The notes under the pieces: generated by a model
Databases searched by the model: none
Told to the model about the DNA's origin: nothing
Seen by the model: the letters and a program-made list of their open reading frames with translations, nothing else
Position numbers and translations under genes: made by a program
Part shown: one piece after another, positions 1-64,000 of the stretch
Numbering within the stretch: position 1 is the first letter of the stretch
Layout of the letters: every line of letters starts with the position of its first letter
From: Ypsolopha sequella
Taxonomy: Eukaryota; Arthropoda; Insecta; Lepidoptera; Ypsolophidae
Length of the DNA stretch: 64,000 nucleotides
NCBI GenBank assembly: GCA_934047225.1
Contig: OW203983.1
Coordinates: 38,002,310 to 38,066,309 of the forward strand
Direction of reading: 5' to 3'

Positions 1-1052
1 AACGGCAACGGTAAAGCTAAAAGGAGGGTTATATGAGATTCACCGCTGTACATAACTAGTCCTGCCATAAGTACTGTACTGCCATAGAAACTCTAGAAAA
101 TCAATTTATACCCATAAGATAGATTAGGTTTTAAACTACAATAAACAATTGATTGATATTTATTTTATATCATAAAAAATCAACTTTTGAGCGAGTCTCA
201 AAGTTGCTGATTTTGGTTGTTAAAATACGAATGTATTTTGAGTTTATGATATTCCATAGATATGGATAAAAATGTGATAAAAGTTTGATTTTGATACTTG
301 TGATAAGATGGAAAATATTTATGAGCGATAAATCTTGAAATTAATTTAAAACTCGATAGAAAATAAAAAATGTTTCTAAGACATCCACTGGGCGTAATTT
401 GTTCATATTGATGGTGCTGTAAAATTGTCTCCTAAAAATTTTCAAGGCCCTGTTTTTGTTTTCTAATATCGTTTGCCTAAGAGACAATATAGTCAGCTTT
501 AAACCACAACACAAATTCAAATTGTAAAAGTTAGGATTAAAAAAGATATAAGGCAAAAATCCCAAATTATGTCGCGTATTTTAAGATATCGGCTTCGGAC
601 TGCTTCAAGGATAGTTTTGTTAAAATGTTAATTTGCTTTAAGCAGCTACAATATTTTTTATAGTGACTATTACCCATCCAACAAACTCCATTAATTAATT
701 TTACTAGATTCAGTCTGGGATGAAAAATATCCAAATGAATGTGAGTCACAGAACTTTTGGCTGGACTAGGTATATGCATATGTATATATACTCGTATGTA
801 CAGAAGTCTGCAGTTCAAGCTCCCTAATTATTTGTAACGCACAGCTTAGCATTATTTTGAGAGCTTCAGTTTATGGTCCACTGAACTCAAAAGTAGAATA
901 GGAACCTAGCAATGGACACGTCTCCTGTAGTGAAATATCAGTATATTTTTAAAGTAACTACTTAATTAGTTTTAGCAAAGCACAAAACTTTTTAAACTTT
1001 TGATAAATTACTATTAGTACCGAAGTTAGCGATAGCGATATTTATCACTTTT
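1..1052. other. No gene seen
   Basis: GPAT1 intron 7 side. AT-rich; ORFs at 341-565 and 567-818 (minus) show no family features. A motif III exon of GPAT was sought and not found. Confidence 0.6.
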
Positions 1053-1164
1053 AGGTAGCGTTCCTAAACTCCGCCGGGGTAAATGTAAAGTTTTAGTTGT
1101 TGTATTCACCATCTGCAATGTAAACAGCAACTTCAAGTTCCTTTATTGTTTATTTATTATATTT

Positions 1165-1290
1165 AACAGTTCCTTGATAATGCCGTAAGGCGAAACCGGT
1201 TGGATTAATAAAAGAGTGATATTGTGAAACAGTACAAGTGTTTTTATCAAGATTACGATGATGTGCCGACAATCGCAAGTATTAATCAGA
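1165..1290 (+). repeat. Dispersed repeat end with CAGTACAAGTG motif
   Basis: TTGATAATGCCGTAAGGCGA then AACCGG, followed by GTGAAACAGTACAAGTG. The same pieces occur on the minus strand at 52150-52215, and in the hairpin at 10070-10182. Confidence 0.6.
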
Positions 1291-1454
1291 TAAGAGTGAG
1301 ACAGAATCTATTTACGTTTTGGAACGGCCACTTTGTAAAGGCAGTTTATTTGCGGGGCAAAGGATACTTTTTTTTGTTTATGTTTCATTATTACCAAAAT
1401 AAAATAGCTTTACTAGTCATTCCGAAGAATTCTATAACCCAGAAAGCAAAAAAC

Positions 1455-1737
1455 CGGCCAAGTGCGAATCGGACTCGCGCATGAAGGATTCCGTACCATT
1501 ATCTATAAAAACAGCAAAAAAAACATGTCTGTTGTATGGGAGCCACCTTAAATATTAATTTTATTCTGTTTTTTAGTATTTGTTGTTATAGCGGCAACAG
1601 AAATACATCATCTGTGACAATTCCAACTGTCTAACTATCACTATCACGGTTCATGAGATACAGCCTGGTGACAGACGGACAGCGGAGTCTTAGTAATAGG
1701 GTCCCGTTAGTTACCATTTGGGTACGGAACCCTAAAA
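1455..1737 (-). repeat. 'gggttccgtac' repeat, short form, copy 1
   Basis: Starts GGCCAAGTGCGAATCGGACT (+) and ends GGGTACGGAACCCTAAAAA. The interior has CAGCCTGGTGACAGACGGAC. It matches 26895-27185 on the other strand. Confidence 0.8.
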
Positions 1738-1919
1738 ATGGCGCGTAATGTGATGAAAATTTACCCCCGAATTTACGGGGTGTATAATTTAACTGTCGAA
1801 AGTGAATTTTACATTTATGACAAGGTTTTTGAACGGCTTTGAGAATTGTTCGGAGCTGTTGTGGAACGGGTGACAGTTAATTTTTACCTTTACCTCGGCG
1901 TTTAGGAACGCTACCTTAG

Positions 1920-3408
1920 TATGAAATCGTGTCGGATGACGTCACGAGACATGGCGTTAAGCTCGCTTTGATTGCGAATAACTTCGTCATTTTTTGAGAT
2001 ATCGTAAATAATTTTACCACGTACTGGTTTTAGCTTTCTAAACGCAATTCATTTTCATAAAAATCTACATGCAGGAGACGAGCTCATTGTCAAAATTGTC
2101 TAAATGTCTAAAGCCTAGCTAATGCAATTGGTTAATACTTCTTTCTTGATTATTAAATTATTGTAGTATTAAGAGGCCTCACACGATTTCGTTTCGCGCC
2201 CATACAAATGCTCGCCGAACCGGGCTCAGGCTCGCGCGTTTTGTGTTTTGAAGCGTTTAGATTTGATGCTTTCAATGTTTGACGTGCCTATTTATTTTTA
2301 TACTTGAATTGTGCTTGAACTCAAGTTTATTGTGGCATTTTTTTTTTATTAAATTTTGCTCTGGATAGTCAAAAACAACGACTACTTTTGCGTTATTTTC
2401 CGAAAATTTGGCTATTTATGTACAATAATCGATTACATACAAGCATTACAGTAACCAGCACGTCACTGGTACACCATCTTAGTTCTTATAACGGTAGCGA
2501 AAAGATGATAATCATACTAACAGGGTGTCCCTGTATCGTGAGGCCTTGTGTACTTTTCTTGTGTCATACATATCATATACATAAAAATGTCTTTCGTTCT
2601 TCTTCATCCTCTTTATACAAGATGACTTTTAACCTTACCCCAAAAAAGAGAAAAATAACTAAGTTCATAATAATTATTCATAGATATTTAATTGATTGGT
2701 TTAAAAGTTAGAACCAGTTAAAGGTTTTCGTGAAATGTCCAAAACAGTGCGATAAATGCGAGGGTGAATTGAGCGCCTGCGTGTGTAGTCTAACTTTGCA
2801 TAGATGTGGCGCTGCGCTCGATTCTCACTATAACAATATGTATGTTTTAAATATGTTTCAGATAGAAAATTGTAATTTTTGTCAGTTAGGGCAACCATAA
2901 ATAATATAATTTATGTTTGCAAGTAACATTTTCTAATGCTATGTTTAACCTCTAATTTCAATGGTTTCTCATCAAAAATATATTCAACGAATATTTGTAA
3001 ATACACCTTAAAATTATTGGGGTTTAAAGCCACTGTATAACAAGAACTTGGTACTTGAAATATTGTTTTACTTTTTCACACCAATCAATTGGGATTAAGT
3101 GAACAGGCTAGGCATTAGGCATATTATTTTGATTTGTGAATCGTGTTTATAATAATAACGAATGTATGTTACCTTTTGGTGGCTGTGGCTTTCCGGTCCT
3201 TGTGCGTCCGCCTTCAATGAAGAACTCTAAATTATTCTTCGCCTCCAAACTCTTTAGTATGTACGCTCTGAAAGATAACATCCACATAACTCACACGTAC
3301 CAAAAACATCGCGATCTTTGTTTAAGGACATAAAAAGACTTATTTGTTGAAGGTTCAGAATAACAACTCGCAGGAGAAAGCGATCAAAAAGACACACATA
3401 CATCCATC
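1920..3408. other. No gene seen
   Basis: AT-rich with a short CpG patch at 2180-2240. ORFs on both strands look random. Confidence 0.55.
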
Positions 3409-3800
3409 CATCCACCCATCAGCCTAGTTTGTCCACTACTGGACATAAGCCTTTCCAGGACTTTGCCACTCCCGGCGGTCATCCTGGAAGAATTACCCAT
3501 ACTCACACACGCTGGGCAGGCGGGTTGGTGAGCGCGGTCCCGGAACCCTCGCACCAGTGACGCCGCTGCCCGTCACTAGTCTGTTCCATATAAAGCCCGG
3601 CTATTAGGGATGGATATACCGCCACCCATCGGTCCCAGGCATGGTGGGCCTCCTGGTTTTTTGCCTGTGAGCTATCCTCTTACTCTCCCCCGAATTACTT
3701 CGAGGGGGTCTCCAAGTAAGATGGTGGTACCTCCACAGTCGAGCCCGGCCTCAGCTCTACCACCTTGTAGACACACGATGGGAAAAAATACTCGGCCATT
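3409..3800 (+). repeat. Lepidopteran 'ccactgctggacatagg' repeat, copy 1
   Basis: Contains TTTGTCCACTACTGGACATA then AGCC, and GCGGGTTGGTGAGCGCGGTC, known from the 3' part of a widespread lepidopteran LINE. It begins after CATCCATCCATCCACC. Confidence 0.65.
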
Positions 3801-4031
3801 AAAACGTGTAAATTGTTTTTGTTTCAGCATATTAATAATTATAATGTAGGTACAATTAGTCAATATGTTATCCAATACACAGATTTTAGCCGTAAGAAAA
3901 TATTAATACTACAAAAGCATAAAGGTTTCATTTAAAGGGAAGCCCCTTTTAGTTAAAGCAACGACAGTTTTGTGTCAATTTTGTGACACATATAACGAAT
4001 TAAATCGGCTAATATGTAGAAATGTAGTTAC

Positions 4032-4124
4032 CTGAGAGCAGATTTGTATATGGGATCACCGTGGTACTCGGACCCGTCGATGCGCCGCCTGATGTAGAAC
4101 GCGCCGCAGCCACGCAGGAACCAA
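4032..4124 (-). CDS. mino: GPAT1 coding exon 7, acyltransferase motif II
   Basis: 93 nt between acceptor TTTATTGCCAG and donor CAG|GTAACT. It completes the Gly codon split from exon 6 and codes for WFLRGCGAFYIRRRIDGSEYHGDPIYKSAL plus two bases. G-x-x-F-x-I-[RK]-R is acyltransferase motif II; the following 'D...D.IYK.AL' matches the family. It ends in phase 2. No following exon with motif III (FxEGxRxRxGK type) was found at 1-4031, so the next exon is outside the window. Confidence 0.93.
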
Positions 4125-7100
4125 CTGGCAATAAATACATCACTGTAAGGGACTTGATGCAGCAAGTACCCCGGGCACCCGGACGGGACGCTGCGTTCAC
4201 AAAATAGATACTACCAGAAGGCCGACTCGACGACGGAGCGAAAACAGACGCACACATGCATAGACGCGTACGTATGATGATCTCGGCAGAATATCGTATT
4301 GGCATTCACCCGAGTATCTCCGAGATCGTCGTACGTACGCGTCTATGTGTGCGTGTTTTCGCTAGTTATGGAACGTTTGCGACCTATGGCAAGTATCCGT
4401 AGTAAATATATTTATATAGTAGTGAATCTTAGTCCAGTCCACAGCACTGACGATCTGAAGGACGTTGCGGGTGGCGGCTGTGGCGTAATATTGGAGAGGC
4501 CTATGTCCAGCAGTGGACGAATACGGGCTGATGGATGGATGGATGAATCTTTGTACAAACGCTCAGATTCGAATTCACGCACGCAGAATCGTCCTCTACT
4601 TTTTACCACTTTGACGTCATATAAGCTTAAGTTGAAACGTTGGCTACTCGAGCAGACGAACTTAAGGAGATTTATATTATGATTAGAATGGCAACTTTTA
4701 CTTTATGACATTATATTAATTTTTACTGCAGTTTTTGACATGTTATATTGTATTATTTCAATTTATTATAAATTGCTGACATTTAGATTTTATTTATTTA
4801 TTTCTAAGAAAATATTGTACTTATTACTATCATTAATGATGTAAAATTATTAATTCTTTTTTTTTGCCTCATTATCAAACATTTTTATATTTATTTATTG
4901 ACCCAAAATAAAACTTAATTATTTATTATTATTATTATTGTACAATTTTCTTAATTAGGTTTATTTTTTAGGCATTTTAATCTTTTAGTTTTAGTTTCAG
5001 TTATTTTTTAAGTTTTAATTTTTCAAGTTGTATTGTAATTAAAACTTAAATAACATTAAAAACTAGACTATACCTATAAATACAAATACATATTTGTTTT
5101 TAACTACTTAATGTAGTCAAATGTTTGGACGGTATAATAACCTTTTATGAATAAAAATGTCTTTATGTCTACATGCTGCCGCGCCGTGCCGAGATTTGTA
5201 TGAAGACGTCCCCGAACTTCGCTTAGACGGCGTGTAAAACACGCATCTGTGCGTGTGCGGAGTTTGATCAGAGCGCTGACCTACAAACTGGGAAAACTAC
5301 AAGTCATAGCATGAGCTAAGTAAATGGTGGCAGTGACCGTGATGCTGCTAGCTATCTTGGACTTTTACTTGGAAAAATTAAAAGGCTTTCCCAGAATAGG
5401 TATCACCACACCCAGTCTCTAATAAAAATAAATATATCGTCTCGACATGAATCCTGGAAGGGGTGTCAGAGATGTTCCTGAATGTGAACAATGAAATGCA
5501 AGTCAGTCCACACTCGTTAGACTCGCGTTTCTCCGACTATTATTACAACATGACAACATGATTGGTGGTGAGCCCTAACGCTGTTCTTCGGGCACAAATA
5601 CAAGCTTTTTAGGGCATGCAGGTTTCCTCACGATGTTGTCCTTTACCGTTCAGCAAGTGGTAAAGTATTAGGTAATACAAACATTATATAAACTCACCCA
5701 AAGAAAGGTATCCTCATATTGTCTCCCGCAGCTACCAACGGCGGCCTCAGTCCAGTGAGGTAGAGTGTGAATGTGACTAAGATATAATCGAAATGGCTCC
5801 TATGTAGAGGTACGAAGACAAGAGGCAGGCCGGCCGCCTTAGCGCGTCGCAGTCGCTCGACGCAGGCGGCGCGCGTCCCGCAGCCACCGTCCGCCACGCG
5901 CCGGATCGCTTTGTGACATAACCACGCGACAAACCTGGGGAACATTATTGTCTAATATCTCATTTCATCTTTGAGACGTTTTATGAAACTTTTCTAAATA
6001 GTGCATGCAAAGGTATTGAACTCTTCTGGGTTTGTCTCAAGTGAGGAATTTAAATTCTTAATGGAAATAAATCAGAGCCAACCCATTATCTCCCGATGAT
6101 GGTCTGTAGTATATATAATTAAATAACACGAGTAATCTTAAAGTTATTTGTAAATGGTATTCGCGGAATTATGCAATTATTGATTTATAACTTATATAAA
6201 AACGGCTCACCTCAATACGTGTTATGATCGGGAAAGCCGACCAGTTTCAGCAGATTTAGACTGCCTTCATCTGGGCGAGTAAAGACGTTTAAGCGACGAC
6301 GTTACGCCTCACACTGCGGGCTGCGGCTCGCACGGCTCGGGATGACATCGATCATATCATAACACGTATTGAGGTGAGCCGTTTTTATATAAATCGTGAA
6401 TTTGCCTCAAGTCTCATTTAATTTTATGCAATTATTATTTTTGTTTCGGTAACTCAAAAGTGCTTTTAGCCGATTGAGCATTAGACAAGGATTCCGCGAA
6501 AATTTAGTAAACAGTTTTTACTTTTTTCAACGTGCCAGTATGAAGGATACACCCACCGTAATACATTGGTAGACATGGCAGAGCTGATATCAATCAACAC
6601 CTTGGCTGCCATTGCCTCCACTCGCTGTCTAATCTTCTGGTACTGGGACGAAATCCGGGAGGTATCCGCATCACCGCCGCCATTTTGTTGCGTTTTGTTC
6701 AGCTGTTGCTGGCATGTGTCTTCTATAGCTTTCTGGTATCTGTCGTCCTTCGCTACCTGGGTAGGAAATAATGAATATTTAAAATTTATAACAGGATTAA
6801 TGTACATAATATTATGTATTCCCGTGACTTTGACAAAAAATACATGTTTTATCATTACCACTTTGTTTCATAAACAAAAGATCTCACTAAGCTACCATGT
6901 CATGAATACGTCTGCATACGTTTAAATCGGTTGCTATCTCTAAAACTACGCAAGTGTGAGTGCAATTTAATTTAAACATCCTTTGTAATCGTATTCAGTG
7001 ACTATAACTACCACTAAGTACATATAATTACTTGCTTGTTCAGTTACTGCGATATTTTTTATCATGAGATGACAATGTCTACAGCAGTGTGGGTATGTCG

Positions 7101-10100
7101 TTAGTGTTTCATTCTGCTGTTCGTGTTTACAAACCTGTCTTGATTGCACTTATCAAGATGTAATCTAAATTTACATCCTGATTGCGCGAAATATTAAAGC
7201 GTTTTTTTTTCAATGCATAAATAGCTTGAGTATCGAAGATGCGTCATTTGTAGCAGTGGAAAGACGTTCTCAGTCACTTGAGATCCGAGTTGGAAATTGA
7301 TTTGCTAAAGTAGGGCCACTGAGTGATTGATGGCACTTATGATAGCTGCATTTAGTGATGAGGTACATTTCAAGTTTCGGTTAAAAATTAAAATCAAGTG
7401 TGAGTTTACTCAACATTAGACACGTCATTCAAGTTGAAAAGAGTTGTTTAAATATATAAATCGAAAAAATTATTTTACTATAATTTATTTTCGTTTAGTT
7501 TAACTTCGTCATTGTTTTGTTTTTAATTAAATATTATTGCGTAACTTGGCGACCTCAAACACGACCTATAAAATTAGAAACTTTCCAAGAAAAAAAAAAT
7601 CTTTGTTTCTATACGAATTCTATTGCACAATAAAGCAACATTCAAATCGAAAAATAATAACCATCACTATCAACAATGAAATATTACATTTTTATATTCA
7701 CACTTGCTTATAAATAATTACGATACTTTGTAGGCATTTAATATAGGTATACCTACAACTTGCTCACGGTTTAGGAAAATACTCGAGGTAAACCTGTATA
7801 CCGTATACCTGGCATGCGGCATGACCTAAAAAGCGTGTATTTGTGCCCGAAGTATGGCGATAAGGTCAACTCCCAATCACGTTGGGACGGGAAAATTGTC
7901 GATGCAAAGAGGGAGGTGAGTTTTCTAGTGATAGTCCACACTCAAAAACACCTCTGACAACCCCACAGGGAGATATGTCGTGAAGTTATGTTTTAAGGGT
8001 TTATATTTAGACGGGACCCTATTACTAAGCCTCCGCTGTCTGTCTGTCTTTCTGTCTGTCACAGGTCACAGGGGTCTACACCTTCAGCCGTTATGTGCAG
8101 CCAGCCAAATTTTCACAGAATACTTTTACTATAGCCTCTATCACTGCAAATAATGCAATTAGCGTTTTTCTCATTGTTTTTTTTTTCTTAGTTCCTAGCT
8201 TTCCTCCAGATGGCGCTGTCCATGTCACCATAGATAAAACGCATCGAATCGATGGATAAAACGTGTTTCGTAGCAATCAATGTCAAAGTGGTTTTTCGTT
8301 TGCTTGGAATCGGTGCAAAGGAGATGGCCAGGATCGGCCTTAACCGCGTACATGAAATTGGTTTGTACGATAATTCTTATTAGATTTATTCGTAGATAGT
8401 TTCACTTTCATATTACCACGGACACAGATTAGAAGATAACTTATTTAAAAAATGCTGTTTTCTATTGAGTCAAAAATCAGCCATGACAAATGCTGCGTTT
8501 CAAAATAAGCACACAAATATACTATGAGCGCACCAAAATATGCATAGTCTTTGAACGCAGCACGAAAAAAATTGAATTATCTTGACGTGACGTAGTGTTG
8601 TCAAACATCGATTGTTTGAGATTCCGATAGTATCGATTGTTAAAAAAAAAGGTTATAGCGGTAGTGTTCTAGGTAGGTACTTATCTCAAATAAAACGTGT
8701 TTTTTTTTTCTTGGTTTAATTTATTTTTCTAACAACTAAACAAGTAAATAGGTACCTAAATAATTATCGTTGCAAACTGACACTTTAAAATAAAAACTTT
8801 TCACTGGCCTCATTAAAAAAATACCTACCTACTCATTTTTTTTTTGTATTTGTATTTTTTGTATTTTGTATTACTTATCAACTTCAAAGTACCTACTTAT
8901 TATCAATGACAAAATACGAAAATTCCTTAATCCGCGGGACTTCTTTTCTGAAAAGAACTTTATTCACGAACATGATTTTTAAATATGCTACCACAGCATT
9001 GATGTAGATAATACGTAAATGTACAGTGGAGACCGCATCAAGTAAGACACATTGGACTTTGTACCTATCTTATATTCTTCTCTGTAGGGGCTTATGTTGT
9101 ACTGCAAGTGTATAGCCTGATGTGGTCATTAAAAGCAACAATGAATAAAGTGCAGACTATCGATTGATTTTACTAGACTATCGATATTTTGGAAACACTA
9201 TCGATGTTTTGGAAACACTAACGTGACGCATTTTTCATTTCACAATTTCACATCACATTCGTCTTTTCGTTTGTTGTAAATTGCTGTTTCTGTTTTTCGT
9301 TTGCGTTTTTATTTCAAGACCCATGCTTTTCTTCTGGACTTTGATTTCGATTACATTACGACTGACCTGGCTTTTGTATAACGGACTGAACCCGCTGAAT
9401 ATGACTCAAACTGGCTGTGAACTCTGGACTATGGAACCCGATAATAATTGTGTTAACTGCGGTGTACATAATGCTACAGTGGTTCTAAACAATGAAGCGC
9501 TCTTATTATTGATACAACGATGGACTGCCCCACGATTGGTAAGTTATCTTCCAAAACCTTATTTCATTCAGATGCAAACAGAGATCGAACTTCAATTTAT
9601 AGAGCACGACACTGTACAAAAAAAATTCGTGTGCGCAAGAATTTACTCCACTTAACTACCTACCATTTTCTTCAGGATGGAATGAAAAATCATTAAACTA
9701 TTTAATTGATAACTCTCCTTTTCTAAATTCTCATGCAATGCAGACAGACGTAGAGCTACAAAATCTTCATCATATGTTTATGTGGTTATACACATTCATC
9801 CCTGTTGTGGGATGAGAACTTCATCTCTACAGTGATGGACAGCTGTAAAACGCAATAATTGGCATACTGTGAGACTGCGTACGGGTTGGTATTAGATATC
9901 ATATCGGCTGGTGGAATTTGGTGTGGCTGTGGGTTGAAATAGTTAGGAGGGTGGTCTCCCCCATTTTTAAACATTTATATATTAACATTTTCATGGATAC
10001 AAAAAAGTGTGAAAGTATATAATATATACATATATAACCTAACGCACAGAAGTTTTTCAAGATCATATCCATGGGTTAATACTTGCGATTGTCGGCTCTT

Positions 10101-13100
10101 GGTGAAACATCATCATGAATGAATAAAACACTTGTACTGTTTCACAACATAATGAAACAGTACAAGTGTTTTATTCATTCATACCCATGAGTCTTGCAAA
10201 AAGCCTTCGCTGACTTGGGATTAACACCAAAAGCGTTTTGTCTCCTATGACATAGGTTCCCTTTATAAGTACCAAATATGCTAAATATGTAAAAACTTGA
10301 AGTCCTTTTAAAAGGGTGTTGGGATGAGAGTGCATTTTTTTTAAAATCCTGGGCTTTAACCCCAAGTCAGATGTAGGCCTTTTTGTAGGACTGTAGGCAT
10401 TAGAAGGATAATGTATGAGGTCAAAATATTTATTAAAAAACTAGGTTAGGTTAGGCTTCAATGTTATGATACAAGACAGAGCCAAGCAGAGCAAGGCATC
10501 CCATAGGTATATGCAACCTTTTTATACTATCTAAATATCTCTACAAATTAATTGCAGGTTGCGAGCCATGATCTAATTTGCACAAGATGTGAAACTGCAG
10601 TCAATGAGATCAGAGGGAATAGTAATCCTGCAATAAATCCACATGCTTGTGTCTTATGCAATCATTCTTTGTTTGGAGCCCGTTCGCACCCGATACTAGA
10701 GTTAAGAATGGATACAGACCACCATCGCAATATTCGCAACATAATTACAGAAAGGCTTCTTCCAAGACAGGTAAGATGCACAATATACTCTCATTAGATC
10801 CTCATCCATTGCACCAGACCTTACAGAAAAATAAAGGTAATAGTGTGCTATTGAATTAATAACGCTTGTTTACTTATTTAAAGATTAGAGCATCACATTT
10901 GGTTTGCCATCCATGTTGGCAAAGTGCTGAGCGGGCTGCCAGACACTATGCTGAACCATCTTCTTCAAGGTCTCCTCAAATTCATTGCATAAATTGTGGC
11001 TTGAATTTGACTAGAGCCCGAAGACATATGTTGCATAACGTGCCACTACTTGGAGAAATTCAAAATCTTATCGCACCAAGGGTGGTGAGTTACAAATAAT
11101 ATATTAACATTTAAGATTGTGTAGCAGAGCTACAATTAACATACTCGTACATGGAGTAAAGCTGTCATGAATCAACTGTCAAATAAGTGCTACTGTCAAG
11201 TAAGTGCTTTGTCAGTGTAGTCTAATATTCACAGGCAATACTACAAAGATATCATGATACCAAATGATACCAATATACCAATAGAAAATGTATGTGAGCT
11301 TTGGTTCATATTTCTTCAGCCTAATAATAAGAAAAATCTTTTTACAGGTTACTGAAACCAATTTCATATGCCATACATGTTTCGTTACACATGATGAACA
11401 ACGTGTGGTTTCCGATGAACAACATGTAGCTGTTGATGAACAACATGTAGCCGTCGATGAACAACATGTACCTGTCGATGATCAACATGTGGCTGTTGAC
11501 ATGCCCCAAGAAGCTACAGCACAACAACAACCAGTTCCTGCGCCTAATAGACGCATTTGTTTAGGCTGCGGTATTATTTTGGATAACATGCGAACCCACA
11601 ACTTACACCCGGAAAGTATTTTAAGAATAGTACAGGGATGGGTTGCACCACGGCAGGTGAGCATTTTTATTTTTATTGCTATGTTTATTTAGTTATGGGC
11701 AAAGAAATCATTGAATATGTTTAACTATCTTCAGAGTAATGTGATTTAAAAGGCATTATCTTCAGAGTAATGTGATTTAAAAGGCATTACATAACTAAAT
11801 GCAGTTTCTGTAAGTTAATTAAATTGAATAATTACCTACATTGCTCTAACACCAGGTGACCAAAGTCAAAGCATACCTTGTCTGCATGAATTGTAGAAAA
11901 TCGAGATTTGTACACCAGTATATTATAAATGAAACAGGCAAACTATTTTCACTGTAACAAGATGGTTTTGAATTGGATACTCCTATGTTTGCATCTCGTA
12001 TATTCATATTCAGAATACGTCACTTGCATGATCGACTTCACGAAAGAATTCCGTAGATCAAGGCATTTTCGTATTAAGTGCTTGACAATAAAAGAACCCT
12101 GAAGGGGAGTTCTTTCAGGGATTCTAAGTCTATGATCACTATGGTCACGATTAATCCTTTCCTCCTTAATTGAGCAGAGGCGACTTAAGACATCTATTTG
12201 ATTGAGTAAACAGGCGCCTTGAGAAGTATCCACTTAAATAATTTACAGTTATATCTCTAACTCAACCTGCTTCTTTTATTTTACAATGCCCAGATATATC
12301 CAATAAAAAATACCAAAATACTAGTTTCATGAATAAATGTAAGCTTTAATATAAAAAGCTGTATTCATCATAGGCAATTAATAGTTCACAATAACAACTT
12401 CTCAGTTTGAAATAAGTTTCCAATTGAATAAGAAGTAGATAAAATAAGAGTGCTTAATAAATTCTGCCCAAAATGTAATTGAATTTGAACATATCTATAA
12501 ATACTGCTTTTTTTGTAGATCCAAGAAGAAGACCGCATTTGCCATCCTTGCTGGATGAGGGCAGGGCGCGCAGTGCAGAGAGAGCAGCAACCAGACCCAG
12601 TGCCAGCGCTTAATACGTCTATAACGCTGCCAGATTATTCAAGAGCAGCTTCTACTCATGGACGATGCATGTTCTTGAATTGCATACGGAGGGAGCTCAA
12701 ATTAGTCCCGATTGCTCTAAGAAAAAGACTGTTTAATGATTTAAATTATTATGTTCCACTGGGATGTCGAATTTGCTTATTCCACTTAAACGCCAATCTA
12801 TGGGCTGACTTGATTCTGACGGAACCGATTATACGGACATTTACAGCAGCACAAATTCAAGATTTTTGCACGCTTATGAAAAATATTACAGTCATAGACT
12901 TTGAAAATATTTATGATATGGAAGACTGTATTGTGTGGTACTGGCTTGGGAGAACTAAGAACCAATTCCGGGAAATAGAAATGCACATCCCTCAATTCCC
13001 AAATAAATTGACAGCTCTTGTTGCATATTTAGTAAAATTAAGAACAGGGGATTCAGATGAGAGACTTGCCACGTTACTAAATATCCCGAAGTCATCTTTT

Positions 13101-16100
13101 AATGCTATGATCACCAAAGCCAGAGAATTGATGACTGAGTATTTTGTACCCTTACATTTGGGTTTAAACCATGTAACAAGGCAACATGTTGCAGAGAGGA
13201 ACCTTTTAATACCAAATGCCTTGTTTGGTAATCCAGATAGCCCTTTAGAGGACAGAAAAGCGGTTGTGATAATGGATGGCACATATATATTTGTCCAGAA
13301 AAGTAGTAACTACTTGTACCAAAAAGACACATACTCCTTACATAAGTATACGAACCTTGTTAAACCGTTCATGATAGTTTCGAGCGATGGCTATATTATT
13401 GATGTGCTGGGCCCCTATTCAGCAACGACATCCGATTTAAATGACGAGTTACGGGACCCTGCGAAACCATTACGGCAGTATTTTCAGGCAGGAGATATCC
13501 TTATTCTGGATAGGGGCTTCAGGGACGCTATACCGCTGTTGCAAGCATGCCATTACGACGTCCACTTTCCACGGTCCTTGCAACGGGGTGAAAGACAGCT
13601 ATCCACCTCCGCCGCCAATGAATCGCGTAAAGTGACCATCTGCAGATGGGTAGTGGAGGTGGTAAACGGCAGAATAAAAAGAGATTTTAAAATATTCCGC
13701 CATAGGTTTTTTAACCAAGCCTCCAGACATTTAATGGAAGATTTTAGAGTAGCTGCAGCTTTAACAAACAGCTTTCATCCAGTTATCAGGGACCGTGATG
13801 ATGCTCAACAAATTATTGCCATCATTGAGGAGAAAATGAACATGGATAATACCCTTGGTCATTTTGTTTTAGATAACGATTTAAATAGAAGACGGGCTCA
13901 ATTTGTGAGCATCAATGTAGCTAATAATAATATTGTGTTTCCTGTAATGGCTTACAGCGAATTGATTTTAATAGCACTTGGGACTTATCAAATTAAACAA
14001 GCCCGCTCTTACTATGGTGAACATACAAGGCGAAACGGTGTATATACTGTGGAAGTGTGCAGAGAGGTTGACAGACAATTATTAATTGACATGGTCTTGC
14101 CCGACACAACATGGTTGTTACGTGGGCGAATCCAAAGCAGACATGTTAGGGGTAAAACATATTTCGTGTACATTTTGGTCGATCAAGAGAGACAGGGGCG
14201 AGATGCTATCGCGCAATATTATTGCACTTGCATCGTCGGCCGCAGAACCGTGGGCTGTTGTGCCCACGTGATGACCATAATATGGTTCTTAAGTTGGGCA
14301 AGGCATCAGGGTCATATCGCACCACCTGCACAATTCCTGGACGATTATCTCATTGTTTTAGAGGATGACTAAAAATAAATAATTGTGGAAAAATACCGTT
14401 TTTTTTTTTTTTTTTCATTATAGGTAACGATTTACCCTTCACGCTCACTAATCCACACAAGGGTAATAAGTTTGTCTAAACTCCGACTTTTACAGTAAAA
14501 TGACAGTGCGGAAAAGTGACGAAAATGGTTTTTCTCGCTTACTTGCACAGCGCATCCATTTTTCGTAATGTCATTTTACTGCAACTAATTAAGTCTTGAG
14601 TTTAATGGACTGTAAAACGCAGACATTTCGAGCATGGCCCTTTTTAATACATTAGAATCATCATGAAATGTATTGTTACAACTATAAACGTTCCAAACGC
14701 GCTTATGTTTATTTTCGCAATGACATACGAAAATAACCTCAAAATAAAAACGATACTTATCAGAAAAAGTAATTAAAATGTGTCCGTTTTAAATGGATAG
14801 TCAAACCGTGTTATTTTGAATGTGGTCTTTAATATAGGCCACAATATCTTTGTGTACACTCTTAAGGCATTTTGCTTATGGGGAATTGACCGTCTCCTTT
14901 GGTCTTTGATTCTGTTGCTAGAGAATACGACAGCGCCATCTCGGAATCTTATTTAACACTAAATTTGACATAAGGAAAAACGCTCAAGGGGGATCAAAAT
15001 GCAAAAAAAAAATTATGTTGCAGTTTTCAACGCCATCAAGTCCCCATGATAAGGGGGATCTCCGAAACAAGAGGCCCGAAAAATATGAAAAAAATCATGA
15101 TAACGTGATTATCAGGTGATTATTTATTACCTGAAGATTACAGGGAAAATATAGCGGTTACGATATTAGGATGCCGTACTCAGCGGGAGCAGCGAATTTT
15201 TTGCAAGGCGCTACCATTTCAACGGCTTGTTTTTGTCGCATTAATGTTGCTACGGCATCTACATTTTTGTTATTTACAATCATATTTTTAGGATTCCGTA
15301 CCCGTATCGTCTTGTGGTCCGACACGCACATGTCCAAATTTTTTGTTTGTTTGGTAGCAAATTAAAAAGTCAAGGCTGAAAGTTAAATAAACCCATACAC
15401 AATGGGACCTAAGTCCAAATCCATCAATTTGATACCTAACAATACTTGAATATTCATGTACAGTCAATACCACGTCAAGTTATACAATTGCATTACTAAC
15501 ATTAGCCCCTATAGCGAACGATAGGTACAAAGTCCAATGTATAGCTTGACTATACCAGTGTAAAGGTGATGAAGGGTGCTTTAAAACAGATTTCAGTAAG
15601 TTTTGTCCAAACCTTGCACTGGGCATTATCTATTCCTTCCTATAGGTATATGTACTAACTACTCTTATATACAGTGGCGTATTTACCCTAAGGCCAAAAG
15701 GGCCATGGATGGACCGGGGCGGCAGGCTGCGAGGGGCGGGCGGCGCAAGCTGCACCTCGCGCTCAGCTTTAGACGCCTTTCATTATCAATCGTTAGGTAC
15801 CTATTTGCTTTATTCGTCCAATATTTTAATTTATATTGCTTTTTGACCTTATACTGTCATACAAAAATAGTTCACCGGAAAATATATTAAATATTGAATA
15901 AATGTTTTTTTTTTTTATTTGTTTATAACACTTTTTGCACATTTACACAAATAACTTAAAGACATAAAAAACGATTTAACATGGTGCACAAGGGCGGCAC
16001 TTATTGCTAATATCATTATCGTCCAGGCAACCCTTGGCAGATAACAGAAACAAAATAACATGTGGAGGTGTAAATGTGTAAATACTAATCAGAAAAATGG

Positions 16101-19100
16101 TGTTTATTTCTTTGTAGGTATTTTTAGTTTTTTCATTCATTACCATCACAGCCCGCATGGACACAGTGCTGGATTTTATTTTATAATTGAAACATTTTTA
16201 CTTTTTTCTCGTTAATTTATGGGGCGACAAACCTTACAGGCCCAGGGCGCCAAATCCTAAAATACGCCACTGCGTATATACAGCGTAACACTATTTTATA
16301 CAGCCAACTTTATGCTGGAGACTTAAAGGTAAGTGATCAGTACTACGGGCCAATAATTTTTTTTGCAAATTTAAAAAAAGTAATTTCAACTTTTCATATT
16401 GGGGCTGGGCGTTTGTAGGCAAACGGAAAAAAAAATCGGATTTCCCAAAAAGGGTAATTAAACCTTGATACCGACTATTTCGAGAATTCAGAATGATTTT
16501 AGCTGTATAAATTAATGTCATTTATAGACCTCTGTAACGTTATAAAAATACCAGTACAACGTGTTTTATTGCGTTTTGATTATCATTTTCGTTGATAATA
16601 ATGTTATGTATAATGTAGCCAAACGAGATACTATTTGTGTCTGTCCAAAAGTTGCGTTACGTTATTTCAAGTGGCTTCTTTACATAAATAGTCCAACTTA
16701 CCTCTGGAACGACATCCTTGTAGTCGTACTTGGTGAGATGCAAGCACTGCGCCAGATCGCAGAGGTACCTGGAGACTACGCCCCCGTTCGCGAAGTTCTG
16801 TCTGCCGATGTCTAGGATATTGATCACGGCTCCGTTGTCCGCTGGCCCTTTGGGGTCCTGCCAAGAATCCTGCGGTCGACAGAGATGCACCATATTAGAA
16901 TACTTTCATCCTTGCCTACTTCCAAACAAAGATTCTGTCCATGTCAACAAGTATTTCAACGAATAGTAAAATTTCGCCGTTTACAAACGCCGCGGCGTCG
17001 TCGGTTTCTAAACGCTCGCTGTTACGCAATTTAGGAGGTAGGCATGTATTTATATATGTAACCTATTACTATGTAGTATATAGGATGGGATTTGGTCGGC
17101 CGCCTGGATTCGTGCTGGGGGTTCGGTTGGTGATCATTGAACCTTGTTCCTGGTCCCTGGACGGGTCTCCGGTATGGGTTCGGGCGGTTTATTGGACCTT
17201 GTATAATAATATTTTACCTATAATTTTAATCGTATATATATTGCTACATAAATTAAATAAACATTTAATCTAAGTAGTTCATGTACATTTATTATTTTAT
17301 TACATATATTTTTGTAAGATTAAAATTTGACTTGTGAAACGTGTATTATATATACCTACGTTGCAAAATAAACTTTTTGAATTTATAATTTTAATTTTTT
17401 GAAAACTGCCTGCCGTTTGTAAAATAAATTCGCCATTTTCTAAATAGCCGAAATCGAAAGTCTTTCATCAAAACTTGAAAAAGGTGCGATGATGAGCAGA
17501 GCGAGGAGAAGTGTGTTAGGTTTAAATGTAAGTACATATTGGGAGCCAACCGAAACGGAGCGGTGCGAGGCGACCCTCAATACTTCTAACAGAATTACTA
17601 TATACAGAGGCAAATTAGAAAAAGCAGAATTCTACTATTTGACAAAGATTCGTCGAATAGCAAAATAGCGAGCGTTTAGAAACTGACGAGGCCGTTTATA
17701 AACGGCTGAATTTTATGCATGCGACATATAAAAAACAAAACCCTGACTAGACAAAGCGGCAGAACCTACAAATATGAAATTTGGACTGTAGGTTCCTTGT
17801 ATGACTTAGTTAGATATACCAACTAAGAAAGGATTTTAGGGTCCACGTGAGGTTATTAAATGTTTGTTGAATTATGAAATAAAGTAGCAGGCAGTCAACT
17901 TGGTTAGTTTAATACCAGCAATTGTCCGGAGCAGGAAGGTTTTCTTTACTATGGTCAAGCGTCATTAGTCAGTCAAAACATGTAGGTAGATTTTGTCGTT
18001 GCGTTCGGTACCACGCTGAATATTAAGCCACGCGTTTCTCAGCCGAGGACATATACTTGTTTATAATTTCAATATTTAAATATCTAACAAGTTTTAAATT
18101 TTAGAAAAGCTGTATCCTGCACATGTGAGTATGATCGCTGACTTTACTAATTAAATGTAATTTTTACACGTACAATAAAAATGTTTTTAGCGTACTTTTG
18201 GCACTTATGTACACGACAATCGTAATACAATAGACTTTTGACTTTTTTAAGTGAAAAGCAAAGTAAAAACGGTTCAAAGGTAAAAATTATTATAATTGTT
18301 TAAATTTTCTTTTGCACACTTTGATGAATGAATGAATATGTTTATTTATTTCAAAGATAACTTAATCTAAATACATCCCACAAAACCAAGTAGAAATTTG
18401 GTTTGTCTGTGGGGAGGGAGTCGCACTTCTTTTTATATAAATTAGATAGTAAATCCGATTCTGAAGGCTTTAATTTTAGTTTTAGTGCTGTCAAAACTTA
18501 AATTTTGCCAAAGTAATTAAGCTTCTGTTCCTAAACTTCAAGAACTATTTCGCAATGAAGAAAATTTAGTTTTGACAGCACTAAAACTAAAATTAAAGCC
18601 TTCAGAATCGGCTTTAATTATGTACTAAATTATAAGTAGGTAGGTAAGGAAATGCCTTCTTATTCTTATTCTTATTAACAGTAAATAATAAAATGCTATT
18701 TTAATCTGTCAAATGTTTTCATGTTTTATAAAAGGTAAGTTTTATACATAAGTTTGATAAGTTTTTTTATATAAGTTTGATGTACCTATAATATTTGGTT
18801 TATATTATATCCTGTTATTCAGGACGCCTCCTTCAAGTTTTCCTTAGACTTATTTCTAGATATTTAGGACAAGGTCGGTACTCAGTGATATATCTCAAGA
18901 TCATATCGAACAGGATAAAAGTCAAAGTCAACTTTACAAATAAATCAAGGTTTAACGAATAGGAAGGCGTTGATGTAATACCATTCAAATTGAAGAGGCA
19001 ATTCGAAAAGGGTCCCAATTTAAGGAAATCAAATTTTACAGGATAATAAAAAAGTTTAATATTTTTTAAATTCAATTTAGATTTTCCATAATATTTTTTA

Positions 19101-22100
19101 AAATTCTATTTTAGGATTATAATTTGGACCTTAAACAAATAATTTTTATTAAAAAAGAGCGCCTACTACGAAGTGACAAAATTCGATCGAATATCGTTCG
19201 GTCGTATATCCATCTCTATCACACTCTCTATGCATGCGTCAGAGATGGACATACGCTCGAGCGGTAAACGATCGATCAAATCTTTTTGGGAGTACCGCGC
19301 AAGAGCCCCTCTTCGAGTAAATTCTGTTGTTTTTCGTCACTGTCACATAGATTACCATAAAACCGTATTGCCTTAGTTTGTATCAAATACTGTATTAGCT
19401 TTTTAACATTATTAAGTTCTCCTTGTTTGATTGGCGACTGCCCGAAATACATTCCTTAAAAATTTAGTCATCGAAAAAGGTCCCACCAATACATACATAC
19501 CTATATAATCAAACAGTAGAGTTATTACATTGAAGAAAAGTATTAAATATAGAGAGGGGGTGACTGAAAAAGAGTAATTGAGAACACAAATCAGCGATTT
19601 TTTAAATTCTTTTCTGTCTGTCTGTTTGTTCGCGCACATCTCCAAAACCACTGCACAGATTTCCATGTAGTTTTCACAGGTGGACAGAACTTAATTTAGA
19701 TTAGAATATAGGCTTTGTTTCATTAAAATCGGATGTAGGAAAACAGTTATCGTCATTTAGAGATTTTGGGAATTTACTTTTCTTGTTTTTTTTTTCTTTT
19801 TACATGAAAAATCAACAGATGGCGCTGTTCATTATGGAACGCATATAAATAAATATTAAATTATTTCGTTTAAATAGCATCATTTGTTTTGGTAAATAAA
19901 AAGTTTTTATTTAGTATGTAATTGTATAACAGATGATGATACCTTCTTTGATGAAACGGGGTAGGTACTATAATAACCGAAAATTGTAGAGATAAGTACA
20001 TTAAATTCTGTTAACAAACTGTAAAAGAAAAGAGCTGTGTGTGTGTCTATCAATTGATGATATTCCAAAAAAATAGCGGTGTAGGATAATGATACAAAAA
20101 GAAATCGGAATTATTGTCGGTATTTCATGCATCACGCAAAATCTACTGAACTGGTTTTGATGCGGTTAACCACTGTACTGTAACATATAGCTAGGCAATA
20201 TGTTAGGTTTAGGTAAGGTTAGGTCTTATAGGTAGGTTAAAGGACTATTTGTTCGTGTTGAGTTGGCAATCGATAACCTTTATGGATCGACATACGTCGT
20301 ATTGACTGATTTAATTCGTGTTTTCCAAAAATAAATACAGATCCAGTATAAAAGATCTTTCAAACAAAACACGAGCAAGATTCCTTCTAGAGTCTGGACA
20401 AAGTAAACGAGTCTCAATGAATATTTCTTCTAGAATCCTGCTGAGGAGAAGTTGACTCTCCATAAGATTCCTTCTAGAGTCCTCAAGAAGTAAAATAAAA
20501 ACGATAAAATGAGTGCCCTACGAGGTTCAGAGCTCCCCTGCCTTAATGTGTGCATAATATATGTTAATTAGTGAAATTATATAAAAAGAAAGGAATAAAA
20601 CAAGAACTCAATTTGAAATAAAGTCGTATCATTCAAGAAGATTCCTGTTAGATCCCATAAAGAGTGAGTGCATGTCACAGTACGATCCTCTGCAGTGAGA
20701 AATGGATTATAAAGAAAGAAGGAAGGGAGATCACTGTTCGATAAATTATTATCTAACTTAAAAACTGGTTTACTTTTTTTTTGGGATAGTACATTACTGC
20801 CGCGGTCTGTAATGACCTATGAAATTGCCGACATTTTCTTACAGATTTATGAGTTCATAATTCCGGTAATTCAATAGCTATTTCAGTTATTTGTTTTTTG
20901 TTTCAAAGTCGATTTCAAGGTTTTACATCTACGTATTACATTATGCTTTTATTTTGAGTTTGATCATAAAAATTAAATCTACAAAACAGTTCGTCCTAAA
21001 TGCCATCCATTTCCATGATAAGATTCGTAATATTTTTTTACAGCTGACACTTTTCAAAAATTAAATGAAAGTTGCTGTTAGCTTAATGTTAAATTACATA
21101 ACTCGGGCTTATCATTCGTAAAAAAAAATGCAAAAATGTTAGTACTGAAAATTGAGTTTCCTTCAAATTCTCTAAAGAAAACGGCAATTTCATATATAAA
21201 GGTCTAATAATAGCCGAAAGCGCAGCCACCAGGCGCACCTCTTCAATTGTGTTAATTATTAAAATGAAACTATTAATGCCTCTGGGAGAATTCTGAGTTT
21301 GTATTATAATAATTAATAATTGTATTGTATAATAATAATATAGTACAGGTATATCGCCACGGTTTATAAGCGCTAACCGGTATATAACAATGGCGCTGAC
21401 CTTGAATAAAATCAATTAATCGTTTTTTTAAACGTTTGACGGTCGTAAGTACAGTCGCACATTGTTTCGGCACTGTAAAGCTAATTTACGATAAATACGC
21501 AAAAAACATTGCGATCAATGGATACTTTTATTTAGACATTATTTTGATAAGATTTCACATGACAAAAATAATACATAGAGCAGTAGGAATAGACATAAAT
21601 AGATTACAGTACGATATGCATTATTCACATACTCGGAAGTTTTTTAGAATTTGGGAATAAATTATTCAGTCCCATTCTAGAACTCAAATCTTTAAGGGTC
21701 GTTTCTCCGGATTTGTAACTAAATATTAAGAAATAATTATAAGGCCAAAATACAACCTTTAGCTTAGACAACTTCTAACAATAGTTTGCTATATGCATAA
21801 ATATATATTTTCAATGCAAGTGCTCGTAAAGGCCAACTTTTTATGCATCAAAACCGAACAGAAGCCTGTGAAAACTACATGAAAATCCGTTTAGTGGTTT
21901 CGGAGATGTGCGCGAACAAACAAACAGACAGACAGAAAAGAATTCTAAAAATCGCTGATTTGTGTTTTATTACTCTTCTTTAGTCACCCCCTTTCTATTT
22001 TCATTACTTTTCTTCAATGGACATACACACCGGGTTCTACACTTATTATGCTTATGGTATGTATTGATAATGATAATATATAATATAATATGTATTGATG

Positions 22101-25100
22101 TTATTATACAAATTATACTTAAAAAAGTTAAAATTATGTTCCATTTGCGTCATAATGACCGCGCGCGTTAGTTGAACTTTTTTCTAACCTTTCTTTTTAA
22201 ACAACAAACAATTAATCGCAAAAATCAAAGTGAAATTTAGCTGTAACATATATTTCGGTATGATGGGCAATTGGACACTCACCCTAATTTTAGTAATACA
22301 AATATCATACATGGTTCTGTGCGCGAATGTACGGTGAAGGAAAAAGGAGGTTAAATCAATGGCGGAGAAAAGTGGTGAATCCACTGACAAGAGCGTACTT
22401 CTTAAATTTTGGCTGGGTTAGTTAGCCGATAAGCGCGAAGTTTTCTAAACAAACATTCAAATTTACCTCATTCTCCGACCTTGCTTATAATTATCCCCAC
22501 TAATCAACAGAGTTGCCGACGAGCGTCAAACTTTGTCGTCTAGCGCCGGGTGCGTCTGCGCATACCTACTGCTTACCACTCTGTGCTGTACCATTAATAT
22601 GACTAAACTCTTGTTTCGCAGCAATAAAGATGAGAATCGTTAAGCTAATACGAGAAAGTTTCATTTGGTGGCTGGTGGTAAGACGAGCCGTTGCCAAAAT
22701 TCTACCGCAAGATGACGCATCGTCACAGCGCGCACGTGCAGTCGTTGAACACGTGGGAAGATCGATTAGGGTATTTCTATTATAACTTTGGGTACTCCCT
22801 ATGAGTTCATGGGTATCACGGGAGGTCTATGAGCTAGTAGACAAGAAATTTGAAGAAAGCAAAGACAATGCTAGAATTGGGCACATCCACTTCCGTGTCA
22901 CAACAGCCCACAAGTCGTATTGGTACACATCATGTCGTATGGTATACATACCATAAATAAATCTTGGTTAATGCATATTGAAGACGCAAAATAGTTATGT
23001 CAGACCGAATGAGTGTTTGTCTACCTATCCCTCTACTGGGACATTATGTACCTATCTATTTATTTTCTGCCAAAAACCATCAAGAGGCTCTCAAATTATG
23101 CAAAATGGAAATTAATAGCGAAGTTTGTTGACCTTGTTTAGTCCAATTAGAACACATGTACTTACATACTATCGTAGAAAAACTTGAGAGCCCATATTCC
23201 GCTCGTATTAAGATGTTAATAAGAGCGACGAGTAGGCCCGCGGTAATTTGTTTGTCGGTACCCATGAGGCTGTCAACATTGTACCTATACCTACACAAGC
23301 GTCAAAGATGCTGTACTCTTGCCAATATTGGTATCGATTCGGCATAACACGTCTTAACTTATTTCACAGGACTAACCTTATTTTAAGCGTCCTGTCTTTT
23401 TCTTTCTTTATCGAAAAGACAAGGACAGAACGCTTAAATTAAGTTTAGTCCTGTCGAATAAGTTAGGATGTGCTTCATCGAATCGGTACCATTGTCACTA
23501 AAGCGGTTTATTTAGCACGTGAGTGAGAATGACTAGGTTCCGGTCTATACTGTAGATACGAAAATCTTTAAAATATCAATAATATAAACCAAACATATAA
23601 TTTTTATTAGCGAAGGTATGAAAGTTTAAAAGAAATACCAAGCGCAGAGAACTACACTGGTGGACATAAAAATCGACTCAAGCATTGTTGTTCTACATTT
23701 AAGGAAATAACCCAATCATACAAACATAAACATATGAAATATATAACATATCATTTTAAAGGTATAGGCTTCCACCTTTGATTATATGCATTTTTGTCTT
23801 AAAGCATTTGCTATACAGGCTGTAATTTTTTTTTTAAGTGATGTATTAATAAATATTGAAATAATCAAACAGCGAAAAATTAAAAAAAAACCTTCTTTTA
23901 CAAAATCATTCATTTATTCATTAATTAAGTTTAACATTAGTACTTCGTGTTCCCCCCTCTAGCCCTTATAACTGCTTGCAGCCGGTTCTTCATTGACCTA
24001 ATAAGTTTTTAATTAATTAAATGAATTTCACGCATAGTATAGCGAATACTTTTAAACCAAAATGCATTTATTCAAAGATGGAGGCCTATACCTTTAAAAT
24101 GATATATATATTTCATACGTAGGGCGGCTGACATGTAATCTCCTTGGTCAGAAATATATACAAAAATAATGCTGTTTGGTATGGATTTATATTAGTTTGT
24201 TATTCTATTTTCAAAATGTATTACATTCATTTGTTTATTGCATCACGTTTATTTGTCTCCTACAATTGTTTCGAACATGTCGGTAGAAAAAGTGAAAATG
24301 GATAAAATCGAGCAGCGTGCGGTGATTAAGTTTTTGAATAAAGAAGGGAATACGCCTTCGGAGATCAGACAGCGTATGTTACGTGTCTTTGGCAGTTCGT
24401 GTTCTTCCGAATTTGTTATAAAGTTTTGGTCAAGGCAGTTTAAATTAGGTCGTGAGAGCCTCGAAGATGATCCTCGTAGCGGAAGACCAGTTTCGGCCGT
24501 CACCGATGAAAATGTAGCCAGGGTGAAAAAATTATATTAGAGGACCGACGAGTGAAGCAGTGGGAGATAGCTAGAGATGTGGGCGTCAGTAAAGAGCGAG
24601 TCAATGAAATAATTCATGAGCATTTGAACATGTCCAAGGTTAGTGCACGTTGGGTCCCTAGAATGTTGACTGCATTTGACATGGAGAGGCGTGTCAAATG
24701 TTGCGAAGAGTTTTTGGACATGAGTCGAGGGAAAGAGGAAGAAATAATTTCTAGAATTGTAACATGTGATGAGACTTGGATTCGACAATGGGACCCGGAA
24801 CGTAAGCAAAAGTCGTTACAGTGGAAATTTAACGATGAGAAGCCGCCTCGGAAATTCAAGGTCTGTCCATCGGCCGGTAAACTTATGGCTACAATCTTTT
24901 GGGACACAGAAGGGATTTTGCTCATAGATTATTTACCGAAGAAAACTACAATGAATGCTGATTATTATTCAAACTTATTATACCAACTAAGAGAGACAAT
25001 AAAAGAAAAACGGCGAGGTAAACTAAGCAAAGGAATTCTGATTTTGCACGATAACGCACCAGTGCATACCGCACGCACAACAAAGCTAGCAATTAAAGAC

Positions 25101-28100
25101 AATGCCTTCGAAACCATTGATCACCCCCCTTATAGTCCAGATCTAGCCCCCTGTGACTATTTTCTGTTTAGACTTCTCAAGAAAGACCTCAGGGGACGAA
25201 GGTTTATGACCGATGACGAAATGAAGGCAGCGGTTTCTGACTATTTTGACGACAAACCGTTTTTTTTTTTTTTAATGGCTTAAATTCAATATTTGAAAAA
25301 TTTAATAAGTGCATTTTATTAGCAGGGGACTATGTAGAAAAATAAAAATAAACTATCCAGTTACGTCATTTCTTTCATAGTTAGGTAGATTACTTTTCAG
25401 CCTCCCCTCGTATGTTTGTTTGTATGATTGGGTTATTCCCTTGAATGTAGGACAACAATGCTTGAGTCGATTTTTATGTCCACCAGTATATTTGTTCCCC
25501 GTAAGTTTAGTCTAAAGTAAACTCATACAACATATTCAACGTAGAAACTTTCACTCTATGTGAGTTTGTTATTTTCTATAATAATTTTAATGATTTTACT
25601 TTCACTTTCGTACCTTTTAGTACGTGTCAGTACCACATAATAAAACTAATATTCGAATTTAAAGTTTCATTTGGTAATATTAATTAATGTTTGAAAAAAT
25701 ACCAGATTTGTGTTTGAATCAAGTGAAATTAAGAAAAAATAAAGTTTAAACGACTAAACTAACATAACCAGGTGTGTTGGCGGATTACGAGGAAGCATTT
25801 AAGTAATTTATTTTGTTCGTTTTACAATATAATTCAAGATGAATGTAAGACATTATTTTTCATCGGGAAATTATAAGTCGAGCCACAGAATTTTTTTTTG
25901 GGCACGCAACCGCGTCCTCTGACTTTATATGTAAACAACGGGAAAATGTGGAAGCTTCTAAAAAACTACTTCATACTTTTTTCAAAGCTACAGAAAGCGT
26001 CAACTATCACCATCTAAATTACTAATTTAGCCACGAATTTTTCAACTCACCAATATTTTACGGTTTACAGCTTCATATGTTCGTAGACTTGGGCAGATCG
26101 TAAAGTATGAAATCGAAAATCTTTCACCAAAAGTCAAAAAATAGGAGCGGCGACGAGCGGAGTGAGGAGGAGCTTGTTAGGTTTACATGTGAATACATAT
26201 TGGGAGCCGAGCGAAGCGAGGCGACCCTCCTAATTTTTACAGAATTTACTTTGTTTGTGTCATACATAAATATTTTAGAAGTCTACTGCTTGAATATAAA
26301 TTATATGCTATAAAATAGCTGCTACGCTGGGTCGTTATAAAATTTAATTTCTAATACAATATTCGGTTTTGGGTCCACATCCTACACAAAATATTAAATT
26401 TTCATGTTAAATAAACAGTTGTTTTTTTTTTCTTACAAATATCGCGATTTTGTTATCTTGTCATTTGAATGTCAGGCAAGGGCGGGTCACGGTCGCAGCT
26501 TTAATCATAAAGTCATCCTTGCTTGCGTAATAATTATAGCTTATGATAAATCATAATGTACTCTTTTTTTAAATCTCCACGAGAATATCACAGACATAAA
26601 TTTCCGTGGTATTTATACATAATTAGGTTATAATATAATCCAAATCCATATTATCAATTGATACGAACTGAGTTCGTTTGTTACTCTTTAACGTCTCAAC
26701 AACAGAGAGCTGAAGTAAAACCTGGACAACAACATACAGCATACTTTTTATCCCGGAAAAATGCATAATTAATTACCGAAATTCTAGAATATTTTCAATC
26801 TTTTGTATCTGTCACTTTTGACATTTGTCAATTTTGAGATCTCTCAAACAAATCTGTCATTACTGAAATAATAAAGACACTCTTAAACGATATCCACGCT
26901 TTTAGGGTTCCGTACCCAAAGGGTAACCAACGGGACCCTATTACTAAGACTCCGCTGTCCGTCTGTCACCAGGCTGTATCTCATGAAACGTGATAGTCAG
27001 ACAGTTGAAATTTTCACAGATGATGTATTTCTGTTGCCGCTAAAACAACAAATACATAAATAATAAAAAACAGAATAAAATAAACATTTAAGGGGGCTCC
27101 CATACAACAAACGTGATCTTTTGCCGTTTTTATAGTTAATGGTACGGAACCCTTCGTGCACGAGTCCAACTCGCAATTGGCCGGTTTGTTTTTATAAACG
27201 TTTTCTTTCTCCTTTGTGAGAGCAAACGCATACTGGATGAGTAAGGCAAAGTAACATGTCTTACTCATCGAGACGTATGCGGCAATAATAAAAAAATAAT
27301 GAAACATCTTTGTCTGAAACACAAGTAGAGGTATATAATTTTATTTGACCTGTACATTGTTTTTCCTAATCGTAAAATATAGTAAAATTTCAAGGAGAAA
27401 GCTAAATTACTATCTATAAAGTATAGGTAACTGATAAGTGTTATGTTAAGACAGCGGTAGCTCAGTCGGTAGAGTGCGGACTCTCAATCTTGAGTCCGGG
27501 GTTTGAATCCTGTCGATAAACTTAGAGCATAATATACCAGAGTTTATAGAAATTTATATGCGTAGTATTTGTATATTTACCACCTGCTGATGGTGAGGGG
27601 AAACACAGTAAACCTGCATTTGTGACACAATCACCACATAAGAATCACGTCGGTGTTGAAAAGATGGCGTTACGGGTGTTGACAGGCAGTCACATTCGGA
27701 CCCACCTCTGACATTGTCTCGACGATACATAATGTTGTTATTTATCAAATTTAAGAGATTTATATCTTCTCAAAACGTTTTTGTGACGTCATACCACCTT
27801 GTATAACGAAATAGTAAAATATATTATTATTTGATTTCCAATCAAATTAGGATAGTATAATAACCTGGTGCAACTGCACATGCGCAAACCATTTCCACCA
27901 CTCAATGTACGACAGTGTAGTAACACAGTAACACTGTTGACTTCTGTTACTATTCTTGATAACCTCATTTAGACAACCTACCTGTTCCATAAGCATCTTT
28001 ATTCCCAGTAAATAAGGGCCTTGTTAACTGTCTAATTAGTTTGTTGATTGGTGGCTCCTCAGAATGGACGCTTTATATTCCAATTTTAAACTTGAGACGT

Positions 28101-31100
28101 CGGGTGGCGTGACATAAGCCGACCAACCCACGACAGCGATTCCTTTAGTAAGTGCGACGACCTGTGTGTAGTGCGCAGCGCGCACAAACATCGATATGTG
28201 TCGTGGGTAGATCATAAAGTATGAAATCGAAAATCTTTCACCAAAAGCAAAAAATATGTGCGGCAACGAGCAGAGCTAGAACGAGCGTGTTAGGTTTACA
28301 TGTAAATAAATTTGGGGAACCGAGCGAAGCGGAGCGGAGGGAGGCGTCAGGCGACTCTCCTAGTTTCAGGCAGATCATGATATGCCCAATTCTACGATGT
28401 GCCGACGACAGATGACTGAATTCATAATATTATGATATGAATATTGGCTGCATTTTTAGACACTGAAAACCCGAAAACTAGGGATATAACTTGTCTATCT
28501 ACCTAAATATGTCGTTGTGGGCAGATCGTAAGTATGAAATCGAAAATATTTCAGCAAAAGTCAAAAATAAGTGCGACGACGAGCGGAACGTGTTAGGTTA
28601 ATTGTAAATAAATTTGGGTAGCCGAGCAAAGCGGAGCGGAGCGTGGCGACTCCTCTAGTTTTAACAGAAATATGACATGCCCAGGCAAAATCAAACGTCA
28701 AATGTACGATACGATCTAGCTAAGGTGCCAGGGATCCTTTAAAATATTTGATACACAGGTTTTAGTATTTAAGAAGTTATTCCTTAAACCTCAGGTACTG
28801 GAGACTAATAAAGTTCGTGCCTTTAGGCCCAAAAAAAGCGTGTGTGAGCAATATTTTGCACACTTCAAAAAACATATAGGTTATTGTAATTGCCATGCAT
28901 TTATATCTTTGAAGTTGCGGCATTTGTTAAGTCAAATCATATTTGTCATACTCTCTCTCTCATCTTTGCAAAAACCCCGTTTACCTCCGTATCTACGTGA
29001 TTGAACGGCTTTGCATTCAAATACTTTTTCCTAATAAAAAAGTCCCGAACACAACTCTGAAGCTTATGGTAACTCATTTAATGTTAGAGCTATTGAACTC
29101 TGGAATTAATTGCCGCACGGTATTCGTGACTGTCCCACTATTAGTCGTTACAAGTTAAAGCTAAAAGAGCACTACCTTCTTAAAGTAGGTAAGTTTTGCA
29201 TGAATTTATTTATATTAGTATTTATCTATATAATTATATATCTAATGGTAGACATGTACATATATATAGTCCAGTATGTTTAAAATTATAAATTGTTATT
29301 TTATTTGTATATTAATATGACTTTATTTGTAGTACACGTATGTATGATAACTTATTATTATTATAGTGTCCTCTTCCACTAAGGTTTGCTGGAAGAAATC
29401 TTTTTTCAGAGATAAGCTCGCCTCTGTAGATGTATTTTACTCTAAATAATTATATTTAACGCATCTGTGTACAATAAAGAATAAGAATGTTATTTACAAC
29501 CCTATTTCAAGGTCTGCGCACAGCACGCGCTGCGGCTAACTCCGTCGCAATGGTTAATGTTACCCGAAGTACCAACCAAAATTGCAAACGGAGCGGAGTA
29601 CACTCTTGCGCCCTGCACAATACATATCTCACTGACCGGCTAGTCCGAATACGAAAATTTGCGCGTCAAAACTGCAGTATTTTGGAATCATGAGCTATTA
29701 TAGTCTTGGCCTTAGTGGAGAAATCAGTGTGGCCCCATAGGCAAAAAAGTTTGGAGACCCCAAAATAATAATTATTATTATTATTCACCCCTGGTAAAGA
29801 TGACGATCTCAAGTTTTCGCAGTTTTATATTTGGCTCTCCAGTAAAAGTTGTTCGTATAGATGACGATCACTAGTTTTCGGCTTTTCGACTATTAAAAAT
29901 CCAGCAAGTATAATAAAAATATTACAACATAATTAAATGAGTTAAGAAATACACATATCGTAGGAATTACTAATATACTTGTGATTTAGAATTATTACGT
30001 TGTTACCAACCAGCGAGCAGATAAGTAAGCTAGATACGGTGAACGAAAAAAACAAGATATGAATATCAATAAAATAAATCTTTATCATAATGGGGGCTTA
30101 GTTCAGTACAAACATACTTTTTACCCGTAAGGTATAGAAAGTTCCTATATTTTGTAGGTAGGTACGTTCTTTTTCGCATCTCTTTCTTTTGCCTCTTCTA
30201 CAACGTACAAGTTCACTCATAAGGTATAATTTTGAACTTGTGAGTCATAAGTTCAAAATTATACCTTCCTTTTCTCTATCAGCTCTCACATTTTTGACCT
30301 GACTGATACACCCGGTGCAGCCAACAGATAAAAGGCTGCTACAGCGAATCTGTATGCGATTCTAACAGTATAAGGGTAATTACAATTAACTGCAGTGACT
30401 CGTAGAATTAAACAAGCTCCGATCGGGCCTCCTAAGACAAGATCGTGGCAAATGGAAAGAATGAGTAGTAATATTATATTATATACAATATGGGTGTCGT
30501 TGGAAAGCTAGAAAGATAAGCTACTTTATTTAATAATAATAATAATTTAAAAAGAGTGAAAAAAAAGTGAGTTATATTTCTTGACCTTATATTTTTTATG
30601 ACGTAAATGTGGGGACCGGATCGTCACCTTTGAGACCGTCTACAAAGTACTTTCGGCCAAACAGGAACTGACAGATTCTGTTTTATTGTCACTACCAATG
30701 AAGTGGTAACTGATGCCATAAGTTTCATTTTTGTATCACATGACGTAAATGTCACTTCCTTTTTAGGGTTCCGTACCTAAAAGGTACAAAAGGAACCTTT
30801 ATGGTGAGACTCCGTTGTCCATCCGTCCAAATGTCACAGCCTCATAACTTTAGCACCGTTAAAGATAAAGACATGAAATTTGGCATAAAAATAGCATTAA
30901 TTTGCCCAAATATCACAGTGTAAAAAAAATATGAAAAATTTGAAAAATTTGAAATTGTTCAAAATATTTCCGAAACAAAAGTGAGAAAAATAAAAAATAT
31001 TATCCTAAAAATACAATATGGGTATCAAATTGTAGCTATTAAAAATCAATTGTAAAAATATATAGGTACTTTTAGTATGTTTACTGGGACTAGTTTCGAG

Positions 31101-34100
31101 AAATCTTTAAAAAAGCACAAAAATATGCATGTCTCCCCGAAAAATATGAAAAAAATCTCGATTACAGATCATAACTGGCCAAAAACAGGAAAACTATAGC
31201 GATTAAAAAAAAGTTGAGCACAAATGAGAAATATAAAAAGATTGTAAAATAAATAAAAAAATTTTTTTTAATACAATATGGGTATCAAATTGAAGGTAAT
31301 AAAAAGCTGATTGTAAAAATATATACTTTAGTATAATTACTGGCACAGGTTTCGAGAAAGAACCCATAAGAAATTTAAATACAGACCTGTGGGTCTACCG
31401 CGTAATTCTCATTTTCATCAACATCAACTTGAGATTGAAATTTGACGTGCGTGCGGCGACGCCCGCCTAACATGCCATCTCTTTTGCACGCGTTGAATTT
31501 CGCATGCATTTGCTTGAAGTTAATACAAAATGATAATTACGCGGTAGAGCCGCGGCACCCTCATTTATATGGGTTTTTCGCTGTTTGTGTGCAAATCCTA
31601 GCCTGCATACCAAATTTCAACTTTCTGTGACTTTTATACACCTATGAGATTGTTTTATATAATATAAAACCGGACCCCCCTTTTATGAGGGGTTGGGGTG
31701 AAAGTTGCAGATTTATTTATTTTTGTGTCTGCTAATCCTAGCATTCAGGAAGTAGACGTTTTAATGATCAGTCAGTGACGAAATCGACGTATTTTAGGTA
31801 TTAATAACAAACGGAATGCCCATTCAATAATTTGGTCAGTTACGATTTTTTTTTTCATATTTTTCGGTCCACCAGTTTCGGAGATAAAGGGGACATACAT
31901 ATTTTTGTGGTTTTTCAAAGCTTTATCGAAATCACTAACAGTAAATATATTTAAGGTAAGTGTATATTTTTACAATTAATTCTTATTGTATTTTTTTTTC
32001 TCTTATGTATTGGAAATATTTTGAACAAATTCAAATTTTTCATTTTTTTTACACCCTGTTATGACATATATGACATACGGACGGACGGACGGACGGACGG
32101 ACGGACAACGGAGTATCACCATGAATGTACCTTTTAGGTGCTACGGAACCCTAAAAACTAAGAAAAATCGGACGACATATTTTATTAAAAAATTGTCTTT
32201 CCCCCGGAGCTCCGCCCGCGTTTATTCAATCTCTGCCCCGTTTCGGCTTGGGCGTTGTTTTGTCAACATCGCTCATAGCATAATATGTCGAATACGTTCA
32301 CTACGATGATACTCGTAATAAAGAAAACCGAATCTAAATCCGTCCAGTGGTACTCGAGTTAAAATGGTACATAGATAATTAAATAGATGCAGACAACAGA
32401 CAAGTTGTAGTTGTATGGCAATAGTAGTTGTGGCTTATACAAATAATTAATTTCATTTAAAATTTAATTTTTCACTAATTAATTATTAGTATAGATACAT
32501 TATCTTGGTAACGACCCGGATACTTCGTAATTTGGGTCGATTCGGTGTTACACGTTATTTGACAGAACTAAACTTAATTTAAGTGTTCTGTCTTTTTCTG
32601 TCTGTATCGAAAAGACAAAGACAGGACGCTTAAGAGGATGGCATATCCTAGCAACTTTTTTTTATTACCCGTCCAGCACAATAAGTCTAATGGCAAAGAC
32701 CTTATTTGCTTTTCATAGAGGCGATTATATGTTGGCTCTTTGGCCTCTTTTTCTTGGACGCGTAATACTAGTGATCACGCAGCGAAACAACAAGTCGGTG
32801 TGTTTTTAGCTAATACTGAAATATTTTGTAGGGAAAAAAATATTGGATTTAGGTAACATCCCTTCATATTTCTATTACCTATTTTATAAAAAAAAATCAA
32901 GTTGATCTCTTAACCGCGTCTTTGAGACGAACGTTTGAAAACCAAAAAAAGAGGGTGGAAAACTTTTTTTTTTGACAAAAGTATAAATTTTAATACATTG
33001 TTTATAGGTGGAATCCCTAGATAAAAGATCGATAAATCAAATATATTTTCTTAGTTTCTTCCAATGAACCTTTGAAAACCTGGTGTTGTTGATGTTCTAA
33101 CGTCAGGTGTCCCGTTAAAATAAGGTTAGTCCTGTCAAATAAATTAAGTCGTGTTATACCGAATCGACACTATTATCTAGGAAAAACATTCCTGACTACG
33201 AACAAAAATGTTAAAAAAGCCTTTGTTTGTATTATAATTATCTGAGGGCGATAACAAACAGTTGTGCAGTTGTACTTTGGGCTTGATAAACAAATCCTGA
33301 TTATTGATTAAACGAGATATTTACTTGCACGTGGTAAGGTATTGGATTATTCGATTGTTAGATTAAAAATTAATGACTGATAAGGGTATGGAAGAGGTTG
33401 AGCACCTCATTTTGCATCAAGTGGAACTGAACTATATGATGTTTCACTATTGTTTAAAAACAGCGCGCTCTGAGCAGTGGCTGTTAAGACAACCGAAATA
33501 ACACGCGTTCTCGAAAAACTGTTTTTTTTTTTATTTACTTTAACTACGTTTATTCTTCTATTTACTTGAAATAAAAACAAGATTTGTTCAAACTAAAGTC
33601 TGTTCGGCGAGAGTTGATAAATATTATGAAAACGTCTCGCAATAGCAGCTGTCACTTAGGTATCGCAATCTGTGTGACGGGCGTCGCTTATCACCACACG
33701 CACAGGGTTTTGTGGTACGAGGCTCGCAGCTGTTGTCAAGCGCGAGGCCGGGCGGGCGATAAAATGGGCTTCGAATGTGTTGTTCGGCCGCAATTTGTAC
33801 AGAGTTAAGAAACCTTGCTTTTGGTTTGTTTTTATCAACTCTCGCCGAACAAACTTTAGCTAGATATCGTTCAAACAAATTTTATAAAGAAATTATAATT
33901 TTATAATTAAATTAATTTTAATCTAATTAAGAGAAAAATCAATAAGAATTCTAAGAGTAAAATAGAGTGCTGTAAAAGATTTTATTTACCGTAAATACAT
34001 GGAAACGCCGTTTCTTCAAACTTACTTCATTAATCACTATACAACAAAATTATCCAAAGTATTTATATTTGCATCAAGTTTCCCCCATAAGGGATAATGT

Positions 34101-37100
34101 TTTTTGCGCATACAAGCATTTTTCGACAAATCGATAATAACGGTATCTATCGCAAATATAGAATGTGTAATGAAATCAATCACAAAAAACGATTGTTTTC
34201 ACGACTTTCGCTGAGCAAAAAGATCGTTATCATAAAAGCAAAAACCTTCGCAGGCAGTCAACAACCAACATAAAACTTTCAGCTAACCAGAACAGCAAAG
34301 AAATAGAAATTATAGATGTTAAAATAACAAGTTTTGCTATTTTGATTATATTATCAATTCGTGAAGTGAATATGCGTAATATTGTCCGATTGCCATAAAA
34401 TTTGCGTATATTGTTATGATCGGGTTCAAACAAACACATTATAAATTTATTACTCCGTAGACATGTGTGTGTTTTGTGTTTGTTTGTCAACTTGTCCAAC
34501 ATATATAACTATTAAACCGATTTCGATATATATTATATATATATATTTCGAGGCCTTGTCAAGAAAGTAAAATATACTTCGCTTATAAGCCATTCAATAC
34601 ATTTTCGAAATATTTTTTTATGATATTTGTTAAAGTCTAGAAAAAGAAAACTGTTTCTCTTTCTTGTTAGGTTTTGTTACGTTTAGTCACTAGCAATTTC
34701 AATGACTAAAGAGGTTTTTTAACGTTACTGGCTGAATACAAATGAAGCAAAGGAACAAAAAAAAAATGATTGGTGCTGTTTACATATACTATGTGTATAT
34801 AGTATATGTCAATAATTGGTACTTATTTTGTTGAATTATTTTGAATGAAGTACAGAAGTACAAGACAGTGAATATCTGGACGTCAAGGTAAGTGTTACTC
34901 TAGTAGATAGTAGAAACCTTTACTACTACAAGTACCTAGGGTATCAACTTTTTGGATTGTAAAAAGTGAAAACGTATCGCATTGTTTGAGAAAAGTACTA
35001 TACAAGCCTTGGCGGCAATTGGGCGTTGATAGATTCACGTATGCGTGCCTCGGCTAACGCCTCGGTCCACATTATCACGTTCGTGCCATCAACACTTAAC
35101 TTGCCGGCCGCGACAGTAATCTACTAAACCTTTCTTTGTTTTTAACTCACAACTTTTCTTTGTTTTTTTGACAACATCAAAGAGCTGAGTCGGTCTTAGG
35201 GATAATTTAAAAATAATGTTTAATGTCGGTGCAAGTTTCCTTTTGTTGCTAACACACAAGTTTAGTGTTATACACGAGACGCAAAATACACCAGAAAAAA
35301 ACACAAAGTGTATTAATAAAAATCGCAAACGCTTCTATTCAGATTCTGAATGGTGATCATTGAACCTTGTTCCTGGTCCCTGGCCGGGTCTCCGGTATGG
35401 GTTCGGGCGGTTGATTGGATTTCACCTTGTATAATAATATTTTACCTATAATTTTAATCGTATATATATTGCTACATAAATTAAATAAACATTTAATCTA
35501 AGTAGTTCATGTACATTTATAATTTTATTACATATATTTTTATAAGATTAAAATTTGACTTGTGAAACGTGTATTATATATACCTACTTTGCAAAATGAA
35601 CTTTTTGAATTTTGAATAGTAAAATGCGTTTCCATCGTATACATTTTCTCATATCACACAATGTCAATTGACGACTTTGTGATAGGAATGATAAGTCTAC
35701 ACAGCAGCTGTCTATTGGTATTCCAATGCTCAAGACCACAAAAGTATAGCTTCGAAAAGGTCATCGTCGGTCATCAGGTAGGCGGGAGGCGTCTCGACTT
35801 AGAGGATGAGTTGTACAGTAACGGTATTAGCACTATAAAAATGGAAGCCAAAGCTGCGGAGTAATGAAGCTTTATTGAGCCTAATTATTGATTCACTAGT
35901 AAATTACTGACTACAACACAAGTACTACGCGTTGTTTAAAACATTTTATAGCAGCTGCACTGTGTTTTTGATACGAACGGTTCTAATATTTAATCATATA
36001 TAGAGTATCAGAGTGATGGATTTCGCTATAAAACATGTAATCATACATAGTGTTTGAGAAGAATACATGGCCACAACAAATGTAATTCCCATGGCCTAAT
36101 TTTTAAAGATTTTTTTATATTTTTTTTCAGAGAGTTTACGACATTATAGGACATAGTTTTCATTATTTTGGTATATAAATTAACCATTACTTTTTCATGA
36201 TTTTTAGAGAATTGTCCAATAACCTTGTCACTTGAGAATTTTAGACATTATAGTGATTGTGATGTGTGATTGCTTATAAAAATAAAGTGGTCAGTCTCTG
36301 TCTGTCTACTCATCTGTCATCTAGCTGTCAAATTACTTGGAAGCAAATTATTATGAATTTATCTTGATAGCAAAGGACACATTTCTAAACAGTTAACAAA
36401 CTTTTTCAAGTCACACAACGGCAAATGGAAATTGCAGCTTTTTCGTAAAAATATTCATCATCATGAGGTTTTTTAGACCACAAGTTCTAAAATATAGCTT
36501 ATTAAACCTAAATCTCGAAATGGTTTTCGAATTAACCGTTTAGGAGCATAAGGTCAAAAGCGCAAAATGACAAAGGATCGCAAATTGTCAAGAGCAGACT
36601 GTCAAAAGCGCACACAGTCAAAAGCGCAGAATGTCAAAGGCGCACAATGTCAAAAGCGGACATGGTCAAAAGCGCAGAATGTCAAAGGCGTACAATGTCA
36701 AAAATCAACTTAAACGGCCTTGTTGTTTTGTAACATAATTTAATCGAAGCGAATTAGTTTGGGTATTGGTCCCCGCGTCCTGCGCTACCTCCGATCACCT
36801 TGTTGGTTGGAACGAGTCAACTCAAGATACAAAATGTCGTCCCGTTAATTATACGTCTTTTAACAAACTTCAAAAAAGGAGGAGGTTCTCAATTCAACAG
36901 TTTTTTTTGTCTATGTACTTGGTAGCTATTTTCGCCGTCCTATCCGGGTTGTACGTACGACCATCAGCACAGTTCCGTTTTGTTTTGCTCACTAAAGTTA
37001 AGGATTTTTGTATAAAGGTAGTATAGAATAATTAAGGTTTTACGGTTGCTTGATTACATGAACACTTTTTCAATATACCAGAACAATAGAAATATTGTTA

Positions 37101-40100
37101 CCGAATTTCTCTTATTCCCACCGGGAGGAACAAAATATTTACATATATTGGCACCATCCTAATAGAGATTTTATTTTTCGACACATTGACCCCTAAAGTA
37201 GTTGCAGACTAATTAAAAAAAAATGGGCAAGTGCGATTAAGACTCGCGTACCTAGGGTTCCGAAAACAATTTTTTTTTTGCACCTGCTTAGTGGGAAAAT
37301 TAATTCTATTTTTGTGCCAAATTTCAAGTCTTTATCTTTAACGATGCTGAAGTAATGAGGCCGTGACATACAGACGGACGGACATACAACGGAGTCTCAA
37401 CTCAGCATAAAGGTTCCTTTTGTACCCTTTAGGTACTACGGAACAATAAAAACCGTGAGTGTAACAGATGGACTGACGACGTCCTTTTTCTTTTTTTGAG
37501 AACGGAATCTTGAATTTCATCAGTTTCAAGAGAACACATGCAAGCGGGTGGAATTTGATCAGCTTGTCAATACTGTAATATCCTTCTAATAGTATGTTTA
37601 TATTTTAAGCTCAAGGTGATCAGGTAATTATATATTTGAATTATAATCAAACGTCTCTGTTCAGAAATAATTATCTCCGTTTTGATTGGCCGCACTACAC
37701 AGGCCTGCTTTGTTTTAGGTATGTGTGTAAGTAAATATCTCTGCTTTCACTTACCGCACTACTCAGAACTACTGTTTATAGGGTTCCGTACCTCAAAAAG
37801 AAAAAACTGAACCCTTATAGGATCGCTTTGTTGTCCGTCTGTCACGAGCAGTCGAGGCTCTTTTTCTCGAGCCCCGTTAGAGATATCAAGTTGAAACTAA
37901 TACCTACTATAAAATTCTACGGCCCAATAGTTCTGTTATAAATCAGGCTTCCAACTAGGGTTGCCAACATTTTTTAGAAGAAATAAAGTATATCTGATTT
38001 CAGGGAAGGTAACTAAAAAGTACGGTCCTTTAAAGAAGAGTATCCTTTATTCAAGGGGGCTCAAATTTTTTTTGATAAATATATCAAGGCAGCGGACGGT
38101 AGGAACTAGGAAGGCCAGGCTTGAAATCCTTTTGTGAAACTGTATTTTTTGTGTTCTTTGCACTAACAAACGCACAACTCATACACTTTCCCTCAGATTT
38201 CTTTACGGCTGCGTATTCGCTGGCTGGTATTTTCAACTTTACGTAAAAATTAAAATTAAGTATTTTCACGTACTTTATTGGTATTCAAAAGTATAAAGTA
38301 CAGATACCCAAAATAACGTAAGATACTTTATTTTAAAGTACGGTTGGCAACCCTACTTCCAACTCAAAGCGAAAGAAATGTATTGCCCTTTACGTAGTCA
38401 ATTCATACAAATTAGCTCACCATGAATCTGTAGGGTACTTCCAGGTGACTTAGAAACTTGAAATTCCGTTCACAAAATTACCTATAATATTATTCAAGAA
38501 GAAATACAGGTCCAACTAAATTAGACTTCCTAGATACATAGAGTTTAATAGATCGTAAGTGTCAAGTTGCACTTAATAACGGTTCGTGAAATATGTTTGT
38601 GTTTTAAACGGTATGTACGGGAACCCTGAGGACACGAGTCCTACTCGCACTTGACCTTTTTTAGATAATAATGTATGTCTTTGAACTGTCGTGTCATACA
38701 TTATTTTCTGAGGTAAAGAAACGTTGCACACTGATTGATATACCTTATAGCAGTGGTGCCCATACTTTTTTCTATGAAGATCTATCTACCAAAAATATAT
38801 GACTTGGAGATCGACTCTTGTACAAAAAGTTTTCATTCCTCAAAAATTATCAGTAAGATATTTTTATAAATAAAACTAAATTAAATGCAATATTTTTCAT
38901 TTTTTACTCATGCAAAAATAGCAAAATTTTCACATCATCGTGATGTCGAAGTCAGTCGAAGCATGACACTACTGGTCTTCTGCAAAATTTTCATTTGTGA
39001 GACGAGTACGATATTTGGATTTGATTATTTTCATTTGAGAGAACGCAGACTCGCATAGGTATGTCGATGCGAAAGATTTTCGGCGATCGACCTAAAGGCC
39101 TCTGGTGATCGACCGGTCGATCGCGATAGACCATTTGGGCACCACTTGCCTTATAGATACGTTATGAGACTTGGGCTCGGCTTTGAAGTTGGAAAGTGGA
39201 CGTGACGTACGAGTGATTGCAGAAAGTTGTTATGACGAGTATATAGGTACATACATATGTACATAACCTCAGACTAAATAAAAATTCAAGACGGAGCGCT
39301 GTCAACATTGAAGTGATAGACCGAATGTTTATCGTGGGTAACTATGTCTCATTGAGTACCAGCATTAGACAGTTACTGTGAGAAGAACGACAAAAAGTTA
39401 CAGCCAGGCTAACTCGCGGCAGTAAATGTTTTTCTAGCTATACTAATTGGAAGCTATCGTATGAACAAAGTTTGATGCTGGTACTACGTGAGATATTTTG
39501 ACATGCAAAAAGTAACCTGCCAAGTTTCGCCAAGGTCTGCCGGCTTTTTTAGAAGTAACCTACCTTTTGTAGTAAACTACAAAAAATAATGGATCTCTCA
39601 TCTCCGAAACGAATGGCCCAAAAATTATGCAAAATAAATAAATTCCAGTGACATCTAGGATTCATACAAATGACCATATCAATACCGTCACCAATAAAAA
39701 TTTACCAGGGCTAGATAACCTTTACGAACATTTAACGTATTTCAAAAATAAGAAATAGGCTTACAGATGAAAAAAAACACGTTAAATATCACAGGGGCTC
39801 TACCGCGTAATTCTCATTTGTATCAACTTCAAGCAAACGCATGCGAAATTCAACGCGTGCAAAAGAGATGGCATATTAGGCGGGCGTCGTCGCACGCACG
39901 ACAAATTTCAATCTCAAGTTGATGTTGATGAAAATGAGAATTACGCGGTAGACCCACTGGACTGGATTTAGCGATAATGAGAATGATTTTATAATCCATG
40001 CGAATTATACAATATATATTTTTAAATAATTATTAATATGATTACAGAGAATTTCGGCAGAGAATGAAATCTTACTTGATTTGGTTGATGAATTCCCGTT

Positions 40101-43100
40101 GGATTTTGTTTTAATTGAAAAACCTGTTTATTCTCAGCTAGCAAAACACACTGTTAACCCGAATAGAAGGGCATAGAAGTTGCCTGGGGGACGTTAGCGT
40201 TGCAGCCATCTGTCCATCATCATCGTCAATTGGATAACAAGCAACAAGCTTGGAAGTGATGTCCACAAAATGCGTTAGCAACGTCGAGTCAAAACGAGAA
40301 CTCAGGAACCTAACAATTAGTTTTTTTTAATCAAACAAGTTAATGCATATTACTCAGTAACATATACATACTTTAGTATAAATAATGAAGAAAACCAACC
40401 AAAGTAATAAACGTTTTAAAAACATTAAATTAACATTATATCATTGCAGTATAGAAACGCAGAAAGAAAAGTAAATCTGGATGTGAGGAGCTCTGAACTC
40501 CTCAGAGCTCCTCTCATCCAGATTCACTTTTCTTTCTGCGTTTCTATACTGCAATGATATAATGTTAATTTATATTTCCTTGCGATGGATAAATCGCCAA
40601 GTGTTAAAACATAGAAACTTATTTCTGTCATAGTTTAAAAACATTAGTTATGGTGTACATACGTACCATGGACTACGTACTCACAACCCTTTTAAAATAT
40701 TTCATGCCACGCGCGACTTAATCACCTTTAGTATGTGTAGTGATAGTGTAGATCCCTGTACTGATTGATACCACATTTTACTTTCAAAGATGACTGCCTC
40801 TTAATTACAGATAACATATTAAATATAATTACATTATTATGATAAGAAATTATTAATTTGAGAGGTTGAAGATTACAGACCGGTCGGATAAGTAAGTCTT
40901 CGCCCACGACGCTACAGGGGCGCAGGGGCTGGCTTATATTGCATTGAGAGAGTGTGTTAGAGAGAGTGAGAGATACATATAATACTCTCTCTATCATGAA
41001 GCCGCGCCTCATCCCTGCGTCTCTGTTTACGTAGCTGGTTTGCGTCAATGTTAACATGAAATGTTACGACATGTTTATATAACATAACAAACAATAAGTA
41101 ATAAAACTTCGGTGAACATGACTAGATCATGGCGAAGTATTTTTCTCAAACTGATTTGGCATTTTTTTGGTCCAGATAGAATATCTATTTACCTCTACTT
41201 ATCTTTATTCCTCCTTCGTCTATACAAAATTTGCATTAGATAAATCACAAGATTAGATAAGATATAAATTCGCTTGGTACCAATTTTAATTCAGTTCGCT
41301 TCGAAGACATTGCCTGCAATGTTCATTGCAAATTCGCTACACCGTGTCCGAAAGAGTTCCTTCAATGATAACAATGTTCATATTATGTATCGCACAAAGC
41401 AAGAGTTCATTCGCTCACCTTATGATAAAACGTTAAGGGGCATATATATCCAATTGTCAGAAAGTCGAGGAATACATACCCTGGAGAGGGGAGCGCACCT
41501 CGCACAAGCCAGGCCAGCCGGGGGTCTGCGCGGGGGCTGCGGGGCAGGGATCACTGGACCTTCCTTCACTCGGTACAAGGAGGTGGCTCGGGCCTGCAGG
41601 AAAAGAAGAATCAATGGTTTGTTATTTATACAAACATTGCCACCTCATACCTTACGTCTCACCGAATGGATTGCTCTTTGCCAAGGATCCTGATTAGTAT
41701 CTTTCATACAGTTCTCGTAAACCAAGAAGGCGGCTGTGAAATATGCTGTCAGCTTACGTACCCTTCTTCCTCGACATTCCGAGAATGTGCAACTGCGATC
41801 TGTTACTTCGTACGTATAGCTTAAGCAACGAATAATTTGTGGATGGAAAAGTCGAAAGCAGGATCTTTAACTTAGGAACTTTGTTTGGACTAGTTAGGAG
41901 ATAAACATGCTAAAAGTCCTTGCCCCTCCGAGTCGAGCCCGAGGAGGGGGGGCACAAAGAAGATCCCGTTTTTTGGTTTTTTGCTTACATCTCGAAAACC
42001 GTGCATTGTATGAAATTTTGTTTTACTACATAATGAAAGTTGATAAAATTTTCTACAACTTTAGCTTTCACACTTTTTATCTATCTCCAATCTTTGCCTA
42101 GCTATGAGCTTCGAAAAATGGTCGAATTTCAAAGCCTTTTTCACGTCAACCACGTTGGATTTTAAAATCGTTGTTGTTTTCGTAATCAGCGACCCGATAA
42201 ACCATTCAAACGATACCCATGTTGATTTTCAAAAGTTTTTACCCCATTTCCCCCTTTTAGGGGTTGAATTATGAAAAAACTTGAAACACATTTATAGATA
42301 AGAGTACTCCTGTGAAGTCTCGAATAAAATAGTCTAACTAATCTTGTTTCCCCATACAAACTTTGGACACCCATCTCACCCCCTTAGGGGGTGTGTTTTG
42401 AAAAATCCTTTCTTAGTGGACGCCTTCACTATATAAGGTATCTATATGCAAATTTTCAAGTCTATAGAACCAGCTGTTGTTGAGATGTAAGCAAAAAACC
42501 AAAAAACGGGATCTTCTTTGTGCCCCCCCCTCCCCCCCTCGGGCTCGACTCGGAGGGATAAGGACTTTTAGTATGTTTATTTCCTAACTAGTCCAAACAA
42601 AGTTCTTAAGTCAAAGACCCTGCTTTCGACTTTTCCATCCACATACCCTTAGAGAGCACTCATTTCTCAGGCTAGTATGTATTCAGTGCCGCTTTCTCGG
42701 TTGCCACGAATAGTATAGGTAGGTACAAGCTGTACCGTACAACACTATTATTTAGATATGTACATACATACTCGACAACCTCGTCTACGTCTTTTCATCT
42801 GTATGATGGTTTTTATTAAAAGTTTCTTCGAGTGTATTAGAATATTTCATATTTCGAAGTAACATTTAAGTAATATTTAAGTAATTATCAAGTTATATTC
42901 TATTATACGTGTTAAACAATGATTATAAAGATAAATTCCGGTTACGTTTTCAACATCCAATATATGGGTAATATACTAACAAATATATTACAACAGCGTA
43001 GTAAAATTATATTTAAAATGTAAATTACATTAATCAGTACATTAATAATTAATCAGTATGTTAATAAATATGCTATATTTTGCTTTTAAGCTTTATTTAT

Positions 43101-46100
43101 TTCTTTTCTTTATTTATTAATATTAAATTTTAATTATTAATATAATATTAATAATTAAAATAATTAATATTTTCGGCCCACGATATAGGCTGATGACGGC
43201 CTCATATCGTGGGCCGAAATATATCTAACAAAAACCTATTTCTTTTGTTTTAATATTAATAAATAAACAAAAGAAATACATTAATAGGTAGATATTTTAG
43301 GGACTTATAAAAGGTCCAAGAACCCGTACGTTCGTTTGAGTATTTACTTGGAACCTGTTTGTTAAAGTGGTAAAGGCGTTGACATAGCTTAGTAACCGAG
43401 CCCAAATTGACTAGAATTTATTTCCATAAATAACAGACAGGAAAATTTCAGTTTAATCTATTAATTTCTCACCCAGCGCTAATCCCTTTAGTTAGATACA
43501 TAATTTTAAACTAATTTGCAGATTGTATAACAAAACTTGTTAGGTACCTACTCTTAATTGTTGCGATAAAATTCCTAGCTAATTTCTGTAATACTTTAAA
43601 TAATTTGGCCACAACACACTTCATGAAATACACAGAAAATTGTAATAAATTTCTTAGTATATAATCTAGGGTTTTGTTTTTGGAAAACATTTTTGGATAC
43701 ATTAATCTCGATAGAAATATTTATTTAAAATATGTAAGTACACAGACACTCTTTTTCTCCCCTTTTGTTAAATAGGAATCAAGTAGCAAACTCAAACATA
43801 TTTTATTATGGGAGACCCCACAGATATATTATTTTCATTTAATTTTAACGACTTTTTCACTTACAATACTGTCCGTGTAGGTCAGGGATGGGGAAACTAC
43901 GGCCCGCGGGCCATCTCCGGCCCCCGGAGCGTTGAAATCCGGCCAGCGACCATCAAACAAAAATCAAGTGAAGTTTTCGTATTGTTAGAAATTTCGCAGC
44001 TAACTTGAAAGTTTAATTTAATTGCAATTTCTTCCTTATTTCAATAGTTATTTTGTAATATTGCACAATAAATTAGTGTTTCAGAAAATACCATACTAAT
44101 ATTTTTATTTCAGTAAATAATATAGCTAAAAATGCAACAACTTGGCCCGCCTTATATTTCGTGAGTAAATATTGGCACGTTAAGGAAAAAGATTCCCCAT
44201 CCCTGGCTTGGTACTTTCCATTAATGGCAATCAGAAGCCCGTAACGCATTGCGGGGTGCGATAATTAGATTCGGAGATATTACAGTTTGGGGTCGCCTAC
44301 AACTCGTGTTGTGTTCACTGAAACTTTATTTTGTGACATTGCTTTGAAATTAATGATAAGAGTAATAGCGCACAGCAAGCCCAGGCTCCATCAGCTTATA
44401 TGTATGCACTAGAAAAGCAAAGGACAGGAAGGGCAGAGAGAGATGTGTCAAGTGCACCAAAAATAAATACGTCTAGATTTAAGATTTTTGTGTGCTTTTT
44501 TTCTCTGAAACGTTATTCAAATATCCAGAGAAACATGTCACCTAACCTAATAAATGATAAAGTTTAATATTTTTCTACACATCGTACTTTTTATTTGGGG
44601 TCTCCCGGAATTCGGGGCCCGTTTTATAGTTAGTTTAAGTAAATTTAGATGTTGTGGTTATAGGGTTAACAATATCTAAATTTAGGAATTTCGAAATTTT
44701 GCTATTTTTATATGAAAATAATAAGCATACTTTTTTATTCGACTTGAATCTACCCCTCTCGCACTGCGCATTTTCTCGCTTGGAGTGCGAGGGACAAAAA
44801 TAAAATTCACATAGCCTCTTAATGGTGTCAATTCGGCGTAATACGGCTTGACTTATTTGAAAGGACTAACCTTATTTTAAGCGTCCTGTCTTTTTCTTTC
44901 ATTATCGAAAAGACAAGGAGATAACGCTTAAAGCTCATAGACGGAATGAGTTCCAGACCTGAAAATTTGATATTTTGTATAGAATACAGACACTCGAAAC
45001 CGAATATTAGCATTTTTTCATTGTTATATCGTTTCAGCTCTACCTATATATTAATGAAAACAGGCCAAGTGAAAGTAGGTCCCGTGCCCTGGTGTTTCAG
45101 TAGCATACAAATAAGATAGTAAACCTGAATAAAATTTTGATAAAAGTCACAAACTATATTTTACAGTTTAACCGACAAAACATATGAAATAAAAGTAATT
45201 GGGCACTAATTACTCCTTCAATAATTAAATTTCAGTATATGTTGTTTATAGTAAATAATATACAGAAATCCCAAATTCCCAACTAGTTTAGTTTTTGATA
45301 GCCGGTTACAAAAATAATCTAAAACTGACAACTTTGATGGCCCCAATTTCATTATTTTTAATAATTAACACATATATTTATAATTAATTTATTTAATGAG
45401 CTCTAGATAATGACACGCCACGCCAAAGCAAGAAAAAAAAACTTTTTTCGTCTCCTTCTTGTTCGTTATGGGTAGTTTGCATCGTGAATCGAATTTTCCG
45501 GCTATAAGTACTCGACTCGAAACGATTTTTTTTTTGTATTTAACAAAATTCAAATAGTTTATTTTGTATATAATACACTTTTTACGAGTCAAATTTAAAC
45601 TTATAAAAATATATGTAATAAAATTATTTAACATTTTGAGGTAAGTTTAAATAGGGCTTTCTCTGACCCTTCCACGAAATTTTGCCCCAATATAAGCAAC
45701 ATGACTTTCAATATAATGAGTTCATTTAACTCCTTATTCTACAGAACTACTATAAATTGTCTCGTTATATTTTTGACAAAAGCACTATGCTTCGACCGTA
45801 ATTAGCCCTCCCTGGCCTCGTATGTAAAAGATTTCGCCCTGCGGGCTCAGACTTTTAACTTACTCGGGCAGGGAGAGCTCACTTGTTTTCAGCAATAATG
45901 TACTATTAATGTTGGCTTGTGTTTAACTGAACACCAAAATTAATAAATGACCACCATTAAAATTAGTAAATGATCACTAAATTTTAACCCCATTTTAATG
46001 TGCTAAATTGCCAAATTGATTCTTCCGGGCAGATCATATTTTTGTGAAAACTAACGACGTCGCCTCGCTCTACTCCGCTTCGCTCGGCTCTTTATTTTGT

Positions 46101-49100
46101 CTTACACAAACACACCTACACACCTCGTTTCGCTCGTCGTCGCACTTATTTTTAACCGGCATTTATTAATTTTGGTGTTCTCTATTATTTTTGTTCGAAG
46201 TGTATGGGATATCAAAGTTTATTTTGGTGGTCATTATATTTTTTTCCATTAATGTTTCAAACAGGCAGTTAAATGTAACCAACGGTGACACAAAGAGTAC
46301 ATTATTATATTGGTGACACGGCCGAACCATTACAACCGCACTATGTGTTCGGGTCACAGCGACTGATCAAAGCTGTTGATGGTGACAAGTTCGCTGGCGT
46401 ATGTATGTAGGGCCTACATACATACGCCAGCTAGGACAAAGTAACATTCCATGGCAGTGGATGGGTGGTGTTTGTTACCTGTCGCTCAGCATCCAATCTG
46501 GCGTAAACGTCAGCTTGTTGGTGCCGTTTCTTGGTGCGCACGGCCTGGCGCAGAGACGCGGTGCCGCTCGACTCTCTACCGCACCATCCTCCCACTCTCT
46601 CGCCAACGACCTCCAGCATGTCGGCCACACGGCTGGTCACAAACAAAAAAACATTATTTTAATTTTGTGTCTATTTATGATACACGCTCTAAAGTTAGCC
46701 GGCAAAACAAGACACACGAAGGCAAAGATTTCGATGCTGGGAATATTCATCATACCAAAACTAATTGTTTAAATTCAAAATCTTGTCCAAATCGTATACA
46801 ATACGAAGTTTTGAAGTTCGTGTGAAAAACGATATATTTGCAAAGGACTACAGCGAAATAGTTAAATTTAATTGTTTTCTTTTTTTCAGGGTTATTAGTA
46901 TTATTGAGCTTTGCATAGCCTGTCGGAAATATCTAGGAAATATCAAACATGAACTTATTGTAAACTTCAGCGAGTTGCGTTTCCGCCCGACAAAATATTC
47001 AGATGCTTGATCTAATCCCCTAGTCTAGTGTCTTTGGCGAAGCCGAAGGCCAACCCACGATTCAGATAAATTATTTTTTTTGAACTAAATGGGTGCAGCT
47101 TCGGGATGTATTTCTGATAAAATTGTTTTCTTGGTCTCTTGACCTTATCCCTTGATTAAGTGCATTTGACAAAACCGTAAGCATTATTGGCCTGTGATCT
47201 AACCCTCTGCTCCAGTGTCTTTGGTGAGGCCAAAGTTTAAAATCAATTGAATGTCTCTGGCCTAATAATCTCGTCTGAGAGAATTCAACAGGGTCAATTG
47301 CAGGGCTTTTTTTTCGGCTGAAATTATTTTCTTGGTATTTTATCCTAACTTCTGGTTTTGCGAGCCTTCGGTGAGATATCAAAATCTCTTTTGGGTAAAT
47401 AACCAGCTTGAACATAATAAAACCTTTTCCTCGATTCCGGGAATGAGTTTGCACGAAAGTGCAAACAGGCAGTTAAATGTAACCAACGGTGACACAAAGT
47501 GTACATTATTATATTGGTGATACGGCCGAACCATTACAACCGCACTATTTAGACACTCGACCTTTTCACTAACATGATAACTGCTCATATTCCTTCCTTG
47601 TCACAACTCTGGAAAAAACTCGTATCTCATTTTTTTTTCAAAATACGTTATAAAGTTCAATAAAATCGCAAATTTAATGTCCATTAAATCAAAATTCTTT
47701 GTTTTCTGATTTTCTGATTATTCTGATTATAAAAAATTGGCAATAAAACAGGTTTCAAATACACTTACTGTGTTTTATTAATTCTAAAATCTCATAACAG
47801 AGGTAATTTAAGTAATATTTAGAATAAACTACTCGTATCTCAAAATTATTATTTTCCGTTTAAACTATACATAATTACCTACAAATATGGTAATAATTGC
47901 AAATGATGTGTTTAGTATCATTTTGATCAAAAATATACCTTATTATTATTATTATTATAATGTAATGAAATAAATAATTTTCTAGAACATTTTTTGTTCT
48001 TCCTGATCTTGAGATACGAGTTTTTTCCAAAGTAGTGTATTAGTTGTGTCACAGCGCAAAAATATCCTAGCAAAATGTACCCTATCAAATAACATTAACA
48101 TATAACTATGTTTTTTTTTATCTTTTATTAACTGTACCGTGCGTGATGAACAAATGGCGTCTGAAAGTCTAACTTAAAAGAATCTAACCTGACACTGGTA
48201 AAAAGTGGCGCTTAAAATATCAACAGCCGCCAATAAAAAAAAAAAGTCTTTGAGATTCTCCGTTTCATAAACTATATCTATGCAAAAAATCACGGCGATC
48301 CGTTGCTTCGTGAAAGAAGAACAAACCAACAAACACACTTTCGCATACACAACATTGCCTAAATGATACGAGATAAGTAAAACTTATACTATGTTGATTA
48401 ATAATTTTACAATAAGTAATAGGGATGCACAATGACGTACGTCAATTGAGATGCATTCTATTTTATTAGAATCTTAAATTCACTAGTGACCAGTGCCACA
48501 AAGAATTTGAAAAATAACTGTCACTAATTAATTTTTTTGTCATTTAGAATTGTGTGTGAGTTGTGTGTACTTACCATAGAGGAAAACAATGGCTATCTTC
48601 TCTATGGTACTTACACTCATTTACACTTATTCGTGTCCAAAATAGAGAAAATCGAAGTTCATACAATTCTTAAATATTTTTTATTTCATTTTTTTCTATT
48701 AAATGTATATTTGAGGTACTGCAATCTAGTTTGGGAGACAATGCTCCGTCTTATTCTTCAGTAGCATATTGGTGCGCGGAGTTTAAACGCGGCAGAACCG
48801 TCTGTAACAACGAAACTCGCTCTGGGCGCCCAACTATCGCGGATAATAAAGACAACGTTAAAAAAATTCAAGCAATTGTTAAGACAGATTGACGTGTGAC
48901 TATTCGTTATTTAGCTGAAATTGTGAAGCTTTCGTTCAGACATGCCATAAAATAAAAAAAAAAATGGCCGCGCATTTGCTTCCTCAAATGTTAACAGGCT
49001 TACAAAAGAAAGCAAGAGTAAACATTTCGAAGCAAAATTAAGGAACTATTGATGAAGACCCAGCATATTTTCGACTATATTTCGTGACCGTTGATGAAAC

Positions 49101-52100
49101 GTGGGTTCAATATTTTGACCTGGAGACGAAGAACTGAAAAAAGGTATGAAAAAGATCTTCTTCCCCGCCAGCCAAGAGATTTAAGGTCTCTGCGTCCGCT
49201 GGCAAGATAATGGCCTCTGTATTCTGGGATACAGACAGAAGGTTTTTAATTAAGGTATATAATTGATTATATTAAATTTAACATTGTCTGAAGTGATGCT
49301 ATGAAGGAGTGGGGTCACCTGGCACAGGCAATATTTTGCTTAAAAGGTGACTCCAAGCACTAGTTCTAAGTTTAAATTTCCCGTTAAAATGTAATAAACT
49401 TTTTGATTTTGATTTTTGATATATTATTTAACTAGAGGACAGACAGGAGAGTATTACGCAACAACAATAAACGACGTGGAACATTGCGTACCGGAGTGCT
49501 TTTCCACCATAAAAATGCACCTGCGTATTAATCAGATATTGCAGGCGCTGCCATCCGAAAGGCATCTGGCGCGATCTGTACTCGTTAAGGCGATATGTAA
49601 AAGTTTTAGCGTCCCTGTCACTCCATATGTGAAAAAACCCTCGGTGCGAGAGGGACGGATTCGTGGAAAAGTAGCAAAAAGTCGGTTTTTTATTAATATA
49701 AAATGCACTAAAGTTGCTATCAAAATTTCGTTTAACCAGGTCTTAGATACAGTTAAAACCCATCTAATAAAATATAATTGCAGTCCATATGTTATTCTAT
49801 ATCGTCAAACCAGGAGAAATGGTGTTGAAAAGGGCCTTATTTCAATAAATATTTCTATCGAGTCGAATTTCTCCAATCGCGTTTCTGTTTTAATAGATCC
49901 CTAAAAAAGTTTCCAAAAATAATATACTATTTTATCAAAATAATACATTATGTACTAAATAGATATGCAAGTTCTTAAAGTGTCGATTTTTTTTCATGTT
50001 TATACATATTTATCACGCCGATAAAGTGGTAAATTTTTGTAAAAGTGGGGATGATTTTTTTTTCCTCGTTTATCCCCTAGTGCGGGGTGTCGTTGGGTAG
50101 GTAATTTAAAAATATTGGGGGTGTGAGAAGACCATTTTTCGATCCAGGGTTCCGTTTGCGAAATATTAAACTTAAAAGTGTTAATTTTTGTTAGAGTCAA
50201 GTGCCAAAATATCACGGCAGTAGTATACATAACGAAATTAATAGGAAAACTATCACAGCTAAGTAGGCTTTACAAGTTAACGAGTACAGATCGCGCCAAA
50301 CTTTTAGTCCCCTCTAAACACGGAGCAATTCGCATCAGCAGGAACAAAATGTATGGGCCGTTCTTGGGGAGAGCAACTTCCGAGCGTACTAGAAGTTTGG
50401 CGCGATCTGTATTAATCGACAAACTTATAAAATGTACTTGGAGAAGAAGTCCGCATATTGTAAAGGGCAACTACGGAACTCTACCCTGCGCGTGGCCCGA
50501 CACGCACTTGGCCGGTTTTAATGCATGGTACTGGCAAAATATCAGTGTCACAGATTATTCTGTGGCGTATGCTGAGCCAGCGCCGTTTCAGCCTCTTTGT
50601 CAAAGATTGTTATTATTTTAAGGATTATTATGTATTTGTTATATTTTAAGCGCTAAATGTGTACTTCTTGTGTTTTTTTGTAAGAGGCATTGAATAAAGT
50701 TTTTATCTATCTATCTATCTATCTATCTTTAGTGTACTATGGACCTATAGGAAAGGAAACAAAATATAAAGGCCGTCGATATTATTAACTATCCTCACCG
50801 AGGTTAAATACGGAAGGTCATTTGGATCGTGATGTCCTTATATCGAATCATCGGCCCTATCTATGATCGGTATGACCAATCAGTCTTTCGTAGCAAACAT
50901 GCTTAAGGGGCTTCAGTAAGTTAAATTAGCAGCTCGAAATAGGTCTGTACAAATATCGACAATAACGAAATAGAAATAACGTTCATGTCAGAGTGCATTG
51001 CAAAGTGGCTGTTACGACGATCGCTGTGTCGCCGGGTAGCGCAAAATAGAGAAAATAATGCTTTTCACATGTGTTAAGTTTGATATTTAAAAGTTTTAAA
51101 CATCATTGTGTTAGATTTTTGTATTGCTCGTGTGTGTGTATAAGTTTTAACCTTGTCTCTTTTGAATTTAAAAAGTTTAAACTATTTATCAGTTTTTTAA
51201 AGCATTTGAAAGGTTATTAAAGGTATTTATTTTCTCGTTGTAGGTTAATGCTTTTAAGATTTTAAAACATCACAATTACGGGACATGGGTCAATTATGTG
51301 TGATATATTTTTTTCAAAGTTTTGTAATATTCATATAGAAAGTTTAAACCAATTTAAAAACGTCTGTAAAAGCAGTTTTGATTGTGAAGCTCCTTAATAA
51401 ACCTTTGCTTGTATTTTCGAATGATTTTTTTTATACAATAGCCGATGACCGCTGTGGTACAAGACAGCTTCAAGGACGAAATTTATACTGTTTTTAGAAC
51501 ACGTTTTACGTTAGTGGTTTAAAATCACAAAATCCGTCTAATCTAGTAATTATTTGACTTTGAAATGTGTGAGTCTTTCTACGATTAACTGTCACTCCAA
51601 CTCCAAGCGGATGGAGAGATTACAGACAAGGGGGTGTTTTCTTATGTTTCTTTCATATAAAAGTGCAATAACTACTTTGCAGAATTTTCTCGATTTCGGT
51701 GTTGATTCCATAGTCAAGGTTGATCTGACTGAACGAGCTCTTCCAAATAAGACTAAACCTTAGTCCTTATGTACTGTTACACGTTGTATACTCGATTCAT
51801 CTAATTGGTCGATCGAATAGAATCCGATGGCCAATGGGGAAATTGAACTTGGTTGTATTGCCGTTATCATCTGAGTCGTTGATAAAACTTTTTTATCAGT
51901 CTGCCTCACACGCACTCGTCGGACTTATGGGGAGCCATAGTGATGTGTGTAATAGTAGCGAGTGGATATCGATGAATGGTAACGATATGATTTTTAACTA
52001 GTAAGAAGGAGAGCTAGTTTTACCTATACCTATGGAAGTCTATTATTATTTTTTTATATATATAATAATATCATATAATAACATATATGTTTACACTGTT

Positions 52101-55100
52101 GATTGTTGGCACTTGGTGGAACTTGGAATACATAATGAACAGAAAATCACTTGTACTATCCCACAAATTTATTTAATACTTCCTGACCGGTTTCGCCTTT
52201 ATGGCATTATCAAAGGAATTAATATAAGATCTTAATTACACAATAAATAGTTTACATCAGCCAGTGCGATCAATGTATCAATAACATATAATAACATATA
52301 TGTTTTCGTCTGTTGTTTTTTTAATAGCAATAATGGTACAGTAGGAAAAAACACTTTTGAGGATTGTGATTTTTAGTTAAATTTTTAGGTACTTGCATAA
52401 AATTAGACTTAGTTATATAGATATATATTATTTTATTCTATATTCTTAATCAGTTTCTGAATGTGTTTGGCATCATGGAAATTAACGAAAAGAAAATAAA
52501 ACATCAATGGTGTAACTACAAAACGGTGTTTAACTTTAGACAGTGTTTAAATCTGTTGCTGTCACTCTTTTACAAAATGAAAGAAAAGGCGAAAACAACT
52601 GATTTAAACACTCTCTAAAGTTAAACATCGTTTTGTAGTTACACCGCAAGAATGTTATTCTAAAATAGAAAATTATTGTAACACCATTTCTGGTTCGTCT
52701 TCAGACAATGGGAATGAAAAGTTGGAAAGCATAAATGTAAATAATAAACCAGATTCAATTTTAATTATCACGTGTTGGCAGTTTTTCTTCGAATTCAGTG
52801 ATCTGTAATAATTTCACCAAGAGCTTATAATTACTTTGTTTTTATACCCCTTAATTCATTGAATGCACGATTTTTTTCCTTGCAGTATAAAAATATTTAA
52901 CTTTAATCACTTTAATTAGTGCCTCCCCAATCAAAACTATTCATGATGAATTTCTTCTTCCCTACCTATTTATACCGAGCATGGAAGATGTAATAAACAG
53001 TAACGGTGTACGACCAGGGACAAAATTTGCAGTTTTGAAATAATAATGTGGTGTCCCGTATACTGAAGGCCATTGTAAAAGTCGTAGTATAGATAGTGTC
53101 CATTTGTACCTGTCAACCTGTACCTATCTGAAACGCGATTCAAAATTATGAAAATTATGTTTATTAAACAGTAGCTCTACTGTTTATAGATATACTGTAG
53201 TAGCTCTCTCAGTAGTAAATAGTAAGATTGGTTTGGTGTTATCATCATTATCTCGAAAAAAAATACAGTTTTCATAATAAGAACATAAAATCTCAGCAAC
53301 ACTTAACCATAACTCGTACTACGATATGACAGATGACATGATAAGCCTCGATCTGAGCCTAGAACATCAACCACGCACGCCAGACTTTCGAGGGTTGTTT
53401 GGAAGAAATTATCTCTCCCCTTATATTAAAAAAATACATTTGTTTTGTTGGTCTTTTGTCAAGTGAACGTACTATTGAAGAATGTATTAAGATATAACTT
53501 TTGTAAAAAAAAAACAACCTATTTTTATTGGTTTCTAAACGTTCCGTGGAAGAACGCGGTTAAGGGATAAACAAGTTATTTTTAATTTTTTCATAAAATA
53601 GGCTATAGAAAATGAAGTGAATCTACTTTAATTAATTATTATTTTTCCTACAAAATATTTCAGTATTAGCCTACCTCCAAATCCCTCCAAATGTGAAATT
53701 CACTTGTTAAAAAAAACACGAGTTTAATGTAGAACGGTTCACATATACCTAAGGTAGGGCCACTGAGTGATGGCGCTTATGACAGCTGCATTTAGTGATG
53801 AGGTACATTTCAAATTTCGGTTAAAAATAAAAATCAAGTGTGAGTTTACTCAACATTAGACACGTCATTCAACATTCAACATAATTATACAAAAGGAAAA
53901 TGAGCCAAAAGCAGTGGCGTAGTTATCGGAGGGCTATGCGGTGTAGTGCCCCGGGGCCCGCAAGAGATGTTTAAATATCTAAATCGAAAAAAGTATTTTA
54001 CTTTCATTTATTTTCGTTTAGTTTAACTTCGTCTATTTTTTGTTTTTAATTAAATATTATTGCGTAACTTGGCGACCTTAAACACGACCTATAAAAAATG
54101 AGAAACTTTTTTTTTTATTCTTTGTTTCTATACGAATTATATTGCACAATAAAGCAACATTCAAATCGAAAAATAATAACCGAAACAAGTAGTACATCAC
54201 TATCAACAATGAAATATTACATTCTTATATTCACACTACACTTGCTTATAAATAATTACGATACTTTGTAGGCATTTAAACGTTTTAGGCGCCATCACTC
54301 AGTGGCTCTACTGTATATACATAATGATAAGTGGAATTACGTATATAGCACAAGGATGACGTTCAAACTTTTGGCAATGCGGAAAAAACTCGTATCTTTA
54401 ATTTATTGTGTTGTGTGTGCACAGGCCTTATACAGAAAAAATTGAAGGTACACCAAACGAAACATTCTTCAATTTGTGGTGCAATAACAAGAGAAAAACT
54501 TTATTCATAACTTATCATCGAAAGAATGCAAGAGGAATCTTATATAATACATAGATTATTGTGTATCATTGAGTGATAGATTGATCATCAATTCATCAGT
54601 TGATCACATACCAGGAATAGTTTTCATCTAAAATAAATTCTCCTTCTTGTAAAAAAAAAACCGGTCAAGACTCGCGCACTTAGGGTTCCAGACCATGGAT
54701 AAAAAAAATATATATCGTTTTGTTTACGTGAATTTCACAACCGCTTTATTTTTCCTGTGATTTTATTTCTTATTTTTCGGTCCACCAGTTCTGCAGATAA
54801 GGGGGGGACATACTGTTTTTGTGTTTTTAGTTTTAGTTTGTGTTACCCAAAGGGTCATGCCCCTATTACTAAGACTCCACTGTCCGTCCGTCTGTACGTC
54901 TGTCACCAGGCTGTATCTCATGAACCGTGATAGTTAGACAGTTGAAATTTTTAACAGTTGATGTATTTCTGTCGCCGCTATAACAACAAATACTAAAAAA
55001 CAGAATAAAATAAATATTTAAGGTGGCTCCTATACATCACACATGATTTTTTTGCCGTTTTTATAGATAATGGTACGGAACCCTTCGTGCGCGAGTCCGA

Positions 55101-56516
55101 CTCGCACTTGGCCGTTTTTTTTTTTTTAGGATTTCTCGAAATATATGCAGGTAAATATAGCCAATCTATATACTTTAGTACCTACGATTTGATATCCATA
55201 TTTTATTTTTATAAAATATATTCTTTTTATAGTTCTCATTTGTGTTTAACTTTTTTAAATCGCTATTGTTTTCCTGTAATTGGCCAGTGTAGTGCACCTT
55301 TAATATATATTTTTTTAAATATGTTTTGGTCTACCAGTTTCGGAGATAAGGGGGGACATACATTTTTTTGTAGTTTTTTAAAGATTTCTCGTAATCAGTG
55401 CCAGTAACTTATACATTTTTACAATTAGAATTTGATACACATATTGTATTTTTTTGATTTTTTTTCGTCTTTTTTGTATTGGTAATGTTTTGAACGATTT
55501 CATTTTTTTTAAATTCTGTGTTATGTGGGCGAATTAATGCTATTTTTGTGCCAAATTTCAAGTGAGATATACGGACGTACAACGAAGTCTCACCATAAAG
55601 ATTCCTTTTGTACCTTTTAGATACTACGAAACCTTAAAAACGCCTGACACAAAAAATTTAAATAAAGATCGCGCAATAAAGAATGTTATCATTGGTGAAT
55701 TGTGATCTATTACAATGTTCTGTGTCTATTACTGATACTCAATAAACTCAAGAATGTGTTTAACTTTTAGTTTTATAACTTTAAACCTTCAATCGCATGT
55801 CTACCTCAGTTTATTACAAATTCCTAACAATATTAAATTTCGTTCTTTTCGTTACACAACATTATATAAAAACACTCAATTGTATTCATAATAATAATCA
55901 TCAACAAAGTCACATGCTTCTAACAGTTATAAATAAACAGGTTTCACAAATGCGAGAAAATTAAAAATAAAACGCGCTCACCCATTGCGCCCGCGCCTGT
56001 CGCGTTTTTTAAAGATTTTTGTGTGCGTAAGATCATTCATGGCTTTCATTGAACGAAACAATTTAGTGCAGCCACCACGTAAATAATAATATGAAATATC
56101 AAACAAGGAAGCTACGTTAGTGAGAAAGTTATTCGATTGATTGATGTTCTTGGTGGAATATCATTTTCAATAAATATTGAATATTGAATTGTTTTATTCC
56201 ACAAATAAAATAAAGTACTTCGTACAAAGTACAAATATAGTAAAAGTATTTGTGTATATTTTGTTGCAGTTAGAAAGGACGGGAAAGAAAAGGATGAATA
56301 GAAATTAACAAGAGCTTTGATATGCGTAATATATATGAAGATTCTAAATCAATTTGAGTTTCTCAGATTATGTAATGTAATGCAAATGTAATGTAATGCA
56401 ACGAACCTGGAGGTAAAGAACCAATAAAGGATGGCGGTGAAGATGGCCAGCTCCGCGGCTCCGGAAGCCACCCGGACATGCTCCACCACCGTCCAGACAT
56501 TGATCATCGTATCCAT
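4032..56516 (-). CDS. mino: Mitochondrial-type glycerol-3-phosphate acyltransferase (GPAT1), 5' seven coding exons
   Basis: Glycerol-3-phosphate acyltransferase transfers an acyl group from acyl-CoA to sn-1 of glycerol-3-phosphate, the first step of glycerolipid synthesis. The GPAT1 class sits in the outer mitochondrial membrane. The exons 56516-56407, 46632-46479, 41593-41480, 16869-16702, 6756-6557, 5934-5698 and 4124-4032 splice in frame at all six junctions (phases 2,0,0,0,2,2), giving 358 codons plus two bases. Visible in order: a hydrophobic stretch near residues 22-35; a Cys-x2-Cys pair near the end of exon 3, as in animal GPAT1; motif I HRSHFD (His293, Asp298); and motif II GAFYIRRR (about 335-342). 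Motifs III and IV and the C-terminus are not in the window, so the gene continues to the left. The order of conserved segments matches animal GPAM, with an N-terminus roughly 60 residues longer than the human one. The symbol is assigned by family resemblance to Drosophila mino; orthology was not tested. Confidence 0.9.
4430..4545 (-). repeat. Lepidopteran 'ccactgctggacatagg' repeat, copy 2
   Basis: Minus-strand copy of the same family (AGGCCTATGTCCAGCAGTGG read on +), ending in (GGAT)n at 4530-4545. The two copies face each other around GPAT1 exon 7. Confidence 0.7.
4560..5165 (+). repeat. Possible LINE 3' end with AT-rich 3'UTR
   Basis: FTTLTSYKLKLKRWLLEQTN near 4600-4665 resembles the LINE ORF ending seen at 29.1 kb. 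It is followed by about 450 bp of AT-rich sequence ending in AATAAAAATGTCTTTATGTC. No other reverse-transcriptase motif was found. Confidence 0.4.
5415..5660 (-). mobile_element. SINE copy beside GPAT1 exon 6
   Basis: On the minus strand it reads ACATCGTGAGGAAACCTGCA then CCTAAAAAGCTTGTATT, TGTGCCCGAAG and ...TCTCTGACACCCC. This is the standard lepidopteran SINE body, lying about 37 bp into the intron after the exon 6 donor (5697). Confidence 0.7.
5698..5934 (-). CDS. mino: GPAT1 coding exon 6, acyltransferase motif I
   Basis: 237 nt between acceptor GTTCCCCAG and donor GG|GTGAGT. It codes for FVAWLCHKAIRRV... through LPLVFVPLHRSHFDYILVTF to ...AAGDNMRIPFFG. HRSHFD is the catalytic HX4D motif of PlsB/GPAT acyltransferases (His293, Asp298 in the joined protein). 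The flanking 'LPL.F.P.HRSH.DY' and 'A.G.N..IP.F' segments are diagnostic of the GPAT1 class. The exon is clearly more GC-rich than the introns around it. Confidence 0.95.
6193..6391. mobile_element. MITE with perfect 36-bp TIRs in GPAT1 intron 5
   Basis: TATATAAAAACGGCTCACCT and 16 further bases are exactly inverted at the right end. 199 bp, no ORF, short TATA flanks. It fills about a third of the 622-bp intron between exons 5 and 6. Confidence 0.9.
6557..6756 (-). CDS. mino: GPAT1 coding exon 5
   Basis: 200 nt, starts in phase 0 after TTTCCTACCCAG and ends with two bases (CG) before donor GTGGGT. It codes for VAKDDRYQKAIEDTC..., a low-complexity Gln/Gly linker, then ...RVEAMAAKVLIDISSAMSTNVL. 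This fits the helical region of GPAT1 with 'RVQEAIAEV...KKAKRILQEMVATVSPAMIRL' just ahead of the acyltransferase domain. Confidence 0.88.
7309..7745 (+). mobile_element. MITE (GCCACTGAGTGATGG family), right end lost
   Basis: Starts GGGCCACTGAGTGATTGATG and follows the copy at 53754-54312 as far as TTTGTAGGCATTTAA. The right inverted tip is absent. Confidence 0.8.
7790..8000 (+). mobile_element. SINE body fragment
   Basis: TGACCTAAAAAGCGTGTATT then TGTGCCCGAAG, and later CACCTCTGACA, match the SINE copy on the other strand at 5415-5660. The tRNA head is missing. Confidence 0.6.
9024..9120 (+). repeat. Left terminal inverted repeat of the DDE/SWIM transposon
   Basis: It pairs with 15560-15470 read on the minus strand. 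About 20 consecutive bases (ACATTGGACTTTGTACCTAT) are identical; the rest matches with small indels. Confidence 0.78.
9158..9217 (+). promoter_or_regulatory. DRE-like TATCGAT cluster in the transposon promoter
   Basis: TATCGAT occurs at 9158-9164, 9179-9186 (full palindrome TATCGATA) and 9199-9206. The last two are inside a 20-bp tandem duplication (CTATCGAT(A/G)TTTTGGAAACA, 9178-9197 and 9198-9217). TATCGATA is the DREF-binding element of insect housekeeping promoters. The cluster lies 185-245 bp ahead of the proposed start codon. Activity is inferred. Confidence 0.5.
9401..9538 (+). CDS. Transposase exon A (start, half Cys module)
   Basis: 46 codons from ATG 9401; a second ATG lies at 9431. 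It carries one Cys-x2-Cys (NNCVNCG) and ends ...LLLLIQRWTAPRL before donor GTAAGT. The 'I..W.APR' ending recurs at the ends of later exons. An upstream in-frame ATG at 9281 would add a hydrophobic 40-residue leader; I judge that to be 5'UTR. Confidence 0.65.
9401..14372 (+). CDS. Five-exon DDE_Tnp_4 transposase with Cys-rich modules and SWIM zinc finger (904 aa)
   Basis: Exons 9401-9538, 10558-10770, 10884-11084, 11348-11656 and 12519-14372 join in frame, all junctions phase 0, to a 904-residue protein. Order: Cys-rich modules (residues 1-310), each with Cys-x2-Cys pairs; a helix-turn-helix-like stretch (about 449-490); the catalytic core with Asp540 in MDGTY, Asp618 in LDRGF and Glu667 in VVEVVNGRIK; and a C-terminal SWIM-type zinc finger CxCx9CxH (Cys856, Cys858, Cys868, His870). 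The core resembles DDE_Tnp_4 transposases (PIF/Harbinger, ISL2EU). Such enzymes cut and rejoin their element's ends; the Cys-rich and SWIM parts probably bind DNA or protein. AATAAA follows the stop. No inactivating change is seen. A domesticated gene is the alternative, but the terminal repeats favour a mobile element. Confidence 0.85.
10115..10182. repeat. Perfect 30-bp inverted repeat in transposase intron A
   Basis: Arms 10115-10144 and 10153-10182 are exact reverse complements with an 8-nt loop. The sequence GAAACAGTACAAGTGTTT also occurs near 1225 together with GCCGACAATCGCAAGTATTAA (single bases differ), so it belongs to a dispersed repeat (see 1165-1290 and 52150-52215). Confidence 0.93.
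10558..10770 (+). CDS. Transposase exon B (Cys module)
   Basis: 71 codons, acceptor AATTGCAG and donor CAG|GTAAGA. It starts VASHDLICTRC, has a second pair CVLC, then a His-rich stretch and ...ERLLPRQ. It gives one CxxC...CxxC unit. Confidence 0.75.
10884..11084 (+). CDS. Transposase exon C (Cys module)
   Basis: 67 codons, acceptor TTATTTAAAG and donor GTG|GTGAGT. It starts IRASHLVCHPCWQSAERA and contains CINCGLNL, then R-x-H and ...IQNLIAPRV. The opening half closely resembles the start of exon E (ICHPCW). Confidence 0.77.
11348..11656 (+). CDS. Transposase exon D (Cys module with DEQHVAV repeat)
   Basis: 103 codons, acceptor CTTTTTACAG and donor CAG|GTGAGC. It starts VTETNFICHTC, continues with five copies of a seven-residue DEQHVAV-type repeat and a Gln/Pro linker, then CLGCG and ...WVAPRQ. 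It is the same module as exons B and C, expanded between its two Cys pairs. Confidence 0.78.
11393..11497 (+). repeat. 21-bp in-frame coding repeat, five units
   Basis: Units at 11393, 11414, 11435, 11456 and 11477 code for DEQRVVS, DEQHVAV, DEQHVAV, DEQHVPV and DDQHVAV. Differences are mostly at third positions or conservative, so the array is in frame and young. Confidence 0.95.
11726..11787 (+). repeat. 31-bp exact direct duplication in transposase intron D
   Basis: The 31 bases at 11726-11756 are repeated without change at 11757-11787. Confidence 0.95.
12519..14372 (+). CDS. Transposase exon E (DDE core and SWIM finger)
   Basis: 617 codons plus stop, acceptor TTTTTTTGTAG at 12518. It opens IQEEDRICHPCW and has a further Cys-rich stretch (CMFLNC, CRICLFH). 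The HTH-like region and the complete DDE core follow. The C-terminal QYYCTC...CCAH segment fits SWIM. It ends ...VLEDD-TAA. There are no internal stops over 1.85 kb of otherwise AT-rich sequence, which argues for recent function. Confidence 0.9.
   Translation: MQEEDRICHPCWMRAGRAVQREQQPDPVPALNTSITLPDYSRAASTHGRCMFLNCIRRELKLVPIALRKRLFNDLNYYVPLGCRICLFHLNANLWADLILTEPIIRTFTAAQIQDFCTLMKNITVIDFENIYDMEDCIVWYWLGRTKNQFREIEMHIPQFPNKLTALVAYLVKLRTGDSDERLATLLNIPKSSFNAMITKARELMTEYFVPLHLGLNHVTRQHVAERNLLIPNALFGNPDSPLEDRKAVVIMDGTYIFVQKSSNYLYQKDTYSLHKYTNLVKPFMIVSSDGYIIDVLGPYSATTSDLNDELRDPAKPLRQYFQAGDILILDRGFRDAIPLLQACHYDVHFPRSLQRGERQLSTSAANESRKVTICRWVVEVVNGRIKRDFKIFRHRFFNQASRHLMEDFRVAAALTNSFHPVIRDRDDAQQIIAIIEEKMNMDNTLGHFVLDNDLNRRRAQFVSINVANNNIVFPVMAYSELILIALGTYQIKQARSYYGEHTRRNGVYTVEVCREVDRQLLIDMVLPDTTWLLRGRIQSRHVRGKTYFVYILVDQERQGRDAIAQYYCTCIVGRRTVGCCAHVMTIIWFLSWARHQGHIAPPAQFLDDYLIVLEDD
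14493..14581. repeat. Hairpin in the 3' tail of the DDE/SWIM transposon
   Basis: CAGTAAAATGACA (14493-14505) pairs with TGTCATTTTACTG (14569-14581); ACGAAAATGG and CCATTTTTCGT pair further in with one bulge. Confidence 0.75.
15470..15560 (-). repeat. Right terminal inverted repeat of the DDE/SWIM transposon
   Basis: Reverse complement of the left arm. It is shorter by a few bases in the middle, where the left arm has extra sequence between CCTATC and TAGGGGCT. Confidence 0.78.
15672..16272. mobile_element. Non-autonomous hAT-like element
   Basis: Termini CAGTGGCGTATTT and AAATACGCCACTG are inverted (with single-base differences further in). They are flanked by 8-bp near-duplicates CTTATATA (15664-15671) and CGTATATA (16273-16280), 7 of 8 identical. 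Length 601 bp, no transposase. The size of the target duplication and the CAGTGGCG tip fit hAT. Confidence 0.75.
16702..16869 (-). CDS. mino: GPAT1 coding exon 4
   Basis: 168 nt, 56 codons, phase 0 at both ends. Acceptor CGACCGCAG and donor GAG|GTAAGT, a near-consensus site. It codes for DSWQDPKGPADNGAVINILD... ...DYKDVVPE. This matches the GPAT1 region with 'LRNVIYINETH...GWLARRLSYV': the NILDI start, the G-x-V-x-R-x-L core and the acidic end are visible. Confidence 0.88.
17129..17384 (+). repeat. LINE-like 3' fragment, copy 1
   Basis: Almost identical to 35352-35612 from GGTGATCATTGAACCTTG to AACTTTTTGAATTT. It was inserted inside the inverted-repeat element 16967-17715. The encoded protein is not recognisable. 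Confidence 0.75.
17448..17605 (+). repeat. CpG-rich dispersed repeat, copy 1
   Basis: AATCGAAAGTCTTTCATCAA ... GTTAGGTTTAAATGTA ... GCGAGGCGACCCTC. Same order as the copies at 26091, 28205, 28518 and 46025. Confidence 0.75.
18455..18611. mobile_element. Foldback MITE
   Basis: About 50-bp arms: CCGATTCTGAAGGCTTTAAT and beyond, inverted to end in CCTTCAGAATCGG. Confidence 0.85.
19490..19745 (-). repeat. Dispersed repeat with CAGACAGACAGAAAAGAATT
   Basis: Reverse complement of 21840-22020, sharing GCGCACATCTCC, ATTTCCATGTAGTTTTCACA (one base different) and GGGGGTGACT. The two copies are 2.1 kb apart, opposed. Confidence 0.75.
21840..22020 (+). repeat. Dispersed repeat with CAGACAGACAGAAAAGAATT, second copy
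   Basis: TGTGAAAACTACATGAAAAT ... GAGATGTGCGCGAACAAACA ... TAGTCACCCCC. Inverted relative to 19490-19745. Confidence 0.75.
22622..22676 (+). other. Possible small exon, unassigned
   Basis: Between CTCTTGTTTCGCAG and GTAAGA lies an ATG followed by MRIVKLIRESFIWWLV, open to the donor, in a locally GC-richer patch (22510-22770). I do not recognise the peptide. It may be the first coding exon of an unknown nested gene or chance. Confidence 0.2.
23330..23490. mobile_element. Foldback MITE (ATCGATTCGG family), intact copy
   Basis: GGTATCGATTCGG and ATCGAATCGGTACC tips. The long arms contain AGGACTAACCTTATTTTAAG then CGTCCTGTCTTT on both strands. Confidence 0.85.
23937..24005 (-). pseudogene. C-terminal remnant of Tc1-like transposase
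   Basis: The minus strand reads LIRSMKNRLQAVIRARGG followed by NTKY and a stop. This is the usual end of Tc1-family transposases (RxMxxRLQAVI...G...Y). Everything upstream is deleted. Confidence 0.8.
24118..25410 (+). mobile_element. Mariner element nested in the Tc1-like element
   Basis: 1293 bp, the standard mariner size. Termini CGTAGGGCGGCTGACATG and, inverted, CGAGGGGAGGCTGAAAAG match over about 27 positions. TA flanks it at 24116-24117 and 25411-25412, and the two halves of the Tc1-like right arm meet exactly there. Confidence 0.92.
24277..25345 (+). pseudogene. Mariner transposase, two frameshifts
   Basis: ATG 24277 (MSVEKVKMDKIEQRAVIKFL...). The N-terminal HTH part ends at a stop after KKL because one base is missing near 24535. 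The next frame resumes at LEDRRVKQWEIA. The catalytic DD34D triad is intact: TCDETW, HDNAPVHTA and PDLAPCDY, with 34 residues between the last two Asp. A second shift in the T-run at about 25260-25274 separates the end (FNGLNSIFEKFNKC... ...GDYVEK-stop, 25345). Apart from these two indels it is well preserved, so it died recently. It cannot make full-length transposase. Confidence 0.93.
26091..26240 (+). repeat. CpG-rich dispersed repeat, copy 2
   Basis: GGGCAGATCGTAAAGTATGA then AATCGAAAATCTTTCACC, followed by GGCGACGAGCGGAG, TGTTAGGTTTACATGTGAA and GAGCGAAGCGAGGCGACCCT. Confidence 0.8.
26895..27185 (+). repeat. 'gggttccgtac' repeat, short form, copy 2
   Basis: TTTTAGGGTTCCGTACCCAA ... CACCAGGCTGTATCTCATGA ... 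TTGCCGTTTTTATAG ... GGAACCCTTCGTGCACGAGT. Complete, both ends present. Confidence 0.85.
27448..27735 (+). mobile_element. tRNA-headed SINE
   Basis: The head has a pol III A box TAGCTCAGTCGG (about 27458-27469) and a B box GGTTTGAATCC (about 27500-27510) with a stable anticodon-like stem. The acceptor stem does not close, so it is a SINE head and not a tRNA gene. The body (…GGGGAAACACAGTAAACCTGC…) is shared in part with the copies at 7790 and 5415. Confidence 0.75.
28205..28365 (+). repeat. CpG-rich dispersed repeat, copy 3
   Basis: Same blocks as copy 2; 310 bp ahead of copy 4 in the same orientation. Confidence 0.8.
28518..28670 (+). repeat. CpG-rich dispersed repeat, copy 4
   Basis: GGGCAGATCGTAAGTATGAA and CCGAGCAAAGCGGAGCGG; deletion in the middle relative to copy 2. 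Confidence 0.8.
28930..29486 (+). pseudogene. 3' end of a non-LTR retrotransposon (jockey/CR1-like)
   Basis: At about 29060-29190 it reads YGNSFNVRAIELWN-stop-LPHGIRD then CPTISRYKLKLKEHYLL. This is the conserved end of LINE reverse-transcriptase ORFs ('N..P..IR......FK..LK..LL'), with one stop in place of Ser. A 3'UTR follows with the common CTTCCACTAAGGTTTGCTGG block and an ACAATAAAGAATAAG tail. 5'-truncated. Confidence 0.75.
30221..30267. repeat. 19-bp hairpin
   Basis: AAGGTATAATTTTGAACTT inverted as AAGTTCAAAATTATACCTT with a 9-nt loop. Confidence 0.85.
30765..31360 (-). repeat. 'gggttccgtac' long form, minus strand
   Basis: Starts TTTTTAGGGTTCCGTACCTA then AAAGGTACAAAAGG (+). Internal unit remnants near 31020 and 31270 (AATACAATATGGGTATCAAA at both). 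The far end is lost at the MITE 31391. Confidence 0.75.
31391..31552. mobile_element. MITE (TCTACCGCGTAATT family), copy 1
   Basis: Tips GGGTCTACCGCGTAATTCTC and, inverted, TAATTACGCGGTAGAGCC. The interior includes CAACGCGTGCAAAAGAGATG on the minus strand. It has inserted between two opposed 'gggttccgtac' copies. Confidence 0.85.
31850..32156 (+). repeat. 'gggttccgtac' long form, plus strand, end portion
   Basis: TTTTCGGTCCACCAGTTTCG ... (GGAC)n at about 32078-32106 ... CTACGGAACCCTAAAAA. It lies opposed to 30765-31360. Confidence 0.78.
32533..33168. mobile_element. Foldback MITE (ATCGATTCGG family), split by an insertion
   Basis: The left half 32533-32633 and right half 33115-33168 together equal the copy at 23330-23490. 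The right half resumes in AAATAAGGTTAGTCCTGTC. The insert lies between two TTAA. Confidence 0.85.
32634..33114. mobile_element. 481-bp insertion flanked by TTAA
   Basis: TTAA at 32630-32633 and 33115-33118 flank it inside a known MITE, so the borders are defined. Part of it (about 32810-33105) is repeated on the minus strand at 53340-53695. Its own tips are not obvious inverted repeats. The TTAA target would fit a piggyBac-type deletion derivative; this is inference. Confidence 0.6.
33593..33859. mobile_element. MITE with ~30-bp TIRs
   Basis: CTAAAGTCTGTTCGGCGAGA then GTTGATAAA, inverted at the right with one difference. GC-rich interior, 267 bp. The ORFs inside are not conserved coding. Confidence 0.85.
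35352..35612 (+). repeat. LINE-like 3' fragment, copy 2
   Basis: It differs from copy 1 by only a few substitutions and a 7-bp insertion near GGATTTCACCTTG. Both copies share the same 3' end, which fits 5'-truncated retrotransposition. Confidence 0.75.
36553..36706 (+). repeat. 16-bp minisatellite, about nine units
   Basis: GTCAAAAGCGCACAAT-type units in tandem with substitutions; earlier units are 14-18 bp. Confidence 0.9.
37214..37455 (+). repeat. 'gggttccgtac' long form, minimal copy
   Basis: Both ends present (GGCAAGTGCGATTAAGACTC and GTACTACGGAACAATAAAA) with no internal unit. Confidence 0.75.
38751..39148. mobile_element. Non-autonomous hAT-like element with perfect 8-bp TSD
   Basis: The left tip CAGTGGTGCCCA and right tip GGGCACCACTTG are inverted with one extra base. 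The 8-bp CCTTATAG is identical on both sides (38743-38750 and 39149-39156). 398 bp, no coding sequence. Confidence 0.88.
39795..39955. mobile_element. MITE (TCTACCGCGTAATT family), copy 2
   Basis: Inverted relative to copy 1 and about 90% alike by eye over its whole length. Tips GGCTCTACCGCGTAATTCTC and AATTACGCGGTAGACCC. Confidence 0.85.
40429..40569. mobile_element. Near-perfect 141-bp palindrome (snapback element)
   Basis: Two ~70-bp arms with about two or three mismatches and almost no loop. The left arm starts ATTAACATTATATCATTGCA and ends CTCTGAACT. A relative lies at 59691-59831. Confidence 0.92.
41480..41593 (-). CDS. mino: GPAT1 coding exon 3
   Basis: 114 nt, 38 codons, phase 0 at both ends. 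The acceptor is a strong pyrimidine tract plus CAG, and the donor is AGG|GTATGT. It codes for ARATSLYRVKEGP..., a proline-rich stretch, then ...GLACARCAPLSR. The Cys-x2-Cys-x-Pro pattern corresponds to the conserved CxxCTPQSW segment of animal GPAT1 that precedes the 'NVxxI' segment of the next exon. Confidence 0.85.
41838..42643. mobile_element. Foldback element with ~155-bp arms
   Basis: The left arm 41838-41995 (TGTGGATGGAAAAGTCGAAA ... GATCCCGTTTTTTGGTTTTT) is inverted at 42485-42643 with about 95% identity by eye. An expanded C-run sits in the right arm. 806 bp, lying just 5' of GPAT1 exon 3. No transposase was recognised. Confidence 0.88.
43171..43219. repeat. 16-bp hairpin TTTCGGCCCACGATAT
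   Basis: Perfect arms 43171-43186 and 43204-43219 around a 17-nt loop, set between AT-only inverted stretches at 43110-43170 and 43228-43290. Confidence 0.85.
43883..44205. mobile_element. Non-autonomous hAT-like element (CAGGGATGGGGAA tips)
   Basis: The left end CAGGGATGGGGAA is inverted at the right end TTCCCCATCCCTG. The interior next to the left tip is GC-rich (GGCCCGCGGGCC). The 8-bp flanks (GTGTAGGT, GCTTGGTA) do not match, so the duplication is lost or the border is shifted. Confidence 0.6.
44826..44940. mobile_element. Foldback MITE (ATCGATTCGG family), half copy
   Basis: TCAATTCGGCGTAATACGGC to ACGCTTAAAG follows the left half and centre of the 23330 copy. The right half is missing. 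Confidence 0.75.
46025..46155 (-). repeat. CpG-rich dispersed repeat, copy 5
   Basis: Minus-strand, diverged copy: GTCGCCTCGCTCTACTCCGC then TTCGCTCGGCTC read on +. Confidence 0.65.
46255..46350 (+). repeat. Direct repeat left of GPAT1 exon 2
   Basis: CAAACAGGCAGTTAAATGTA ... ACCATTACAACCGCACTAT, nearly identical to 47460-47550. Confidence 0.9.
46393..46431. repeat. 39-bp perfect palindrome 48 bp after the GPAT1 exon 2 donor
   Basis: GCTGGCGTATGTATGTAGG, a single G, then the exact reverse complement. It lies in the intron, downstream of exon 2 in gene orientation. Confidence 0.93.
46479..46632 (-). CDS. mino: GPAT1 coding exon 2
   Basis: 154 nt, acceptor TTTGTGACCAG before C-CGT-GTG and donor CAG|GTAACA. 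It starts with one base of a split codon and ends in phase 0. It codes for residues 37-88 (SRVADMLEVVGERVGGW... ...YARLDAERQ). This part of the N-terminus is poorly conserved in the family. The assignment rests on splice signals, on matching phase with both neighbours and on GC-rich coding composition, rather than on a motif. Confidence 0.75.
47460..47550 (+). repeat. Direct repeat right of GPAT1 exon 2
   Basis: Same orientation as 46255-46350 with only a couple of base changes. The pair brackets exon 2 and 1.1 kb of sequence. Confidence 0.9.
47611..48028. mobile_element. MITE with ACTCGTATCTCA tips
   Basis: GGAAAAAACTCGTATCTCA is exactly inverted at 48010-48028. The same 5' tip occurs alone near 54382 (GGAAAAAACTCGTATCT), a truncated relative. 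Confidence 0.8.
48690..49260 (+). pseudogene. Degenerate mariner transposase fragment, different lineage
   Basis: Recognisable pieces in shifting frames: SSLGDNAPSYSSVAYWCAEF then KRGRTVCNNETRSGRP; VTIRYLAEIV; VTVDETWVQYFDLETKN; and PAKRFKVSASAGKIMASVFW. Several stops and frameshifts break it, and it stops before the second catalytic Asp. It is not a copy of the mariner at 24118. No TIR was seen. Confidence 0.85.
49568..50297. repeat. 21-bp exact inverted repeat, 730 bp apart
   Basis: GGCGCGATCTGTACTCGTTA plus A at 49568-49588 is exactly inverted at 50277-50297. A third partial copy at 50399 forms a local hairpin with 50284. The enclosed 162-codon ORF has no recognisable motif. Confidence 0.7.
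50620..50728 (+). repeat. LINE 3' tail with (ATCT)n
   Basis: TTGTAAGAGGCATTGAATAA then AGTTTTT ends in the ATCT array at 50704-50728. LINEs of this kind end in short tandem repeats. No coding part was recognised. Confidence 0.65.
52150..52215 (-). repeat. Dispersed repeat end with CAGTACAAGTG motif, copy at 52.2 kb
   Basis: Reverse complement of the block at 1165-1240: TTGATAATGCCATAAAGGCG then AAACCGGT and GATAGTACAAGTG. Confidence 0.55.
52509..52645. mobile_element. Foldback MITE
   Basis: GGTGTAACTACAAAACGGTG then TTTAACTTTAGA, inverted to ...TAGTTACACC. Arms about 50 bp, small loop. Confidence 0.87.
53340..53695 (-). repeat. Second copy of the TTAA-insert family
   Basis: On the minus strand it gives GCTAATACTGAAATATTTTG, CCTTAACCGCG, CATTCTTCAATAG and GTTGATGTTCTA in the same order as 32810-33105, with many substitutions and indels. 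Confidence 0.7.
53754..54312 (+). mobile_element. MITE (GCCACTGAGTGATGG family), complete, with internal insert
   Basis: Tips GTAGGGCCACTGAGTGATGG and GCGCCATCACTCAGTGGCTC are inverted. At about 53874-53968 it carries sequence absent from the 7309 copy, including CAGTGGCGTAGTTATCGGAG then GGCTATGCGG, a fragment of a CAGTGGCGTA-tipped repeat. Confidence 0.82.
54655..55640 (+). repeat. 'gggttccgtac' long form with a short form nested in it
   Basis: Outer long form: ACCGGTCAAGACTCGCGCAC start, TTTTCGGTCCACCAGTT-type units near 54776 and 55322, and end near ACTACGAAACCTTAAAAA. A short-form copy (TTACCCAAAGGGTCATGCCC ... GTGCGCGAGTCCGACTCG) occupies about 54840-55120. Confidence 0.75.
56407..56516 (-). 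CDS. mino: GPAT1 coding exon 1 (start codon)
   Basis: ATG at 56516-56514 in a good context (GACATGG), then 36 codons (MDTMINVW... to ...YWFFTS), ending in AG before the donor GTTCGT. The last two bases join the first base of exon 2 to make a Ser codon, so the phase matches exactly. The encoded segment is amphipathic and then hydrophobic, fitting an N-terminal membrane or targeting region. The frame stays open upstream to a stop near 56618 without another ATG. A non-AUG or upstream-exon start is therefore possible but unnecessary. Confidence 0.75.
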
Positions 56517-57070
56517 GTCTCGATCACTGCTCACATTCACATTCCCAAATTCCACTGCCCAATTGTGCACCAATCTTAGGCACGAAATATTGACTAATTT
56601 CCTTAAACTTTAGTTAGAAGTCACGCACTTGCACATTAAAGCTTTTTGACTTTCTGGTGTCTGAAAAATAGGTTTTTGCACATTAAAGTTTTTTTATTTT
56701 CTGCTGTCTTGAAAAATTGGTTTTTGCACATTAAAGTTTTTTGATTTTCTGGTGTCTGAAAAATAGGTTTTTGCACATTAAAGTTTTTTGATTTTCTGGT
56801 GTCTGAAAAACAGGTTTCCTTTCTTTTAAAAAGAGGCGTTTTACTGTCCCCGTCGATTTCAATACGCGTACACGAGCCGCGCGACCGCACCGCACAAGAG
56901 CTGATAAACAACTGGCTGAGTGTGAACAGAACAGCGCAGGATTGTTATCGCAATGTAAACATACCTAGTTGACTTGAACTATCACCCTTAGCACTCGTGC
57001 ACTACGCAGCTTCTACGCAACCACTGTGGGTGTGATCTCACAATACTCCTTAAATACTTGACACATAAAG
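56517..57070 (-). promoter_or_regulatory. Probable 5'UTR and promoter region of GPAT1
   Basis: The sequence upstream of the start codon turns CpG-rich at about 56840-56930. A donor-like site lies on the minus strand (CTAG|GTATGT, exon end at 56965). Between it and the ATG are three acceptor-like TTTTTCAG sites carried by the tandem repeat at 56631-56819. This suggests a short non-coding first exon (right of 56965) spliced to a point just ahead of exon 1. No TATA box is obvious. The placement is inferred. Confidence 0.35.
56631..56819. repeat. 47-48-bp tandem repeat, four units, upstream of GPAT1 start
   Basis: Units start at 56631, 56678, 56726 and 56774 with the shared beginning GCACATTAAAG and core TTTCTGGTGTCTGAAAAA. 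Read on the minus strand, units 1, 3 and 4 hold a pyrimidine tract plus CAG; unit 2 has lost the AG. The last unit is followed by diverged sequence. Confidence 0.9.
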
Positions 57071-57429
57071 GCGAAATTGACTGTGAAGAGTTTATAGCTT
57101 AATAGGATACTATAAGTAACATGATAAGAAACAACGTGATATTTATGTGGAAACCAACACGCTAGAAATTGGCCTACATGATGAGATGAGCGATAATTTC
57201 TAATTTATGAATATATTTGTGCGTCAAACAAAGTTCAGTTTCAAAGTGGAAAACTTTTGCTCTGCTATCGGTTACTGGAATATAGCACATTGAGTTCAAA
57301 CAATAACATACGTGAGCTAATCTAGGTGGTATTGTTATAAAATAATAGCCTTATCAATCGTCTCCATTAAATATTAACGAGGTTATTATGAGTTTATTAA
57401 AGTCGTAAAGCAGAGAATAGATAAAACGG

Positions 57430-57640
57430 ATATATCCCATCCTATTTATATTAAAGATGCGAAAGTTTGGACGGATGCACGCATAAAAAGATGGATGCAA
57501 GTTTGTTACTTTAACTCTAACTGAACCGATTGGGCTGAAAGTTTGCACAAATGTAGTTCTAGACCTAGAATAGGACATATAGACTATTTTTTTTAGCCGT
57601 ATTGTGTCCGGCAGAGTAGAATAGCACCAACAAGGTGAAG
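57430..57640 (+). repeat. Lepidopteran dispersed repeat (ACTGAACCGATTGGGCTGAAA)
   Basis: TGCGAAAGTTTG ... CTGAACCGATTGGGCTGAAA ... TAGACCTAGAATAGGACATA then TAGACTA is a common lepidopteran interspersed sequence. The likely matching end, ACGCGGGCAAAAGCTAG, is at 58280-58296. Confidence 0.6.
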
Positions 57641-58239
57641 GCGACAAATGTCCGAAGCAGAACATCTAGTCCTTTGTCATCCAAACCCTCCTCTAGTCGT
57701 AGCGGAGGGGGAGGAAGAGTGTGGGCACTTGCGTTTGTGCACCTTTATATTATTATTATGTCCTGTCCAATTGCCTACTTCTGAATACTCTGAGTCCACT
57801 TCAGTATTAAAGTCCTAAGGCGACGGAATAAGGTACAGAGTTGACTTGATGCAACCCGGACTTTGTCTGAATCCTACACTTAGGCGGCTCCAGGGGTGTT
57901 GTATTACTCTTTGGTCGCTTCTGCACTGCAATCGTCATTATGACGAGGATATGGCTGCTCCCTGAAACCACATCTTGCCGACGACCGAGAGCTGGTGGAA
58001 CACAATGGTGACTACTTAGGTATCGCTTCCTCGAAACATAGACGTTCGGGAGTAAGATTTTCTTTGAAGAACTTTCCCAATATCTAGACAGCATTCGCCT
58101 TAAAGAACAAATATTACGGTTTGAAGACTTTAATGCCAGAGATGGTCGCGACTATAGATGAGGCTTGGCATAAAGTCCTAGTCAGACGCGGAGTCAGCAA
58201 CATGAACACACATTTTAGTCATTGTCAGTTACTAATAAG

Positions 58240-58296
58240 TCGCGGGTAATATACGCGGGTAATATACGCGGGTGAAGACGCGGGCAAAAGCTAGCA
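58240..58296 (+). repeat. 14-bp tandem (TAATATACGCGGGT) and CGCGGGCAAAAGCTAG end
   Basis: About two and a half units of TAATATACGCGGGT, followed by GAAGACGCGGGCAAAAGCTA. Probably the 3' end of the family seen at 57430. Confidence 0.65.
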
Positions 58297-59690
58297 GTTT
58301 TATATGGAACACATGCGCTGAGCTGGCAACCAGCTAAAGAACAACTTGGCAGACAGCCTTGTAGGCCAGAAAACTGGCACGATGGGATTGCTGAACTATC
58401 GCCACGGAAGAGTATTGAAATTCTCCTTGTAAAACAATTCAAGACTAAAAATTCGGTGGTAATTTATGTATGACTAATACAAAATAATTAAATAGGCTAC
58501 TTATCGAATAAAAAAATAATACATTAACATGACCAGAACATTAAAATAAGCATAAGTACAAGAACAATAGCAAGTGCAGAAGTGAAATCGTACGACAAAT
58601 AAAGTGTTGGTACACCATATAGACCGATCGCCATATCACGCGATCCGCGAAGACACTTGTCAAGAATTAAAAATTACTAATCATGTCATGATGACATTAT
58701 CAGTCAACTATAATTAATAACAAATAACAAAGAGAACCAATTAAGGACACGGAAGGACACAACGGGTTAAAGTCTTTAAATAAAGAAGAAAGGAATACAA
58801 AAGAGGCAGCCGACTGAATCACGCGGTCAAACCATGCGGTAAACGAATGGATATAATATATTATATTATATGTGCATGAACTAAATAATATTCTTAACAA
58901 ACAAAGAGTGAAAATCAAACACTGTAGTGTTGTTAAAATACAATACAAATATAACTAAACAATAATGTTTACAGAAATAATAAAAACAAGAAGTAGGCTG
59001 GTAACGCAACATGTCGACTAGTTTCGTAACGTACTGGATGAATCAACGGGCTCATTGTAAGCTAATCAGCTTGACAATACAGGTAGCTACGAGCTGTAAT
59101 GTAATAAATTAATATATCACGAGATTTGGTAGGAGTTGGTAATTAAACTATGCAGCAAAATTGTAGTTATAGACACGAATTTAACAATTTTAGTGTAATA
59201 TTTATTATGTATATTCCTAATAGGGAGGGAACATGCAAGTAATAAAGGTTGTTCAAGAACAGTAACCCCATGGCATTTACGCCTTACATTATAAGCAAAA
59301 ACTAAAAACCCATCCTGCGTAAAGGTAGTAATTAGGCGAACATTTAATCATTGTCTAGTAATTTTATATGGGTGTATGGAATAAATGTCAATGATATACG
59401 AGAGAAATCTTTTTTAATTATTGTGTATGCTGTAACAATTTTTAGTCTATTTTATGACTTATAAACTGTGATTTCATGATAATAATTGATCTGGGTCTGG
59501 TGTGGTAACATTCACTGTCGCTGCAGAATTTGCCATTCCTGTATATCTTGGCGCCTGTTCTGTTATTTCTCTTGAACGGTATGTTTGAAATGTATGAAAA
59601 AAATATTGTGTTGTTTAAACTATAGAAACAGCATGAAAATATTGTCTAAAGTCAAGCTATTTTTAGACTAAAATTAGTTATTTCTTTGAC

Positions 59691-59831
59691 GGTAAAGTAA
59701 ATATGGATGTGAGGAGGTCTGAACCGGGATTCGAACGATCCCGGGTTCGAATCCCGGTTCAGAACTCCTCACATCCAGATTTACTTTTCTTTCTGCGTTT
59801 CTAGACTGCAGTGATATAATGTTAATTGTCC
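59691..59831. mobile_element. Snapback element with tRNA T-arm-like centre
   Basis: The right arm AGATTTACTTTTCTTTCTGC then GTTTCTAGACTGCA matches 40429-40569. The centre CTGAACCGGGATTCGAA / TTCGAATCCCGGTTCAG is an inverted pair of B-box/T-arm sequence (GGTTCGAATCCC type). Confidence 0.8.
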
Positions 59832-60224
59832 ATTGCACTAACGCTTTTATTTTTGAATTATCTATCCTTCTCTAATCAATTTTGCGCACGCAAAACATCG
59901 GTTAGTTTGAGTTTGCGACTACATTAGGATATCTAGGTAATTAAAAATCCTTCTACAAATGTCTTATGTATAGTATATAGAAAATTCTCGCGACTTTTGA
60001 GATTTATAGCTTTAAAAATATATGTCATTAACATAATTTTAAGATTTCTTTAGAAATGTTTTTTTTCTATCGACCCAAGTTAATGATATTATGTTTTCAG
60101 CTCTACAAATGTCTTGAACACCTATGTCCTCCTTTATAATTTTTTTTTTTTAATTTGGCAATACTGCCAATAGTATATAAATAAAATGTGCATTTACCGT
60201 TGTACGGAGCCTTAAGTTTAACAA

Positions 60225-60740
60225 ATAAACCGGTCAAGTGCGAATAGGACTGGTGCCCTGAAAGGGTGCCATACATAGCGTTTATCACGTGCATTTTTGT
60301 GTCTTTTACACTTAAGACTCTAATTAATTAAATTATTAATAGTTTCTCGATTAATTAAATATAGGTAATTTTGCGACTTTTTTCGAACCTACTTGTCATA
60401 TTATAAGACCTACTTGTTCACGAAATTCCAAGTTTCTAAGTCAGCTGGAAGTGTATACCTATAAATATTATTTACTCTACATTTAGGTTTTTATGGTGAG
60501 CCAATTTGTACGAAATTGATGCCGTAAAGGGCAATAGCTTTTTGTCGCTTCGAGCTAGGAGCAGGATTTTTTTAACAGTGCCAAAAGGCTGTAGACTTCT
60601 GTAGGTATTAGTTTCAACATGATATATTTATATCTCGCAGGGCCTAAAAAATAGGGTCTCGACAGACAGACACACAGCCAACAAAGTGATGTTATATGGG
60701 CTCCGTTTTTTTCATTTTGCGGTACGGAACCCCAAAAAAA
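60225..60740 (+). repeat. 'gggttccgtac' family, diverged copy
   Basis: ACCGGTCAAGTGCGAATAGG at the left and GCGGTACGGAACCCCAAAAA at the right; interior unlike the other copies. Confidence 0.5.
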
Positions 60741-62724
60741 TATCACCGAGCTGGAATTGCTAAAAAAACAATACTTACAAACGGTCTATAACGGTCTTAC
60801 AAAGGACATGGTCTCGTTATACCTAGGTACATCAACAATTACACTTACAAGTTACACTTTTTTATACTTCTTTTTGGATTTCTACTTATTTACTAATCAA
60901 CTTCTTTTTTTGGCAAACGGAAAAAACAAAAGCTTTTCATCAACTAAACCGTTTTCAAAATAGACCTAAAATGCTTATTTTGCTGACTTCTTAAAATCCT
61001 GTAACATAGGAGATACCCACAACATTTAGACGAACACTAAAAACATGATGATTTTTTTTACCTTTTCAGTTTAGTTTTTACTATTATTATTAGCTATGTT
61101 TCCATAATCAAGTTCAGTTTATTTGTGAATATTGTTTGTTATGTAGGTTGTAGGATTTGTTTGATCCTATATAAGTTATATACAGTGTGTAATGATGACC
61201 TACTTAGAAAATGAAACCACCGTATAGGGATGTTTTAAGGGTTCTTTGTCCAAAATTTCATTTCAATAATATTTATATTTGAATCATAATCCCCGCCAAT
61301 AATAGTACATTACGATACGAGAGCGATGAAACGTTTTCTGACGAATGTGAGTTTGCGGCACGAGCCGAAGGCAGCCGCGCAGCGTGCGTAAAGTGGTCAT
61401 TTTACGCACGGTGTGCTATAAAGAAATTTTCTCTCTTCTACAGCCTTGTTGATATAAAAAAGGCAGCTATAAATATCATTAATCACGACCATAGGTAGTC
61501 GCGCCGCGCTGTCTGCAAGTACATTTATTTACTTTACTTTCTACCATGTAAATATAGAGGTAAAGAATTTTACAAAGTATATGTAAAGAATACGTCCCCT
61601 CGGAGTTATTCAATTAAGCCAAATTATACATACGTCGGTGTCAATTGGACCGTTTCGCCATCGAACGACTCTATTGAACCTGTGTAAGCAACTATACTAC
61701 ACTGCTCGTTCATCACATCGGGCATAGCATGTATGAATGCCGGTGCAAATGCTATTGGTAAGTTTCCACACAGGAATGAAGTCGATTGTAAATTACATTG
61801 CGTCCTCGCAGTAGAAAGTGAAATCAACGGGGAAGTGAAGTGGCTCAAACCAAAACCTATTTTACTAAGAAGTCACACAACTGCTGAACAAAATCGTTGT
61901 GCAAGTTAATTTTTAATTCATTACACATTTGTTATAAAATAGTTAGGTACCTTCGAAAAACCGACCACACGCGTTTTAAAATTTGTTGTTGCTGTTGAAG
62001 GAATGTTTGATTTGTAAATGCACAGGTTTATTAACGAAAAGAAACTGGTTTATCACAGTCAGTTGTTGGAATTCGAAAAGAAAAACCGGTACACACGAAA
62101 CGTCGAGCCGAGTGGACGGCCGAAGCGAAACTGGTGATTTCTTGGCTTGCTTGCGTTGCGTGACAAGCATGCATGCATCCGCCACACCGGTATTTCACTC
62201 CACTAATATCAGTACTGCCGATGTGACTACCCAATTGATACAGATGGCATTCACTACAGCTACTAAGTGTAAATTAATCAAACCAAGAAGAAGATAAAGA
62301 AAAAGCAATGAATAGTGAAACTATAGTAAATTTAGATTGGGAAAGTAGGAACTAACCCATCTGTAGTCTGTGGTATCCTTGGACTATTATACTATTTTGT
62401 CATTCTTTAGGCCCTAGTAAAGCATATCAATGAACACACTTGTTTTGTAGTTGAATGATATAAATATTATGTAAATTGGGAAATAGGCAACAGTATTTAT
62501 TTAATTAATCAAGTATGTCAAGTAAAAAGCGAAATGTTATTTCACTTACTTATAAATAGATACACATAAAATAGAAATCTACATTATTCACAAACCGTAC
62601 TGAAAATATTCTTGCATGTTAATAAAATTGTCAAACAATATTAGAAATCATAAAACCAGAAATAAATCATTATTATCTGCGGGAGACTCAAGCAAGCCTC
62701 GAGGACAAAATTCAGGTCTATTGA

Positions 62725-63866
62725 AAAAAAAACCGGCCAAGTGCGAGTAAGACTCACGTATGTAGAGTTCCGTATTGTGGATGATAAATTAATTTTGTAT
62801 TTTTTTTTCGTGAATTTCACAACCCCTTTATTTTTCCTGTAATCTTTACGTAAACACATATTACCATGATTTTTTTCATATTTTTCGGTCCACCAGTGTT
62901 GGAGATAAGGGGGGACATACACTTTTTACTTTTTATGGTTTTTCAAGGATTTCTCGAAATATATGCAATTAAATATAGCTAAACGATATATTTTTACAAT
63001 CAGCTTTTTAATACCTACAATTTGATACCCATATTGTATTTTTATAAAATATTTTTTTTATTTATTTAACATTTTTTTATATTTCTCATTTGTGCTCAAC
63101 TTTTTTTTATCGCTATAGTTTTCCTGTGATTGACCGGGTATGATCTGTAATCGACATTTTTTTCATATTTTTCGGTCAACCAGTTTCGGAGATAAGGGGG
63201 GGGACATACATATTTTTGTTTTTTTTTTTTAAAGATTTCTCGAAACCAGTGCCAGTATATATAGTAAAAGTATATATTTTTATAATTAGCTTTTTTATAC
63301 CTACAATTTGAAACCCATATTGTATATACATTTTTTTATTTATTTTACTTCTTTTTTATATTTCTCAGTTGTGCTCAATTTTTTTTAATCGCTATAATTT
63401 TCCTGTAATTGATCAGTTATGATATATAATTGACATTGTTTTCATATTTTTCATTCTACCAGTTTCGGAGATAAGGGGGGGACATACATATATTTGGAGT
63501 TTTTTAAAGATTTCTCGAAACCAGTGCCAGTAAATATAGTAAAAGTATATATTTTTACAATCAGCTTTTTAATATTTACAATGTGATACCCATATTGTAT
63601 TTTTAGGATAATATTTTTAAGTTTTTCTCACTTTTGTTTTGGAAATATTTTAAACAATTTAAAATTTTTCATGTTCTTTTTTACACCGTGATATGTGGGC
63701 AAATTAATGCTATTTTTGTGTCAAATTTCATGTCTTTATCTTTAACGCTGTTAAAGTTATGAGGCTGTGACATACGGACGGATGGACGAAGGGACGGACG
63801 GACGCACAACGGAGTCTCACCATAAAGGTTCCTTTTGTACCTTTTAGGTACTACGGAACCCTAAAA
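62725..63866 (+). repeat. 'gggttccgtac' long form with three internal units
   Basis: Begins CCGGCCAAGTGCGAGTAAGA and ends TACTACGGAACCCTAAAAAT. TATTTTTC(G/A)(G/T)TC(C/A/T)ACCAGT..(C/G)GGAGATAAGG recurs near 62880, 63170 and 63450, giving units of about 280-290 bp. The end has (GGAC)n-like sequence at 63776-63806. Confidence 0.82.
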
Positions 63867-64000
63867 ATTGGGCAAATACGAATTCTATCCGTAGACTAAG
63901 AGTTTCTTACCTATTTTTGTAAATTACAAAAACGAAAATTGTTTTTAAAAAAATATATATCCAATAACCCCTTAGCTAGGTGCGAACAAGAAAGCTTTAT

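Follow-up and report, generated by a model that had tools for sequence, protein, structure and literature searches.

The 64,000-nucleotide stretch of Ypsolopha sequella DNA analyzed here (the window) contains a complete Spy-type element of 6,578 bp at positions 8320–14897 of the + strand. It is very probably a cut-and-paste transposon of the Spy group in the PHIS superfamily, with one spliced transposase gene, and the genome carries at least ten near-identical copies, this one included. Membership was judged by published descriptions, that is, by the target habit, the single gene, and the DDE_Tnp_4 core with its catalytic triad. Spy elements are characterized in parts of PMC4482050 and PMC11304231 by insertion at AAATTT without duplication and by a single transposase gene. 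According to PMC12730594, Spy is a sister clade of ISL2EU, and Repbase files Spy under ISL2EU. The AAA|TTT insertion without target duplication observed here therefore matches the published hallmark of Spy.

The genome has nine siblings of this copy that have both of its ends in common with it, and the flanks beyond them are unrelated. The left terminal inverted repeat, GGAGATGGCCA (8320–8330, + strand), lies at the left end of 9/9 siblings. The right one, GGAGACGGTCA as read on the − strand (14887–14897), lies at the right end of 9/9 siblings, whose right ends fall at 14897–14903. The consensus of the true ends is GGAGAYGGYCA, and the left and right repeats match at nine of 11 bases. The left end was taken by reading the sequence and then confirmed in the siblings; a local alignment for it scored 66, no better than shuffles (maximum 76). 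Repeats beginning with GG and of this length fit the TIR range of 5–691 bp given for Spy in a part of PMC11304231. Their shortness was nevertheless counted against Spy, and the element is also longer than the range of intact Spy elements stated there (1,165–5,910 bp).

The window copy is flanked by AAA (8317–8319) and TTT (14898–14900), the two halves of the target AAATTT. There are at least 39 paralogous unoccupied repeats. The ten that were fetched, taken by rank and thus non-random, read AAA|TTT in 10/10, without target duplication. Neither the AT duplication of ISL2EU (A|AT|T) nor the TWA duplication of PIF/Harbinger was seen at these ten empty sites. Among the ten copies, AAA is present on the left in seven and TTT on the right in nine. 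Three of the ten depart from AAA/TTT (TTT/TTT twice and GTT/GAA once), which was also counted against Spy. A second family in the same genome has AAA/TTT flanks in 11/11 copies; for the 45% family, left ends do not enter the counts. The DDE_Tnp_4 core would excise the element flush at its GGAGAYGGYCA ends, and the element would be joined to the middle of AAATTT without stagger, leaving no target duplication.

The sequence-only reading had bounded the element by inverted repeats at 9024–9120 and 15470–15560, with TA as the target duplication, and had assigned it to ISL2EU or to a new sister family. These repeats are real and well beyond what chance would give: they share two exact 21-bp matches, and the mean in 100 shuffles was 0. 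However, both are copies of L069, a free-standing MITE of ~118 bp unrelated to the element. The left one (9020–9127, + strand; 106/108 columns identical to L069) is a truncated MITE inside the element, and was found in all ten copies and at 30 further scored loci. The right one (15444–15562, − strand; 87/119 columns identical) is an older MITE copy outside the element, past the right end common to the siblings. The two repeats were rejected as termini, since the sibling ends lie elsewhere, and TA was rejected as a target duplication, since it flanks the MITE. The check named in that reading, a search for other copies with common borders, came out positive, but the borders are different ones. 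This is a clean case of a false TIR pair produced by two MITE copies.

A DDE_Tnp_4 core is shared with ISL2EU, and its identity to three ISL2EU transposases is 21–28%, consistent with a relationship between the two. The likeness extends to HTH_Tnp_4 and to terminal GG/GAGG-type ends, but the cores fall into separate clades. According to parts of PMC4482050, ISL2EU has an AT duplication, a second gene for YqaJ, and a THAP domain, whereas the present element shows neither the AT duplication nor a YqaJ gene: four YqaJ ORFs used as queries gave no match below E = 0.03 in it. ISL2EU from the same genome served as a control; a comparison of two of its copies showed AAT/ATT ends. Thus, an ISL2EU element or a new sister family with the MITE-derived borders is highly improbable. 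A new sister family is not needed, because a lone transposase gene and duplication-free insertion at AAATTT are what has been published for Spy. PIF/Harbinger also has transposases of the DDE_Tnp_4 superfamily, but a TWA duplication and a Myb/SANT second ORF are ascribed to it in PMC4482050; neither was seen here, where the target was examined for TWA.

The nine siblings are 99–100% identical to the window copy in exon 5. The window copy differs from six of them by one to three substitutions per about 3.9 kb, which indicates recent movement. The earlier view that this is a DNA transposon of the Harbinger/ISL2EU (PHIS) assemblage with recent activity therefore appears sound. L026, one of whose introns is longer by about 0.84 kb, is omitted from the pairwise substitution table; its identity in the sibling comparison is 99.2–99.5%. 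The degraded copies L027 and L029 were left out of the ten, and the siblings were read outside about 9569–11019, an interval that takes in exon 2 and some of exon 3. Since 71 of 927 candidates were scored in the sibling survey and 40 of 313 in the MITE survey, the true copy numbers may be higher than those given. A domesticated host gene resembling a transposase could show the same open frame and catalytic residues. This explanation is untenable, because near-identical copies, at least ten of them at unrelated sites, have shared ends and empty sites.

The transposase gene of this Spy element is on the + strand and consists of five exons with GT-AG introns, in phase 0 at all junctions. It encodes 904 amino acids, in agreement with the gene structure first read from the letters; an in-frame ATG upstream at 9323 would extend the protein to 930 aa. 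Exon 1 (9401–9538) contains the start codon and the first half of Cys module 1. Exon 2 (10558–10770) contains the second half of module 1 and the first half of module 2, exon 3 (10884–11084) the second half of module 2 and the first half of module 3, and exon 4 (11348–11656) the second half of module 3 and the first half of module 4, with 21-bp tandem repeats at 11393–11499. Exon 5 (12519–14372) encodes the end of module 4, a C4-type motif, HTH, the DDE core, and the SWIM-like end, followed by the stop codon. The gene had been described as without disruption. The frame is indeed open, but nine in-frame bases, corresponding to three residues of the catalytic domain, are missing from the window copy alone (between 13436 and 13437, + strand) and are present in 9/9 siblings. 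The gap was counted against the Spy reading as well.

The DDE_Tnp_4 core (residues 539–704; 13272–13769, + strand) is recognized by Pfam at E = 1.1e-16. All three catalytic residues reported earlier are present. Across 121 aligned sequences, D540 is kept in 120 (with one gap) and D618 and E667 in 121 each. In a Foldseek search with the whole model of a homologue, Mos1 was the one match at E ≤ 0.001. On closer inspection, the matches were DDE transposases and integrases that covered only the core, which is of the RNase H type. A PDB sequence search with exon 5 returned three matches (best E 0.06), and NCBIfam returned one weak IS5 match below the cut-off (E 0.063). Upstream of the core, the HTH_Tnp_4-like region (residues 454–492; 13017–13133, + strand) is below the Pfam cut-off in the window protein (E = 0.0064); a match at E ≤ 1 was found in 51 of 58 homologues. 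The C-x4-C-x30-C-x2-H motif (residues 337–376; 12666–12785, + strand) is THAP-like by spacing only. Its positions are present in 104–111 of the 121 sequences, with gaps otherwise, and there was no Pfam THAP match in the window protein or the 58 homologues searched and no match in a fold search of this piece against PDB. THAP in ISL2EU of the same genome (L011 and L013) is likewise just a motif.

The SWIM-type motif CxCx9CxH is at residues 856–870 (14223–14267, + strand). Each of C856, C858, C868, and H870 is kept in 119 of the 121 sequences, with two gaps. The SWIM finger claimed earlier is thus present as a motif, but Pfam SWIM (PF04434) was not reported on the window protein at E ≤ 10, and it was found at E ≤ 1 in nine of 58 homologues (best 0.0056).

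The N-terminal Cys modules form a tandem array in which each module is interrupted by a phase-0 intron. The commonest Pfam match of a hand-picked set of 28 modules was ZAD (zf-AD, PF07776), in six of the 28 at E ≤ 10 (best 0.0035). The arrangement CxxC ... ICxxC resembles ZAD; the tandem array split by phase-0 introns does not, and a PDB profile search with the modules gave 13 matches (best E 1), none of them significant. The modules may be ZAD-like, at most weakly. A pattern for the modules was run on the window protein and 182 homologues, 183 proteins in all, many of which are exon-5-only gene models; it found 76 modules in 38 proteins and missed module 1 of the window protein. HTH, the C4-type motif, and the Cys modules would recognize the ends or multimerize.

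As the sequence-only reading had proposed, a single protein combines the Cys modules with a DDE_Tnp_4 core and ends in a SWIM-type motif. Judged by sequence, this combination is not rare, because there are 508 homologues at E ≤ 0.001 and the CxC-CxH motif is found in 118 of the 120 listed. All of the 120 with an organism name are from Lepidoptera, in indirect agreement with the invertebrate hosts of Spy. A search of IMG/VR for relatives gave 29 pattern matches, none of them confirmed.

The longest exon-free stop-to-stop frame in the element is 105 aa, a measure that a spliced small gene could escape. The element appears to carry a single large transposase gene without a second ORF. A single transposase gene with a DDE core, AAA/TTT insertion without duplication, and occurrence in insects are shared with the Spy elements described in parts of PMC11304231 (for example, cgSpy of Colletes gigas and cvSpy of Crassostrea virginica). 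The 904 residues in five exons differ from the about 700 residues in one ORF of the five Spy elements tested there. The published Spy protein consists of a DNA-binding domain and DDE in the relevant parts of PMC4482050 and PMC11304231. The main texts of these two papers contain 0 mentions of SWIM and zinc, and no mention of SWIM or Cys modules of Spy; prior publication elsewhere is possible. In literature searches of incomplete coverage, SWIM combined with DDE_Tnp_4 brought up only an irrelevant match ('swimming crabs'), the SWIM zinc finger combined with Harbinger and transposase a plant genome paper, and the SWIM domain combined with lepidopteran transposons and DDE nothing.

A SWIM-type region exists in ISL2EU too, but on the YqaJ side. 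In hhalign, the SWIM-like C-terminus of the element and the SWIM region of the YqaJ side of ISL2EU in the same genome aligned over 63 columns with a probability of 94.6; the control with a Cys module reached 0.4. It is possible, as a tentative proposal, that the two share a finger of the transposition machinery, carried by the YqaJ nuclease protein in ISL2EU and fused to the transposase C-terminus in Spy, where the nuclease was dropped and the AT duplication gave way to flush, duplication-free insertion. The C-terminus would provide in cis what ISL2EU has on its YqaJ-side protein. Convergence on a short zinc motif may explain the likeness instead, though this too is rather doubtful. Both regions are barely recognized by Pfam SWIM. 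In a profile search with the C-terminus, the weaker hits (0.07–0.29) are inside the range of shuffled ORFs (0.057–0.75 in five repeats), and the strongest, L010, is an ORF unrecognized by Pfam, with strand and position as the sole grounds for placing it in the YqaJ gene. Two results speak against convergence: the 63 aligned columns take in the strands preceding the finger, and YqaJ-side ORFs ranked first among 920 ORFs.

The second ORF of ISL2EU is described in a part of PMC4482050 as having an unknown function. If the shared-finger proposal is true, this ORF would act via its SWIM finger, and the part played by YqaJ would be connected with how staggered ends are processed. The position of SWIM, on the transposase in one group and on the YqaJ side in the other, gives a testable idea for the second ORF. 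A young Spy family of several copies and sister families occur in this genome alongside many near-identical copies of ISL2EU; therefore, domain content and target habit can be compared in one host.

Exon 5 of the transposase gene (12519-14372) was used as a query against the genome (866.8 Mb in 151 contigs; the window is C30:38002310-38066309). At least nine further copies with 99-100% identity were found on other contigs, each with a frame open across 620 codons, and two additional copies (94-97% identity) are degraded. In all nine near-identical siblings, homology to the window ends on the right at 14897-14903, and the DNA past this limit is unrelated. On the left, homology extends past 9020. 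In six siblings it continues as far as the retrieved DNA went (8579-8888), and in two it stops at 8689, next to rearranged bases. The first stretch fetched for the ninth sibling started within the element, and its left end was found by further fetches, which revealed the left end GGAGATGGCCAGG in 9/9 siblings. Because both limits are common to all nine, the element is 8320-14897, 6,578 bp in length, with ends GGAGATGGCCA and GGAGACGGTCA. The sequence-only reading expected other copies with common borders. Such copies exist, but their borders differ from the repeats it took as termini, 9024-9120 and 15470-15560.

These two repeats were rejected as TIRs, since both are copies of a MITE. The left repeat is present in all ten copies of the element (the siblings and the window copy). 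In a genome search it was also found at 30 or more further scored loci, at least, matching there only up to 9127. A complete palindromic MITE of ~118 bp, starting with GTACAGTGGAGACC and ending with GGTCTCCACTGTAC, was observed at six fetched loci. Compared with the free-standing MITE, the truncated copy inside the transposon agrees at 106 of 108 columns; the one at 15444-15562 is older (87/119 columns). Lying oppositely oriented on the two sides of the gene, these MITE copies mimic TIRs, and the TA belonging to the MITE mimics a target duplication.

The left flank of the ten copies is AAA in seven, TTT in two and GTT in one; the right flank is TTT in nine and GAA in one. Three copies thus depart from AAA/TTT, two with TTT/TTT and one with GTT/GAA; they lie in the C29:13084383 region (L060), on C19 (L062) and on C21 (L064/L026). 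The window copy is inserted in a dispersed ~250-bp repeat, seen at 8160-8319 and 14898-14991 with inverted parts ATGGCGCTGTC and GACAGCGCCAT. A query of the two window flanks joined together aligned over the junction with at least 39 other scored loci, at 83-89% identity. In 10/10 fetched unoccupied repeat copies the junction is AAA|TTT, with no bases duplicated or lost.

In PMC4482050 and PMC11304231, Spy is characterized by insertion within AAATTT without duplication, one transposase gene and invertebrate hosts, and is a sister clade of ISL2EU; PMC12730594 indicates that Repbase places Spy under ISL2EU. The window element shares the mode of insertion and has one transposase gene. In an unrooted tree, six ISL2EU cores from the same genome form one clade (support 1.000), separated by a long branch from eleven window-family sequences. 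The window core is 21-28% identical to three ISL2EU transposases. With its borders corrected, the element is a Spy-type transposon that has moved recently; target habit and gene content make it a new member of an established group.

Insertion into AAATTT is precise in multiple copies and without duplication, and the catalytic residues are conserved. The DDE core would cut and join flush, the HTH and finger modules would recognise the ends, and SWIM may contribute to transposition. Blunt-ended breaks are proposed for Spy in PMC11304231.

Compared across 11019-14897, six siblings show 1-3 substitutions against the window copy and two show 6-7 (eight siblings were tabulated, the ninth being left out). 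So few substitutions point to recent transposition, as had been proposed. The accompanying claim of apparent intactness fared less well, as the window copy lacks three catalytic-domain residues (9 bp, in frame) that are present in 9/9 siblings. The intactness of this copy is doubtful; that of the family, judged from siblings read up to about 9569 and from about 11019 onward (with exon 2 missing and exon 3 incomplete), does not appear to be in doubt.

The N-terminal part contains four CxxC...CxxC modules; in every one a phase-0 intron interrupts the module at the same position, suggesting exon duplication. The four Cys are invariant across 28 hand-picked modules from the window and homologues. 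Among Pfam families, zf-AD is matched most often, but weakly (6/28 at E<=10, best 0.0035). The 183 proteins covered by a pattern search include many exon-5-only models; 38 showed one to four modules. A C-x4-C-x30-C-x2-H motif, THAP-like in spacing only, precedes the HTH, and a fold search with this piece gave no match. The unusual combination of Cys modules, DDE and SWIM is real, yet widespread among lepidopteran homologues rather than rare. In intron 4, a frame at 11857-11960 with V-x-C-x-x-C resembles by eye the start of a Cys-module exon and soon stops; it is possibly a decayed fifth module. Exon 4 carries 21-bp tandem repeats (11393-11499) encoding a DEQHVAV-type linker. Their number may vary, since the degraded copy L029 aligns there in several registers. 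In intron 1 (10115-10182), two 30-bp arms form a perfect inverted repeat around an 8-base spacer.

The most interesting lead ties the element to the partner protein of ISL2EU. A SWIM-type motif lies inside the ORF for the YqaJ nuclease in the ISL2EU comparators L012 and L016. L010 carries it on another ORF, which shares the strand of YqaJ, lies upstream of it and is assigned to the YqaJ gene by position only. In the window element, by contrast, the SWIM-type motif is at the transposase C-terminus. When the profile of this C-terminus was run against 920 ORFs from 16 loci, ISL2EU SWIM ORFs topped the ranking (L010, 7e-7; L011/L013, which are one family, 0.0049; L016, 0.02); weaker matches (0.07-0.29) fall inside the shuffled-ORF range (0.057-0.75). 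Profile-profile comparison aligned 63 columns, including the strands preceding the finger, with a probability of 94.6, against 0.4 for the Cys modules as control. The simplest reading of these alignments is a single SWIM region that ISL2EU carries in trans and the window element in cis. Common descent of the two regions is probable. The full case, in which the finger was joined to the Spy transposase and the nuclease lost along with a change from AT duplication to flush insertion, is less likely than not.

Two related families, with 47% and 45% protein identity to the window's transposase, were found in the same genome by the exon 5 search (at least 11 matches, L031-L041, and at least 46 matches, L042-L046 and others). 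Each is near-identical within itself where compared; 11 copies of the 47% family are 99.9% identical in DNA, all with AAA and TTT outside the ends GGAGATCACCC and GGACATCACCC. The right ends of the 45% family are GATGTCC|TTT in four of the five examined and TTA in one. Both are young and belong to the Spy-like clade of the window element. The ISL2EU-type controls of this genome have a DDE_Tnp_4 ORF and a YqaJ ORF in opposite orientation. Their AAT...ATT ends, judged from the two copies compared, fit AT duplication as expected; these two copies are 99.9% identical across 4.4 kb. A single score of 142.2 bits is common to 125 of 150 scored DDE_Tnp_4 matches, a large ISL2EU-type set (e.g., L014 and L015), most of which have a 495-codon frame.

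Beyond the element, the inverted pair TACAGTGGCGTATTT and AAATACGCCACTG, ~0.6 kb apart at 15666-16278, is possibly another non-autonomous element. A 257-codon frame at 24510-25283 resembles a mariner-type transposase in its motif pattern.
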